From Rhizobiaceae bacterium (GTDB taxonomy: Bacteria; Pseudomonadota; Alphaproteobacteria; Rhizobiales; Rhizobiaceae), in the NCBI GenBank assembly GCA_014238155.1, contig JABABQ010000047.1, positions 1 through 64,000 of the forward strand: a DNA stretch of 64,000 nt, given 5' to 3'. The notes under the pieces are model-generated. The model searched no databases. It was not told where the DNA came from and saw only the letters and a program-made list of their open reading frames with translations. The first letter of the stretch is position 1, and each line of letters starts with the position of its first letter. Shown one piece after another: positions 1 through 64,000 of this stretch. The position numbers were made by a program, and so were the translations under genes.

Positions 1-247
1 CAACCGCCCAGAACCTCAGAAAACTCGCAAAATTGATCCCAGAACCAAACCCAGCAGCCTGAGAACCAACAAGAACAACGCTGTTTCGAATTCGAACTGC
101 AATTACAACAAATCAAACAATGAGTTTTTCAACGGAATAAGCTCGAAGCGGGAATTCGCGATTTCACAGCAATGAAAATTGGAATGGCAGCTTACGAGAT
201 GACCAATATATTCTCAGTAAACTGAACAACGGCAACTCCCCCTCCAT

Positions 248-385
248 TGTCATCCCCGCGCAGGCGGGGACCCAAGTTGCCTTGCGAAGAAAGACGCTGG
301 TTGAGAGGAATGTGCGGCATTCACCCAATTCAATCTTTCCTTTCTTCGAGTAGTCAAATGGGTCCCCGCCTGCGCGGGGATGACA
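248..385. repeat. MITE/REP-pair-like element with 27-bp perfect terminal inverted repeats
   Basis: TGTCATCCCCGCGCAGGCGGGGACCCA (248-274) and its exact reverse complement (359-385). Each arm contains its own CCCCGC-GCAG-GCGGGG palindrome. Confidence 0.88.
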
Positions 386-491
386 ACCGGAGGTGAAGCG
401 GTGACAATTGAGCGGCGGCGACAGGCGGGGATAAATTCTGACAAAACCGAGCAAACATCCCCCTCGCCGCTACCGCCCCCCCTCGCCGCCG

Positions 492-1172
492 CTACCCAAT
501 CAGCTCATCGGACTTGTCATCCGTCTCGCCAAATCGTTTCAGGGTTGCTGGTCTTGTGCCCTCATAGACTTTGTCGAGATTGGCTGAAATCTTGGCATTT
601 TCCCGTTCAAACAGGCTGTTGCCCTTTATATCGCTCTCGACGATGAACGGCCCCATATTCTCGGCTTCCAGCACCCACATTGCTTGCGCCAGTCCGAGTT
701 CCTTGTTCCAGTGAACCGTCTTGACCCGTTTGACGCCGCGTCCCAGCAGGGCACCAGTGCCGTAGCCCACGGTGGTCAGATAGATCGCTCCGTTCGGGAC
801 AAAATGATCCTGATAGTCCTGCGCACTCATGCCGCCTTTGCCGATGATCAGTTTGGCTCCGGATTTGGCCATCCATTCACCAATCCATTTGGAAAAGCGA
901 AATGAAGCGGTGGCCGTCACGGCTCCCAGTTCAAATGTGCCATCGTCGTTGATTCTCGCGGCAGGCGAGCAATGGAAATTCGCCGCACTCTCGGTGGGCA
1001 GTTCCATCGGAATATTCGCCTTTTTTTCAAGCGCGCGCATATAGACCCCTTCGCGGGCGGTATAGATCAGCCCGTCGAGATAGACGACGTCGCCGAGGCG
1101 CAGTTCCGCCAGTGCTTCAGGGGTCGGTGTCGTGCTTAAGCGTATTGTTCGGAGTTTTGGGGTATTTCCCAT
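492..1172 (-). CDS. Class I fumarate hydratase / L(+)-tartrate dehydratase family, beta subunit
   Basis: Protein from MGNTPKLRTIRLSTTPTPEALAELRLGDVVYLDGLIYTAREG is typical of FumA C-terminal/TtdB. Overlaps the alpha-subunit gene. Confidence 0.85.
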   Translation of the reverse strand: MGNTPKLRTIRLSTTPTPEALAELRLGDVVYLDGLIYTAREGVYMRALEKKANIPMELPTESAANFHCSPAARINDDGTFELGAVTATASFRFSKWIGEWMAKSGAKLIIGKGGMSAQDYQDHFVPNGAIYLTTVGYGTGALLGRGVKRVKTVHWNKELGLAQAMWVLEAENMGPFIVESDIKGNSLFERENAKISANLDKVYEGTRPATLKRFGETDDKSDELIG

Positions 1173-2098
1173 TCGACCGTCTCCCTGCGCTGATAGTCGG
1201 TAAACCAGTCCGGATCGGTGCGATATTCCACCCGGCCATCCCCATGAATGCGGGCCACGGCCCGTCGTGACGACAGGCAGAAGGCATGCACCGACATTTG
1301 CATTCCGCCGGTATGGCAATAGCCAACCTCGATATGGGCATCAACAACCATCGACTTGCCGACAAAACCCATCGCACCCATGCCGATGGAATTACCAAGC
1401 TCTTTCAACTCTTGCTCCAGGGCGGCGATTTTTGGATCGGAATTCTTCGATCCGACAACCCGCAGGCAGGCGGCCCGCTTGCCGAGTACCATGCAGGTGT
1501 CCTTACAGCCACCCAGACCAATTCCGATTATCGCCGGCTGGCAGGCCAGACCCCGTTTGCCGAAGGCGACCAGACAATCGAGATAGAAGCGCTTGATCCC
1601 CTCAATGCCGTCCGAGGGAAACAGCATCCGGTAATCTGTGCCAAACAGACCGCCCTTGTGAACCGTGATCAGATCAATCCACTCGCCGCCGGGCTCATAG
1701 CCATATTCAATTTCGGGCGCTCCAATGCCAACATTGTTGTCGTGGTCGGTGCGCCACAATGGATGCACCCTGTTGGGGCGCAACGGAACGCCGTTGGTGG
1801 CATTGGCCGTCGCCCGGCGCAAAGCCGCTTCCAGCGCAATCGGGCCACCTTCGACCTGGGTTTCATTGCCCATTTTGATATACCAGCGTGGCGTGCCGGT
1901 ATCGCCGCACATGGCGCGGCGGTCTTCTTTTGCAGCTTCATAATTTTCCAGCATGGCCTGCAAAACGAAAGACGACAGGTCACCATCTTCAACTGCAGCA
2001 GTTGCCTTGAGACCATCCAGATAATCTTGCGGAATTTCGATGGCCGCCTTGTCCATCAGGACTTCCGCTGTCGCTTGGATTGTATCGATTGATATCAT
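1136..2098 (-). CDS. Class I fumarate hydratase / tartrate dehydratase family, alpha subunit
   Basis: TtdA-like sequence (GDTGTPRWYIKMG, CCACKDTCM-like GLGGCKDTCMVLGKRA, IEVGYCHTGGMQMSVHAFCLSSRRAVARIH). Confidence 0.87.
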   Translation of the reverse strand: MISIDTIQATAEVLMDKAAIEIPQDYLDGLKATAAVEDGDLSSFVLQAMLENYEAAKEDRRAMCGDTGTPRWYIKMGNETQVEGGPIALEAALRRATANATNGVPLRPNRVHPLWRTDHDNNVGIGAPEIEYGYEPGGEWIDLITVHKGGLFGTDYRMLFPSDGIEGIKRFYLDCLVAFGKRGLACQPAIIGIGLGGCKDTCMVLGKRAACLRVVGSKNSDPKIAALEQELKELGNSIGMGAMGFVGKSMVVDAHIEVGYCHTGGMQMSVHAFCLSSRRAVARIHGDGRVEYRTDPDWFTDYQRRETVEWEIPQNSEQYA

Positions 2099-3858
2099 GG
2101 GTTCGCCACCAGAGTTTCGGGTTCATGATCGGGTAGAATGGTTTCTCCCGGCCGCACAATTGTGAACTGTACGTCTTCGCGTGTCACGTCCAGCGTTTCA
2201 CCTGTTTGCTGCGCCACCGTGAAATAGGAACTTTCCATGGTGCCACTGTCAGGAAAATCTTCCCGATGATGGGCGCCACGTGAGTTTTCCCGCGCCAGTG
2301 CAGCTTGCGTTATAACATTGGAAATGTCGCACAGGCTGGCCATGTTGAGCCAGTCGTGCCAGGTCAGATTGAAGGCCAGATTGTCAGATGCAACTCCGAC
2401 TCCATCGAGCTGTGATCTGATATCGCCAAGACCGCGCGCCCCGCGTTCCAACCCGGTTTTGGTGCGCATCACGCCAACATCATCCCACATCACATTTTGA
2501 AGTTGATTACGCAGCTCATGAATGTTGGCAGGTTTTTTCGCAAACGGTTGCCGCACCCTGTCAATCTCAGCTGCCAGCACCGAATTGTCGGGATCGCGCA
2601 AGCTGTTCATATGGCCCACATCCTGTCCCATGACATCGCCGGCCACGCCACCATAGACGGTGGAATTGGCCACGCCATTGCCACCAAGACGGTTGGAGCC
2701 ATGTGCGCCACCGGCATCTTCGCCGGCCACGTAAAACCCTTCCATCTGGGTGCGGGTCTCGGGATCGACCACGACACCGCCCATGAAATAATGAGCCGTG
2801 GGAACAACCTCCACCAGACCCCCGGCCAGATCAAAACCACTGTCGGCACACCGTTTGACCATGCCTTTGAACTTCTCGCGCACAAGCTCAGGCCCCAGAT
2901 GTGCCATTGAGATATAAACGCCACCATTTTCGGAGGAATTATTCTTGCGCATTTCTGAATAGATGCCACGGCTGACCAGATCGCGGGTTGCCCGTTCTCC
3001 CTTTGCATCATAATCGAACATGAAGCGATTTTCAGCACCATTGAGCAGGTGACCACCAGCTCCCCGTAACCCCTCTTCGAGCACGGTTCCCGTCATTTTA
3101 GTGTGTTCACCGGCCAACAGTCCGGTTGGATGAAACTGGACCATTTCCATGTCGCGCAACGGCAGACCGGCACGCAGGGCCATCGCCAGACCGTCCATTG
3201 TCTTGTCGCCCGAGGGGGTATGGTATTTATACATGGTCGGGCCGCCACCGGTGGCCATCAGCACGGTTTTAGCGCGCACGAAACGCAGCTTGCCGGTGCG
3301 CATGTCGATGAATAACACACCCGACAATGCCGACCCGTCAGAAGTCGGGATCAGCCCAACCGCACGATGTTCTTGCAATTTTTCAATCGGTCGGCTGAGC
3401 ACTTGTTCCATCAGACGGTTTATAATTTCAATGCCAGTCAGGTCTCCCTTGTGCACGGTGCGGTCTGCGGTCTGACCCGCAAAGGCTTTTTGATGAAGGC
3501 TGCCATCACTGTTGCGATCGAAAAAACAGCCAATTTCATTTTCGAGTTCGCGAATGCGCACCACGGCCTGTTCGCATAATTTCCAAGCCATGTCCTGGTT
3601 GGGCAGCCACTTGCCCCCATTGATCGTGTCCATGAAGTGGCGTTCAACAGTATCACCGCCTCCCAGCGCGACGTTGTAACCGCCCTGAACCATGCGGGTG
3701 CAACCGCATTTTCCGATCAGACCTTTCACCGCAAGTGTGATGCGGGTGCCTTCAGGTGCAGATTGCTGAGCGTGCAGTGCAGCAAACAAACCGGCGCCAC
3801 CGCTGCCGAGGATCAAAATGTCAGTATCATGCCTTTCAAGATCAGTTGTCATCACCAT
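2095..3858 (-). CDS. Succinate dehydrogenase/fumarate reductase flavoprotein subunit
   Basis: N-terminal FAD-binding GSGGAGLFAALHA, MVQFHPTGL, GGNGVANSTVYGG; about 587 aa. Confidence 0.9.
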   Translation of the reverse strand: MVMTTDLERHDTDILILGSGGAGLFAALHAQQSAPEGTRITLAVKGLIGKCGCTRMVQGGYNVALGGGDTVERHFMDTINGGKWLPNQDMAWKLCEQAVVRIRELENEIGCFFDRNSDGSLHQKAFAGQTADRTVHKGDLTGIEIINRLMEQVLSRPIEKLQEHRAVGLIPTSDGSALSGVLFIDMRTGKLRFVRAKTVLMATGGGPTMYKYHTPSGDKTMDGLAMALRAGLPLRDMEMVQFHPTGLLAGEHTKMTGTVLEEGLRGAGGHLLNGAENRFMFDYDAKGERATRDLVSRGIYSEMRKNNSSENGGVYISMAHLGPELVREKFKGMVKRCADSGFDLAGGLVEVVPTAHYFMGGVVVDPETRTQMEGFYVAGEDAGGAHGSNRLGGNGVANSTVYGGVAGDVMGQDVGHMNSLRDPDNSVLAAEIDRVRQPFAKKPANIHELRNQLQNVMWDDVGVMRTKTGLERGARGLGDIRSQLDGVGVASDNLAFNLTWHDWLNMASLCDISNVITQAALARENSRGAHHREDFPDSGTMESSYFTVAQQTGETLDVTREDVQFTIVRPGETILPDHEPETLVANP

Positions 3859-3859
3859 C

Positions 3860-4204
3860 TCACATTGCGCTCAGCAAAAAGCCGCCTGACAAAAACAGCG
3901 CCAGAGCGATCGCGCTTGCAGCGAAAGTTTTTTGGCTCGAAGACCAGGGCAAAAATTCAAGTGCCATCAACCGCAGCCCGCCGAATATGTGAACGGCCAA
4001 AAGAAACACCAATCCAAATTCGGCAGCTTTTACAATCGGTGTATCGGTCCAGTTGAGAAATCCATCGAGGCGCGCCGGTTCGGTCAAGGCAAGCGACAGC
4101 ACATAGAAGTGAATCGGCAGGAACAGGGCCAGCGTGACCCCGGAAAGCCTGTGAAGAATGAAAGCCAGCCAAAGTCCATGGGTGCGGTGGGCGTGCCTCA
4201 TCAT
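3860..4204 (-). CDS. Succinate dehydrogenase/fumarate reductase membrane anchor (SdhC-like)
   Basis: HRLSG motif, three TM segments, position in operon. Confidence 0.75.
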   Translation of the reverse strand: MMRHAHRTHGLWLAFILHRLSGVTLALFLPIHFYVLSLALTEPARLDGFLNWTDTPIVKAAEFGLVFLLAVHIFGGLRLMALEFLPWSSSQKTFAASAIALALFLSGGFLLSAM

Positions 4205-4530
4205 AGCGTCACCGCAAATACTGCATAGAGACCCAGCGCCATCAAACCTGCGGCAACAAACCAGGTGAACAGAGACAACGCCCGGTCGGTCACCCCGAAA
4301 GTTTCGTGCACCACGACGCGCAACCCAATTGCCCCGTGCAGTGAAACGGCAATCACAAAACTGCCATAGAATAAAAACCAGAAAATACTGCCCTGGGTAC
4401 GGGATAGTATTTCCTCAGCTGAAATGCCTCCCTGCACAGCGTAGATCATCACGGCAATGTGCCCCAGAGTCAGGGGTGCCATGATCAATGCTGTAATTCG
4501 CTGCACCATATAAAGTCGGATATCCAGCAT
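4201..4530 (-). CDS. Succinate dehydrogenase/fumarate reductase membrane anchor (SdhD-like)
   Basis: Short three-TM protein with conserved His residues, between the Fe-S and SdhC-like genes. Confidence 0.68.
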   Translation of the reverse strand: MLDIRLYMVQRITALIMAPLTLGHIAVMIYAVQGGISAEEILSRTQGSIFWFLFYGSFVIAVSLHGAIGLRVVVHETFGVTDRALSLFTWFVAAGLMALGLYAVFAVTL

Positions 4531-5258
4531 TACGAACCCTTCCGGAAAAACCGGGTGGCGCTGGCCCGTTTCAGCCCGGCTATTGCCTTCATCGGATTGA
4601 GCTCATTGGGACAATAATGAGAGCAGCTGCCCTGACTGTGGCAATTCAGGCAACCATCGGTGCCAGACACCGCGTCCAATATTGCGTTGCGGTTCGCATC
4701 CTTTGTGTCATTGTAGAGCGTCCAGGCGCGTTGTAGTGCGGCTGGTCCCAGATAATCCGGATTGCCCGCCACCGTATCGCAGGCCGCATAGCAAACCGCG
4801 CAATTTATACACTCGATGCCTTCATTGGCTTCCTTGCGATTATTCTCGGTGGGATCGACCGGCGCAATGGGATCATGGCGTGACCGGGTCGGATGGTGGG
4901 CGCCTTCGGAAGCTACCCATTTGTCAAAGAATGGGTCCATGTCGGTTGCGAGGTCTTTGATGACCGGCAAGTTACGCAAGGGAGCGACTTCAAGGCGATT
5001 GCCTTTGAGCACTGTTTTGACATGGGTGCGACAGGTCCAGCGAGGCTCGCCATTGACCATCATCGCGCAGGAACCACACATGCCAACACGACAGGCAAAT
5101 CTATAGCTCAGGCTCGGATCTGTGTTTTGCTGGATCCACGATACGACATCCAAAACTGTCTGGTTCTGTCTGGCCGGGACATCAAATTGTTCATACAGTC
5201 CGCCGCTCTGATCTCCGCGCCAAACTGCAACCGACAGATTTTCAGATTTTTCGGTCAA
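4530..5258 (-). CDS. Succinate dehydrogenase/fumarate reductase iron-sulfur subunit
   Basis: CRVGMCGSCAMMVNGEPRWTCRT ([2Fe-2S]), CINCAVCYAAC and CLNCHSQGSCSHYCPNELNP motifs. Confidence 0.9.
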   Translation of the reverse strand: MTEKSENLSVAVWRGDQSGGLYEQFDVPARQNQTVLDVVSWIQQNTDPSLSYRFACRVGMCGSCAMMVNGEPRWTCRTHVKTVLKGNRLEVAPLRNLPVIKDLATDMDPFFDKWVASEGAHHPTRSRHDPIAPVDPTENNRKEANEGIECINCAVCYAACDTVAGNPDYLGPAALQRAWTLYNDTKDANRNAILDAVSGTDGCLNCHSQGSCSHYCPNELNPMKAIAGLKRASATRFFRKGS

Positions 5259-5334
5259 ACTCGGTCCCGCAAACAGGCGTTGCCTTTCTGGAAGTTCTGG
5301 CAGGTTTTGTGATTTCCAACAAGTTCAAAACATC

Positions 5335-5352
5335 TAAACGTGAACGGCTCTA
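5335..5352 (+). repeat. 18-bp exact dispersed repeat, copy 1 (TAAACGTGAACGGCTCTA)
   Basis: Identical to 30797-30814. Confidence 0.8.
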
Positions 5353-5470
5353 GCGCGTGGTGCCAAATTTTAACCCGGTATCCAATTGTTAAATTGCACA
5401 ACGTCGCCACGATGGTAATATCCAGATTCAAGTGGTTTGCTGGTAACCGTGGCCAGACAGGGAATTTGCG

Positions 5471-7093
5471 ATGGCTGAAAACAAAAACGTGCTTTGGATC
5501 ATGGCAGACCAGCTGCGATGGGATTATCTGAGCTGTTATGGTCACCCACATCTTCACACGCCCAATATCGACCGTTTGGCCGAACAGGGTGTGCAGTTTA
5601 ACCGTGCATATGTAAATGCCCCGTGCTGCGGTGCTTCGCGCATGTCCTATTATACAGGGCGCTACTGCCGCAGCCATGGCGCGACATGGAACTTCTTTCC
5701 ATTGCGTATTGGCGAATACACTTTGGGTGACCACCTGAAAGAACTCGATGTGCGCAGCGTCCTTGTCGGCAAGACCCATATGATCGCCGATACCGAAGGC
5801 ATGCAATGGCTGGGGATTGATCCCAATTCCGATGTCGGGGTCAATCATGCCCAATGTGGATTTGAGGTTTTCGAGCGCGATGACGGTCTGCATCTCACGC
5901 GCCAGCACCAACCCTCCAACTACGATGAATATCTGCGGCAACTGGGCTTTGAAGGGGATAATCCCTGGCACGACTGGGCAAATTCAGCCGAAGGTGATGA
6001 TGGTGAAGTGCTGTCGGGCTGGCTGATCAAGAACAATGGCGCCGCTGCGCGAATTCCGGAGGAACATTCTGAAACCGCCTATATGACAAATCGCGCAATG
6101 GAGTTCATGGATGGCGCTGGTGATCAGCCCTGGATGTGCCACCTTTCCTATATTAAACCACATTGGCCATATATTGTTCCGGAACCGTACCATAACATGT
6201 TTCCACCAGAAACGTGGATTCCGGTCAATCGCAGCGAAGCCGAGAAGGTGGATGCCCAACCAGTATTTGATGCCTATATTCGCTCCCGCATTTGCCGTGC
6301 ATTTGCTCAGGACAAGGTGCGCGATACCATGCTCGGTGCCTATATGGGGCTGATCAAGCAAATCGATGACCATTTGGGGCGGTTGTTTGACCATATGGAA
6401 AAAACTGGCCTGATGGACAATACGATGATCATCATGTCGTCAGACCATGGCGATTATCTTGGTGATCACTGGATGGGCGAAAAGGACCTGTTTCATGATT
6501 GCTCGGTTCGCGTACCCCTGATTATTCGCGATCCCAACTCCAGCGCAGATGCAAGTCGCGGAACGGTATCGCAAGCCCTGGTCGAAGGTGTGGATATTGC
6601 GCCAACGCTGCTGGACTACTTCAATGGACAACAAAAACCCCATATTCTGGAGGGTAAGAATTTGATGCCGGTGCTGCGCGGCGAAACGGATAAAGTACGT
6701 GACTGGGCGATTTCCGAATACGACTATGTGACGCGGGAAGCCCGCGGACTTCTGGGAGTTTCGGCTGAGAACGCTCGGTTGGTCATGTGTGCCGACCAAC
6801 GTTGGAAATTCGTTCAATCGGAGGGTTTTCGCCCGATGCTGTTTGATCTGGATAACGATCCCAACGAACTCAATGACCTTGGCGCGAGCAACAATGTGGA
6901 GCATGTGGATATTCGGCTAATCATGGAAGCGCGCATATCAGAATGGGCCCGTCGACATCACAACCGCACAACCAAAAGCCATGCGTTTTTGGATTCGGTA
7001 ATTGGTGATGAACCACCAGGAATTGTTATCGGAGTGTATGATGAGGATGACTACGAAGCCGCTCTCAAACACAAGTTCACGGAGCGTCCCTAG
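5471..7093 (+). CDS. Sulfatase / phosphonate monoester hydrolase family (alkaline phosphatase superfamily)
   Basis: NVLWIMADQLRWDYLSCYGHPHLHTPNIDRLAEQGV; formylglycine-type motif C-G-A-S-R (CxAxR); SSDHGDYLGDHWMGEKDLFHD. Confidence 0.9.
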   Translation: MAENKNVLWIMADQLRWDYLSCYGHPHLHTPNIDRLAEQGVQFNRAYVNAPCCGASRMSYYTGRYCRSHGATWNFFPLRIGEYTLGDHLKELDVRSVLVGKTHMIADTEGMQWLGIDPNSDVGVNHAQCGFEVFERDDGLHLTRQHQPSNYDEYLRQLGFEGDNPWHDWANSAEGDDGEVLSGWLIKNNGAAARIPEEHSETAYMTNRAMEFMDGAGDQPWMCHLSYIKPHWPYIVPEPYHNMFPPETWIPVNRSEAEKVDAQPVFDAYIRSRICRAFAQDKVRDTMLGAYMGLIKQIDDHLGRLFDHMEKTGLMDNTMIIMSSDHGDYLGDHWMGEKDLFHDCSVRVPLIIRDPNSSADASRGTVSQALVEGVDIAPTLLDYFNGQQKPHILEGKNLMPVLRGETDKVRDWAISEYDYVTREARGLLGVSAENARLVMCADQRWKFVQSEGFRPMLFDLDNDPNELNDLGASNNVEHVDIRLIMEARISEWARRHHNRTTKSHAFLDSVIGDEPPGIVIGVYDEDDYEAALKHKFTERP

Positions 7094-7180
7094 CAGCGCA
7101 TTTTCCATGCTGGCTTGACGCCGAGAATGTGGACAGGCAGAACTTGCTCCAACAGATCGTGGTCAATTTGTGAGCAAATT

Positions 7181-7948
7181 ATGGGCAAACCAGTCGTTGG
7201 CATTATCGGCAATGAATACAGAATCGAAGACCGATTCCAGGTTCAGATGACCGGCGAAGCCAACATGACCGCAGTGGTACAGGTGGCTGATGCACTGCCA
7301 TTGATCTTTGCGGGCTCGTCTCAATTGACAGATATCGGCGCACTTCTGGATGCAGTTGACGGCATCGTGCTGACCGGAGCCCGCGCCAATGTACATCCGA
7401 CTAATTTCGATACCGATCCTCATGAAGCCTATGAGCCATACGACGAAAACCGTGATCTGCTGGCGCTTGAACTGACCAGAGCCTGTTTGGACAAGGGAGT
7501 TCCTCTGTTTGGAATTTGTCGGGGAATGCAGGAAATGAATGTTGCATTTGGCGGGTCGCTGCATCCGGAAATTCGCGACATACCGGGTCGCATGAATCAC
7601 CGCATGCCAAGGCTGAAAAATGGCGAAATTCATCCCGATCCGGAAGTAGTTTTCGCCGATCGCCATGATGTCAAATTCACCAAGTCCGGAGAGTTCGAGC
7701 GAATCTATGGAAAACCATCCATCCGGGTTAATTCCCTGCACGGTCAGGGGGTTCTGGAAAAGGGTGGGCGGATCAATATCGAGGGTGTCGCTGAAGATGG
7801 TACGGTCGAAGCAATTAGCGTTGCTGATGCCCGTGCATTTGCACTGGGAGTGCAGTGGCACGCCGAATACGATCCCCATGACAATCCGGTCAATCAAGTC
7901 TTGTTTGAGGCCTTTGGCGACGCCCTGCGCGACGCTCGGGGCAGATAA
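7181..7948 (+). CDS. Class I glutamine amidotransferase-like, gamma-glutamyl-GABA hydrolase family (peptidase C26, PuuD-like)
   Basis: GICRGMQEMNVAFGGSLHPEI (nucleophile Cys) and GVQWHAEYDP motif. Confidence 0.87.
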   Translation: MGKPVVGIIGNEYRIEDRFQVQMTGEANMTAVVQVADALPLIFAGSSQLTDIGALLDAVDGIVLTGARANVHPTNFDTDPHEAYEPYDENRDLLALELTRACLDKGVPLFGICRGMQEMNVAFGGSLHPEIRDIPGRMNHRMPRLKNGEIHPDPEVVFADRHDVKFTKSGEFERIYGKPSIRVNSLHGQGVLEKGGRINIEGVAEDGTVEAISVADARAFALGVQWHAEYDPHDNPVNQVLFEAFGDALRDARGR

Positions 7949-8021
7949 GGCGAACAGGTTTACGTTGGCGCGGGAGTGTTGTGAGTAGTTGCTGTGGTGT
8001 TTGTTTGCACTCACGCAGGAA

Positions 8022-8057
8022 GCGGCGCATAAGCGCCGCAAGGCTCTAATCTTTTTG
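8022..8057 (+). terminator. Putative intrinsic terminator between convergent genes
   Basis: GCGGCGC-ATAA-GCGCCGC hairpin (8022-8039), then a short T run at 8051-8057; overlaps the trmB 3' end. Confidence 0.4.
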
Positions 8058-8744
8058 AAACACCAGATAACACGGTGGGCGACCCTCGCGGATGGCCTTG
8101 GCTTCATATCTTGTGCGCAACCAGCCATCCCACGGTTGCTGCCAGTCGGCGGCAGTTTCGGCAGTCCAGCAGAATTTTCCGTGGCGGTGAATGTGCTGCA
8201 GGGTCCAGTTCACATAAGTGTCGATGTCGGACGCAAAGCGAAACCGGCCACCGGGTTTCAAAACCCGCCAGAAGCGCCCAATATTTTTCTGGCTGACAAA
8301 ACGGCGCTTCCAATGGCGCTTTTTCGGCCAGGGGTCAGGATAGAGCAGGTCAATCTGGTCCAGACACTGGTCCGGCAACCAATCCAGAAGTTGTGTCGCA
8401 TCATCGTCATACAGACGAATATTCTCCAGATCCTCGTCTTCAATGATGCCGAGAATTTTCGCCATGCCATTGATGAAGGGTTCAACACCGATAAAGTTGG
8501 TCTGTGGGTGGCTACGCGACTGGTGGGCAAGATGTTCGCCACCGCCAAAGCCGATTTCCAGATGGACCTTTTCTGCAACTGCGGAGAATGTGTCGGCCAG
8601 GTCGCCTTGCAGGGGGGTGGTTAGGTCAAACCGCAATTGCGGCAGCAATTCATCCATGACCCGTTGTTTGCGGCCACGCAATTGCTGTCCCTTGCGGCGA
8701 CCGTAGAAGGATTCCGTTGCGCGGGATTTTTGCTGGCTGTTCAT
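8046..8744 (-). CDS. trmB: tRNA (guanine-N7-)-methyltransferase
   Basis: [46 protein letters not shown] signatures. Confidence 0.95.
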
Positions 8745-8805
8745 GGCGTCCTCAACGGGCCTGATCCGGGCAGCACAACACCGCCGTGCGGGATCGGCAA
8801 TAAGA

Positions 8806-9993
8806 CTATTTCATGTTGCCGCGCAGTTCGTCCATCAGATCGGTTTTTTCCCAGGAAAAACCACCTTCGGCATCAGGCTCGCGGCCAAAATGGCCATAGG
8901 CTGCTGTGCGGGCATAGATCGGCCGGTTCAGATCAAGATGTTGACGAATGCCGCGTGGCGACAGGTTCATCGATGCCATCACCGCCTGTTCCAGTTTGAC
9001 TTCATCCGCCTGACCACCGGTATCGACATAAACTGATAGCGGCTGGGCCACGCCGATGGCGTAAGACAGCTGGATGGTGCACCAGTCGGCGAGTTCTGCA
9101 GCGACGATGTTTTTCGCCAGATAGCGTGCTGCATAGGCCGCTGAGCGGTCGACTTTTGTGGAGTCCTTGCCGGAAAACGCGCCGCCCCCATGGGGCGCTG
9201 CGCCGCCATAGGTGTCGACGATGATCTTGCGGCCGGTCAAGCCGGCATCACCGTCAGGTCCACCAATCACAAAAGTTCCGGTCGGATTAACGTGCCATTT
9301 GGTATCATCATCGATCCAGCCATCAGGCAATACATCACGGATTGTCGGCTCGACCATTTGCTTGATAATGTCGGATGTCTGGTCTTCGGATTTGTGCTGG
9401 GTCGACAGGACGATGGACGTGGCGCGCACCGGCTTGCCACCTTCATAGGCAACGGAAACCTGGCTCTTGGAATCAGGTAGCAGCTGGTCCAGCTCGCCGG
9501 ATTTGCGCTTGGCGGCCAGAACTTCAAGAATCTTGTGGCTGTAATGAATCGGCGCTGGCATCAGCGCGTCGGTCTCGCGGCAGGCATAGCCGAACATAAT
9601 GCCCTGATCGCCGGCGCCTTCGTCCTTGTTGTCGCCGGAATCCACACCCTGCGCGATGTGCGCGGATTGCGGGTGCAGAAGGACTTCAACCCGGGAATCC
9701 CTCCAGTGAAAACCATCCTGTTCATAGCCGATATCTCTGATCGCCTGACGGGCAACGGTTTCAATCTGATCATTGGTAATGGAGTCTGGTCCGCGGGTTT
9801 CACCGGCGATCACAACACGGTTGGTAGTGGTCAGCGTTTCCGCCGCGACGCGCACCTGCCAGGGGTCCATTCCATCGGCCTCAGCCCGTTTGAAAAACAG
9901 ATCAACAATTTCGTCTGAGATCCGATCCGAGACTTTGTCGGGGTGACCTTCCGAGACGGATTCCGATGTAAATGTGTAGCTGCTTCTTGCCAT
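8806..9993 (-). CDS. metK: S-adenosylmethionine synthetase
   Basis: [61 protein letters not shown]. Start placed at ATG 9993. Confidence 0.97.
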
Positions 9994-10229
9994 AGGAGTC
10001 CCTAGCTTAGTTGCACAACAATGCGTCAGCGCATCATTGGATGGTTTGATAAATAGAAAGGCGCAACAAGCAGGGATGCCAAACACGCCATTTCGGACAG
10101 CCCCGTTTATGACTTGATGTCCGGGCGTGTCAACCATATGCGAGCAACATATGCGGAAAACTTTATATGCCGGCGGAAGGTGCGGCGCGGATGACCGGGC
10201 AGGCCAGCTTCAAGATATTAGGGCAGTGG

Positions 10230-10658
10230 TTATTGTTCCGGCTCACCTGTCTCTTCGGCGATGGTGCGCACCATATCAATAATGCGCCGACGAATTGCTG
10301 CACTGGGAATTCGAACGAATGCCCGGTTCAACTCAATCCCCTCGGCGCTGGACAGAAAGTCCATGACGAAATTTGCCGAACTGGATTCTTCCATACCCGG
10401 CGTGCCTGCATTTGACGTCGAGCCCGGCGCGTCTTCGAAAAAGAAAGAGACCGGAACGTTCAACGTTTCGCATATTTTTTGCATGCGGCTGGCGCCGATG
10501 CGGTTGGTGCCTTTTTCGTATTTTTGAATCTGTTGGAAAGTGACACCCAGCGCGTTACCAAGCTTCTCCTGGCTCAATTTGGCCATGGTGCGCCGAAGTC
10601 TCACGCGGCTTCCCACATGGACGTCAATGGGATTGGGAGTTTTTGCGTTTGACGCCAT
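10230..10658 (-). CDS. XRE-family helix-turn-helix transcriptional regulator
   Basis: VGSRVRLRRTMAKLSQEKLGNALGVTFQQIQKYEKGTNRIGASRM; conserved lnt-HTH-metK order. Confidence 0.9.
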   Translation of the reverse strand: MASNAKTPNPIDVHVGSRVRLRRTMAKLSQEKLGNALGVTFQQIQKYEKGTNRIGASRMQKICETLNVPVSFFFEDAPGSTSNAGTPGMEESSSANFVMDFLSSAEGIELNRAFVRIPSAAIRRRIIDMVRTIAEETGEPEQ

Positions 10659-10705
10659 GGCTTATCAATTCCGACGAAAGTTAAGATGCGAAATGGCGGC
10701 CCTTT

Positions 10706-12376
10706 TCACATTCTTTGCGTTGATATGCGATTGAGACCTAACAAACTGACGAGCAACAGGCAAATAAATACCAGTATCGGCATATTACCCATGTGGCTGA
10801 AATATGTATGTGGCAAGGCAACCGGCAGCGCCGCATCGACGACACCCCGTTGCCCCAGTGCCAGGCGCTCTTCGATACGACCATAGGCATCACTGACAAA
10901 TGAAATACCATTATTGGCCGCCCGGATAACCGGAAGCCCCTCTTCAACGGCGCGCAGCTGCGCCTGGTGGGCGTGTTGGTAGGGCCCGGCCGTCATTCCA
11001 AACCAGGCATCATTGGTCAAATTGACAATCCAGCGCGGCTGAGGCGCCGAGGCATCTTGCGGGCCCCGGAGAGCACCAGAGAATATTATCTCGTAGCAAA
11101 TCAGCGGCAGAAACGCTGGCGTGCCGGGAATATCGACCACTGCACGGCGACTGCCTGCGAAAAACCCGCCCCGCAGCCGGGTTAATTGTTGAAAGCCGAG
11201 TTCCTCCAGCAAGTTTTGAAACGGCAGGAATTCTCCAAATGGCAGCAACCGAACCTTGTCACGGGCGACCATGGTCTCGCCATCACCATTGAGAACGTAA
11301 AGCGAGTTGAATACCTTTGGCTGCTCATCGGCGTTCGCGGCTTCCTCCAGTCGCATGGCGCCGGTAATCAAATTGGTATTTGGTGGCAGCAAGCGGGCGA
11401 TATTTGCCAGCTGGTCACCACGCTGGCTGAGAATGAAGGGAAACGCGGATTCCGGCCAAATTACATGAGTGAAGGCACCAATCGACGCCTCCTGCGGACC
11501 CTTATTGGCGTTGGACAATTCAAAATAGCGCTCCATAATCTGGGCTTCCCTGGAGGAATCCCATTTTTCCTTCTGATCCAATGCCGGTTGAACAATACGC
11601 AGCTTCACACCATCAACATAAGCGCTGTCCGCTCCTGCCAGCCTGATCATCCCAAAGCCTATATGAGCCAGTGCGATTGCACCGGCGTTGGCCAATATCA
11701 AATACCTGCTGCGGGATTGGCCAGCCTTGCCGGAAATGGGCCCCATGACAGCCGGTGCAGCTGCAACAAAAAGGGTCAATAATGTAACCCCGTAGAGCCC
11801 GATAAGAGAAGCCGTTTGCATCAGCAACGGAGTTGGCATGGCCGCATAGCCAGGGACATTCCACGGCAGTCCGGTGAGCGCCGTTCCCCGCACCCATTCC
11901 AGCAAAGTCAGACTGGCTGCAAAACCTACGATCCGAAACCAGCTGTCACTCCAGACCAGTTTGGCAAGAACCATCGCCAGGCCCCAAAAAATCGCCAGTC
12001 CGGCGGGCAGGGCGACAACGGCAAAAGGCAATAAAAATGCGAAATCTTCGGCCTCTACAAGAAACGCCAGACCAACCCACCAGAATCCAGCCAGAAAATA
12101 ACCAAACCCGAACAGCCATCCGATTTTGAAAGCTGGGACCAGCTTTCTCAATCCTGCCAGTGCACCGGTCCGGTCGGAATCGGGTACAGCACCATCCATC
12201 AGCCAGATCAAAACCGGCATGGTGATCAAAAGAATCGGAAATCCGTGATAGGGAGCCAATGCAAATGCCGACAAAGCGCCGGTAGCGATTGCAAGAAACG
12301 CCCTGCGCCAGCCTTCCAGAACAATGACATGTTCTGCAAACCGCTCAATCAAACGTGCAGGCGAATTGGTGTTCAC
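10706..12376 (-). CDS. lnt: Apolipoprotein N-acyltransferase
   Basis: N-terminal multi-TM region, carbon-nitrogen hydrolase domain (FTHVIWPESAFPF, PLICYEIIFS, WIVNLTNDAWFG). Confidence 0.94.
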   Translation of the reverse strand: MNTNSPARLIERFAEHVIVLEGWRRAFLAIATGALSAFALAPYHGFPILLITMPVLIWLMDGAVPDSDRTGALAGLRKLVPAFKIGWLFGFGYFLAGFWWVGLAFLVEAEDFAFLLPFAVVALPAGLAIFWGLAMVLAKLVWSDSWFRIVGFAASLTLLEWVRGTALTGLPWNVPGYAAMPTPLLMQTASLIGLYGVTLLTLFVAAAPAVMGPISGKAGQSRSRYLILANAGAIALAHIGFGMIRLAGADSAYVDGVKLRIVQPALDQKEKWDSSREAQIMERYFELSNANKGPQEASIGAFTHVIWPESAFPFILSQRGDQLANIARLLPPNTNLITGAMRLEEAANADEQPKVFNSLYVLNGDGETMVARDKVRLLPFGEFLPFQNLLEELGFQQLTRLRGGFFAGSRRAVVDIPGTPAFLPLICYEIIFSGALRGPQDASAPQPRWIVNLTNDAWFGMTAGPYQHAHQAQLRAVEEGLPVIRAANNGISFVSDAYGRIEERLALGQRGVVDAALPVALPHTYFSHMGNMPILVFICLLLVSLLGLNRISTQRM

Positions 12377-12486
12377 TTAGAAACCCGAATCAGGTGACCG
12401 CGTATATGATTCACAGATGCGACAAGCGGTTCAGCAGGTCAATGCTAGCCTGTCGTTGCCGATCAACGCCAACCGGCGCTGAAAGC

Positions 12487-12524
12487 AAAAAACCGGCTGT
12501 TTGAAATCAAACAGCCGGTTTTTT
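12487..12524. terminator. Perfect 18-bp stem with A/T flanks, bidirectional intrinsic terminator
   Basis: AAAAAACCGGCTGTTTGA-AA-TCAAACAGCCGGTTTTTT. Confidence 0.88.
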
Positions 12525-12899
12525 GTTTGCCCCGCAGTCTGGAGAACCAGCAGAGCGTGATTGTCTTGAAGCCCCGGGGTGTAAGCTGGGGTCTTCATGA
12601 AACTTCCGGAATTCAGGTTTGATTGTCGTCATTTCCTGTTTCCTTGAGACCATCTATAGCCGGACTATGGGGGAAATTATGTGCATTTACGCACACTCTA
12701 ATTTCCTGTTAAATTTCAAAGAATTACCAAATATTGATTGCCGATGTTGGTTCTGAGAACCGATCTCCGCACCAAAAATTACCGATCTGGTCTGTCTGGC
12801 AAGGTTGATACGATGCTTTGCGTTGCCAAATTTGGCTTGTGCTCAACCCTGCACCAGCGCAACATCGGTCAAAAATGTTCGGAGCCCCATTTGAGCAGC

Positions 12900-14375
12900 A
12901 TGTTTGACACCATCATTGCAGGTGGTCGGGTGGTGACGCCTGATGGCGTTGTCGATGCGGATATTGGTATCAAGAATGGGCGGATCGCAGCTATTGAGTC
13001 ACCGCTGTCTGGTGCAGAATCGTCTGTTACGAAAACTATATCCGCCCACGGACACTGGGTTATGCCTGGTGGCGTCGATGCCCATGCCCATATTGAGCAG
13101 ATGTCCGGCATGGGACAGATGAACGCAGATACATTTGAAACTGCCACCCGCTCGGCCGCCATGGGGGGGACAACAAGCGTGATTTCCTTTGCCGCGCAAG
13201 CGGCCGGAGAACCACTGGCACAAACGGTTGAACAATATGCGCACCGAGCAGCACGCGGTGCGATGATTGATCATGCGTTTCACCTCACCATCACCGATAT
13301 CTCGGCCGAAAATTTTGCCGAAGACCTGGGCAAGTTGATCAAGCAGGGTCACCGTTCACTGAAGATTTTTACAACCTATAATATTCAGCTCAGTGATGCC
13401 GATATCCTTGAGGTCATGACCCTGGCCCGCAAGCATGGTGCGCTGGTCTGTGTTCACGCCGAGAACGATGCACTGATCGTACACGCCAAGCAGATGCTTC
13501 TGGATGCGGGTAAAACCGAACCCAGGCATCATGCCCTTTCGCATCCCCGGATGGCCGAGATCGAAGCCATCGAACGGATGTGCCGGTTTGCTGAATTTCT
13601 CGATCAACCGGTTATGATATTCCATGTTTCCACCAAGGAGGGCGCCGCGATTGTCGGCGCTGCACGGGTCCGCGGTGCACCGGTCTGGGCAGAAACCTGC
13701 ACCCATTATCTCTTCATGACCAGTTCGGTTCTCGACAAACCGGGTCTGGAAGGAGCCAAGTGGATGTGTTCGCCTCCACAGCGCGAAACCGAAGATCAAC
13801 AAGCTCTCTGGAAAGCTCTGGATGAGGGTGTGCTGCAGCTCATATCCTCCGACCATGCACCCTACCGCTATGATGCAACAGGCAAGTTATCTGCCGGACC
13901 GGATGCCGGATTTCATCAAATCGCCAATGGCCTGCCGGGTCTGGAAACCCGCTTGCCGATCCTGTTTGACGCGATGGTATGCAACGGACAATTGGGGCCG
14001 CAAGCCTTTGCAAATTTAACAGCGACGGCACCAGCAGAGCTTTATGGTTTGCCTCGAAAAGGCCGAATTGCGGTCGGAATGGATGCGGATGTTACAATCT
14101 GGGATCCTGATAAATCCAAATCCTATGGGCCCAACGATTTGCACGATAATGTCGGATACAACCCATGGGAAGGCCGCAATATCCAGGGCTGGCCGGTGGC
14201 CGTCCTGTTGAGAGGGATGCTGATAATGCAGGATGATAAGTTTTTCGCCCAGCCGGGATCCGGCAAATGGATCAACCGGCCAGAACTTGCAACGCGCCCG
14301 CTCAATTCAATCCAGGGATCACCGGCAAAGGATTCGTGGACCGGGGATGAGAGAATCAATGCGACCTTCAATTGA
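12900..14375 (+). CDS. Dihydropyrimidinase/hydantoinase-family amidohydrolase
   Basis: MFDTIIAGGRVVTPDGVVDADIGIKNGRIAAI, GGVDAHAHIE, metal-ligand regions, ISSDHAPY. Start placed at ATG 12900. Confidence 0.88.
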   Translation: MFDTIIAGGRVVTPDGVVDADIGIKNGRIAAIESPLSGAESSVTKTISAHGHWVMPGGVDAHAHIEQMSGMGQMNADTFETATRSAAMGGTTSVISFAAQAAGEPLAQTVEQYAHRAARGAMIDHAFHLTITDISAENFAEDLGKLIKQGHRSLKIFTTYNIQLSDADILEVMTLARKHGALVCVHAENDALIVHAKQMLLDAGKTEPRHHALSHPRMAEIEAIERMCRFAEFLDQPVMIFHVSTKEGAAIVGAARVRGAPVWAETCTHYLFMTSSVLDKPGLEGAKWMCSPPQRETEDQQALWKALDEGVLQLISSDHAPYRYDATGKLSAGPDAGFHQIANGLPGLETRLPILFDAMVCNGQLGPQAFANLTATAPAELYGLPRKGRIAVGMDADVTIWDPDKSKSYGPNDLHDNVGYNPWEGRNIQGWPVAVLLRGMLIMQDDKFFAQPGSGKWINRPELATRPLNSIQGSPAKDSWTGDERINATFN

Positions 14376-14748
14376 CGACAACCAGTTGGCGATCACCTTT
14401 TTCTATTATCGTGACCTGACCCGCGCGGTAAAATTCTATCAACAGGTTATGGGCCTACACCTTGCCATTGATCAGGGCTGGAGCAAGATTTTTGAGATCT
14501 GCCCTGGCGCGCATGTTGGTCTGGTCGACGAATTGCAGGGGATGAACAAGTCGGCCGAGCAAAAGCCTGTGCAATTGTGTATTCGGGTCAAGAATGTAAG
14601 AGCCTGGTACGCCTATGCCGATGAACAGAAGGTGGATAATCTTTCGCAGTTATTTGACAATCAGGCGCTTGGTATCCGGGCATTTGTATTTACCGACCCC
14701 GAAGGCTATCAAATTGAAATTCAATCCGCCACCGGGAAGGGCGCATGA
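14359..14748 (+). CDS. VOC/glyoxalase-like protein
   Basis: FFYYRDLTRAVKFYQQVMGLHL ... FVFTDPEGYQIEIQ. Overlaps the upstream amidohydrolase end. Confidence 0.8.
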   Translation: MRPSIDDNQLAITFFYYRDLTRAVKFYQQVMGLHLAIDQGWSKIFEICPGAHVGLVDELQGMNKSAEQKPVQLCIRVKNVRAWYAYADEQKVDNLSQLFDNQALGIRAFVFTDPEGYQIEIQSATGKGA

Positions 14749-15437
14749 GCTCACCTGCATCTCTGTTCATCATCAATCCCAATTGCCTGACCGAAGTCAC
14801 TACCTCAATCGACTCCGCCGTCGAACCGCTGCGACAGTTTGGGATAGCTATTCGCTGCCTGACACTGGCGGCAGGCCCTCCCGGAATTGAGTCTCAGCTA
14901 CAGGCAGATTTGACCATCGCACCGATGGTTGAACTGGCACTTGCCCAAAGCAACGCTGCCGGGTTTGTTATTGCCTGTTTCGGTGACCCCGGATTGCACG
15001 CTCTGCGGGATGCTACGGACCTGCCAGTGGTCGGTATTCAGGAAGCTGCCATATCTTCGGCGCTCACTTTGGGGCAGCGATTTGGTGTTATTTCCATACT
15101 GTCCGCATCGATTCCGCGCCACATGCGTTCTTTCGGGGCGATGGGAGTTTTGGACCGGCTTGCCGGCGATCGGGCGCTGGGTCTCGGCGTCGCCGAACTG
15201 GCCTCTGCAGATAAAAGCCTGCAGGCGATGATTGAAACTGGTAAACGGCTGCGCGACGATGACGGTGCCAATGTGCTGATCATGGGATGCGCTGGCATGG
15301 CCCAATATCGCCAGCCGCTGGAAGCGGCGACCGGCCTGCCGGTTGTTGAGCCTTGTCAGGCGGCAACGGTGATGGCGCTGGGGCAAATCGCGCTGGGACA
15401 AAGTCACACAATGAAAGGCTTTGAAGATGCTCGATGA
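14745..15437 (+). CDS. Asp/Glu/hydantoin racemase family protein
   Basis: INPNCLTEVTTSID, CFGDPGLHALRD and NVLIMGCAGM two-cysteine racemase signatures. Confidence 0.86.
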   Translation: MSSPASLFIINPNCLTEVTTSIDSAVEPLRQFGIAIRCLTLAAGPPGIESQLQADLTIAPMVELALAQSNAAGFVIACFGDPGLHALRDATDLPVVGIQEAAISSALTLGQRFGVISILSASIPRHMRSFGAMGVLDRLAGDRALGLGVAELASADKSLQAMIETGKRLRDDDGANVLIMGCAGMAQYRQPLEAATGLPVVEPCQAATVMALGQIALGQSHTMKGFEDAR

Positions 15438-16347
15438 AACCGCTTCAGGCGTTTTTACCATTGCAGTAACACCTTTTTTGCCAAACGGTGATCTGGATCT
15501 GCAAAGCGTCGACCGGATGGTTGATTTCTATGTTGAAAAAGGTGCAACCGGCCTGACGGTGCTGGGCATGATGGGCGAAGCTGGCAAACTGACTGCCACA
15601 GAAGCCCTGACAATTGTAAAACGGGTGACCAGCAGAACATCGGTGCCGGTGGTGGTTGGCGTGTCGGCTCCCGGATTTGCCGCGCTTGGCAGTCTGGCGG
15701 AAGACAGTATGGCTGCCGCCGCCGCTGGCGTCATGGTGGCGCCGCCGTCAACGCTGAAAACCGATGACCAGATCATCGGATATTATCACGGGGTGGCCGA
15801 GACTTTGGGGAATATTCCCTTCGTATTGCAAGACTTTCCTCTGGTTACAAATGTAGTAATTTCGCCGAAGGTAATCCTGAAAATTGTTGAGGACTGCCCG
15901 ACCTGCGTGATGCTGAAACATGAGGACTGGCCGGGGCTTGAGAAAATTTCCACCCTGCGGGCTGCATCTGATCGGGGCGCGCGACGTATTTCGATTTTGT
16001 GCGGCAATGGTGGTCTGTATTTGTTGGAAGAAATGCTGCGTGGTGCCGACGGAGCGATGACCGGATTTGCCTATCCGGAGATGATGGCTCAGGTGATTGA
16101 AGCGCACGGTTCCGGGGATCTGGCGCGGGCGCGTGATTTGTTTGACGCCTATCTGCCGCTGGTGCGCTACGAAGCGCAGCCGGGAATGGGGCTGGCCCTG
16201 CGCAAATACACATTGGCCAAGCGGGGCGCACTTGCCCATCACACGATCAGAAAACCCGGCGGATCACTGACTGCGTCAACCATCGAAGAAGTCGAAGCGT
16301 TGATCACCCGTCAAGCCAGTAAGTTGCAGGCGCTTGGGGTCGGCTGA
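15427..16347 (+). CDS. Dihydrodipicolinate synthase/N-acetylneuraminate lyase (DapA) superfamily protein
   Basis: GVFTIAVTPFLPNGDLD, GATGLTVLGMMGEAGKLT, LKHEDWPGLEKI (Schiff-base Lys region). Overlaps the racemase. Confidence 0.87.
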   Translation: MLDETASGVFTIAVTPFLPNGDLDLQSVDRMVDFYVEKGATGLTVLGMMGEAGKLTATEALTIVKRVTSRTSVPVVVGVSAPGFAALGSLAEDSMAAAAAGVMVAPPSTLKTDDQIIGYYHGVAETLGNIPFVLQDFPLVTNVVISPKVILKIVEDCPTCVMLKHEDWPGLEKISTLRAASDRGARRISILCGNGGLYLLEEMLRGADGAMTGFAYPEMMAQVIEAHGSGDLARARDLFDAYLPLVRYEAQPGMGLALRKYTLAKRGALAHHTIRKPGGSLTASTIEEVEALITRQASKLQALGVG

Positions 16348-16441
16348 CCGATTAAGATATTCGCGTGATACTGTTCGCATGGTTCCAATTGTGAAGGAAA
16401 GATACTAGACAGATTGGTTCCGGTCACTCTTCTTCATTGTC

Positions 16442-17245
16442 ATGCTTTATCTGCGCTCGCTTCTGTTTAACATCGCCTGGTACATCAATATCCTGCTTCA
16501 TATGGTTGTGCAGTTGCCTTGGTATTTCTTTCTCAGCCATGAAGCTGCTCAAAAAGTGCCCAGACGCTGGACGGCCTCCACTCACTGGCTGCACAGGATC
16601 ATCGTCGGCACAGATATAGAAATAGTCGGCGAAGAAAATATGTTGGATGAAGGTTGCATAATTGCTTGCAAGCATCAGTCGGTATGGGAGTTCTATGCGG
16701 TCAATTCGATGGCCCGTGATCCAGCCTTCGTGCTGAAGTCTGAATTGATGAAGATTCCGTTTTTTGGCTGGTATGTTTCCAAACTCAGACACATTCCCAT
16801 TCGTCGCGGTGACAAGGGGCGCGCCATGCGTCGGATGATCTCGGTTGCCCGGGAACGCATCGATGAAAGGCGTCAGATCATCATTTTTCCCGAAGGCACC
16901 CGAAAATCTCCTGATCAGGAAACCGATTACCGCTATGGCGTAACCCGTATGTATATGGATCTCAAATGTCCGGTGGTACCGGTTGCGCTGAATTCCGGAC
17001 TGTATTGGCCGCGGCGTAAATTTTTGCGCTACCCTGGGACGATCCGCACCAGGATTCTGGAACCCATCATGCCGGGCCTGTCAGCCAAGGAATTTGCGGC
17101 TGAACTGGAACGACGCATCGAGGAAGCCTGTGACGAACTCTACCTGTTAGCGTCCCAAGACAAAGTTCATCCACCGCTGAACGAGGCTGTTCTGGCACGG
17201 GCAGAGAGAGCAAAAAAACGTCTGGACAATTTTCCAGACAGTTAG
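16442..17245 (+). CDS. 1-acyl-sn-glycerol-3-phosphate acyltransferase (PlsC family)
   Basis: CKHQSVWEFYAV block and IIFPEGTRKSP block; N-terminal TM. Confidence 0.88.
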   Translation: MLYLRSLLFNIAWYINILLHMVVQLPWYFFLSHEAAQKVPRRWTASTHWLHRIIVGTDIEIVGEENMLDEGCIIACKHQSVWEFYAVNSMARDPAFVLKSELMKIPFFGWYVSKLRHIPIRRGDKGRAMRRMISVARERIDERRQIIIFPEGTRKSPDQETDYRYGVTRMYMDLKCPVVPVALNSGLYWPRRKFLRYPGTIRTRILEPIMPGLSAKEFAAELERRIEEACDELYLLASQDKVHPPLNEAVLARAERAKKRLDNFPDS

Positions 17246-17248
17246 TTT

Positions 17249-17287
17249 GTTCTTGTAATGTTCTGTTAATATGTTCTATCTATGTTC
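17249..17287 (+). promoter_or_regulatory. Two LexA-type boxes (GTTC-N7-GTTC): 17249-17263 and 17273-17287
   Basis: GTTCTTGTAATGTTC and GTTCTATCTATGTTC match the alphaproteobacterial LexA direct-repeat consensus exactly; located between the plsC-like stop and ATG 17307. Confidence 0.78.
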
Positions 17288-17306
17288 TCCTAAGGAGGAG
17301 AACAAT

Positions 17307-17744
17307 ATGGCCCCAGCTGCCCAATTGACCGAATATGTTCAAACCAGTTTGCCACTGGTGGTGCCTCCAACAACCGCAGGTCCCCTGGGTTCACCGAACA
17401 GGCTTTGCAACACCGACCGGGCTTTCCCCACTCCGCGGATGATCAAGTCTGTTGTTGACGAGGCCGGACTTGGAAAATTTGTGTATCTTCAAGGTGCTTC
17501 CGGGCGACGTTATGTATTTTCCTCAATTCGCCGTGAGCAAGCCAGTCTTTATGACAGGGCTCTTTTTGCCGCAACCAGTTGTCCCGACGCGGGCGGGCAA
17601 AGCGTTGAAATCGCGCCATGTCTTGAAGATATATCCAACTATACGGGGGCGATTTATGTGCACCTTCTGGATGACGAAGATTCGCAGGGCGCTCAGACTC
17701 TCGAAGATTTGTGCACGGCCAACCAGAGTCAGATTGCATCCTGA
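17307..17744 (+). CDS. Hypothetical protein, putatively SOS-regulated
   Basis: Strong SD (GGAGGAG) before ATG 17307; 145-aa ORF with no family recognised; LexA-type boxes upstream. Confidence 0.7.
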   Translation: MAPAAQLTEYVQTSLPLVVPPTTAGPLGSPNRLCNTDRAFPTPRMIKSVVDEAGLGKFVYLQGASGRRYVFSSIRREQASLYDRALFAATSCPDAGGQSVEIAPCLEDISNYTGAIYVHLLDDEDSQGAQTLEDLCTANQSQIAS

Positions 17745-17749
17745 CCGGT

Positions 17750-19168
17750 TCAGCCAATCCGATAGGCATCCTTGGCGGCATCAAGACATAACCAGTGTGC
17801 AATTTCGCTGGCATCCAATTTACCCAATGTCTTACCTGTCACCATGTGGGCCAAAAAGCTGCACACGCATCGTCGCCAGACGTCATGGCGCGCCGGGATT
17901 GACAGCAGCGCTCTTGTGTCGTCGTTGAACCCAGCCAGATTGTGGAATCCGGCTGTCTCCACCATGCCATCCAGATAACGGGCGATGCCCCTTGGACTGT
18001 CGTGAAACCACCAGGGCGGCCCCAACCGCAATGCAGGCCAATATCCAGCCAGCGGTGCCAATTCACGGGTGTAGACGGTCTCGTCAAGGCCGAAGAACAG
18101 CACTCTGAAATTTTCAACAAACCCATACCGTTGAAGCATTGGTTCCAGTCCCGCCACCGGGTCGACAGGTGTGGGGATATCTGCACCGAGATTGGTGCCG
18201 AAATTTTTCACCAACCGCGGATCTGTGTTGCGGCGGGAGCCGGCATGAATTTGCATCACCATACCATCTTCGCAGGACAGGCCGGCCATTTCGGTCAGCA
18301 TCTGTGCACGAAACAGTTCGCTGTCGTCAGGTCGTTGATCGCCGCAGAGAATGCGGGTTAGCAAGTCCTGCTTGGCGGCATTGGGCAAATCGACAGTGCG
18401 AGCCGATGGCACGCCGTGGTCAGTTGCACTTGCACCATGTTGCCTGAAGAAAGATCGGCGAATGCGATGGGCTTCGATCAAGCCGTCCCAACCGGCAATG
18501 TCCTGATTGGTCAATTCGCCCACCGCGCGGATATTGCTCTGAAAATCAGCATGGTCCGGGTCAGTGATGTCGTCAGGCCGGTAGGTTGTGGTGATGCGCG
18601 AAGACAGGCCGCTTTGCTTCAATTCCGCATGGTGGGAAAGTGGATCGAGAGCGAATTCGGTTGTTGCAATATAATCAACACCGGCTTTGTCCAGCAGCGC
18701 CAGTGGTCGACAATCATCCTCCTGTAACCGGCTGGTGATGAGTTCGAAATATTCGTCGGCATTATGCGGCGCCAGCGGCGCTTCGATACCAAATGCCCAG
18801 TTCATCGAATGATCGATCCATAGCCGAGACGGCGTGCCCAAAAAGCGATGATAATTGTTTGCGAAAATTCCCCATGCAGCCTTGCCTGATGCGCCCCTTT
18901 TTCCGTCGCTTCGCGGCACCCCCAGATCCTCATAGGATACACCGTGACTGAACAACATGCGCAGCACGTAGTGATCAGGCGTCAGGAAAAGATCGGCTGC
19001 ATCACCCATAGGTTGATTGTTGGCAAACCATTGCGGGAGCGTGTGGCCGTGAGGGCTGATAATCGGCAGGTCGGTAACGCCCTCATATAGCTCTCGTGCC
19101 ATTTTCAATACAGGGACTTCCGTCGGCAACAAGCGATCGGGATGCAGGAAGGTATCAGACAAATTCAT
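17750..19168 (-). CDS. uxaC: Glucuronate (uronate) isomerase
   Basis: DLPIISPHGHTLPQWFA, GMVMQIHAGSRRNTDP, YWPALRLGPPWWFHDSPRG. Confidence 0.94.
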   Translation of the reverse strand: MNLSDTFLHPDRLLPTEVPVLKMARELYEGVTDLPIISPHGHTLPQWFANNQPMGDAADLFLTPDHYVLRMLFSHGVSYEDLGVPRSDGKRGASGKAAWGIFANNYHRFLGTPSRLWIDHSMNWAFGIEAPLAPHNADEYFELITSRLQEDDCRPLALLDKAGVDYIATTEFALDPLSHHAELKQSGLSSRITTTYRPDDITDPDHADFQSNIRAVGELTNQDIAGWDGLIEAHRIRRSFFRQHGASATDHGVPSARTVDLPNAAKQDLLTRILCGDQRPDDSELFRAQMLTEMAGLSCEDGMVMQIHAGSRRNTDPRLVKNFGTNLGADIPTPVDPVAGLEPMLQRYGFVENFRVLFFGLDETVYTRELAPLAGYWPALRLGPPWWFHDSPRGIARYLDGMVETAGFHNLAGFNDDTRALLSIPARHDVWRRCVCSFLAHMVTGKTLGKLDASEIAHWLCLDAAKDAYRIG

Positions 19169-19298
19169 AGTGGTCAGACGATCTTGAGATATTGGTCAAT
19201 CGGTGTACATCTGTCTCACAGAAATGCACAAGCGTCGACAGGCAGCATTTGCTCAAGCCTGAACCGCAAAGATTGTTGAACCTGAAGGAATTGAAGAA

Positions 19299-20513
19299 AT
19301 GAAACAGACCTGGCGTTGGTTCGGTCCTCATGATCAGGTCAGTCTGGAGGCTATGCTTCAGGCTGGGGTGCAGGGTGTCGTCACGGCTTTGCATCATCTG
19401 CCGACCGGCGATGTCTGGCCGCGAGAGGAAATCGCCAAACGCCAGAACGAACTAGCCACTTTATCTGACGGCACGCCTTCCAACCTGTCCTGGGATGTGG
19501 TTGAGAGCCTGCCCGTTTCAGAGGCGATTAAAAAGCAAAATGGCGACTGGCGAGGCCATATTGCCAACTACATTACCAGCCTGGAAAATCTGGCGAATGC
19601 CGGTATTCACACCATTTGCTACAATTTCATGCCAATACTGGACTGGACCCGCACCGACCTGAATTGGCGATTGTCCCATGGCGGCACCTGTATGCGGTTT
19701 GATTATCCAACCTTTGCTGCATTCGACATTCACATTTTGCAGCGACCTGGCGCGGTTGAAGACTATGATAAAGTTGTTGCAGCAAAAGCGGCCGAAATCC
19801 ATGCCCAAATGGATGAGGTCGAAATGCAGGCCCTAACGCGAAACATCGTATCAGGCCTCCCCGGTGCGGCAGAAAATTTCTCGCTGGCAGATGTGCGCGA
19901 GCATCTGACCGAATATGACAACATATCCGCCGATCAACTCAGGCGTCACTATTTCGACTTCCTTGAGCAGGTTGTTCCGGATGCAGAACGGTTGGGAATG
20001 CGTCTGTGTTGTCATCCTGATGATCCGCCTTTTGATCTGCTGGGATTACCGCGCATCATGTCTACCGAGGCGGACTATAAATTGGCCATCGATGCAGTCG
20101 ATTCTCCTGCCAATGGTATAACCCTTTGCTCCGGTTCGTTAGGTGCACGACCCGATAACGACTTGCCGGGGATGATGCAACGTCTTGGCCATCGGGTACA
20201 TTTTCTGCACCTGCGCAATGTTCAGCGCGAGACCGAAGACATCAAAGGCTCATTCCACGAGGCTGAACATCTGGGCGGCGGAACCGATATGGTCGCCTTG
20301 CTGGCGGCAGTCCTTTCGCAGGAGCAAGAGCGGCGAAAGTTGGGACGAACCGACCATTCAATTCCACTGCGGCCGGATCACGGACAGGACATTCTCGACG
20401 ATCTGCAGCGCAACAGCCAGCCGGGATATCCGGCCATCGGTCGTTTGAAGGGTCTTGCTGAATTGCGCGGCATTGCTACCGCATTGCAGCATGAACTTGT
20501 TGGTGCGAATTGA
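19299..20513 (+). CDS. uxuA: Mannonate dehydratase
   Basis: MKQTWRWFGPHDQVSLEAMLQAGVQGVVTALHH, CCHPDDPPFDLLGLPRIMST, RPDHGQDILDD. Confidence 0.95.
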   Translation: MKQTWRWFGPHDQVSLEAMLQAGVQGVVTALHHLPTGDVWPREEIAKRQNELATLSDGTPSNLSWDVVESLPVSEAIKKQNGDWRGHIANYITSLENLANAGIHTICYNFMPILDWTRTDLNWRLSHGGTCMRFDYPTFAAFDIHILQRPGAVEDYDKVVAAKAAEIHAQMDEVEMQALTRNIVSGLPGAAENFSLADVREHLTEYDNISADQLRRHYFDFLEQVVPDAERLGMRLCCHPDDPPFDLLGLPRIMSTEADYKLAIDAVDSPANGITLCSGSLGARPDNDLPGMMQRLGHRVHFLHLRNVQRETEDIKGSFHEAEHLGGGTDMVALLAAVLSQEQERRKLGRTDHSIPLRPDHGQDILDDLQRNSQPGYPAIGRLKGLAELRGIATALQHELVGAN

Positions 20514-21997
20514 TGGGAATGCTGGGCCGACTATCTGACCTTTCAAATATTGACCCAGCAGTATCGCTCCCTGGCTACATGCCAGACCAACACAAATGCG
20601 GCATTGTCCATCTGGGCCCCGGTGCTTTTCATCGCGCCCATCAGGCGGTCTATACCGATGCAGCACTTGCCGCCTCGGGAGGCGACTGGCGCATCACTGC
20701 GATCAGCCTGCGCAGCCGACAGGGTGCAGATGCGTTGAACGCTCAAAACGGTCTTTATACACTGATCGAGCGCGGAACACTTGGCGCTCGTGCGCGGGTG
20801 ATTGCCAGCATAAAACGGGTGATCGTCATGGCCGATCATGCAGCACAGGCAATGTCATTGCTGGTAGATCCGGCGACACGCATCGTCAGCATGACTGTCA
20901 CCGAAAAGGCCTATGGCATTGACCGCCAAAACAGCTGCGTTGATGTTGGCCATCCTGCCAATAGGGCCGATCTGGCAAACCCGAGAAACCCGACCGGTGT
21001 GATTGGCCTTCTGGTTGAAAGCCTGCGTCAAAGACGCGATGCAGGTGTTTCGGCATTTACGGTGCTGTGTTGCGACAATCTTCCAGACAATGGCGTCTTG
21101 GTGAAAGCCGGTGTGTTGGACTTTGCAGCACGATTAGACCCGCAATTGGCTGAATGGATCGGTGACAATGCAACATTTCCTTCAAACATGGTCGATCGGA
21201 TAACACCGGCATCAAGTTCGGAAACCTATTCCATGTGTCAGGAACTTACAGGGCAGCAGGACCGAGCCTGTGTCGAGACGGAAGAATTTTCCCAATGGGT
21301 CATCGAGGACAAATTTGCCGATGGTCGACCGGACTGGGAATCCGCTGGTGCGCTTTTTGTTGAAGACGTGGCACCCTTTGAAAGAATGAAACTGAGAATG
21401 CTCAATGGAGCTCACTCCATGCTGGCCTATAGCGGATATCTTGCCGGTTGCACCCATGTGCGGAATGTCATGGCCCATCGACACCTGCCTGATTTGGTTG
21501 ACCGCCACATGAAAGCGGCCGCAGCAACGCTGCAACCTCTGGATGGAATTGATTATTCAGACTATGGCGTGCAATTGGCAGCGCGGTTCAGGAACCCGGC
21601 CCTGGCGCATGAAACCTATCAAATTGCCATGGATGGCACGGAAAAACTGCCGCAACGCCTGTTGCTCCCGGCCGTCGATGCGCTGCGGGCAAAACAGGAC
21701 TTGCGTCCATTTGCTTTCGCTGTAGCCGCCTGGATGCGATACTGCACCGGTCAAACAGATGCGGGGGCGACGTATCAGTTACGCGACCCGCGACAGCGGG
21801 AAATTGCCGCGGCCTTGAATGGTGCACATTCGGCTGCAGATATTAGTCAGTCGTTGCATGGTCTGGACAATCTGTTTCCAACTGTGTTGAAAGACGACCC
21901 CCAATGGCGTGGGACAATCGAAGAGATTTTGTCGCGGTTTCTGGAACGTGGCGTTGAGGCGGCCATTGCCCATGAAGCCGGTCTGAATGGGTCCTGA
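20513..21997 (+). CDS. uxuB: Mannitol dehydrogenase family / D-mannonate oxidoreductase
   Basis: VHLGPGAFHRAHQAVYTD, SNMVDRITPA, KLRMLNGAHSMLAYSGYLAG. ATG overlaps the uxuA TGA. Confidence 0.9.
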   Translation: MGMLGRLSDLSNIDPAVSLPGYMPDQHKCGIVHLGPGAFHRAHQAVYTDAALAASGGDWRITAISLRSRQGADALNAQNGLYTLIERGTLGARARVIASIKRVIVMADHAAQAMSLLVDPATRIVSMTVTEKAYGIDRQNSCVDVGHPANRADLANPRNPTGVIGLLVESLRQRRDAGVSAFTVLCCDNLPDNGVLVKAGVLDFAARLDPQLAEWIGDNATFPSNMVDRITPASSSETYSMCQELTGQQDRACVETEEFSQWVIEDKFADGRPDWESAGALFVEDVAPFERMKLRMLNGAHSMLAYSGYLAGCTHVRNVMAHRHLPDLVDRHMKAAAATLQPLDGIDYSDYGVQLAARFRNPALAHETYQIAMDGTEKLPQRLLLPAVDALRAKQDLRPFAFAVAAWMRYCTGQTDAGATYQLRDPRQREIAAALNGAHSAADISQSLHGLDNLFPTVLKDDPQWRGTIEEILSRFLERGVEAAIAHEAGLNGS

Positions 21998-22004
21998 CCC
22001 TAAG
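21992..22004 (+). repeat. Solo 13-bp end of the 52380-52662 MITE-like element
   Basis: TCCTGACCCTAAG; extended AATGGGTCCTGACCCTAA versus AATGAGTCCTGATCCTAA at the MITE right end. Contains the uxuB stop codon. Confidence 0.6.
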
Positions 22005-22288
22005 CCCGCACTCCAGATATTCGAGTTGTGCTGTTGCTAATCAAATTGAACGGCAGCTTTGAGAAATTCCAAAAGTCCTTCGTCAATCAAAACCAAACCT
22101 GGCAATGGGCCGGGACAGCTGGCTGGGCTGATCCGAGCAAAGGTCGGGAACATCAATTTTGCCGACATGGTGCCTAGACGGTTATTTTATATGGCATTTC
22201 ACTTCACGATCATACACTATTTCGCCTGGTGAATTGGCAAACACCCGCGGCTGTGGTTCCGTGCAATTGGACTACCGGGAGAAATGTT

Positions 22289-23116
22289 ATGATTGAAGTA
22301 AAGCCCATTACACCAAGACTTGGCGCTGAAATTCTTGGGGCGGACATCAAACAAGAGGCTGATTTTGAAGTCGTGCGGCAAGCCTTCACGGACTATTCCG
22401 TGCTCACAATTCGCGACCAGGAACTGACACCGGATGATCAAATAGCATTTGCGGAGCGGTTCGGGCCGATCAATGTGAATCGGTTTTTCAAAAAACATGA
22501 AACCCACCCCAAGGTCGCACTGGTGCTTAAGGAGGCAGATCAGGCACAGGCCATTGGCGAGCGATGGCATACGGATCATTCCTACGACATTGAGCCGGCG
22601 ATGTGCTCAATTTTGCATGCGATTGAAACACCACCAGTGGGTGGAGATACTGTGTTTGCATCAATGTCAGCGGCATATGACGCACTGTCCGGCAAGTTTG
22701 CCGAGATGATTGACGGACTTAGTGCGTGGCATTCCTCGCGCCATGTGTTTGGGGCAGTGGTTGCCAACAGCGAGAGTTCGAAGAGCGGTCGGATTGATAA
22801 CGCAAACCTGGCGACACAGGACGCATTGCATCCGGTGGTGATCACCCATCCGCTTTCAGGGCGCAAGGGAATATATGTAAATCCGGATTTTACCACCCAT
22901 ATTGAGGGTTGGAACGACGAGGAAAGTGCGTCGGTTCTGAATTATCTCTACGAGCATTGTGCCAAGCCGGATTTCCATTGTCGCGTCAGCTATCGCCCAG
23001 GCACGGTGACAATGTGGGACAATCGCGCTACGTGGCACAAGGCTATCAATGATTATGCCGGGCACCGCCGGTTGATGCATCGCATTACGGTTGAGGGCTG
23101 CAGGCTGAACCAGTGA
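22289..23116 (+). CDS. TauD/TfdA-family Fe(II)/2-oxoglutarate dioxygenase
   Basis: WHTDHSYDIEPA (HxD), GDTVFASMSAAYDAL, WDNRATWHKAINDYAGHRRLMHRIT. Confidence 0.92.
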   Translation: MIEVKPITPRLGAEILGADIKQEADFEVVRQAFTDYSVLTIRDQELTPDDQIAFAERFGPINVNRFFKKHETHPKVALVLKEADQAQAIGERWHTDHSYDIEPAMCSILHAIETPPVGGDTVFASMSAAYDALSGKFAEMIDGLSAWHSSRHVFGAVVANSESSKSGRIDNANLATQDALHPVVITHPLSGRKGIYVNPDFTTHIEGWNDEESASVLNYLYEHCAKPDFHCRVSYRPGTVTMWDNRATWHKAINDYAGHRRLMHRITVEGCRLNQ

Positions 23117-23180
23117 CCTGAATTCAAAACAATGGCAGCACGCTTGCCAATCCAAAAAATGTGGTGGTTCAGACCTTGGC

Positions 23181-23193
23181 TCCTGACCCTAAG
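23181..23193 (+). repeat. Second solo 13-bp MITE end (TCCTGACCCTAAG)
   Basis: Exact 13-bp match, same orientation as 21992-22004. Confidence 0.55.
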
Positions 23194-23213
23194 ACAATAG
23201 GTCCGCATGCCCG

Positions 23214-23815
23214 TCAAGTTCCGAGTAATAGATTCCAAACCGCTTCCGGATCGAAGGGTTCACTGCCACGCCAACCAATAATCTGATCTGGGCGTATAAG
23301 TATCAAAGGTGCGCCGTAGAGCTGTTTTATTCGAGTTTCCGTAATATGTACCACCTCGAGATCGACACCCCGGCGAAGCGCAGAGTCGATCAGGTGTTTG
23401 CCGTTTGGTGCGTTTTTCCCCAACAGTAACAAGGTCCAGTTAAAGCTAAACAGACCGAACAGTGAGCTTTCATCGTCAAACCACCAATGGGGCGGACGTC
23501 CACCGGGCATGCCGGTTGGCGTATACATATTGGCCCTGTCCTCTGGCAATTCACCATCAGGTTGCGGCAGTACAGGTGAATCATTTTAGCGGGCGCCGAA
23601 CGTGATCCCCGGAATATTGAATTCGCGCCTCGCATGATCTTCAAGATAGGCGCCGGCGACGTTTCGCAAATCCGCCCCCGATGCATCCTCGGCTTCCAAC
23701 CCGGGTTCTGGTATGAAGTTACCAACGGACTCGGCAAAACCGCGTGCATAGTTGGTGTTGCGCAGAGCCGAGCCCCGGCGTTCGATTTCATAGCTGTTCA
23801 GTAATGACGAGCCAG
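23214..23815 (-). pseudogene. Remnant of FAD-dependent aromatic monooxygenase (middle/C-terminal part)
   Basis: LLNSYEIERRGSALRNTNYARGFAESVGNFIPEPGLE...REFNIPGITFGAR-TAA-NDSPVLPQPDGELPEDRANMYTPTGMPGGRPPHWWF...; same frame interrupted by TAA at 23586; N-terminal FAD domain absent. Confidence 0.85.
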
Positions 23816-24082
23816 CTGGGCCAGCACAGGCGCAAAGTTTAAACACTGGGAGCTCTTTTTTGCAATCACGCATGGGCGGGGAAACGTATCGGCGCAACTC
23901 ATATATGCGCGTCAATCAACGCTTGGCTGCCACAAAATGAGCAGCCTGAAGTAGAAAAATCGACCGATGTGTCCGCATTATTGCCATGTGAACTTGTTTG
24001 ATCTGTAAATTGCCAGCGGTATACTTGGAGCCCTTCGCGAACTTGACGAGGTCGCAGCTTCGGTGACAAAGTTGGAGCTTTC

Positions 24083-26056
24083 GTGCCGTCATTTGATTGC
24101 GCGGTTCAAAGAGGGAGTACGAACTTGACCTTAGATAAAAACTCAAAAAAATATTCGCCTGACCAACTGGAAGACCTGTCATTTGACGATTTCGACGAGG
24201 CAATCAATCCAAGGCCAGAAAGCAATGACTTCGATGCCGTTGTCGAAGAAGCCTTGTCTCGACGTCAATTCATGGGCGGCGTACTGGCGTTCGGCGGGGT
24301 TGCAACGCTCGGAGCGGCATCCACTGCACTGACGCCCATCTCGGCGCATGCCAGCGATAATCGGTTTGGTTTCACGGCCGTCGCCGCAGGCACTGATGAC
24401 ACAATCGTCGTGCCTAACGGCTATAACTGGCACGTCGCTACCCGTTGGGGCGACCCGCTATTCACTAACGTTCCTGAATTTGATCACGTCTCCCGCGGAA
24501 CTGCCGCGAGCCAGGCAGGCGCCTTTGGGGACAACAATGACGGAATGTCGCTCTTTTCCGACAAGGACGGCCATCAAATTCTGGTCGTCAACAATGAGTA
24601 CACCAACAGGTCGGTCATGTGGGGCAACAATCCCGATGGCAAATATGTCACCAACGACGACATCAACAAGGGCAAGAACGCACATGGTCTGACCGCGGCG
24701 GAGATCAAGGAAGTCGACGGGAAATGGGGAATCGTCAAGGATTCGCCTTATAACCGACGTTTCACGCCCGATGAGCCGATGGAAATCACCGGTCCTGCAC
24801 GCGGCCATGATCTTATGAAGACCAACGCCGACCCAGAAGGCGTGACCGTGCTTGGCACATTTAACAATTGCGGCAATGGCCGCACGCCGTGGGGCACCTA
24901 TCTGGCCTGTGAAGAGAATTTTAACGGCTATTTCGGGACCACAGATGCGAAAGGCTATGTCCAGGACGGTGCTAAAAAGCGTTATGGCGTCAGCGGTAAG
25001 GATCGGGGATACGGTTGGTGGAAAGTCGACGAACGTTTCGACGTCGCAAAGGACCCCAACGAGTGCAACCGGCATGGCTATGTCACCGAGGTTGATCCTT
25101 ATGATCCAAAATCAGTGCCGAAGAAACGCACAGCACTGGGCCGTTTCAAGCATGAGAATGCAGAAGTGGTCATCAACGCCGATGGTCGAATTGCAATCTA
25201 CATGGGCGATGATGAACGCGGCGAATTCCTGTACCGTTATGTTTCCGATGGCTATTACGCAGAAGGCGGAAATACCGATGAGCTAATGGAAAACGGCACA
25301 ATCTATGCTGCCAAGTTCCACGCCGATGGTACCGGTAAATGGTTGGCTCTGACGCCGGAGACAACAGGCATGGACGCGGCCGAAATCTCCATGTTCACGC
25401 GATTGGCTGCTTCCAAGGTTGGCGCAACGACAATGGACCGTCCAGAATGGGTCGCGGCCAATCCTTTGAAGGCCGAGGTTTATTGTGCACTGACTAACAA
25501 CAAGAACCGTGGCGTGAAGCCGAATGCAGGTGGGGATGAAACTCCGGTCGGCGGCCCCAACCCGCGCGAGGCCAACAAGTACGGTCAGATCTTACGCTGG
25601 TGGCCCGGCGCCGGGGACCACACGGCAGACTCGTTCAAGTGGGATCTGTTTGTGATGGCGGGCAATCCGACTGTGCATGAGGATGCAAATGGCGGGTCGC
25701 ACAATGTAACCGAGGGCAATATGTTCAATTCGCCTGATGGACTGTCATTTGACAACAAGGGGCTTATCTGGATCCAGACCGATGGCAACTATTCCAATGA
25801 GAAGGATTTTGCCAATCAGGGGAATAACCAGATGCTGATCGGTGACCCGGTTACCGGCGAAATCCGAAGGTTCCTTGTTGGTCCCAGACAGGCCGAAATC
25901 ACCGGTATCGCGTGGTCCGCGGATCGCAGAACGGTCTTTGTCGGTGTTCAGCACCCCGGAGAGAGGGGCGACTCCAACTGGCCCGACGGTGGCGACAAGA
26001 CTCCTCGGAGCGCAATTGTGGCGGTTCGTCGTGACGATGGTGCCGCAATCGGTTGA
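24083..26056 (+). CDS. PhoX-family phosphatase (DUF839), Tat-exported
   Basis: SRRQFMGGVLAFGGVATLGAASTA Tat signal; EYTNRSVMWG, GNGRTPWGTYLACEENFNGYFG, GRFKHENAEV. Start codon uncertain. Confidence 0.88.
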   Translation: MPSFDCAVQRGSTNLTLDKNSKKYSPDQLEDLSFDDFDEAINPRPESNDFDAVVEEALSRRQFMGGVLAFGGVATLGAASTALTPISAHASDNRFGFTAVAAGTDDTIVVPNGYNWHVATRWGDPLFTNVPEFDHVSRGTAASQAGAFGDNNDGMSLFSDKDGHQILVVNNEYTNRSVMWGNNPDGKYVTNDDINKGKNAHGLTAAEIKEVDGKWGIVKDSPYNRRFTPDEPMEITGPARGHDLMKTNADPEGVTVLGTFNNCGNGRTPWGTYLACEENFNGYFGTTDAKGYVQDGAKKRYGVSGKDRGYGWWKVDERFDVAKDPNECNRHGYVTEVDPYDPKSVPKKRTALGRFKHENAEVVINADGRIAIYMGDDERGEFLYRYVSDGYYAEGGNTDELMENGTIYAAKFHADGTGKWLALTPETTGMDAAEISMFTRLAASKVGATTMDRPEWVAANPLKAEVYCALTNNKNRGVKPNAGGDETPVGGPNPREANKYGQILRWWPGAGDHTADSFKWDLFVMAGNPTVHEDANGGSHNVTEGNMFNSPDGLSFDNKGLIWIQTDGNYSNEKDFANQGNNQMLIGDPVTGEIRRFLVGPRQAEITGIAWSADRRTVFVGVQHPGERGDSNWPDGGDKTPRSAIVAVRRDDGAAIG

Positions 26057-26286
26057 TTGCATGATTACGCAAAGGCGCGATTTGATCTGCAATCGTGCCT
26101 TTGCATCCGTGCCTGGATTTGCTGGCTGATACTCTTTCATGCCGGGCATTTCATCAGCACAATAGCTGCCTACAAGCGCATTCCAGTGCCTATCGGTGTA
26201 CTCGGGACCACTTTAAGGTTGGGCTACTAATTGATTGGTGCAATGGTCTGTTTTGTCAGCTGACCGGCCGTTCAGAAAAATACGAA

Positions 26287-28203
26287 TTATTGAGTTTTGG
26301 CCTTGGGCTTTTTGCGCTTTTTGCCGGGCTTGGGGCCTTCGGTAGCAGCCTTCGGCTTGTTTGATGCAGTGGCTGCCTTGGGCTTAAAACCTCGCTTTTT
26401 GTTGTTATCAGGTTTTGAGTTGCCGCCGCCGCCGCCGCCACCGCTGCCGTCGCCGCCGCCGCCGTTGGTTTCAGGATAAGCCTTGCGTTTTCCGCGGTGC
26501 GGTTTGGGCGATCTTTTCTCACCAGATTTTCTGGGCTTGCCAAATTTGGCGCTGTTATCAAAATCTGGTTTTGAATCCAACACTTTCACCCGGACATTTT
26601 TCTCCAGCGTCAGATTGGGGCCGATCGATTCAAGAAACCGGTCAGCCTGATTTGCATCCAGCTCCACATGGGTCTGGTTCTGTTCAATCTTGATATAACC
26701 AATATCTGGTTTGGAGAGGCTGCCGGCATTACAGATCAACGGGATTAGCCAGCGCGGTTCGGCATTTTGCTTCCGCCCCACCGAAATCGTCACCCAAAGG
26801 CTTTGATCAAACTCTCTTGATGACTTTCCGGCCTTGTGCTTGCCCGATGCTTTGGAATCATTGAATTCACGCCGGGTTGGTGCACTCACAGATACTGCCT
26901 GAATGTCCTCTGGTGCGGACTTGCCAGCCTTGTTCAGGCGCAGAAATGCCGCTGCAATCTGCTCTGGCGAAAACTTGGCCAGCATGCGCGCAGTAGATTC
27001 AAGCTCTTCGGACTGTACTTCAACTGTTAGAAATGGATCTGCCAACATCCGTTCTTCATCACGCTCGATAACCGCATCAGCAGATGGCGGATTGGCCCAG
27101 GTTGCGTTGATTTTGGCGGCCCTCAACAAACGCTCGGCACGGTTGCGACCCTTTTGATCTACCATCATGGCACTGACCCCCTTGCGTCCGGCACGACCGG
27201 TTCTGCCACTTCGATGCAACAAGGTGTCGGGATCCGACGGCAGGTCGGCATGTACCACAAGTTCCAGTTTTGGCAGATCGATGCCGCGGGCAGCAACGTC
27301 TGTTGCAATGCAAACACGTGCACGGCCATCTCTCATGGCTTGCAGGGCATGGGTACGCTCATTCTGACTCAGCTCGCCAGACAGCGCCACCACCGAAAAT
27401 CCGCGGTTGTTAAAGCGGGCGACCATATGATTGACAGCAGCGCGGGTGTTGCAGAATACCAGCGCATTTTCGGCTTCATAATAGCGCAATACATTGACAA
27501 TGGCGTTTTCGCGCTCCCGCGGGGCCACAACCAGGGCTCGATATTCAATATCGCCATGTTGTTGTTTTTCTTCCTGCGTTGAAATGCGTACCGCATCGTG
27601 CTGGTAGCGCTTGGCCAGTTTGGCAATTGGCGCTGGAACTGTGGCAGAAAACAGCAACGTGCGCCGCTCTTTGGGCGTTGCTTCAAGGATGAATTCGAGA
27701 TCCTCACGGAAACCGAGGTCGAGCATTTCATCGGCTTCATCCAGAATGGCCGCTTTGAGATATCCCGTATCCAGCGCGTTGCGCATGATGTGATCACGCA
27801 ATCTGCCTGGGGTGCCGACAACAATGTGGGATCCGCGTTGCAGTGCCCGACGTTCGGTTCTGATGTCCATGCCACCAACACACGACGCGATCACAGCACC
27901 TGTATCGGCATAAAGCCAATCCAACTCACGTTTCACCTGAAGCGCCAGCTCGCGGGTTGGCGCAACGATTAATGCAAGAGGTGCAGAAGCTTTAGGCAGA
28001 TGATCTGCGTCCCCCAGCAGCGTTGGGGCAATCGCCATGCCAAAGGCCACGGTTTTGCCTGACCCTGTTTGTGCTGAGACCAACAGATCGGCATCACGGA
28101 TTTCTGGTTCCAGAACAGCCAATTGAACCGGAGTCATGGCTGTATAGCCACGGTCGGTCAGCGCCTTTGCCAAAGGTGGCATGACGCCGCTAAAATTATT
28201 CAT
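26287..28203 (-). CDS. DEAD-box RNA helicase with DbpA-like C-terminal domain and Gly-rich tail
   Basis: TPVQLAVLEPEI, AQTGSGKT, PTRELALQ, DEADEMLDLGF, SATVP, HRSGRTGRAGRKG. Confidence 0.93.
   Translation of the reverse strand: MNNFSGVMPPLAKALTDRGYTAMTPVQLAVLEPEIRDADLLVSAQTGSGKTVAFGMAIAPTLLGDADHLPKASAPLALIVAPTRELALQVKRELDWLYADTGAVIASCVGGMDIRTERRALQRGSHIVVGTPGRLRDHIMRNALDTGYLKAAILDEADEMLDLGFREDLEFILEATPKERRTLLFSATVPAPIAKLAKRYQHDAVRISTQEEKQQHGDIEYRALVVAPRERENAIVNVLRYYEAENALVFCNTRAAVNHMVARFNNRGFSVVALSGELSQNERTHALQAMRDGRARVCIATDVAARGIDLPKLELVVHADLPSDPDTLLHRSGRTGRAGRKGVSAMMVDQKGRNRAERLLRAAKINATWANPPSADAVIERDEERMLADPFLTVEVQSEELESTARMLAKFSPEQIAAAFLRLNKAGKSAPEDIQAVSVSAPTRREFNDSKASGKHKAGKSSREFDQSLWVTISVGRKQNAEPRWLIPLICNAGSLSKPDIGYIKIEQNQTHVELDANQADRFLESIGPNLTLEKNVRVKVLDSKPDFDNSAKFGKPRKSGEKRSPKPHRGKRKAYPETNGGGGDGSGGGGGGGNSKPDNNKKRGFKPKAATASNKPKAATEGPKPGKKRKKPKAKTQ
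26422..26466. repeat. CCG/GGC trinucleotide microsatellite inside the helicase gene
   Basis: (GCC)n runs encoding GGGGDGSGGGGGGG on the minus strand. Confidence 0.9.
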
Positions 28204-28347
28204 GTCTTGTCTTTCGGTTCTGCGTGGCTTGATCAGCCGGCATGGCGGGGGTGCAGAGCACCAGATGTCGCCGTGCGTTCAATTTAGGTAGCACTTAAGC
28301 TTCCGGACGCAAATTGTACAGGCCAGTGAAAGACAAGACATGAAACC

Positions 28348-28426
28348 AGGATCAGGACCCATTAATCTGATGTATTCTGCGGTGGTGAATTTTGTTGCTG
28401 GAAAGGAGCCGAGACGCAGGAAACCT
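28348..28426 (+). repeat. Truncated left-half copy of the MITE at 52380-52662
   Basis: AGGATCAGGACCCATTAATCTGATGTATTCTGCGGTGGTGAATTTTGTTGCTGG...GAGACGCAGGAAACCT, near-identical to 52382-52460. Confidence 0.9.
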
Positions 28427-28502
28427 TATAAGGATTTGCGCCCAAACAAGCGTCCTGTGCCGGTATCACAGCCCGTTTAGTCTTCCTGCGCCGCGCAGGG
28501 AT

Positions 28503-28901
28503 TTATTTTATCGATGCGACGCCCAGGCCGACGTTGAACTTTTCGCACCAGATATATACTTCGTTATAAGTTGACCAATCCAGAGTATCTGGGATCATGT
28601 AGACCTGATGACCGTTGATTTTGGTCATGTTTCCGAGGTTTGTGGCCCTGTCATACTTGCCATTTTTGCCCAGAGCAACGCTTGGATCGGGCGCTCCGTC
28701 AAGGCTGAAATCCGGACCAAGAATGAGTACAGACCCACCATTTTCTGTCTTCAGAATCGAAACACCGCCTGTTGTTACGTGTTTGTTCAGGCCTCGGAAC
28801 GTTCCTTTAAATGCGCCAGTGTCGGCGGCTGCAGTTTCGACGCCAACCAGGCTGCCAAAGGTCAGCATCAGTCCGATGGCAATTGCTTTCAATGTGTTCA
28901 T
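28503..28901 (-). CDS. Secreted DM13-domain protein
   Basis: Signal peptide; GAFKGTFRGLNKHVTTGGVSIL, PDFSLDGAPDPSVALG, YNEVYIWCEKFNVGLGVA (conserved DM13 Cys). Confidence 0.75.
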   Translation of the reverse strand: MNTLKAIAIGLMLTFGSLVGVETAAADTGAFKGTFRGLNKHVTTGGVSILKTENGGSVLILGPDFSLDGAPDPSVALGKNGKYDRATNLGNMTKINGHQVYMIPDTLDWSTYNEVYIWCEKFNVGLGVASIK

Positions 28902-29075
28902 GTCAACTTCCGTTCATTTGGGTTGTGTGCTGGCAAGTCTTATCCAGCGACATCATCGTCACCGGATCTCGGCACTGGTTTTGCGTTTGAAGGGGTGGAC
29001 TGATCGCTGGAGATGAAATTGGATTGGATGGGGAATCCAACCCAAATCATTCCGTTGATCAGTCCTGTCGCCGCT

Positions 29076-29678
29076 CTATTTGGTGTTGAGAATTGTGTAG
29101 AATTCTGAAAACACCATGTCCTTTGTGGCGTTGCTTATATGGCAGGCGGCACAAGCTCCAACGGGCGCAGCGGACGCGGTTTTTGCATAGGGCGGCGCGT
29201 GATGGCCGAAATTGAAATAGCCCCAGTTTTCGCTTTCGGAAAACCGGCTTGAATCCTTGACGGCGATATCAATGCCATTAAACGCTGCGGGAAAATATCC
29301 ACGACCGGAAACTTCGGTTCTTGAACCATCTTCTTCTTCTGCTTCACTGGTCAGCTGCAATTCCTTCAGCAATATTGTGCCTTCTGGAAATTCGCCGGTT
29401 TGCTTGTAAATTTTGTAGGCTTCAGGGTGCATATAAACGTTGTGATATTCTGGAAATCCTGCTTCTCCGTCATTGAGAGCGTTGGGTGTTAATGGCGACC
29501 CCAGATATATCCACTCACGATAACCCGTTGGCAGCTCCAGCTGACCTTCAGCCGTCCATTTTGGTTTCCAGTCATCGCTCATCTGCGCGGTGGCCACACC
29601 ATTGATCTGGCTCCAAACGAACACAGACATGGCCAGACCTATTGTGAGTGCAAAAATTGATTTGTTTTTCATGCCCAA
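29076..29678 (-). CDS. Cytochrome P460 family protein
   Basis: LPTGYREWIYLGSPLTPNALN, EYHNVYMHPEAYKIYKQTGEFPEGTI, ACAACHISNATKDMVFSEFYTIL (CxxCH). Confidence 0.85.
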   Translation of the reverse strand: MGMKNKSIFALTIGLAMSVFVWSQINGVATAQMSDDWKPKWTAEGQLELPTGYREWIYLGSPLTPNALNDGEAGFPEYHNVYMHPEAYKIYKQTGEFPEGTILLKELQLTSEAEEEDGSRTEVSGRGYFPAAFNGIDIAVKDSSRFSESENWGYFNFGHHAPPYAKTASAAPVGACAACHISNATKDMVFSEFYTILNTK

Positions 29679-29856
29679 AACTCCTGTTGCTTGCTATTCT
29701 TGATCGCGCTTCTGGCGGCACTTGTTTGTGCCTCTTAGAGGAATTTAGGATTTGAGGCGGATAGGAATAGCCCAGATAGTATTTGTTTTTTTGCAGATCG
29801 TCCCGAATGAAAGTATCATCATTGGCAAAAGCAACCAGGATCAATAGTCGAGACTG

Positions 29857-30780
29857 ATGACAGAATTGATTTCAAATCTGCTTGATATGATACGGGTCAG
29901 GGGGACGGCGTATTACAGCAAGAGCCTGCGCGTCCCCTGGAGCATGAATGTTGAGCAACATGATGATCTCTGCCGGTTTCATCTGGTGTTGGCTGGGTCG
30001 GCATGGATTGGTCTGTCAGGCCTGAATTCAACGGAATTGCTGGAAGAAGGTGACTTTGTCATCGTTCCCCGTGGGCAGGGGCACTATCTTGGCGATATTC
30101 CCGACAGGAAGGACGGTCCGTCGCATTCCATTCCGGGGGAATTATTCCAACCGGAATTTCAACAATTCAAGAATGCTTCGCGTCAAACACTATTGCTGTG
30201 TGGTTATTTTCAGTTCGCTCAGGGCATGCCATCCATACTGACGTCGCAGCTACCAGATCTCCTGATAACCCACAAGAATGTCGCCAGTCGGTCGGCACAG
30301 ATTGGGCAGATTGCGGATTTGCTGAGGGATGAACTTGGCCGAAACGATCAACCACATACCGTCATTCTCAACCGATTGACGGAGGTATTGTTTTATCATG
30401 CGATCCGCCAGTGGCTGGATGGTGCAGTGTTACCGGGTGGTGCTCTGCAGGCACTGGCCGACATCAAACTTCAGCGGGTATTTGAGGAAATTCATCAGAA
30501 CCCGGCGCAACCCTGGACGGTTGACTCCTTAGCCAAAGTCGCCGGGCAGTCGAGGACGGTGTTTGCCGCCCATTTCAAGCAAGCGACTGGAATTTCACCG
30601 ATCAGTTATCTTGGTCATTGGCGCACCGAACTGGCGTGTAAACTGCTTGTGGAATCGGAATACGGAATTGACCAGATTGCACTTGAAAGCGGCTACCGGG
30701 ATACTACCGCCTTCAGCAGGGCTTTCAAAAAGACCACAGGATCGTCACCTGGAAACTATCGTCGCTCCAGAAAAAATTGA
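29857..30780 (+). CDS. AraC-family transcriptional regulator with cupin-type sensor domain
   Basis: N-terminal cupin-like domain; C-terminal HTH (SLAKVAGQSRTVFAAHFKQATGISPISYL ... IALESGYRDTTAFSRAFKKTTGSSPGNYRR). Confidence 0.92.
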   Translation: MTELISNLLDMIRVRGTAYYSKSLRVPWSMNVEQHDDLCRFHLVLAGSAWIGLSGLNSTELLEEGDFVIVPRGQGHYLGDIPDRKDGPSHSIPGELFQPEFQQFKNASRQTLLLCGYFQFAQGMPSILTSQLPDLLITHKNVASRSAQIGQIADLLRDELGRNDQPHTVILNRLTEVLFYHAIRQWLDGAVLPGGALQALADIKLQRVFEEIHQNPAQPWTVDSLAKVAGQSRTVFAAHFKQATGISPISYLGHWRTELACKLLVESEYGIDQIALESGYRDTTAFSRAFKKTTGSSPGNYRRSRKN

Positions 30781-30796
30781 CCGTTTGAAAGCCATT

Positions 30797-30814
30797 TAAA
30801 CGTGAACGGCTCTA
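30797..30814 (+). repeat. 18-bp exact dispersed repeat, copy 2 (TAAACGTGAACGGCTCTA)
   Basis: Identical to 5335-5352. Includes the stop codon (TAG, minus strand) of the GGDEF/EAL gene. Confidence 0.8.
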
Positions 30815-33700
30815 TGCAGCACTTAGATTGTTCCGCCCGACCAGATTTGAGCTATATGCGGGTTTATTGTCGGCCACGTATTCCGTTGCACCCTTGCCGT
30901 CGACATAGACCTTGATCCAGTCGGTCATCACTTCAGCGGGCAGAGGTTTTGAGATCAGATATCCCTGAATTTCATCACAGCCGGTTTCCCGAAGGAACCG
31001 CAATTGTTCGCGCGTTTCGACGCCTTCCACGACAACCTTCAACCCAAGGCACTGGGCCATTACTGTGGTTGCGCTGACCAAAGTTGCGTTGGCGTGGTTG
31101 GAGTTGACGCCGGTGACAAACGACCGGTCCAGCTTAATAACATCTGGATGCAGCCGCTGCAGATAGGTCAATGAGGCCTGTCCGGTTCCAAAGTCGTCGA
31201 GCGCGATTACCACGCCGAAATGCTGCAGACGTTTAAGTTGAGGAGCGGCAATTCCAACATCGTCCATTCTAGCAGTTTCCGTCACTTCGATCTGTACACG
31301 TGATGGAGAAAAACGGATTCGGTTGATCGCCTCCATTACGTTTTCCATATATTGCAGATTGGTCAGCTGATTGGCCGAAATGTTGATGGATATTTTCGGT
31401 ATCGGAATATCAGAATCACACCAGATCTGCATCTGGGCCAGAGCGTTTGTCAGCACCCACATATCGATTTCCGCAATCAGGGACGATTGCTCCGCAACCT
31501 CGATGATCTGGTCAATGCGGACCCCGCTAAGGCCTTCATTTTTGCAACGCAACAGAGTTTCGACCGCACTCAAAGCACCGGACTGGCAATCCACAATGGG
31601 TTGGAAAGTCAACTGGAACTCGTCATATTGAAGGGCTTCGCGGATACCGCTTTCAATGTCCAGGCGGGAGCGGGATTCTTCAATCATTGATGGATGATAA
31701 TATTTGAAACCTTCAATCTGATTCTCGCCCATTGCCCGTGTAACGGCCACCGCTGCGTGATGAGTGAGAATATCATTGTCGGTGCCATGTTCAGGATACA
31801 TGGCGATGCCGGCCTTGCAGGAAACATAGAGTTTTTTTGAGGCCACTGAAAATGGTGCACGCAATGTCGACAGAATTCTGGCGACCATGAATTCAACTTC
31901 GCTTTCGCCTTCGATATGGTCGAAGAAGGTCAGCATCTCTCCCCGGCCTTTCAGCACCACCACGACATTGCTTGACGGCATTGCCGTGGACATTTTTTGC
32001 TGAACTTCCTGGATGAGTTTTTCAAATTCATCGCCACCGAGAGCCTCCTGCAAATAGCGCCATCCGATGACAGCAAACTGGACAATTGCGACCGGTTTCT
32101 TGGCACGATCAGCAATATTTCTTGAATGACTAAGCCTGGCCTCAAAGTGAGTGAACTGGCTGTTGTCTGGTCCGGTGTCACTGATTGAGCTTGTCGGAGT
32201 TGAATTTACTGATGCTGGGTTTGGTGTGGTCATCGAAGTCGTCGTCGTGACGGTCAAACAGGCTTTACTTGCCCGATGCATCAATTCGCGGGCGGTCAGA
32301 CTTTGCTGATCGGTGACCGCCCAGCCAACTGCCAGCCCGACCGGCGAGCCGCTATCAGAAAACGATCTGATTCCTTCCACCAATGAGCTTTTCAGAACGA
32401 GGCTGAATTCTTCAACAGCACCGGCACTCCAACCGGAAAGTGCAACGCAAAATTCATCGCTGCCATAGCGGGCCAGATATGCCCCGTCGGAAATCAATGT
32501 TCGAAGGTGATCAGCCACCGAAATCAGCAAGTTGTCGCCAACTGCCGGTTCGGTTGCCTCGTTCAGCTTCGACAAATTTTCAATTTTGATTGTCAGTACG
32601 CTGACGCCCTGCGTGGTCGCGATTACACGGGAAGCATTTATGTCGGCGGCCAGGCGGTCAGTAAATGTCTTTCGTTTCAGACATCCAGTCAGACTGTCAT
32701 GCTGGGCGAAGAAAGCCAGTTCCTTGTTTTGAACGGCGAGTTGCTCTTCATGCTGTTTCAAACGCTGGAGCGTTTTTGACAACTCTTCATTGCTGCGTCG
32801 AAGCTTGGTTAAATCGCGCAATGTGACAATTGCACCAATAAGCTTGCCGTCATCATTGGTGATCGTTGCGGCGTTGACATCGAAATTGTAGATTTCACCG
32901 CGGGCGGTTCGCAAGCTAAGAGCATCCTCACGCATGTCACAATTTTCACTCATTGCTATGTGCCAGGGATAACCGCCAGCCGCCGCCGAACCATCGACCA
33001 TGCGCCAGGAAAGATTGTTGATCTTTGTCCCAACAGCCGGACCACCGTCACCGTAGAACTCGGCAAATGCATTATTGGCCAGCAAAATGCGTTCTTTTTC
33101 ATCCAGAATAAGGACGCCCTCGGCCAGCGTATCGAAGGCTCTTTGCACCCGTTCTGGAATAACGCTCCCCGGATCGAGTTGCTTTAAAGTGCGCCTTAAG
33201 AGCAGGAAATAGCCGAAGAATCCTGATCCCGCCATATAGAGTAGAAACAGCAGCAAGGAAGAGGGAATTCCCGCATATCTTTTGGTGTTGGACGTTGGGC
33301 CAAATGAAATTTCAATGGCAATGTGCTCACCATTCGAGCTCTCCATCGGAACGGTCACATGCATTGGTGTTGATTTGCCATCGTCGGAAACCACCCAGCT
33401 ATCAGCATGGTTGCCCGCTGACCGCTGGATTGTTCCATCACTGCCCCGAATTGCTGCCGAAAACACATCCCCATTGCGCTCCACAATGGATGTTAGTGTT
33501 GTGTCCAGCAGATCATCATCATTGCGACCAGCGGCGGTTGCCAACTGCACTGCCAGCGATTCAGCGACCTTGGCCCGTGAGTCCAATTCGGTCTGGTAGC
33601 CGTCGGGAATCAATCCAAGAACATAAGCCGTCAGCGTCAGGGCCAAAGTCAGGCAGATTAATCCGAAACTGAGCCACATGGCTGGTTTGAAGCGCCTCAC
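30812..33700 (-). CDS. Membrane PAS-GGDEF-EAL cyclic-di-GMP signalling protein
   Basis: Two TMs, PAS, degenerate GGDEF (YGSDEF), EAL domain with ETLLR, EVTET, DDFGTG, IKLDRSFV, EGVET. Confidence 0.93.
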   Translation of the reverse strand: MRRFKPAMWLSFGLICLTLALTLTAYVLGLIPDGYQTELDSRAKVAESLAVQLATAAGRNDDDLLDTTLTSIVERNGDVFSAAIRGSDGTIQRSAGNHADSWVVSDDGKSTPMHVTVPMESSNGEHIAIEISFGPTSNTKRYAGIPSSLLLFLLYMAGSGFFGYFLLLRRTLKQLDPGSVIPERVQRAFDTLAEGVLILDEKERILLANNAFAEFYGDGGPAVGTKINNLSWRMVDGSAAAGGYPWHIAMSENCDMREDALSLRTARGEIYNFDVNAATITNDDGKLIGAIVTLRDLTKLRRSNEELSKTLQRLKQHEEQLAVQNKELAFFAQHDSLTGCLKRKTFTDRLAADINASRVIATTQGVSVLTIKIENLSKLNEATEPAVGDNLLISVADHLRTLISDGAYLARYGSDEFCVALSGWSAGAVEEFSLVLKSSLVEGIRSFSDSGSPVGLAVGWAVTDQQSLTARELMHRASKACLTVTTTTSMTTPNPASVNSTPTSSISDTGPDNSQFTHFEARLSHSRNIADRAKKPVAIVQFAVIGWRYLQEALGGDEFEKLIQEVQQKMSTAMPSSNVVVVLKGRGEMLTFFDHIEGESEVEFMVARILSTLRAPFSVASKKLYVSCKAGIAMYPEHGTDNDILTHHAAVAVTRAMGENQIEGFKYYHPSMIEESRSRLDIESGIREALQYDEFQLTFQPIVDCQSGALSAVETLLRCKNEGLSGVRIDQIIEVAEQSSLIAEIDMWVLTNALAQMQIWCDSDIPIPKISINISANQLTNLQYMENVMEAINRIRFSPSRVQIEVTETARMDDVGIAAPQLKRLQHFGVVIALDDFGTGQASLTYLQRLHPDVIKLDRSFVTGVNSNHANATLVSATTVMAQCLGLKVVVEGVETREQLRFLRETGCDEIQGYLISKPLPAEVMTDWIKVYVDGKGATEYVADNKPAYSSNLVGRNNLSAA

Positions 33701-36700
33701 AACAGAGATTCCTGTCTCACCCGGGAACGTGCGTCGCTGACAAATTTCGCCATCATGTCCACATCTGACGGTTCTTCATCCTCTTCCTCCAACCGCCCCG
33801 AGACGACCGAAATCGGGTCGAACCGGGTCCAGGCCGGAACCGCGGACATCAATGCGGTTGCCAAAAGCCCGCTTCGAAGCACGAAAGAAACGCCGCCGAC
33901 AGAAAGCAGCGAGCCAAATGTAAATGTTACCTTTGCAACCGACGCTCCCAGGAGGTCTTCTTCCTGGCGCATTTCTTCACCAACCCGATCCAAGTCCTTC
34001 ATCAGGGCAGGGCGGTCAATCTTTGTGAATGTTATAGGCGTGGTACTTGCTGGTGATTCCTCAATCGGGTTGTAATTGGTCTGTGGAATTTCCAGGGTTG
34101 GCGCCGACAGGGCTTGTGAGGGCAGGATAACATCCTGCAGGACATCGACTTTGGGCTGAACTCTGTGTGCCGTGTCCGCAGTTGTGTCCGACGCCTGAAT
34201 GAAGTTCACATTTGACTTCTTATTTTTTTCAAAAACATGCGTCCTGTCGTCAGCCACAAACGTGTTCGACCCAAAATCAATGACAATCTCTTCTTCCTCC
34301 AAGTCGTCTTGGGCTTCGTCAGTGATTTGTTCAAAGCTGTTATTTACCGGATCAGCCGACACCGGAACCAGATCATCCGTCTGGTGGTTGGTGAGGCTCA
34401 TGGTTGCAGGTATGCCCGGCCCCTCTTCATCATGTATTGTAAATGAGAAGGACGTTTTTTCCCCGTTGCCTTCCGCCGGCACATAAGTCAGATCGACAAG
34501 CTGGCCCGGTGTCAATGTATCGCCGTTTTCAACCATCAGGGCTCCGCCATTATAGCTCAGAATCCCGTTTAGTCCCTCGACATTGATGAACGTAACTTTT
34601 TGAAGCTCGTCGCCTTCTGGGTCGTAAAACCTGAATGCATCTGTGCCCAGATAGAGCGGCCCATCGTCAGTCGCGGTCAGCGAAATATCGATCCCAACAG
34701 GCCTGTCGTTTACCGGCGATAAGTGGAGAGACACCGTTGCCAAAGCAGTTGCACCGTCGGCGTCCGTGGCGCGGTAGGTAAATGCGTCATTTCCGTTGAC
34801 ATTCGATTGTGGCTGATAGGTGAACGATCCATCGGGGTTCAATACCACTGCACCAATGGTACTGTCGGTTTCCAAAACATAGGAAATTGGGTCCCCGTCA
34901 GGATCGGAATCGTTGAACGCAACATTTCCACTGATCAGCAAGTCTTCGATGCCGAAAAACACATCTGCGTTGGCATCGGGGCCAGGATTGTTGACCGTCC
35001 AGTTAAACAAGGCTGTTGCCATGCCGCCCTCGGGATCAGTCGCCAAAATTTGAACAGCGAAAGGGCCGTCGCCCGAGGCTCGGTTGCTGATGGTCCCACT
35101 GATGATGCCGGTGAGCGGGTCGATCACCAAGCCGGTCGGCAGGCCCATGGCGGAATAGCTCAGGACATCTCCATCAGGGTCGTTAAAATCAGGTGATATA
35201 TCAATGAGTTCCGTGTCGGAATCATCATTGACCCGATCGATCAATACCCCCGCCGTCGGCTGATCGTTGACTGGGTTGATGGCAATCACCATTGCTGCGG
35301 AATTTGCCCCGGGGTCGTCGTCGTTGACCGTATAGTCGAAACTCGCTGCGGCATTGCTGTTGGCTGCCGGGGTGAAGGTCAGGTCAGCCATCTGAACGGC
35401 AGTTATGGACATGCCGTTGGTGACGGTGATCGTTCCGCCTGTATGCATCAGGGTGCCGCCGGCCAGTGACAGGTTGGAGACGGTTATTGATTGCAGACCA
35501 TCTCCCTCGTCATCGTCGAAGCCGAATTCTGCAATACTGAATACATGCGGCATTTCTTCATCGATTGTGACCGTGCCACCTGTTGCCTGCGGAGCATCGT
35601 TGATATCCTGGATCGAGACGGATATCGATTGTGTGTCTGCACCTCCCCATGGATCGGTCGCCTGCACTGTTACCGTGTAGATGTTGTTGGCATCCGCATC
35701 TGTTGGATTTTCAAAATCGGGGGGCGTCAAAAATTCCAGCGCGCCAGTGGACGGATCAATTTGAAACTTATCTGCGTCCAATCCACCGACAATCGAATAA
35801 CTCATTGTGTCGGCGGGAACATCAGCATCGGTGGCGATGACGTCGGTTACCGCGGTGGATTCTTCGTCTCTGAAAAGCAGAGCCGCACCCGATCCTCCAT
35901 CTGATGTTATAATCGGATCAATGTTTTGATTGTTGCCGACCAATCGGAACAACAAGTCGTGCCACGAATGTGAGCTTCCATCGTCGCGAAGACGATCACC
36001 ACGGTTGTAATTCACGTCGTGTTCAACTGCTATTTCGACATCAGTTGCGATATCGCTTGTGGTCACCCGCAGTGTATATTGTGTTCCGCTGTGGAGAGTA
36101 ACTGCACTGTCGAGGTTCACGCTGTGCCAGGCATAGTCGGTTTCCAGTTCACTTCCCGACAGAGTGCCTGTCGCCAATACCGGACCGAAGAAACCATCCC
36201 GAATTTCCACGGTGACGTCCTGAAGCGGCGCACCATCGGCTATTCTCAACACCAGGTCGACCTGATTGACATGGTAGTCCGGCCCCGAAGATGAGTGTTT
36301 AAAGGTTTGCCCAATATTTTTGTCAGAGCCAATGGCTTCGTCGTGATCAATTTCTGAAAACGGAACTTCGTGGGATTCCAGAACTTCTCCCGACAAAACC
36401 CCTTGCCAAGATGTATCTACAGCGACGGCATTGCTTTCGATGGTGCCGACATGATGTTCAAGCGTCCAGTCTCCTCCTTGAGACTGGTGGCCGGTTGTAT
36501 CCGTGCTGGCTGCAACATCTGCACCGGTCAGATGGGTGAGGATTTCTGCCGCATATTGACCCTCTGGTCCATCGGCAAAATCACATCCATAGATCAGAAT
36601 ATCGCCCTGTTCCTTCAGTGAAGCGCCGATCATCGCCAGGTTGGCAGTATGCTGGTTGAGCATGGACTGCCAGGTCAGCGACGCGTTGCCAAGATTCAAA

Positions 36701-37230
36701 ACCCCTTCGCTGCCATGGCTGAATATGTGAATTGCATCGAGATCGGTGCGGCCGGCCAGCGCATCCGCCATCTGCTGAACGCCATCCTTGGCCATGTCGA
36801 TGACGATGACTTCTGCATCGATCGGCAGATTAACGAGGCTGGATTCGATCTCCACAATGTCTGAGGCGATAAATATAATCTGCCTTGACCCCTGAACCGG
36901 GTTTGTATTCAGATCCAGCTCATCAATCGTGTCATGATCGACGGCAATTAATGGTGGAATTGAGGCGGGTACTTGGGGCGAAAAATTATTTTCGACATAG
37001 TCATCGGCGAGCCCGGTATGGATCGATTGATGAACCGTGTCGACAATCGTTTCCACTGCCGCTGCGTCCAGTAAAATGCGTGGCTCCAGGGCACGCATCA
37101 AAGTTCGGCCGGGCGTGGGCAGGGTCAAAAGACCGGCTTTTTCCGGGTTTTTTGCCGCAAACTGGCAAGATTGATCGGCCGGCACGATCGAATCCATGTT
37201 TTTTGTCGGTATAATGCTGGTTTGCGGCAT
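33697..37230 (-). CDS. Large DUF4347/cadherin-like repeat surface protein
   Basis: N-terminal LEPRILLDAA signature, DUF4347 (IFIASDIVE...IHIFSHGSEG...ILIYGCDFADG), cadherin-like repeats, C-terminal hydrophobic segment. 4-nt overlap with the downstream GGDEF/EAL gene. Confidence 0.87.
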   Translation of the reverse strand: MPQTSIIPTKNMDSIVPADQSCQFAAKNPEKAGLLTLPTPGRTLMRALEPRILLDAAAVETIVDTVHQSIHTGLADDYVENNFSPQVPASIPPLIAVDHDTIDELDLNTNPVQGSRQIIFIASDIVEIESSLVNLPIDAEVIVIDMAKDGVQQMADALAGRTDLDAIHIFSHGSEGVLNLGNASLTWQSMLNQHTANLAMIGASLKEQGDILIYGCDFADGPEGQYAAEILTHLTGADVAASTDTTGHQSQGGDWTLEHHVGTIESNAVAVDTSWQGVLSGEVLESHEVPFSEIDHDEAIGSDKNIGQTFKHSSSGPDYHVNQVDLVLRIADGAPLQDVTVEIRDGFFGPVLATGTLSGSELETDYAWHSVNLDSAVTLHSGTQYTLRVTTSDIATDVEIAVEHDVNYNRGDRLRDDGSSHSWHDLLFRLVGNNQNIDPIITSDGGSGAALLFRDEESTAVTDVIATDADVPADTMSYSIVGGLDADKFQIDPSTGALEFLTPPDFENPTDADANNIYTVTVQATDPWGGADTQSISVSIQDINDAPQATGGTVTIDEEMPHVFSIAEFGFDDDEGDGLQSITVSNLSLAGGTLMHTGGTITVTNGMSITAVQMADLTFTPAANSNAAASFDYTVNDDDPGANSAAMVIAINPVNDQPTAGVLIDRVNDDSDTELIDISPDFNDPDGDVLSYSAMGLPTGLVIDPLTGIISGTISNRASGDGPFAVQILATDPEGGMATALFNWTVNNPGPDANADVFFGIEDLLISGNVAFNDSDPDGDPISYVLETDSTIGAVVLNPDGSFTYQPQSNVNGNDAFTYRATDADGATALATVSLHLSPVNDRPVGIDISLTATDDGPLYLGTDAFRFYDPEGDELQKVTFINVEGLNGILSYNGGALMVENGDTLTPGQLVDLTYVPAEGNGEKTSFSFTIHDEEGPGIPATMSLTNHQTDDLVPVSADPVNNSFEQITDEAQDDLEEEEIVIDFGSNTFVADDRTHVFEKNKKSNVNFIQASDTTADTAHRVQPKVDVLQDVILPSQALSAPTLEIPQTNYNPIEESPASTTPITFTKIDRPALMKDLDRVGEEMRQEEDLLGASVAKVTFTFGSLLSVGGVSFVLRSGLLATALMSAVPAWTRFDPISVVSGRLEEEDEEPSDVDMMAKFVSDARSRVRQESLL

Positions 37231-37387
37231 TTCGCCATTATGGTGAATCTACGTTGCATTTTGATTAATTTTTGGCCGTTATTGGTCCGAATCAAGGTCG
37301 CATTTGTTGGTCAAGCGGTTGAAATTTCTACAAGTTCTGCTGTTGCGTAAAATATGTATCAAATTGAGCGGCAATCAGTCGATAAAA

Positions 37388-37422
37388 CGGCATTTGATTA
37401 GTTTCATCCTAATCAAATGCCG
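37388..37422. promoter_or_regulatory. Perfect 14-bp inverted repeat (hairpin or operator) in a divergent intergenic region
   Basis: CGGCATTTGATTAG-TTTCATC-CTAATCAAATGCCG. Confidence 0.65.
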
Positions 37423-37562
37423 AATGTTTTCAAATTTATCTTTACGGAAAACTTTGTCAGAATTGCCAGAACTTGCCCAGATTCGCCGACTTTGCACACA
37501 CCTCATGCCCTGCAGATTCCGCCTCAATATTCACGCGACTTACAGATGAAACGGAATCCCAT

Positions 37563-38825
37563 ATGACTGTTGAAAAAGTAGATACACTGATAGTCGGTGG
37601 CGGTCAGGCTGGCCTGGCAATGAGTGAGCATTTGGGAAATCTTGGCATTGAGCACCTGATCCTTGAGCGCCACAGAATTGCCGAGCGCTGGCGCTCGGAA
37701 AGATGGGATTCGCTGGTTGCCAATGGGCCGGCATGGCACGATCGATTTCCGACGCTGGAGTTTGCCGACACCCAGCCGGGAGCATTTCCCGGCAAGGAAC
37801 GGGTGGCGGATTACTTCGTTGAATATGCAGAGCTCATCAAGGCGCCAATCCGGTGCGGTGTGGACGTGAGCAGTGTTGAAAAATTGCCAGGCCTGATGGG
37901 ATTTCGAGCTGAAACTTCGCATGGTGTTATCGAAGCAAAAAGCGTGGTTGCTGCCACCGGACCCTTTCAGCGTCCGGTTATTCCGCCGGTCATTCCTGAT
38001 CAGGCCAATGTGCTGCAAATGCATTCCAACATTTACCGAAATCCCGAACAATTGCCGCAGGGTGCAGTTCTGGTGGTCGGTGCCGGATCATCTGGTGGGC
38101 AGATTGCCGATGAATTGTTGCGTGCAGGCAGAAATGTTTATCTGTCCGTTGGGCCGCACGATCGTCCACCGCGCAGCTATCGCGGAAAAGACTTTGTCTG
38201 GTGGCTGGGCGTGCTCGGAAAATGGGATGCTGCGGCGTTGGAACCGGGCACGGACCATGTGACAATCTCCGTCAGCGGCGCCCGCGGTGGTCATACGGTG
38301 GACTTCCGCAAACTGGCGGAACAAGGCATGAATCTGGTTGGTTTGACCGAGTCATATGAGGACAGCATTTTACATTTTGCTACCGATCTGGGGGACAATA
38401 TTGCCCGGGGAGATGAAAATTATCTGTCGGTTCTGGATGAAGCCGATGAATGGGTTGAGCGAAACGGCCTCGACTTGCCATTGGAGCCCGAAGCCCGGCA
38501 AATCGGACCCGAACCAGAGTGTGTAATCAATCCAATCCGGCAGTTGAATCTTACACAAGCCGACATCAGCACTGTCATCTGGGCCACAGGTTACGCGGTC
38601 GACTATAGCTGGCTGAAAGTGAATTCATTCGATGAAAGAGGCAATCCGATCCATCAACGGGGGGTATCGCAGGAGTCTGGAATCTACTTTGTCGGCCTGC
38701 CGTGGCAATCCCGCCGCGGGTCATCTTTCATCTGGGGTGTCTGGCATGATGCAAAATATGTCGCGGACCAAATCGCTATTCAGCGTTCCTACATCGCCCA
38801 TCACGAGTCGACCCAGAGGAATTAA
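37563..38825 (+). CDS. Flavin-containing monooxygenase-like NAD(P)/FAD oxidoreductase
   Basis: DTLIVGGGQAGLAMSEHLG; VLVVGAGSSGGQIADELL; VIWATGYAVDYSWL. Confidence 0.9.
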   Translation: MTVEKVDTLIVGGGQAGLAMSEHLGNLGIEHLILERHRIAERWRSERWDSLVANGPAWHDRFPTLEFADTQPGAFPGKERVADYFVEYAELIKAPIRCGVDVSSVEKLPGLMGFRAETSHGVIEAKSVVAATGPFQRPVIPPVIPDQANVLQMHSNIYRNPEQLPQGAVLVVGAGSSGGQIADELLRAGRNVYLSVGPHDRPPRSYRGKDFVWWLGVLGKWDAAALEPGTDHVTISVSGARGGHTVDFRKLAEQGMNLVGLTESYEDSILHFATDLGDNIARGDENYLSVLDEADEWVERNGLDLPLEPEARQIGPEPECVINPIRQLNLTQADISTVIWATGYAVDYSWLKVNSFDERGNPIHQRGVSQESGIYFVGLPWQSRRGSSFIWGVWHDAKYVADQIAIQRSYIAHHESTQRN

Positions 38826-39724
38826 ATTGCGCCCTCCGCCGCGGCGATCTCTTCTTGCAACCAGGCGCTGAAAGCGGCAGCGATTTCAGAATTTTCATTC
38901 TGCGTGATCGATAAATAGTAGCCGTCATGGGCTGCCAGGCTTTCTTTTTCAATTGCTATGAGTGTTCCGTCGGCCAGGCACGGAGCAGCGATGAGTGAGC
39001 TGGTAAGGGCAATGCCAGTGCCAGCCCTGGCAAAATCCACTGCGGCACCATGGGATTCAACATTGCAGATGATGTTCAGTGTTCCTGCATAATCTCGCGC
39101 CACCGCCCAGCGGTTCCACGTATCTGTTGTACCCAACACCTGAATGAGAGAATAGTCTGTAATGTTGGCAGGTGAAAATTCCCCATTGCGGTGGCTGCGA
39201 GATATAAGATCTGGCGAAGCCACCATTATCATCCAATTCTGCCCAATTCTGACCGACCCCGACTGAGCTGAACTGGGGGCGTCGAAACGAATTTCAATAT
39301 CGGCATTCAATCCGGTGAACTCGTCAGGCCAGACTTTTGAAATCACCCGGAATCCAACGTCTGGATGCTGCGCGGCAAAACGCTTTAAACGGGGAGCCAG
39401 ATACCATTGCGCCAGACTGGTGCTGACACTGATTGTCAGCAGCCGCTTGTCGGTTGGTGTTTCGAAAGTATCGGTTGCCAACTGCAAAATGCCGATGGCG
39501 CGGGCAACGGTGGGAAGCAGACGCCGCCCCTGATCGGTCAGCGCTATGCCGCGATGTTTTCGGATGAATAAAGCGCAGCCGAATTTATGCTCAAGCGACC
39601 GGACATGCTGGCTGATGGCCGACTGGGTCAGGTTCAATTCCTGAGCAGCAAGAGTAAAACTCAAATGCCGTGCGGCACATTCAAAGGCGCGGAACCAGGC
39701 AAGCGGAGGAAGAGAGCGGGTCAT
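38822..39724 (-). CDS. LysR-family transcriptional regulator (GcvA-like)
   Basis: LAWFRAFECAARHLSFTLAAQELNLTQSAISQHVRSLEHKFGCALFIRKHRGIALTDQGRRLL. Confidence 0.94.
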   Translation of the reverse strand: MTRSLPPLAWFRAFECAARHLSFTLAAQELNLTQSAISQHVRSLEHKFGCALFIRKHRGIALTDQGRRLLPTVARAIGILQLATDTFETPTDKRLLTISVSTSLAQWYLAPRLKRFAAQHPDVGFRVISKVWPDEFTGLNADIEIRFDAPSSAQSGSVRIGQNWMIMVASPDLISRSHRNGEFSPANITDYSLIQVLGTTDTWNRWAVARDYAGTLNIICNVESHGAAVDFARAGTGIALTSSLIAAPCLADGTLIAIEKESLAAHDGYYLSITQNENSEIAAAFSAWLQEEIAAAEGAI

Positions 39725-39740
39725 TTGGCCAAAACACAGA

Positions 39741-39757
39741 CATTAGTATTACTAATG
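39741..39757. promoter_or_regulatory. 17-bp palindrome CATTAGTATTACTAATG, candidate LysR operator
   Basis: Perfect palindrome between the divergent LysR gene and the AA_synth operon. Confidence 0.6.
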
Positions 39758-40459
39758 CCAATGACCAAAAATCCATTGATTGTCAATGAAGCCGCACCGG
39801 TTCAGGATATTTGCGAATGCTCTCAACCACACGACCAACAGATTGAATTGGCCCGTTCGATGACCCCGGAAATTCGCAAAATTGTTACCTTTGATGAGGA
39901 AATTCTGATTGAAGGTTTTAAGCCTGCTAAAACTCCCTGGCGGATGTTTGCAGTTGCTGCCGTGGTCACCAATCCCTGGGCAGGCCGCTTTGTCGAGGAT
40001 CTGAAACCGGAAATTATGGCCTTTGGTCCACTGCTGGGCGAGATGCTGACCAAACGCATGATTGCACTGGCAGGCTCGGGTGAGGCGATCGAGGCCTATG
40101 GAAAAGCTGCGGTTGTTGGGCTGGACGGCGAAATTGAACATGCCTCGGCGCTGATCCATACATTGCGTTTCGGCAATTATTATCGCGAGGCGGTAGGTGC
40201 AAAAAGCTACCTGGCCTTTTCCAACACACGTGGCGGTGCAAACGCCCCGATTTCCATTCCATTGATGGACAAAATTGATGCTGGGCGGCGGTCGCATTAT
40301 CTGACCATTCAGTTTGCCATCCCCGATGCGCCGCGGGCTGATGAACTCGTCTTGGTTCTGGGTGCCGCAACGGGAGGACGTCCGCATCACCGTATTGGCG
40401 ACCGCTATCAGGATTTAGAGGATCTTGGCCATGACCTCGACAACCCTGCCGCGGTCTGA
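39755..40459 (+). CDS. Amino acid synthesis (AA_synth, PF06684-like) family protein
   Basis: MTPEIRKIVTFDEEILIEGFKPAKTPWRMFAVAAVVTNPWAGRFVEDL; family-like sequence begins at Met 39860, so that may be the true start. Confidence 0.8.
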   Translation: MPMTKNPLIVNEAAPVQDICECSQPHDQQIELARSMTPEIRKIVTFDEEILIEGFKPAKTPWRMFAVAAVVTNPWAGRFVEDLKPEIMAFGPLLGEMLTKRMIALAGSGEAIEAYGKAAVVGLDGEIEHASALIHTLRFGNYYREAVGAKSYLAFSNTRGGANAPISIPLMDKIDAGRRSHYLTIQFAIPDAPRADELVLVLGAATGGRPHHRIGDRYQDLEDLGHDLDNPAAV

Positions 40460-41255
40460 ACTGACCCAAAACCTGTCGGGGTGGCGCGATGGCGCGGGAC
40501 CGGCATTGTTGCTGATCCACGGCGTTGGCCTATCTGCAGACGCATGGGCACCCATGCTGCCATTCCTGACCCGTCATTTTGCGGTCACAGCGGTGGATCT
40601 GCCGGGCCATGGTGACAGTTCGAAGTTCGCCGAGGGGCATGGCATTACGCTTGAGGAATTCAGCAAGGCGATTGGTGACTTGTTGTCATCTGACAATGAA
40701 AGATCGCTGGTGATGGGTCATTCACTTGGCGGATTGATTGCCGTTGATGTGGCAATCCGGTTTCCAGAAATGCTGACAGCCGTCGTGCCGCTCAATGCAA
40801 TTTATCGTCGGTCAGAAACTGCCTCACATGCCGTCAATGCGCGCGCGCAAGAATTGTCCGGCACAGAAAATCCAGACCCAGCACCCACTTTGAACCGCTG
40901 GTTTGGAGAATCTCCAGATGGCGAAACAGCTTTGATGGCTGAAGATTGTCGTCGTATGCTGACCCAGGTTGATCCGCTTGGCTATCGCCAGGCTTATCAA
41001 GTCTTCGCAAATGAAGACGGACCAACAGACGCTGCATTGGAAAAACTCGCCTGCCCGGCTTTGTTTGTAACCGGGTCTGAGGAACCAAATTCGACGCCAC
41101 ACATGTCGATGGCGATGGCGCGTCTTACGCCAAGAGGTCGGGCAGTGATCATTGAAAATGCGCGACACATGATGCCGATGACCCATGCAGCAGAAGTTTG
41201 TGCTCACCTGCTGGAATTCTGCAAACATCTGGATGGTACACATGACCAGGTTTGA
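40425..41255 (+). CDS. Alpha/beta-fold hydrolase
   Basis: LLLIHGVGLSADAWAPML, DLPGHGDSSK, VMGHSLGGLIAV, NARHMMPMTHA. Confidence 0.92.
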   Translation: MAMTSTTLPRSELTQNLSGWRDGAGPALLLIHGVGLSADAWAPMLPFLTRHFAVTAVDLPGHGDSSKFAEGHGITLEEFSKAIGDLLSSDNERSLVMGHSLGGLIAVDVAIRFPEMLTAVVPLNAIYRRSETASHAVNARAQELSGTENPDPAPTLNRWFGESPDGETALMAEDCRRMLTQVDPLGYRQAYQVFANEDGPTDAALEKLACPALFVTGSEEPNSTPHMSMAMARLTPRGRAVIIENARHMMPMTHAAEVCAHLLEFCKHLDGTHDQV

Positions 41256-42252
41256 TCCAAAAGAACTTCGCAATGCCCTGGCCAGCTACATGACCGGTGT
41301 AACGGTTGTGACGGCCCGGGCAATGGACGGAACCCCGGTTGGGTTCACCGCCAATTCTTTCACATCGGTGTCGCTCAACCCGCCATTGCTTCTGGTCTGC
41401 CCCGGCAATCACCTGTCGAGTTTCGACATATTCGCGACGGCAACGCATTTTGCAGTCAACATTCTGGCGGAAGGACAAGAGGCTGTATCCAACATATTTG
41501 CCGGATCAAAAGAAGACAGGTTTTCCCAAATTCACTGGTCGCCAGATCAATTTGACTGTCCGCTGATTGACGGGGCCGCCGCTCAGTTTTCCTGTTCACT
41601 TCAAAACCGGGTTGAGGCTGGTGACCATCACATTTTAATCGGCCAGATCCAGCACTATCAGGCATCGACAAAACGCGGATTGGGCTATTGTCGTGATGGT
41701 TATTTCAGCCTGTCCAGAGAACGTCAGTCAGAGGCCGCCGCGCAGGGAGAACAAAAATTCATCTGCGGCGCATTGGTCGAATATCACGACGAGCTTTGCT
41801 TGTTGCGAGAGCCACAGGGCCTGTTCATTCCTATGGTCAAGCTCAACGACCGGTCCGGCGCGCGCACCTCACTTTTACACCATTTTGATAAACTCGGTCT
41901 GAAAGCCGGTATAGGCCCGGTCTATTCCGTCTACGATGATGCGGAAAATGGTGAACATGTCACGATCTTTCGCGCCACTTTGTTGGAAAAACCAGCGCTC
42001 GAAACCGTTGAGTTTCGTCCGATTTCTCAATTGTCGACCAATGAATTCAGCCGTCCCGTCAATGCAGATATGATCCGGCGCTATCGTGAGGAACACGACC
42101 ACAATCAGTTTGGTTTGTATATCGGCGATGCGGTTCGCGGTGAAGTGCATCCCAGCGGCGGTGGCGGCGGCGACAGCGGCGAAAGCGGCGAAAGCGACGA
42201 CAGCGGCGAAAGTGGTGAAAGTGGCGAAAGCGACGACAGCGCCAATCAATAG
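41242..42252 (+). CDS. Flavin reductase-domain protein with C-terminal extension and Gly/Ser/Glu/Asp repeat tail
   Basis: LRNALASYMTGVTVVTARAMDGTPVGFTANSFTSVSLNPPLLLVC; extra domain of about 170 aa; repeat tail. Confidence 0.88.
   Translation: MTRFDPKELRNALASYMTGVTVVTARAMDGTPVGFTANSFTSVSLNPPLLLVCPGNHLSSFDIFATATHFAVNILAEGQEAVSNIFAGSKEDRFSQIHWSPDQFDCPLIDGAAAQFSCSLQNRVEAGDHHILIGQIQHYQASTKRGLGYCRDGYFSLSRERQSEAAAQGEQKFICGALVEYHDELCLLREPQGLFIPMVKLNDRSGARTSLLHHFDKLGLKAGIGPVYSVYDDAENGEHVTIFRATLLEKPALETVEFRPISQLSTNEFSRPVNADMIRRYREEHDHNQFGLYIGDAVRGEVHPSGGGGGDSGESGESDDSGESGESGESDDSANQ
42153..42243 (+). repeat. GGC-rich run plus degenerate 9-bp repeats (GAMAGCGGC) at the 3' end of the CDS
   Basis: Encodes GGGGGDSGESGESDDSGESGESGESDDS. 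Confidence 0.88.
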
Positions 42253-42260
42253 GAGTTTGT

Positions 42261-43295
42261 ATGGAATTTTCTCTCTTTGCTCACATGGAACGTCTCGCAC
42301 CTGAGCAGGATCATCAACATCTCTATGAAGAGTTCCTGTCGCTTTGCACGATGGCTGATGAGGGCGGCATGCGCGCAGTGTGGACGGGTGAGCATCACGG
42401 GATGGAGTTCACCATTGCACCCAACCCGTTCATCACAATCACTGATCTGGCCCGCCATACCAAAAACGTTAAATTGGGCACCGGAACGGTGGTCGCGCCA
42501 TTCTGGCATCCCATCAAACTTGCCGGAGAGGCGGCGATGACGGATCTGGTTACCGGCGGAAGGCTGGAATTGGGGGTGGCGCGCGGTGCCTATTCCTATG
42601 AATATGAACGCCTTATGCCCGGTATGGATGCCTGGGAAGCTGGCCAGCGGATGCGCGAAACCGCACCATTGTTGCGCCAGTTATGGGAAGGCGATTGCGC
42701 CCATTCCGGCGAATTCTATCAGTTCCCATCAACCAGTTCGGCACCCAAGCCTTTGCAGGACAATGGCCCTCCCATCTGGATTGCCGCCCGCGATCCCAAC
42801 AGCCATCAATTTGCCGTCGACAATGGTTTCAATGTTCAGGTCACACCCCTATGGCAGGGGATTGAGGAAATTGAATCCCTGATGGAGCGGTTCAATGCGG
42901 CCTGCCAGGCATCGGCGCTGAAGCGACCCAAAATCATGCTGTTGCACCACACCTATGTTGCTTCAGATGCCGACGACGTCGATCTGGCAGCGCGTGAATT
43001 GAGTAGGTTCTACAGTTATTTTGGGGCATGGTTTCAAAACAAGCGCCCGGTTGTTCAGGGTCATATCGAAAAGCTGAGTGAAGACGAACTGGCCAACAAC
43101 AAGATGATGGCCCCAGAAAACATGAAACGCGATTTAACCATCGGCACGTCACAACAGGTAATCGACCAGGTGAAACGCTATGAGGATCTGGGCTATGATG
43201 AGTTTTCTTTCTGGATCGACAATGGCATGTCGGGTGAGAGAAAACGCGCCTCTTTAAGCCGCTTCATCAATGACGTAATGCCTGCCTTTAGCTGA
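42261..43295 (+). CDS. LLM-class (luciferase-like) flavin-dependent monooxygenase
   Basis: FSLFAHMERLAPEQDHQHLYEEFLSLC, WTGEHHGMEFTIAPNPF, LGTGTVVAPFWHPIKLAGEAAMTDLVTGGRLELGVARGAY. Confidence 0.92.
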   Translation: MEFSLFAHMERLAPEQDHQHLYEEFLSLCTMADEGGMRAVWTGEHHGMEFTIAPNPFITITDLARHTKNVKLGTGTVVAPFWHPIKLAGEAAMTDLVTGGRLELGVARGAYSYEYERLMPGMDAWEAGQRMRETAPLLRQLWEGDCAHSGEFYQFPSTSSAPKPLQDNGPPIWIAARDPNSHQFAVDNGFNVQVTPLWQGIEEIESLMERFNAACQASALKRPKIMLLHHTYVASDADDVDLAARELSRFYSYFGAWFQNKRPVVQGHIEKLSEDELANNKMMAPENMKRDLTIGTSQQVIDQVKRYEDLGYDEFSFWIDNGMSGERKRASLSRFINDVMPAFS

Positions 43296-43299
43296 AAGT

Positions 43300-44787
43300 T
43301 TGCCCATGTCTGACATGCCTCATTATCAATTATTCATCGACGGTCAGTGGTGTGCCGGTTCGCAGCAGCAGGTTATGCAAAGCGCCAATCCAGCGACCGG
43401 TAAAACATGGGCGACCTTCGATTGTGCCAGTGCATCAGATGTAGATCGCGCGGTGACGGCCGCACAACGCATGCTGGACGACCCGGCATGGCGTGACATG
43501 ACACAGACGGCCCGAGGTAAACTGCTTTACCGTCTGGCGGAACTGATTGAAGAAAATGCAGGGACACTGGGTATTGCTGAAACCAATGACAGCGGTAAAT
43601 TGCTGGCCGAAACCGCCTCGCAGACCAAATATGTTGGTGATTACTACCGTTATTATGCCGGACTGGCCGACAAGATCGAAGGCGCGGTACTGCCGATCGA
43701 CAAGCCGGATATGCATGTCTTCACCCAGCGCATGCCGGTGGGCGTGGTTGCAGCAGTGGTGCCGTGGAACGCACAGATGTTCCTCACCGCCACCAAACTC
43801 GGACCAGCGCTGGCGGCGGGATGCTGTATTGTGCTCAAGGCATCTGAAATCGCACCTGCGCCGATGTTTGAATTTGCCCGGTTGATAGAACAGGCAGGTT
43901 TCCCCGCCGGTGTTGTATCAGTGATTACCGGCGATGCCGAAAACTGTGCCATTCCGCTCACCCGTCACCCGAAGATTGACAGAATTGCCTTTACAGGCGG
44001 GGCTCAAACGGCGCGCCATGTGGTGCGCAATTCAGCTGAAAACTTTGCGGTCACCACATTGGAACTCGGTGGTAAATCACCAATCATCGTTTTCGAAGAC
44101 GCGAATATCGAAACGGCGGTAAATGGATTGATTGCCGGGAATTTCGGCGCATCAGGACAATCCTGTGTTGCTGGAACGCGCGGCTTTGTTCAGCGTAATA
44201 TTTTTGACCAGGTGGTGGCTCAAATTGTTGAAAAGTCAAAAGGCATTGTCGTTGGCGATCCACTTGCTGCAACCACACATGTGGGGCCTTTATGCACCCA
44301 GGATCAGATCGAGAGGATCGAAACCACACTTCTGAAATCTCAACAACAGGGGGCCGAGATTTGTTTTGGCGGCAGCCGTTCAGCAGGTCTTGAGGGGAAT
44401 TATTTTGACCCTACTTTGGTGAAATGCACCACTTCGGAAACCGAAACGCTGAAAGTTGAAATGTTCGGGCCGGTGATGTCGCTGCTGCCATTTGACGAAG
44501 AAGAAGAGGCAATCGCTCTGGCCAATGATAGTGAATTTGGACTGGGTTCCGGCGTCTTCACTCAAAATATCGGACGGGCTCACCGGGTCTCCAACCGCCT
44601 GCGTTCCGGAATATGCTGGATCAATACTTATCGCGCGGTGTCGCCAATAGCGCCGTTTGGTGGCTTTAATCAGTCAGGATATGGCCGCGAAGCAGGTTTG
44701 GAATCAATCCTCGATTATACCCGCACCAAAACAACATGGATCAACACATCAACCGAACCGATGGCAAATCCATTCGTCATGCGGTAA
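43300..44787 (+). CDS. NAD(P)-dependent aldehyde dehydrogenase
   Basis: PWNAQMFLTATKLGPALAAGCCIVLKASEIAP, FTGG, LELGGKSPIIVFEDAN, GQSCVAGTR. Confidence 0.95.
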   Translation: MPMSDMPHYQLFIDGQWCAGSQQQVMQSANPATGKTWATFDCASASDVDRAVTAAQRMLDDPAWRDMTQTARGKLLYRLAELIEENAGTLGIAETNDSGKLLAETASQTKYVGDYYRYYAGLADKIEGAVLPIDKPDMHVFTQRMPVGVVAAVVPWNAQMFLTATKLGPALAAGCCIVLKASEIAPAPMFEFARLIEQAGFPAGVVSVITGDAENCAIPLTRHPKIDRIAFTGGAQTARHVVRNSAENFAVTTLELGGKSPIIVFEDANIETAVNGLIAGNFGASGQSCVAGTRGFVQRNIFDQVVAQIVEKSKGIVVGDPLAATTHVGPLCTQDQIERIETTLLKSQQQGAEICFGGSRSAGLEGNYFDPTLVKCTTSETETLKVEMFGPVMSLLPFDEEEEAIALANDSEFGLGSGVFTQNIGRAHRVSNRLRSGICWINTYRAVSPIAPFGGFNQSGYGREAGLESILDYTRTKTTWINTSTEPMANPFVMR

Positions 44788-44809
44788 TTTTCCCAAACAG
44801 GATTGTGGT

Positions 44810-46339
44810 TTAACGTTTGGCCAGAGCGCGGTTTCGCGCCCCCGGTTTTACCAGCCATTTCAACAAAGATTTGGCGCGAAACAAGTCCAGATTTGGTGGT
44901 TGAATTTCTGCGTTGCCAGTCATTCGTGCGGATTTTATCTGACGTTCAATCGAACAAATTTCTGCTGAGTCAGGCGACCAGCGCCAATAGGCTGATGCAT
45001 TCTTTATACTGACCATCGGATTGTTGATTTTCAATGGAACCGGCTTTGAACAACTGTTTGCAGATTTTGATTTCCAGATGGTGTCAGCTTCCAAAAACAA
45101 CACGCTGGCCTGTGGAGCCGATGCCCTGATCTGATCCAGCAACTGGTCCCTTCCATTGCCAGGCTGGCTTTTGGTTTCGGGCAATGCGTCGGGAGAGCCG
45201 GTCGATGCCTGATCAACAATGATCAGATCAGGAGCCAATTGCCGCACGTCATTGGCAAGCAGGTCGGGATCATATTTTGAAGTTTTTTTGTCGTTCGCAA
45301 CATCGAGCTGGAAATCCATGTAGCGGATCCCTGCGCCGGATTTGCCTGAATGCCAGTTCATAACACCTGTTCTGGCACCGCCTCCAGGTGTCAAAGTGGC
45401 GGATTTTGAGTGGGCATTAAGTTTGAACAGCTTTGATCCGGGAGATTTGGCGTAGGCGTCAAACTTCTTTTCAACACCGCCAGCCTTCAGCGTGAATGTG
45501 CCCTGTGAAGGACCTGTAGCAACGGTCACTCCGACCCAGTCAAACGGGTCCGACTGGCTGGTAAATGTCACCGACGACATCGAGGATCGGGACGAAAGCC
45601 GCATGCCGGAGAGGCCAAATCCCGGCTTGCCCTGCCGTCTGGTCACCAGTCTGCGCCATCTGCCTGTTCGGGTAAGTTCGAACCGGTCCGCTTGAGATTG
45701 ATATCTGTTGCGATTCGGAGAAATCATACCGTGACCGGCATCGCCATAGAGTTTTTTCAGCCCTTCGCGCATTCCCCGCTGAAAGTGTTCCGAACTCTGT
45801 TTGCTTCTCGCAACGTGTAAAATGGTCAATGGCTGGGATTTTGCTTTATTGGTTAGGAGAGCAAGACCTTGGTAAAAGTGGTTGAGTGGATCTCTCGCTT
45901 CGCCTGCAGAAGCTTTCGGATTGATACTGCCAACGATCTCGCCGGAAACAGCGGCCGCTGACGCCCGCACTTCTTCTGAATTGGGGTCGATCACCAGAAC
46001 TTCGCGCGATAGCAAGACCTTCCGCTGCCGCTGCAGTGCCGGTCGGAGTTTTTTCAGATTGGCCTTTGATATTGAAGTTATGTTGCTGGTCAGATCCACT
46101 TTCTGAGCGATCAGTCCGTCGGCCAATTGTTCAAGAATTTTCGCCCGCGACGGCGAATTGATCTCTGTCGCAAACGCCTTCGGTGCGTTTGTCAACGGGT
46201 GGAATGCTGTCAACGCCAATGCTGAGCACAGAAGTGGCGCCAAGGTCGATGTAAGAGAAACTCGGGTCATCGCCAGTCGAACGCTTTCGTAATTGAACAC
46301 CAGTGTCGACGGGACAATCAGCCGACACATATGGTTCAA
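44810..46339 (-). CDS. Exported SGNH/GDSL-hydrolase-like protein (peptidoglycan O-acetylesterase-like)
   Basis: Signal peptide; LYGDAGHGMISPNRNRY block, DLIIVDQASTGS block. Classification tentative. Confidence 0.5.
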   Translation of the reverse strand: MNHMCRLIVPSTLVFNYESVRLAMTRVSLTSTLAPLLCSALALTAFHPLTNAPKAFATEINSPSRAKILEQLADGLIAQKVDLTSNITSISKANLKKLRPALQRQRKVLLSREVLVIDPNSEEVRASAAAVSGEIVGSINPKASAGEARDPLNHFYQGLALLTNKAKSQPLTILHVARSKQSSEHFQRGMREGLKKLYGDAGHGMISPNRNRYQSQADRFELTRTGRWRRLVTRRQGKPGFGLSGMRLSSRSSMSSVTFTSQSDPFDWVGVTVATGPSQGTFTLKAGGVEKKFDAYAKSPGSKLFKLNAHSKSATLTPGGGARTGVMNWHSGKSGAGIRYMDFQLDVANDKKTSKYDPDLLANDVRQLAPDLIIVDQASTGSPDALPETKSQPGNGRDQLLDQIRASAPQASVLFLEADTIWKSKSANSCSKPVPLKINNPMVSIKNASAYWRWSPDSAEICSIERQIKSARMTGNAEIQPPNLDLFRAKSLLKWLVKPGARNRALAKR

Positions 46340-46366
46340 AAATAGTCAAACAGCGTTAACGAAGTC

Positions 46367-47623
46367 TCAATTTTGCGATTTTGGCTTCGATGGCGACTCC
46401 AAATCACCCTGCTGGGTCATTGCAAAGTCACCTTGCAACGCCTCGACTTCCTCCGCGACTATGTCTGCGACCAGCCTGCAGTCAGCAAGGTCAAATGTCA
46501 GGGGAACCCGAATGTCGCAGGTGCGTGAAAGGACTTCCAATGTCTGTGGCAGCGCCTGCGGCTTGCCCAGATAACGCCAACTGTCGTAGCGGCTGGTAAA
46601 CGCCCTGGGGTGTTCAGCGCCAAACCACTTGATGTCGACACCCCGGGCCAGACAATTGCTGATCAGGGGTTCAAAGCCTGAGACGGCAAGGCGTGGGCGA
46701 AACTGGATGGAAGAACCGACAAATTCTTCATTTTGCCGCCGATTGGTGACATCAATCGCCGATGACCGGGACAGTCTGGTTTCCAGAACTTTATAGCGCT
46801 CGTTCCAGCGCCGGACATTGTCATCCAGATTCTGCAATTGCCCGCGCAATATTGTGGCCCGCATATTGTCCATGCGGCCAGAGTAATTCGGTGTCTCAAG
46901 TTTCACCTGCGCAAACACAGATTCATCTGGCGCCGCACCATGAGATTGGTACAGCATATAAGACCCGGACATGATGATGGCGCGGGCCGCAATGACCGGG
47001 TCATCCGTGGTCAGCAGGCCACCCTCACCGGAATTGATATGTTTGTAAGTCTGGGCAGAGAAGGCTGCAACATGACCAAAATTACCCGACCTTACACCAC
47101 TCCATCGCGCGCCCATCGTGTGAGCGCAGTCTTCGATCATGGTGATTTGATGGGTTTTGCAGATCGCGACAATCCGCTCCATATCTGCAATGTGGCCGCG
47201 CATGTGGGATAACATCAAAAACCGGGCGCCACTGGCCTCAGCCTTATGCTGCAAATCGTCGATATCAATGTGCCAGGCATCATCAATCTCGACGAATAGC
47301 GGAACGCCGCCGGCATTATGGATAGCACCAGGAACAGGCGCCAGAGTGTATGCGTTCGCCAACACGGTGTCGCCAGGGCTCAACCCGGCGGCCCGCAGGG
47401 CCACCGCAAGGGCATACCCGCCGGAGGAACAGGCCAGGCAATAGCGCGCTTCCTGATAGGCCGCATATTCCTTTTCAAGCAGAGCCGCTTCGCTGATTTC
47501 CCCTTCCAGCGTGTTGTAGCGATGCAGCCGACCACCACGCAACAATTCACTGACGCGTTCTATTGTTGCTTCGTCGATTGCTTCCTGCTGGGTAAATGGT
47601 TTGGTGAATATGGACTTCATCAC
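46367..47623 (-). CDS. DegT/DnrJ/EryC1/StrS-family PLP aminotransferase
   Basis: YCLACSSGGYALAVALRAAGLSPGDTVLANAYT, MIEDCAHTMGARW, AFSAQTYKHINSGEGG. Confidence 0.92.
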   Translation of the reverse strand: MMKSIFTKPFTQQEAIDEATIERVSELLRGGRLHRYNTLEGEISEAALLEKEYAAYQEARYCLACSSGGYALAVALRAAGLSPGDTVLANAYTLAPVPGAIHNAGGVPLFVEIDDAWHIDIDDLQHKAEASGARFLMLSHMRGHIADMERIVAICKTHQITMIEDCAHTMGARWSGVRSGNFGHVAAFSAQTYKHINSGEGGLLTTDDPVIAARAIIMSGSYMLYQSHGAAPDESVFAQVKLETPNYSGRMDNMRATILRGQLQNLDDNVRRWNERYKVLETRLSRSSAIDVTNRRQNEEFVGSSIQFRPRLAVSGFEPLISNCLARGVDIKWFGAEHPRAFTSRYDSWRYLGKPQALPQTLEVLSRTCDIRVPLTFDLADCRLVADIVAEEVEALQGDFAMTQQGDLESPSKPKSQN

Positions 47624-49107
47624 AGATCAAACAACTCGTCATATTTTGTTTCCAGATAGGTCAGCAGTGGCTCACTGGAAACCGATTGCTCGCTGGCCCG
47701 GCGCATCAGTTCGAACGGTTCATACAAAGCGCCATGGTGGTGAACATTGGTGCGCAGCCAGGAAAGGATCTCCCCGGTTTCACCGCGTTTCAGTTGATCG
47801 TCCACAGCCGACACCTGATTGCGCAACGCACCATCAAGCTGGGCTGCGTAAATATTGCCCAGCGAATAGGTGGGAAAGTATCCAAACAGTCCCACCGACC
47901 AGTGAACATCCTGCAGAACGCCTTGCGCTGCATCTGGCACATCGCGCCCGAAATCTCGTTTAAAGCGACGGTTCCATTCCGCCTCCAGGTCTGAAATGTC
48001 GAGCTCTCCGGAGATCAGTTCCCGCTCAAGCTCAAACCTCAGCAAAACGTGAAGGTTGTAGTGAACTTCATCAGATTCCGTGCGAATGAATCCGGTTTCA
48101 ACCCTGTTGACGGCGCGGTATAATTCATCCGCATTGTCAATGCCACAATCGCCAAAAGCTTCAACGAAATGAGGGGCAAACCATTCACAGAAAGGTCGGC
48201 TGCGGGCGATCTGATTTTCCCACAGGCGCGACTGGCTTTCGTGTACCCCAAGTGACACATGATTGTTGACCGGCGTCAGGCCGAGTTCGTTGGTAATTCC
48301 CTGCTCATACAAGGCGTGCCCCAGTTCATGGACCGTCGAATACAGACATCCCAACGGATCATTCGCATCGATACGTGTGGTGATGCGGGTGTCCTGTGCC
48401 GTGCCAGATGAAAATGGATGGACAGATTGATCCAGACGTCCCGACTGCCATTCATAGCCCACAGTATCGGCCAGTTTTCGGGCAAGCACCAATTGAGAGT
48501 CGCTGGAAAATGAACCCACCAGCTGCGGCTGATCAATATTGCTGTCAGCAATGGATTGCCGCAGTTTTGACAGGCGCGGCCGCAATCCCTCCAGAAGGGG
48601 TTGAAGCGCTGCAACTGTCATTCCGGGCTCGAAATCATTCAAAAGGGCGTCATACGCGGTGTGACCATCTTCCTGCAGGCAGGCGGCTTCCTGGCGCTTC
48701 AGATCGATGATGGTTTGCAGGATTTGTGAAAATTGCTGAAAATCATTTGCTGCTCTGGCATTCGCCCAGACCCCCTGTGCACGGGACGTGGTACGGGCCA
48801 GTTCCGTCGCCAGTGTCGCCGGGATCTTGCTGGTTCGTTCATACGACCGCCGTGTCAATCGAACATTAGCAGCCTGCTCCGCAGTCAGCTCGGCCTGATC
48901 CAGTTCATCCAACCAGTCTTCAATGCGTGGGTCTGAGTTGCGCTGATGGGTAACTTCTTCCAACGCCGCGGCCTGTTCAGCACGCACAGCCGCCCCATTG
49001 GCAGGCATCATCACTTCCTGATCCCAAGACAAAAGGCCCGCCACCTGGGCAAGGGCACGCGTGGTTTTTACCTGGGTTATCAGGGCGTCATAAGTCGAAT
49101 TGGACAT
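47620..49107 (-). CDS. M32 family carboxypeptidase
   Basis: LLSWDQEVMMPANGAAVRAEQ, TVHELGHALYEQG (HELGH), GVHESQSRLWENQIARS. Confidence 0.94.
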   Translation of the reverse strand: MSNSTYDALITQVKTTRALAQVAGLLSWDQEVMMPANGAAVRAEQAAALEEVTHQRNSDPRIEDWLDELDQAELTAEQAANVRLTRRSYERTSKIPATLATELARTTSRAQGVWANARAANDFQQFSQILQTIIDLKRQEAACLQEDGHTAYDALLNDFEPGMTVAALQPLLEGLRPRLSKLRQSIADSNIDQPQLVGSFSSDSQLVLARKLADTVGYEWQSGRLDQSVHPFSSGTAQDTRITTRIDANDPLGCLYSTVHELGHALYEQGITNELGLTPVNNHVSLGVHESQSRLWENQIARSRPFCEWFAPHFVEAFGDCGIDNADELYRAVNRVETGFIRTESDEVHYNLHVLLRFELERELISGELDISDLEAEWNRRFKRDFGRDVPDAAQGVLQDVHWSVGLFGYFPTYSLGNIYAAQLDGALRNQVSAVDDQLKRGETGEILSWLRTNVHHHGALYEPFELMRRASEQSVSSEPLLTYLETKYDELFDL

Positions 49108-49334
49108 GGTCGGTATATCAGCCGTTTCTGGTGTCTCCACTTAATCCAAAGTGCTGCAACACAACAAGCTCCGTTGATCATTTCTGCTCAATATCCCCAC
49201 GGTGGCGACGGCCAGGACGAACAAGATGGCCGGTCCGGAATTCTCACGATCAAGTGTGCAATTCAGCCACTATGGTTACTCATTCGTTAACTTTTTTGCG
49301 CCAGTATCGCCGCAGGGTAAAAGAGGCAAATTCG

Positions 49335-51128
49335 ATGAGCAAAGGCGTTCGCGCAAAGTCTAAGCGTGATGAGAACAGACGGGCGTCATCAAATGACGAT
49401 CGGATGGAGCGGCGCAATATTGCCAATTTTGTCCTCAACTCGATTGGTGAATGCGCCTACGAATGGGACATTGAAGCCGATAATCTGCAATGGAGTGAGG
49501 GTGCAGAACAGCTGCTTTGCCTGAATTCCGTGGATCAAGTTGCCACAAGCCGGAAATTCAATGCCTTGATGCTGCCCACCGCGGAATCAAGCCGCAGCGA
49601 CGCTATTTTCTCCTCCAGGGAGGTCGATGAAGGTCGCGGTGTCGCCTATTGCCTGCAATATGCCCTTTCCGCTGATGCATTGGATACGTCCAGCGATATC
49701 TGGATTGAAGATACCGGGCGTTGGTATGCAGGAAGTGATGGCCTGCCAAATCGCGCCCATGGCGTTGTCCGCCTGATCAATGAAAGACGCACTCTGGACG
49801 AGAAACTGAATAATCTGTCGCGTCATGATCCACTTACCGGGCTCTTTAATCGCGCCCATTTGAATGTTTGCCTAGACGAAGTGTTTGAAGAGTTGAGCCA
49901 CACCGGTGAACCGGCATGTTTTTTGGTTGTCGGGCTGGAGCATTTTGATCTGATCAACTCCGTTTACGGCTATGAAGCGGGCGATGCTGTTATCAGCGAA
50001 GTTGCCAAGCGGATGCAGGAGAATTTGCGCGACAGGGACATCATCGGCAGGTTTTCCGGTGCTAAGATCGGCATGATCCTGCCGGAATGCGATGGCCGCG
50101 GCCTGTTGGTTGCCGGGTATCGCATCCTGAACCTGCTGCGTGAAAATGTTGTGACAACAGACAAGGGCCCGATTGCGGTCTCGGTTTCGATCGGTGGTGT
50201 TTTGATGCCGCAACATGCCCGCGATTCCAAACAGGTGTTCATGGCTGCTCATCAGGCTTTGAAAGAGAGTCGCCGGGCGCGTGACGCATCAATTGTCGCC
50301 TATCAGCCCGACCCGCAGGAAGAACTTGAAAAGCAGCGCTCCGCACACATGGCGGAAAAAATTATCAGCGCCCTGAAAAACCGTCGCATACATCTGGCCT
50401 GGCAGCCGGTGGTTGATGCCAAAACCGGGGAGATCGTTTTCCACGAGGCTCTGATCCGGCTTGAATCGACGGAGGGTGAACCGCTGGTCGCGGGAGAATT
50501 TGTCGACGTCGCCCAGCGTTTGGGTCTGATCCGTCTGGTGGATCATCACGCCCTTGACCTGGCCCTTGAAACGCTTTGTGCGGCGCCGACTGCGGTATTT
50601 TCTCTCAACGTATCATTTGAAACTGCCTGCGATCCCGAATGGTTGTCCAAGCTGGCCCAGTTTGTGATGAATCGTTCCGACATCGCCGAGCGGCTGATTA
50701 TTGAAGTCACCGAATCCTACGCAGCCGACTCGCTTGACGAGGCGCAGCAGTTCATCAATTCCGTCAGAGATCTTGGTTGTCGGGTTGCACTTGACGATTT
50801 TGGCGCCGGGTATACATCCTTCCGCAATCTTAAAACCCTGGCCTTCGACATCATCAAGGTTGACGGCCAGTTTGTTGAAAATCTGGAATCCAGCAACGAG
50901 AACCAGAAATTCATCAAGGCTCTGGTGGATCTGGCAAGCCTGTTTGACGCTCAAACGGTGGTCGAATGGGTGGAAGACGATATTACCACCGATCTGCTGT
51001 GCGAATGGGGTGTCGATTACCTGCAGGGCTTCAAATTTGGCCGACCCAAGCGGGAACTGCCCTGGCCTACCGTTGACTGTGGCGAAGGCGACGAAGTTGC
51101 CCGGGTCGCCGACAGTACTACCGGGTAA
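49335..51128 (+). CDS. GGDEF/EAL protein, probable c-di-GMP phosphodiesterase with degenerate GGDEF
   Basis: GGDEF site replaced by RFSGAKIGM; EAL domain with HEALIRLE, IEVTES, DDFGAGYTSF, IKVDGQFV. Confidence 0.9.
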   Translation: MSKGVRAKSKRDENRRASSNDDRMERRNIANFVLNSIGECAYEWDIEADNLQWSEGAEQLLCLNSVDQVATSRKFNALMLPTAESSRSDAIFSSREVDEGRGVAYCLQYALSADALDTSSDIWIEDTGRWYAGSDGLPNRAHGVVRLINERRTLDEKLNNLSRHDPLTGLFNRAHLNVCLDEVFEELSHTGEPACFLVVGLEHFDLINSVYGYEAGDAVISEVAKRMQENLRDRDIIGRFSGAKIGMILPECDGRGLLVAGYRILNLLRENVVTTDKGPIAVSVSIGGVLMPQHARDSKQVFMAAHQALKESRRARDASIVAYQPDPQEELEKQRSAHMAEKIISALKNRRIHLAWQPVVDAKTGEIVFHEALIRLESTEGEPLVAGEFVDVAQRLGLIRLVDHHALDLALETLCAAPTAVFSLNVSFETACDPEWLSKLAQFVMNRSDIAERLIIEVTESYAADSLDEAQQFINSVRDLGCRVALDDFGAGYTSFRNLKTLAFDIIKVDGQFVENLESSNENQKFIKALVDLASLFDAQTVVEWVEDDITTDLLCEWGVDYLQGFKFGRPKRELPWPTVDCGEGDEVARVADSTTG

Positions 51129-51134
51129 TTCCGT

Positions 51135-51560
51135 TCAGGACGGGCGCTGTGTTGGACGCCAGCCGTCAGGTGCCATTTCAAACTTCTCGAATTCGAATGC
51201 CGGCGCGACCGTGCACCCCACCAAAGTCCATTTGCCAAGGCTTTCGGCGCTCTGCCACCAGCCTGCTGGCACGATGTGTTGCGGTTTTTCTCCCAGATTG
51301 ATGTTCTTGCCCAATCGATGCTCCTCGGCCTCTTCCCCATTGGAAGACAGGCTCAACGCCAACGGCCCACCGGCATAGTGGTGCCAGATCTCGGTCGAAC
51401 CGATCACCCGATGCCAATGCGAGCGATCGCCGGCTTCGAGCAAATAATAAATTGCGGTTGAAACGTCATCTCGAAACGTTTCCGCAAAATAACCACCTTC
51501 CGGATGGGGCTGCAATTTCAGCAGGCCAATGATTTCCGTCGAACTCATTCCCTCCATCAA
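51135..51560 (-). CDS. DUF985 cupin protein
   Basis: LKLQPHPEGGYFAETFRDD...TAIYYLLEAGDRSHWHRVIGSTEIWHHYAGGPL. Confidence 0.9.
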   Translation of the reverse strand: MMEGMSSTEIIGLLKLQPHPEGGYFAETFRDDVSTAIYYLLEAGDRSHWHRVIGSTEIWHHYAGGPLALSLSSNGEEAEEHRLGKNINLGEKPQHIVPAGWWQSAESLGKWTLVGCTVAPAFEFEKFEMAPDGWRPTQRPS

Positions 51561-52333
51561 AAACGGTCTTTGCGGGCTCGAATTTCGGTGAATACGTCAA
51601 GATCGGATTGCGATTCCATGCCCAGAAATTCCCGTATTGCAGGGTCATCAGCCCGCATAAACGGATTGGTCTGCAACTCCAGTTCAATTGTGGTGGGCAG
51701 GGTTGGTTTGCCATTGTCGCGCATCACTTCAAATTCGCGCGCCCGGTCTGCCAACTGGCTGTTTTTCGGGTCCACCGACAAGGCGAATTTGGCATTCGCC
51801 AACGTATATTCGTGGCCGGCGTAAACGCGTGTTTGGGGGGGCAGTTCGGCCAGTCTTGCAAGTGCAGTAAACATCATTTCAGGTGTACCTTCGAAGATCC
51901 GCCCGCAGCCAAGAGCAAACAAAGCGTCAGCGCAGAACACCACGCCCTGATCCGGCAGGTAGTAGGCAATCTGTCCCAGCGTATGGCCCGGTGTGCCAAT
52001 GACTTCAATGCGGTGTCCTGAAATTTCAAAGCTGTCCCCATGACCATAACTTTGATCAAGACCGGGAATTTTTGCAGCTTCCTCAACTGGCCCGACAATT
52101 GAACAGCCATATGCTGACTTGAGCGCCTCGTTGCCCTCCACATGATCGCCATGGTGATGGGTTGTCAAAATGTGGGTCAGTTTCAACCTTTTGCTTTCCA
52201 GTACATCACTAACGGCTTCTGTCTCTGGTGCGTCGATACTGATTGTTGCCCCGGATTGCGGGTCATGCAGAATAACCCCGTAATTGTCCTGACGGCAGGG
52301 GAACTGGAAAATCTTCAGCTTGCTGGCGTTCAC
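51557..52333 (-). CDS. gloB: Hydroxyacylglutathione hydrolase (glyoxalase II)
   Basis: THHHGDHVEGN, GHTLGQIAYY, VFCADALFALGCGRIFEGTPEMM, GHEYTLANAKF. GTG 52333 preferred; the upstream ATG 52396 lies in the MITE. Confidence 0.9.
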   Translation of the reverse strand: MNASKLKIFQFPCRQDNYGVILHDPQSGATISIDAPETEAVSDVLESKRLKLTHILTTHHHGDHVEGNEALKSAYGCSIVGPVEEAAKIPGLDQSYGHGDSFEISGHRIEVIGTPGHTLGQIAYYLPDQGVVFCADALFALGCGRIFEGTPEMMFTALARLAELPPQTRVYAGHEYTLANAKFALSVDPKNSQLADRAREFEVMRDNGKPTLPTTIELELQTNPFMRADDPAIREFLGMESQSDLDVFTEIRARKDRF

Positions 52334-52379
52334 TATCTTGCTCCTTTTCGCATTCCGGTTTGTACTTAGTTTTGCTATC

Positions 52380-52662
52380 TTAGGGTCAGGACTCATTAAT
52401 CTGATGTATTCTGCGGTGGTGAATTTTGTTGCTGGCGAGGAGCAGAGACGCAGGAAACCTGTTGGTTTTCAAGGTTCTGCGACGATGTCCAGCGATAAAA
52501 TTCACCCCGCCCACCCAAAACGGAAGGGGGTTGGTCATGAAACGCCCGCCTAATGCAAACCAATGCTCGAAAGGACCACCAGTCCTTGCTTGCGCTTGTT
52601 TTACATTATTCGAACGTGTCATGACCAACACAATACACCATATTAATGAGTCCTGATCCTAA
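52380..52662. mobile_element. MITE-like element, 283 bp, no coding capacity
   Basis: TIRs TTAGGGTCAGGACTCATTAAT (52380-52400) and ATTAATGAGTCCTGATCCTAA (52642-52662), 20/21 complementary and extendable to about 30 bp; TA at both ends compatible with a TA target duplication. Confidence 0.85.
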
Positions 52663-52664
52663 CG

Positions 52665-53405
52665 ATGCATATGGACATAGTCGACCTTCGCCAGTTTTAC
52701 GCCACACCAATGGGCAAACACGCTCGCCGTTGCATCGGTCAGGCTCTGTCTGCAATTTGGCGCCCGCTCAGCGACGAACGGCTGATCGGGCTTGGTTATG
52801 CAACACCTTATCTGGACATGTTCAAGGCGGATAGTGAGCGCGCACTTGCCTTCATGCCGGCGCGACAGGGGGCGGTTCACTGGCCGCCAGGTGAACCCTG
52901 TTCTACGGCGCTTGTTTACGACGAGGATTTGCCGCTGCCGGATGCAAGTGTCGATCGATTTCTGATGGTCCATGCGCTCGAACATTGTGAAAATGCCGGC
53001 GAAACTCTGACCGAAATCTGGCGAGTTCTGTCTCCCGGCGGCAGGCTCATCATGGTAGTTCCAAACCGGCGTGGCGTCTGGGCCAGAGTGGAGCAAACCC
53101 CCTTTGGGTCTGGTTATCCCTATACCGGAGGGCAATTGACCCAGCTGTTGCGTGAAAATATGTTTACGCCGACGGCATGGTCAGACGCGCTGCATTTTCC
53201 TCCCAGCAATAACCGTTTTGTTCTGCGCGGCGTCAACGCAATGGAACGAATAGGTCGCAGATTCATGCCGGCTCTGAGCGGCGTGGTTGTGGTCGAAGCG
53301 ACCAAACAGGTCTATCAGGGACTGCCTGTACGACAGCGCCAAAGCCGCCGGATATTTGTCCCGGTTCTGGCACCCCAAAATGCCACAAAGGGAAATATCG
53401 ATTAA
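52665..53405 (+). CDS. SAM-dependent methyltransferase (class I)
   Basis: DASVDRFLMVHALEHCENAGETLTEIWRVLSPGGRLIMVVPNRRGVWAR. Confidence 0.9.
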   Translation: MHMDIVDLRQFYATPMGKHARRCIGQALSAIWRPLSDERLIGLGYATPYLDMFKADSERALAFMPARQGAVHWPPGEPCSTALVYDEDLPLPDASVDRFLMVHALEHCENAGETLTEIWRVLSPGGRLIMVVPNRRGVWARVEQTPFGSGYPYTGGQLTQLLRENMFTPTAWSDALHFPPSNNRFVLRGVNAMERIGRRFMPALSGVVVVEATKQVYQGLPVRQRQSRRIFVPVLAPQNATKGNID

Positions 53406-53486
53406 AAAATAGATCTGACCTCCCCTTTTATTGTGAGTGAGGATTATCTAAACCACCTGCAAGTTTCAGCCATATTGAGTGTCAGC

Positions 53487-54590
53487 ATGACAAAGTCAGA
53501 TAATATTCCAGAACCCAATCCCGGTATCATGGAAATTGCCTCTTATGTGCCTGGAAAATCCGCTGTTCCAGCAGGCGTCAAGCTGTTCAAATTGTCCGCC
53601 AATGAAACGCCTCTGGGACCAAGCCCTGCCGCCAAACATGCCTATGCGGAACTGGCTGGAAATCTTGAAGACTATCCCGACGGCAGCTCCAATCAGTTGC
53701 GTGATGCAATCGCCAGCGCCCATGGTGTTAACGCCGCCAATATTTTGTGCGGCAACGGTTCCGACGAATTGTTGGGCCTGATGGCACAATGCTATCTGCG
53801 GCCGGGGCACGAAGCGATATATACCGAGCACGGTTTTTTGATGTACCGCATCGGGATTCTGGGCGCTGGTGCGACGCCAATCGTTGTCCCGGAGAAAGAT
53901 CATACAGCTGATGTGGATGCAATTCTTTCGCGGGTAACCGAGGCCACGAGGCTGGTATATCTGGCCAATCCAAATAACCCTACCGGTACCTATTTGCCGA
54001 TGAGCGAAGTACGCCGCCTGCATGCAGGATTGCCGAAGTCAGCGATTTTGATCCTTGATGCTGCCTATGCTGAATATGTCCGTCGAAACGATTATGAATC
54101 GGGCATCGAGCTGGTGGCCGGGTCGAACAATGTTGTCATGACCAGAACATTTTCCAAGATTCATGGCCTTGCCGCCCTGCGGGTTGGTTGGTTGTTTGGT
54201 CCCGATCACATTGTATCAGTTCTGGAACGGGTGCGTGGTCCGTTCAACGTCAACGCGGCTGCCCAGGCTGCAGCGAAGGCAGCTATTGCCGACCGTGAGA
54301 TGGTCGACAGGGCGGTCGTTCACAACGACGAGTGGCTCACATGGACCAGCGAGGAAATGCGCAAGCTTGGATTGCAAGTCACTCCCAGCGTTGGCAATTT
54401 CATCCTGATCCACTTTGATGCAGTGGATGGCAAATCTGCCGCGGGCGCTGATGCCCATCTCACCGAGCGCGGTTATGTGTTGCGGCTTGTGGGTGGTTAT
54501 GGACTGCCCAACGCCATTCGCATGACCATTGGCTCTGAAGAAGCCTGCCGCGGCACCGTGGCGGCACTGAGCGAGTATTTGAAAGCCTGA
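53487..54590 (+). CDS. hisC: Histidinol-phosphate/aromatic aminotransferase
   Basis: [58 protein letters not shown]. Confidence 0.92.
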
Positions 54591-54591
54591 C

Positions 54592-55533
54592 ATGAACAAG
54601 AACCCTATGTTTAAACGCCTTTGTATGATTGGTATTGGACTGATCGGTTCTTCCATCGCGCTGCGCGCGCGTCAGGAAGGACTGGCTGAAACCATCGTTG
54701 TTTCAACCCGACGCCAGGAAACCCTGGAGCGGGCGAAAGCCCGCAACCTGGGGGATGTTTATACCGACAAGGTCAGCGAAGCGGTTCAGCAAGCCGATTG
54801 TGTGATCCTGTGTACACCGGTTGGCAGCTTTGCCTCTCTTGGTGAGCGCATCGGTCCGCATCTCGCCGATGGCTGCATCATCACCGACGTCGGATCGGTA
54901 AAGCGTTCGGTCGTCGAACAGTTGAAGCCGCATCTGCCCAAAAGTGTTCATCTTGTGCCGGGGCACCCGATTGCAGGCACCGAATATTCCGGACCGGATG
55001 CTGGCTTTGCGACTTTATTTGATGAGCGGTGGTGTCTGCTGACGCCAGAACCGGGCACAAACAAGGAAGCCATCGAAAAACTGACCAATTTCTGGCAGGC
55101 TCTGGGATCCTGGGTGGAAGTCATGGAGCCGGATCACCACGATTTGGTTCTGGCCGTGACGTCCCATATTCCTCATCTCATTGCTTACAATATTGTCGGT
55201 ACGGCCTCCGAACTTGAAGAAGTGACTCAATCCGAAGTGGTCAAGTTTTCCGCATCAGGGTTCCGGGATTTTACCCGCATTGCTGCCTCTGACCCTGTGA
55301 TGTGGCGGGATGTCTTCCTTCACAACAAGGAGGCCGTGATAGAAATGCTGGGCCGCTTCTCAGAAGACTTGTCTCGATTACAGCGGGCGGTTCGCAACGG
55401 TGATGGCGATCTGCTGTTTGAACATTTCACCAAGACGCGAGATATTCGGCGGGGAATTATTGAAGCGGGCCAGGAAACGGATCTGCCCAATTTCGGCCGC
55501 GATGGGGTGACCGATACCGACCAGACCTCGTGA
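54592..55533 (+). CDS. Prephenate/arogenate dehydrogenase
   Basis: MIGIGLIGSSIALRAR, DVGSVKRSVVEQL, VPGHPIAGTEYSGPDAGFATLF, VTSHIPHLIAY. Confidence 0.92.
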   Translation: MNKNPMFKRLCMIGIGLIGSSIALRARQEGLAETIVVSTRRQETLERAKARNLGDVYTDKVSEAVQQADCVILCTPVGSFASLGERIGPHLADGCIITDVGSVKRSVVEQLKPHLPKSVHLVPGHPIAGTEYSGPDAGFATLFDERWCLLTPEPGTNKEAIEKLTNFWQALGSWVEVMEPDHHDLVLAVTSHIPHLIAYNIVGTASELEEVTQSEVVKFSASGFRDFTRIAASDPVMWRDVFLHNKEAVIEMLGRFSEDLSRLQRAVRNGDGDLLFEHFTKTRDIRRGIIEAGQETDLPNFGRDGVTDTDQTS

Positions 55534-55536
55534 CCA

Positions 55537-56583
55537 TCAATCCCTGAACATTGGTGGAATCGGGTCGGGAAACTGGATAAAGCCCAACCGCACGATGCCC
55601 TGCTCTATTTTCAGGGTAATAGAATTGATATCTGCTCCACCAATTTTGGCGGGCTTGCCCATGCCGGCGACGGCCTGAGTGATTAAGCCAATCTGCTGAG
55701 CCAGTTGCGGGTTGATCTCGCCGGCCCATCTGGCCACCGACGGTGGATTGGCAACGCCGACATTGATTTCGCCGGACAGCAATCCGTCCTCGCCAATTGA
55801 CAATGGCCCTGAAAAGGCCAACCGCCCCCCGTCCGGCAAGGACAGGGCCAGATTGCGGATCTCAAACTCCGCCCCATCCTGCATCACCGAGCTAAACTCG
55901 CGGCCGCCGACCACCAGGTCCCGGTAACCGTCAACAAGCGTGCCATCGATTTCAATCGTTGCATCGGGTATCGTCAACTTGGGCAGGGCGGCGGACAGGT
56001 TGGTCAGTTTTAGCGCCCCATCCAGTGAGACAGGTTCTGCATCTTCGGCTCCGTCGGTCTGTGGGGTCGGACGAAAATGAACCGCCCCATCAGCCACTTT
56101 CAGATCGGCTTTGTTGAGGCTGGTGGACAGGTTGGAAAATGTCAGCGACGCCAGATCAAATCCGCCGCTAAAGTTGACGTCCAAAAACAGCCGCATTGCC
56201 GACCAGTTTGCCGCCAGTTCGCCGTTATTCAGCCCGGTTTTGAATGGTCCGTCCAATTCGGCAACCAGTTCACCGGGTGCATATAGCTGAGCGGCGGTTC
56301 GAACCGCACCAATCTCCAATTGGAGTGCATCGCCCTTGCCGGCAATGTTCAGGGAATCGCAATAAACACCAATTCGAAACGGGAAACCGCGCATTTGAAG
56401 GTTTGCACAATCGACATTTATTCCCTGTTGCCCGGCATCCTCAAGCGCTTCGCCGATCTTGTCATGGGCAAAGTTGGCAAAAGCATACCAGCCTGCAAAC
56501 CACAGGGCGAACAGAAACAACATGAACAGGCCCCATTTCCCCATAGGATGGGCAAGAAAGGACCGTTTGGAAGTTTGAGTCAT
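55537..56583 (-). CDS. DUF2125 domain protein
   Basis: N-terminal TM (LFMLFLFALWFAGWYAFANFAHDKIGEALEDAG...CANLQMRGFPFRIGVYCDS); synteny with the prephenate dehydrogenase and ChaC-like genes. Confidence 0.82.
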   Translation of the reverse strand: MTQTSKRSFLAHPMGKWGLFMLFLFALWFAGWYAFANFAHDKIGEALEDAGQQGINVDCANLQMRGFPFRIGVYCDSLNIAGKGDALQLEIGAVRTAAQLYAPGELVAELDGPFKTGLNNGELAANWSAMRLFLDVNFSGGFDLASLTFSNLSTSLNKADLKVADGAVHFRPTPQTDGAEDAEPVSLDGALKLTNLSAALPKLTIPDATIEIDGTLVDGYRDLVVGGREFSSVMQDGAEFEIRNLALSLPDGGRLAFSGPLSIGEDGLLSGEINVGVANPPSVARWAGEINPQLAQQIGLITQAVAGMGKPAKIGGADINSITLKIEQGIVRLGFIQFPDPIPPMFRD

Positions 56584-56602
56584 AAATGCTGATCCCGTTA
56601 TA

Positions 56603-56650
56603 CGGCGAGGCGGCGAGGCGGCGAGCTGGCGAGTTGGCGAATTGGCGAAG
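56603..56650. repeat. Degenerate 8-bp tandem repeat (GGCGAGGC-like, about 6 units) upstream of the DUF2125 gene
   Basis: ggcgaggc ggcgaggc ggcgagct ggcgagtt ggcgaatt ggcgaagc. Confidence 0.8.
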
Positions 56651-56731
56651 CGAATCAATCATGCATTGAAAGCGCCGCCTTGATTACAACAGCCCCTTCG
56701 ACGTAAAACGACTTTTTGTCAATCTGGTGGC

Positions 56732-57280
56732 ATGGTTGTGCTTAAAACTTTTGCAAACGACGGCGACATCTGGGTGTTTGGCTATGGATCGCTGATGTGG
56801 AATCCTGGCTTTGAATATCTGGACGTTCAGCGGGCCAAAGCATTCGGGGTGCACCGGGCGCCTTGTATCTATTCATGGGTGCATCGGGGGACGAAACAAC
56901 GACCCGGCATCGTATTGGGGCTTGCTCAGGGCGGCGCCTGTATTGGCAAGGCGTTTAAAATAAGCTCAAACAGTCGCGAAGAAACACTGACTTATTTGCG
57001 GGCGCGGGAACTTGTTACCAATGTCTATCTGGAGCGATTGCGACCAATTGTTCTGGATTCGGGCACAACGGTTAAGGCGGTGACCTACATTGCGGATCCG
57101 GACCACGAGCAATTTGCCGGCCGATTAGGGCACGAGGCACTTATCGCCCAAATCAAAGGGGCCGTCGGCAAGTCAGGTCCAAATGAATCCTACATTACCG
57201 ACACCACAGATCATCTGCGCGAAATGGGCATCAGGGATGGCCTAATGGAACGCATAACTTCCGAGCTGAAAAGCCCTTAG
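56732..57280 (+). CDS. Gamma-glutamylcyclotransferase (ChaC-like)
   Basis: IWVFGYGSLMWNPGFEYLD ... AVTYIADPDHEQFAG ... NESYITDTTDHLREMGI. Confidence 0.92.
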   Translation: MVVLKTFANDGDIWVFGYGSLMWNPGFEYLDVQRAKAFGVHRAPCIYSWVHRGTKQRPGIVLGLAQGGACIGKAFKISSNSREETLTYLRARELVTNVYLERLRPIVLDSGTTVKAVTYIADPDHEQFAGRLGHEALIAQIKGAVGKSGPNESYITDTTDHLREMGIRDGLMERITSELKSP

Positions 57281-57615
57281 CCCCCGTTGGTGCCGCTTAG
57301 CGCTTCTTCGACGGGCTTATCATCCTCACAGATTTCCAGTTTCTGCACATCTTGCCTGATCGTGTCTGCAAGACGGTCAATCAAACGATTGCCAGCTTGA
57401 TTGTCCTTGATCAGTCCAAGCAGATAATGCATGCGCCCAAAATATTGCTGGCTGGTGGACAGACCGGATTGCAGCAGGTTGTTGAATGCTTCAGATAACG
57501 CCTGATCCGCTTCAATAAGATCGGGATCTGATTCCACGCCAGCGTCGATCAGATCGACCACGCTGGACCTGGCAGCCTCGTAGCGAGCAATCAGCTCGCC
57601 GAGATCTGATATCAT
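57277..57615 (-). CDS. Hypothetical protein
   Basis: 112-aa ORF with start at 57615 and an unassigned gap upstream; no family recognised. Confidence 0.55.
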   Translation of the reverse strand: MISDLGELIARYEAARSSVVDLIDAGVESDPDLIEADQALSEAFNNLLQSGLSTSQQYFGRMHYLLGLIKDNQAGNRLIDRLADTIRQDVQKLEICEDDKPVEEALSGTNGG

Positions 57616-57766
57616 AACAATACCTCTTTAGGCCGCACCCTAAGAAGTACTTGACGTTTACGTAACGGAAGTGTCGAAGCACGTCGAAAACTGTCGTTTT
57701 TAGGACATTTTGGAAACATTCAGGTCATCGCTATCGCTTTAGATCGCCGCCGTTACGATGCTGCGG

Positions 57767-60070
57767 TTAAGTCGTGTTGATGGCTGTCCAAATCCGTTGG
57801 GGTGTTGCAGGCAACTCTATGTCGTCCACACCATGAACCGAGAGGGCATCCAGCACTGCCGATATCACGGCTGGCGTTGCCCCCACAGTTCCGGCTTCTC
57901 CTGCACCCTTTGCGCCAAGTGGATTGGTGTTTGTCGGTGTTGGCATGCTTTCAACCGAAATGGTCGGCACGTCATCGGCACGGGGCATTGCGTAATCCAT
58001 AAACGACCCTGTCAGCATTTGTCCGGTGCCGTCTTCGTAATTCACGTCCTCCATCAGCGCCTGTCCGATCCCCTGCACAATTCCACCAACCAATTGCCCT
58101 TCCAGCAACATCGGATTGATGACCGTGCCGACGTCATCGACGGATACCAGTTTGATGATATGGGTCACACCTGTCGCAGGGTCAATTTCAATTTCCACCA
58201 CCTGACAGCCATTGGGAAAGGTAAATCCCTGTAACAGAAAATCACCATGAGCAGCCAGCCCCAGTCCCAATTGTGGTGGCAGGATTGGTTTGTGGGACAA
58301 TTGCGCAATTTGCTGGATCGACATTTTTTTGTCGGTCCCGGCAACCGTGAAATGCCCGGCTTCGAAAACCAGGTCTTCTCCAGCGACTTCCATCAAATGA
58401 CCGGCAATTGCTCTGGCCTTTTCAATCACCCGGTCTGCCGCTACACGCACGGCTCCACCACCATTGACCATTGATCGAGACGCAATCGTTCCGCGCCCGA
58501 AAGCAATGGCGTCGGTGTCCCCTTGCAGAACCCGGATTGAATCAAACGGTACGCCGAGCCACTGCGAAACCATTTGCGCATAAACCGTTTCATGACCCTG
58601 GCCGTGATTGAACGTGCCGGGCAATACAGTCACCCCGCCTGCCGGATCAAAGCGAATTTCAGCTGCCTCATTGGCCAGGCCGGCATTCTCCATATGCAAG
58701 GCAATGCCAGCTCCGTGAAGTTTTCCTGCCCGCGCAGCTTTTTTCTTGCGTTTGTCAATTGCTTTCCAGTCCGCCTTCTCCAGCGCCCTTTCCAACACCG
58801 AACCAAAATCACCGGAATCCATGGTATAGACCAGCGGAGTCTTGTAGGGCATCTCATTGGCCGTCACCAAATTCAACCGTCTGATTTCGGCTCGGTCGAT
58901 GCCCAGTTGAGCTGCTGCCTTGTCCATCAGACGTTCGATCAGATAGCTGGCCTCAGGGCGACCGGCGCCGCGATAGGGTTGCGTGGGAGAGGTGTTGGTA
59001 TAGACCGCCTCGGACAAGGCATGGGCGACGGGTATGCGATAACAGCCAGTTGCCAGGGTGGACGCAAACATCGGTGAAACACCGGCGCCGGGCGACAGGT
59101 GTGACCCGGTATTGTAGCGGCAATGAACGTCGAGAGCGACGATCCGCCCCCCATCATCAAGTGCCAATATGGCATCAACATCCTGATCGCGACCGTGATA
59201 ATCGCTCAACAGGGACTCAGACCGGCTGGCATGCCAGCGAACCGTTTGCCGCAGCCGCCAGGCCGCCCATCCAACCACCACATCTTCTGAATAAACGCCG
59301 CCCTTCATGCCAAAGCCACCGCCAACATCTGGAGCAATTACCCGGACCATCGCTTCCTTTAGTCCGAGAATTCTGGCCAGTTCAGTCCGTACCGAATGAG
59401 GCACCTGGGTTGAAGTATGGAAAACCAGACGGTTTTCCCGTGAATCATATTCCGCCACCGCGCCGCGCATCTCCATGGAATTGGCGGAAAGGCGATTATT
59501 GTGCAGCGATAAATTCACCACGTGGCGAGCAGCAGTAATTGCTTGTTCAGTCGCCTGTGAATTTCCCAGTTCCACTTTGAATGCAACATTATCTGGAACC
59601 GTTTCCCACAGGGTCGGGGCGTCTTCAGCCAAAGCCTGCCGGGGTGTCAAAACGACGTCCAGTTCCTCATAGTCGACCTCAACCAATTCAGCGGCATCCA
59701 TCGCCGCCTGTCGGGTCTCGGCCAAAACCACCGCAACAGGTGCACCGACATAGCGCACAGTGTCAGTTGCCAGTGCCGGCGTCGGGACAATATTGTTGGC
59801 ATGATGCATGCCCGGCAGAAGTGTGTGACACGACAGGCCGCCCACCTGGTCAGCCAGGTAATCTGCTCCGGTCAGCACACAATGCACATCCGCCGACTTC
59901 CGCGCTGCCTCGCAATCAACTGAAACGATTCTGGCATGGGCAATCGGTGAACGAACAAAGGCAGCGTGCAAGGCATGAGGATGGACGATGTCTTCGACAA
60001 ACCGACCCTGGCCCGTGATAAACCGTTGATCCTCGGTCCTGAGGACCGATTGGCCAATTCCAAACTTCAT
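57767..60070 (-). CDS. Xanthine dehydrogenase-family molybdopterin subunit, form-II CoxL-like
   Basis: MKFGIGQSVLRTEDQRFITGQGRFVEDI, DVGGGFGMKGGVYSEDVV, PYRGAGRPEASYLIERLMD (form II signature), GAKGAGEAGTVGATPAV. Confidence 0.92.
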   Translation of the reverse strand: MKFGIGQSVLRTEDQRFITGQGRFVEDIVHPHALHAAFVRSPIAHARIVSVDCEAARKSADVHCVLTGADYLADQVGGLSCHTLLPGMHHANNIVPTPALATDTVRYVGAPVAVVLAETRQAAMDAAELVEVDYEELDVVLTPRQALAEDAPTLWETVPDNVAFKVELGNSQATEQAITAARHVVNLSLHNNRLSANSMEMRGAVAEYDSRENRLVFHTSTQVPHSVRTELARILGLKEAMVRVIAPDVGGGFGMKGGVYSEDVVVGWAAWRLRQTVRWHASRSESLLSDYHGRDQDVDAILALDDGGRIVALDVHCRYNTGSHLSPGAGVSPMFASTLATGCYRIPVAHALSEAVYTNTSPTQPYRGAGRPEASYLIERLMDKAAAQLGIDRAEIRRLNLVTANEMPYKTPLVYTMDSGDFGSVLERALEKADWKAIDKRKKKAARAGKLHGAGIALHMENAGLANEAAEIRFDPAGGVTVLPGTFNHGQGHETVYAQMVSQWLGVPFDSIRVLQGDTDAIAFGRGTIASRSMVNGGGAVRVAADRVIEKARAIAGHLMEVAGEDLVFEAGHFTVAGTDKKMSIQQIAQLSHKPILPPQLGLGLAAHGDFLLQGFTFPNGCQVVEIEIDPATGVTHIIKLVSVDDVGTVINPMLLEGQLVGGIVQGIGQALMEDVNYEDGTGQMLTGSFMDYAMPRADDVPTISVESMPTPTNTNPLGAKGAGEAGTVGATPAVISAVLDALSVHGVDDIELPATPQRIWTAINTT

Positions 60071-60235
60071 GTTTTTGCTCTCCCGCCCATCAGCTTGCCC
60101 ACCACATTGGCACATATCAACCACGACTTACCAGCGGGTTCGACGCACGGCAGTCCACTTCATATGATAGTTTTTCGGTGACTAAATTTTATCCAATTCA
60201 ACCAATTTATCTGAACCGGAAACTGGAACCTTTTC

Positions 60236-60586
60236 ATGCAGCGCATCGGCCTGGCCAGTCATCTGTCCGACCCCTTTGAACTTAGTCAAATTGTTTACGG
60301 CATGTGGCGTCTGGCCGACGATGAAGACACGTCACCCGCACATGTTCAGGCAAAAATTGAGGCCTGCATCGACCAGGGTATCACCAGTTTTGATCAGGCC
60401 GATATCTATTGTGGCTATCGATGCGAGCAGCTGTTGGGCACAGCTTTGAAGGCTACACCGCACCTGCGCAGTAAGATGGAGATCATAACCAAATGCGATA
60501 TCCTGTTGATGGGGAAAAAATTTCCGCAACGTCGTTTGAAATACTATGACATCAGCGCTCAACACATTGCCGCCATTGATGGATGA
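60236..60586 (+). pseudogene. N-terminal fragment of an aldo/keto reductase (YdhF-like)
   Basis: LSQIVYGMWRLADDEDTS...GITSFDQADIYCGYRCEQLLGTALK...KMEIITKCDI...YDISAQHIAAIDG-stop; about two thirds of the barrel is missing. Confidence 0.78.
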
Positions 60587-60607
60587 CATCCAGTAACTAC
60601 ACTGATA

Positions 60608-62005
<1,398 letters not shown>

Positions 62006-62032
62006 GTCAGTTGCCGGACCGTCGGCAATAAT

Positions 62033-62938
62033 TCAGCTTCGCCTCTCAACGATGAACTGAGCGGTTTGCTGCAGAATATCGGCTTTGGCACCAAACTCTG
62101 AAAGACAGTCGCTGGCCTCTGTAACGGCTTCCGACAAAAGCCTGCGAACTTCATTGACCCCCAATAATCCAATCAGGGTTGCCTTGCCCCGCCCGGCATC
62201 CTTGCCGACGGCCTTTCCCATCGTTTCGGCATTTGAAGTGACGTCGAGCAGATCATCGGCAAGTTGAAAAGCCAGGCCAATGGTTTCGCCAAAATGCGCG
62301 AGTCGAGCTCGTTCAGAATCACTGGCCTGACCCAGCACGGCACCGGCAGTACAGGCAAACCGGATCAGCGCTCCGGTCTTCATCTGCTGCATCATGCGAA
62401 TACCAGCTTCATCTGGTGTTTGAGTTTCCGCCGCCAGATCCAACATCTGGCCACCGATCATGCCACCCATCCCGGAAGCACGGGCAAGCAGACTGGCGAG
62501 TTCGCAGCGAACTCCACTATCATCATGACACTTTGGATCAGTGATCAGATCAAACGCCAGGGTCAATAGCGCATCACCGGCAAGTATAGCTGTTGCTTCG
62601 TCAAAAGCCCTGTGAACGGTTGGCTGACCCCTTCGCAAATCGTCATCGTCCATCTGCGGAAGATCATCATGCACCAGCGAATACGAATGCAAACACTCCA
62701 GTGCGCACGCAGCCTGCAGTGACCTGGACTGATCAATGCCGAACAAGGCGGCCGATTGAATCACCAGAAACGGACGCAGCCTTTTGCCGCCATTCAACAA
62801 TCCGTGCCGCATGGCCGCAACCAGCTTCGCCGGCCGCACGACCTCTCCTTCGCCTGCTTCAGTTGACATGATTTGATCAAGACGCTGATTAACAGCTTCT
62901 GCTGTGGTCTTGAGTGTTTTCTGGAAGGAATAGGCCAT
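62033..62938 (-). CDS. ispA: Farnesyl/geranyl diphosphate synthase (polyprenyl synthetase)
   Basis: GGKRLRPFLV, SLVHDDLPQMDDDDLRRGQPTVH (first Asp-rich motif), FQLADDLLDVTSN (second motif). Confidence 0.94.
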   Translation of the reverse strand: MAYSFQKTLKTTAEAVNQRLDQIMSTEAGEGEVVRPAKLVAAMRHGLLNGGKRLRPFLVIQSAALFGIDQSRSLQAACALECLHSYSLVHDDLPQMDDDDLRRGQPTVHRAFDEATAILAGDALLTLAFDLITDPKCHDDSGVRCELASLLARASGMGGMIGGQMLDLAAETQTPDEAGIRMMQQMKTGALIRFACTAGAVLGQASDSERARLAHFGETIGLAFQLADDLLDVTSNAETMGKAVGKDAGRGKATLIGLLGVNEVRRLLSEAVTEASDCLSEFGAKADILQQTAQFIVERRS

Positions 62939-63079
62939 GCAGGCGGTCTATGCCGACATGCTTGTGATGGCAAGTGGTTAGCCGCAGAACTCGTGAACCG
63001 GGGTAAAACCGAAAAACTGATCATTGCCGACGCCTCAAAGCAACGTTACACAAAGGTAATTCAGTGAAGAGAAATACCG

Positions 63080-63916
63080 GTGGCAAGCGTCGACAAAAAG
63101 GGCAAAGGGAAAAGTGGCCGCCGCAGCAAGGCCACCAAAGCTGCTGGCAAATCTGAGCACCCTCCAAAGCCTCACTCAAAACGCGGTTCCAACAAATTCG
63201 GCAGGAATGTCCGCAACGTCGATAAGCCGGGCAAACCTTCCTTGCTGCGATTCCTATTGGTGCGCCTGACTGTGTTGATCGTACTGATTGGCCTGCTGCC
63301 ATTTATACTGACCCTCATTTATATTCCGGCCAGTATTCATCCGGTTTCCACCCTGATGGTAGCGAACTGGTCGTTTGGGGCGACCGTAAATCGCAGATGG
63401 GTCCCGCTGGAAGAAATCTCTCCCTTTGTCACCCAGTCTGTCATCTCGTCGGAGGACGGCCAGTTTTGCAGCCACGGTGGTGTCGACTGGGCTGCGGTTA
63501 ATCTGGTTGTGGACGATCTTATCGAAGGCGAGCGGCCGCGGGGTGCCAGCACGATTGCGATGCAGACGGTTAAAAACCTGTTTTTATGGCCAAACCGTTC
63601 CTATGTCCGAAAAGCTTTGGAAGTGCCGCTTGCGCTTTATGCCGACATGATCTGGAGCAAACCCAGAATGATGGAAATCTATCTCAATATCGCCGAATGG
63701 GGGCCCGGACAATATGGTATCGAAGCCGCCGCCCGGCATCATTTCAAGAAATCCGCCAAACGCCTGTCCCGCAGGCAGGCGGCTTTGTTGGCCGTTACTT
63801 TACCCAACCCCATTGCGCGCAACCCCCGCAAACCTGGACGTGGCATGAAACGATTGGTCAGATTGGTTGAAAAACGAGCCAAACAGTCTGGTGCCTATGT
63901 CAAATGTCTGAAATAG
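63080..63916 (+). CDS. mtgA: Monofunctional biosynthetic peptidoglycan transglycosylase
   Basis: VISSEDGQFCSHGGVDW, RGASTIAMQTVKNLFLWPNRSYVRKALEVPLAL, IYLNIAEWGPGQYGIEAAARHHF. GTG start. Confidence 0.94.
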   Translation: MASVDKKGKGKSGRRSKATKAAGKSEHPPKPHSKRGSNKFGRNVRNVDKPGKPSLLRFLLVRLTVLIVLIGLLPFILTLIYIPASIHPVSTLMVANWSFGATVNRRWVPLEEISPFVTQSVISSEDGQFCSHGGVDWAAVNLVVDDLIEGERPRGASTIAMQTVKNLFLWPNRSYVRKALEVPLALYADMIWSKPRMMEIYLNIAEWGPGQYGIEAAARHHFKKSAKRLSRRQAALLAVTLPNPIARNPRKPGRGMKRLVRLVEKRAKQSGAYVKCLK

Positions 63917-64000
63917 TAACTCAGCAATGTTGAGCGGATTGCACTTGCTTCTTTCTGATATTCGGCTATATCAACCGCAAATTCACACTGAAATTACCCA

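Follow-up and report, generated by a model that had tools for sequence, protein, structure and literature searches.

Is the small gene that follows a plsC-like gene in a Rhizobiaceae contig part of the SOS response and, if so, what kind of protein does it encode? The window analysed here is the whole stretch of 64,000 nucleotides at positions 1 to 64,000 of contig JABABQ010000047.1. A first-pass annotation, made from the letters of this DNA, had placed two exact GTTC-N7-GTTC boxes between the stop codon of the plsC-like gene (end at 17245) and the ATG (17307) of a 145-aa ORF ending at 17744. Both the boxes and the ORF were reproduced at these coordinates. The features of the locus, all on the plus strand, are the following:

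16442..17245, plus strand: PlsC-like acyltransferase, the upstream gene (Pfam PF01553, E=4e-23), part of a conserved ydcF-plsC-gene-chaC order.
17249..17263, plus strand: LexA-type box 1, GTTCTTGTAATGTTC, an exact GTTC-N7-GTTC match that is also exact in 10 of 11 same-genus orthologs.
17253-17258, plus strand: candidate -35 element TTGTAA, inside box 1, read by eye.
17273..17287, plus strand: LexA-type box 2, GTTCTATCTATGTTC, an exact match that resembles the box kept across the order (consensus GTTCTATNTTTGTTC).
17277-17282, plus strand: candidate -10 element TATCTA, inside box 2, with an 18-bp spacer from the -35 element, read by eye.
17292-17299, plus strand: Shine-Dalgarno-like element AAGGAGGA, 7 bp 5' of the ATG, recognised from its sequence.
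17307..17744, plus strand: CDS of 145 aa, a putative LexA-regulated, GIY-YIG-derived protein without the catalytic residues (assigned from the ORF, homology and the catalytic-column table).

An in-frame ATG at 17271 (157 aa) was rejected as the start because it lies inside the operator and because, in some orthologs, stops interrupt the frame between it and the later start. A perfect inverted repeat (GTCTGGA-CAATTT-TCCAGAC, window positions 17220-17239) is present in the last part of plsC, directly ahead of the operator, and is a possible weak terminator between plsC and the 145-aa gene. The gene is embedded in the conserved order ydcF - plsC - gene - chaC, with chaC on the reverse strand, and in another set of families in the order nrdJ - gene - chaC; except for plsC of the window, these neighbours were named by eye from sequence. 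In the window itself, a uronate isomerase-like gene (by eye; 17750-19168, minus strand) occupies the position that chaC has in most relatives, including most of those of the same genus.

A lone GTTC-N7-GTTC box is not a rare sequence. The window contains three exact boxes, which is at chance level (mean of 1.92 after shuffling, and at least three in 31 of 100 shuffles), and the third one, at 45037-45051 on the minus strand, shows no sign of function. The first-pass annotation had regarded a high frequency of the motif at random positions as evidence against its reading. A genome-wide scan gave 147 exact boxes, compared with 109 for the reversed control pattern, so that lone boxes are indeed common, whereas the conserved pair is above chance: it is the presence of two boxes 24 bp apart, start to start, together with their conservation, that stands out. 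Because a single exact box is common in the genome, the evidence must therefore rest on conservation.

The gene is present in 11 of the 14 genomes of the same genus (G001-G014). All 11 orthologs are preceded by at least one exact box, and 10 of them by both boxes, 24 bp apart; in the ortholog of G006, box 2 is exact and box 1 carries one changed base (GTTC-N7-GTCC). A homolog search of G014 found none; this genome is a single contig of 0.9 Mb that is 98% complete, and the rest of the genus has genomes of 2.4-4.8 Mb. Using a profile of 13 proteins of the genus (A1), we identified a single homolog in each of 114 genomes, out of 398 searched in the order. Families and genera carry numbers here, f1 being the family of the window; two of the orthologs are named, a Hyphomicrobiales MAG and a Rhizobiaceae MAG. 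The same search of about 290 genomes of the same class outside the order did not reveal a homolog.

Loss of the boxes in front of orthologs had been set beforehand as a result that would count against LexA control. An exact box was found just upstream of the gene in 93 of the 109 loci examined, which represent 45 of the 48 genera and 19 of the 20 families covered, so that LexA control withstood this check. As a control, 394 kb of DNA flanking the same 109 loci, both strands included, contained 13 boxes, and from this density about 0.3 of the 48 genera would be expected to have a box by chance, where counting by genus lowers the contribution of shared ancestry and does not fully remove it. The upstream boxes of the order-wide loci yield the consensus GTTCTATNTTTGTTC, which by its sequence is the alphaproteobacterial LexA box, GTTC-N7-GTTC being the operator described for Alphaproteobacteria (PMC8565304).

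Known SOS genes served as controls. An exact box is located within 350 bp 5' of lexA in 29 of the 30 genomes of the order tested. In the genome of the window, GTTC-N7-GTTC precedes lexA. It also occurs in the interval that separates uvrA from ssb, ahead of an imuA-like gene and close to a dnaE-like gene, all four of these genes being named by eye from translations. As to whether recA, lexA and imuAB of this genome carry the same box, the answer is divided: the boxes of lexA and the imuA-like gene are exact, whereas recA has only near-boxes with one mismatch. In the same genome, two exact boxes 36 bp apart (L163, G000:C33:134105 and 134141) lie near a dnaE-like ORF, and an exact AT-rich box, GTTCCTATTATGTTC (L171, G000:C46:965-979), adjoins a SocA/Panacea-like ORF, which is possibly a further LexA target; both ORFs were named by eye.

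The prediction of a damage-induced gene under a LexA operator is thus strongly supported, both by the conserved boxes and by the controls at lexA, uvrA/ssb and imuA. An operator is located at the putative promoter, it is conserved before orthologs, and LexA is present, with a boxed gene of its own. We regard LexA control of the 145-aa gene as very likely. The operator is the single line of evidence on expression, and from it we infer that the gene is induced by DNA damage; the tight repression that had been proposed would follow from the overlap of the boxes with a plausible promoter.

Some lineages (genus g62 of family f34, and lineages of f12, f33 and f2) contain LexA and have no exact box at this gene. 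The possibility that they are boxless for want of LexA was rejected, as LexA is present there and its own gene is boxed. These lineages seem to have departed from the regulon, or never to have been members. The g62 orthologs (L108, L116, L118, L129, L133, L134, L145 and L148) have no LexA box upstream; instead, all 8 have the sequence YGATTCG shortly 5' of the gene, compared with 7 of 101 elsewhere, and TTGACA-like elements precede it. The YGATTCG element resembles a CcrM/GcrA-type cell-cycle site.

We then turn to the protein. Pfam and NCBIfam searches with the window protein and 50 homologs found no matching model, and PDB sequence searches with the same proteins were likewise fruitless. The hits that did appear, to Spexin, DUF3928, HUTI or methan_mark_11 (a single one) and RNA-binding protein 12 (E=0.28), were dismissed as not credible. 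The viral contigs searched contained no relative, a phage search with an intact relative gave no match, and literature searches on LexA regulons and GIY-YIG proteins found no description of this family. The earlier statement that the protein belongs to no recognised family is correct insofar as there is no Pfam or NCBIfam model, yet the family can be connected to GIY-YIG endonucleases through intermediates.

A search with a wider profile of the family (A2) retrieved relatives beyond the core set, with GIY-YIG-like domains behind the same WxGxSGxxY hairpin. Moreover, the core members L113 and L137 match a Bradyrhizobium barranii protein annotated as 'GIY-YIG nuclease family protein' (WP_231146028.1; 31% identity to L137 over 106 aa, E=1e-6). 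When A2 was compared with a profile of ten intact relatives (A5), a probability of 98.9 and a score of 104 were obtained, against scores of 22.4 for the reversed control and 19.8 for the best of 60 shuffles. A5 itself retrieves UvrC GIY-YIG structures (1ycz, E=7e-5), and the intact relatives, too, score below the Pfam gathering threshold. For A1 alone against GIY-YIG, the probability was only 56% and the score 31 (shuffles at most 16, reversed 20). Homology is thus established at the level of the family and is weaker for the window genus alone, whose predicted link to GIY-YIG proteins is a chain that runs from the window genus to the order family, to the intermediates and to the intact GIY-YIG proteins. 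AlphaFold models from three sequences were poor (pLDDT 45 and 54), with a helix predicted at the expected position of the GIY strand. Taken together, the sequence and profile comparisons indicate that the family very probably descended from a GIY-YIG endonuclease domain.

Five segments of the window protein bear on what is left of this domain and on what surrounds it:

17340..17357, plus strand: QTSLPL, residues 12-17, a predicted clamp-binding-like motif in the variable N-terminal tail (from sequence; compare QLSLPL of Hda).
17478..17522, plus strand: hairpin motif FVYLQGASGRRYVFS, residues 58-72, the best-conserved part of the family (alignments A1 and A2).
17556..17576, plus strand: RALFAAT, residues 84-90, relic of the GIY strand, with the catalytic Tyr changed to Phe (catalytic-column table).
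17655..17672, plus strand: YVHLLD, residues 117-122, with the invariant His119 (alignments and catalytic-column table).
17694..17711, plus strand: QTLEDL, residues 130-135, counterpart of the GIY-YIG RxxxExDL helix, with the catalytic Glu column changed to Leu (catalytic-column table).

In the ten relatives of A5, Tyr, Gly, Arg, His and Glu are invariant and the second Tyr and Asn nearly so, and the intact relatives read Y, Y, G, R, H, E, N in the column table. The intermediates (f31, f12, f2 and f25) mostly retain the first Tyr and Glu and have neither Arg nor Asn, and most LexA-controlled members have no Arg, Glu or Asn. The window genus is the most degenerate, with a change in every column of the catalytic set (Tyr, Tyr, Arg, His, Glu and Asn). 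The catalytic residues therefore decay stepwise across living homologs. What the family retains are G63, S65, G66, R68 and Y69 of the hairpin, which precedes the domain with the pattern [W/L]-x-G-x-S-G-x-R-Y, plus H119 and D134. With its catalytic columns lost, the protein of the window genus is most probably devoid of nuclease activity.

An intact relative from outside the order (L183) adjoins nrdJ, as does one degenerate branch, and this shared neighbour therefore suggests that the nuclease is the ancestral form. In the core tree, box-carrying groups and intact groups are clustered and many forks are unresolved, which leaves the number of gains and losses unsettled and the polarity unproved.

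The tails of the proteins carry two further signals. Hda binds E. coli DnaN tightly through QLSLPL, the general consensus being QxxLF (PMC12309361). Clamp-type peptides (QxxLF, QxxLPL) were found in the tails of 15 of 121 proteins, compared with 1.2 after shuffling, at a density of 2.9 per 1000 aa versus 0-0.7 in neighbouring proteins. They are confined to a minority of lineages, and their position alternates between the N- and the C-terminus. Docking of the window protein on the sliding clamp via QTSLPL is a real possibility, to which we give slightly less than even weight. An Ala-Ala C-terminus is present in 22 of 48 genera but in only 1 of the 107 neighbour proteins compared (Fisher p=2e-12); the window genus does not have it. 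Such ends resemble the C-terminal signal read by ClpXP, and the members that carry them may be cleared by ClpXP-type proteolysis.

The explanation that we favour overall, and consider likely, is that the gene encodes an SOS-induced GIY-YIG pseudo-nuclease, probably a repair accessory associated with DNA or with the clamp. LexA bound to both boxes would cover the promoter; upon DNA damage, RecA-triggered cleavage of LexA would free the promoter and the 145-aa protein would be made. This protein would be a pseudo-enzyme, in which a GIY-YIG domain, alike in fold to the N-terminal domain of UvrC, lies behind the conserved hairpin, its catalytic residues gone. The domain may keep its binding surface without the chemistry, and the protein may act as an accessory that does not cut but binds to DNA structures or to a partner in repair. 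In the lineage of the window, QTSLPL in the flexible N-terminal tail would recruit the protein to sites of replication and repair via the clamp; in many relatives, outside the window genus, the Ala-Ala end would serve to clear it after the damage. The first-pass annotation had held that the sequence does not say which function the protein has. This can now be narrowed, as GIY-YIG descent and tail motifs make an accessory of repair or replication a better candidate than a division inhibitor or a nuclease toxin, although for an accessory as against a division inhibitor or a replication brake we put the chances at about even.

In Caulobacter, SocB sits on the sliding clamp and slows down forks, and the 145-aa protein could be an SOS-induced brake of the same kind. 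The clamp-type tail motifs and the degron-like ends of many lineages would suit such a role; the motif, however, is limited to a minority of lineages, and a clamp-binding peptide alone leaves the conserved core unexplained, so that we consider a brake unlikely. Also unlikely, in our opinion, and slightly more so, is a cell-division inhibitor built from a recycled fold, which would play the part of SulA, SidA or YneA. A small, LexA-regulated protein with a degron-like Ala-Ala end in many lineages would fit a short-lived checkpoint protein, and the cell-cycle-like element of g62, where the LexA box is absent, also speaks for this reading. Against this, the protein originates from a nuclease domain, the clamp-type motifs point to the replisome, and inspection of the translation by eye found no long hydrophobic segment that could be the counterpart of the membrane segment of SidA and YneA.

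The protein might also be an endonuclease that is still active because its catalytic residues have been rearranged. E. coli Cho (YdjQ) is an SOS-induced GIY-YIG nuclease that cuts DNA and is UvrC-like over a longer region. SOS control and GIY-YIG ancestry are common to Cho and the window protein, and the box-carrying relatives of f31 g59 retain Glu and partly also the first Tyr. The window protein, however, is short (145 aa), with neither the UvrC-like length nor the intact site of Cho, all six catalytic columns are changed in its genus, and no substitute catalytic set is evident among the invariant residues; we therefore hold an SOS incision enzyme to be very unlikely here. Finally, that the boxes arose by chance or serve another regulator, with the gene outside SOS control, is hardly credible, because the frequency of lone boxes in the genome is outweighed by the lexA controls and by the fact that 45 of 48 genera have kept the box at the same position.

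Among known systems, the proposed SOS-induced pseudo-nuclease is nearest to the GIY-YIG domain (PF01541), of which the UvrC N-terminal domain is the nearest solved example (1ycz, 1yd0-1yd6). The likeness lies in the order of elements, the conserved residues of the intermediates and the profile match; the differences are the lost catalytic residues, the conserved N-terminal hairpin and the stand-alone length of 145 aa. WP_231146028.1, encoded on B. barranii plasmid pCC829_3, has the same hairpin and the same ..HIHMLAETDAER..E.D.. end as the family, but it retains Y, Y, R, H, E and N. ImuB, a Y-family polymerase that has no catalytic activity and makes contact with the clamp (PMC11791113, PMC10421592), shares the idea of an SOS-induced dead enzyme at the clamp, although its fold is unrelated and the clamp contact is here only predicted. 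In Bacteroidetes, a GIY-YIG domain-containing exonuclease is under LexA-type motifs (PMC8565304), which likewise places such a domain in an SOS-like regulon, but with a different LexA motif.

As the SOS operator is found at this gene in 19 of the 20 families examined, the gene probably belongs to the core damage response in much of the order, and yet it is without a family model. The series from intact to dead homologs allows one to ask when and why a nuclease joined LexA control and lost its chemistry. More tentatively, and with more doubt than confidence, we propose that across the Hyphomicrobiales a GIY-YIG nuclease became a short-lived protein under LexA control, which does not cut but docks on the clamp and steers or restrains replication and repair after damage, as a core SOS component of the order. 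If this were true, the route from an intact enzyme to a dead one would still be readable in living genomes. A separate observation concerns L191 (family f2, g101), an intact-looking GIY-YIG relative with the exact box GTTCTAGATATGTTC upstream, which is possibly an active, LexA-controlled nuclease.
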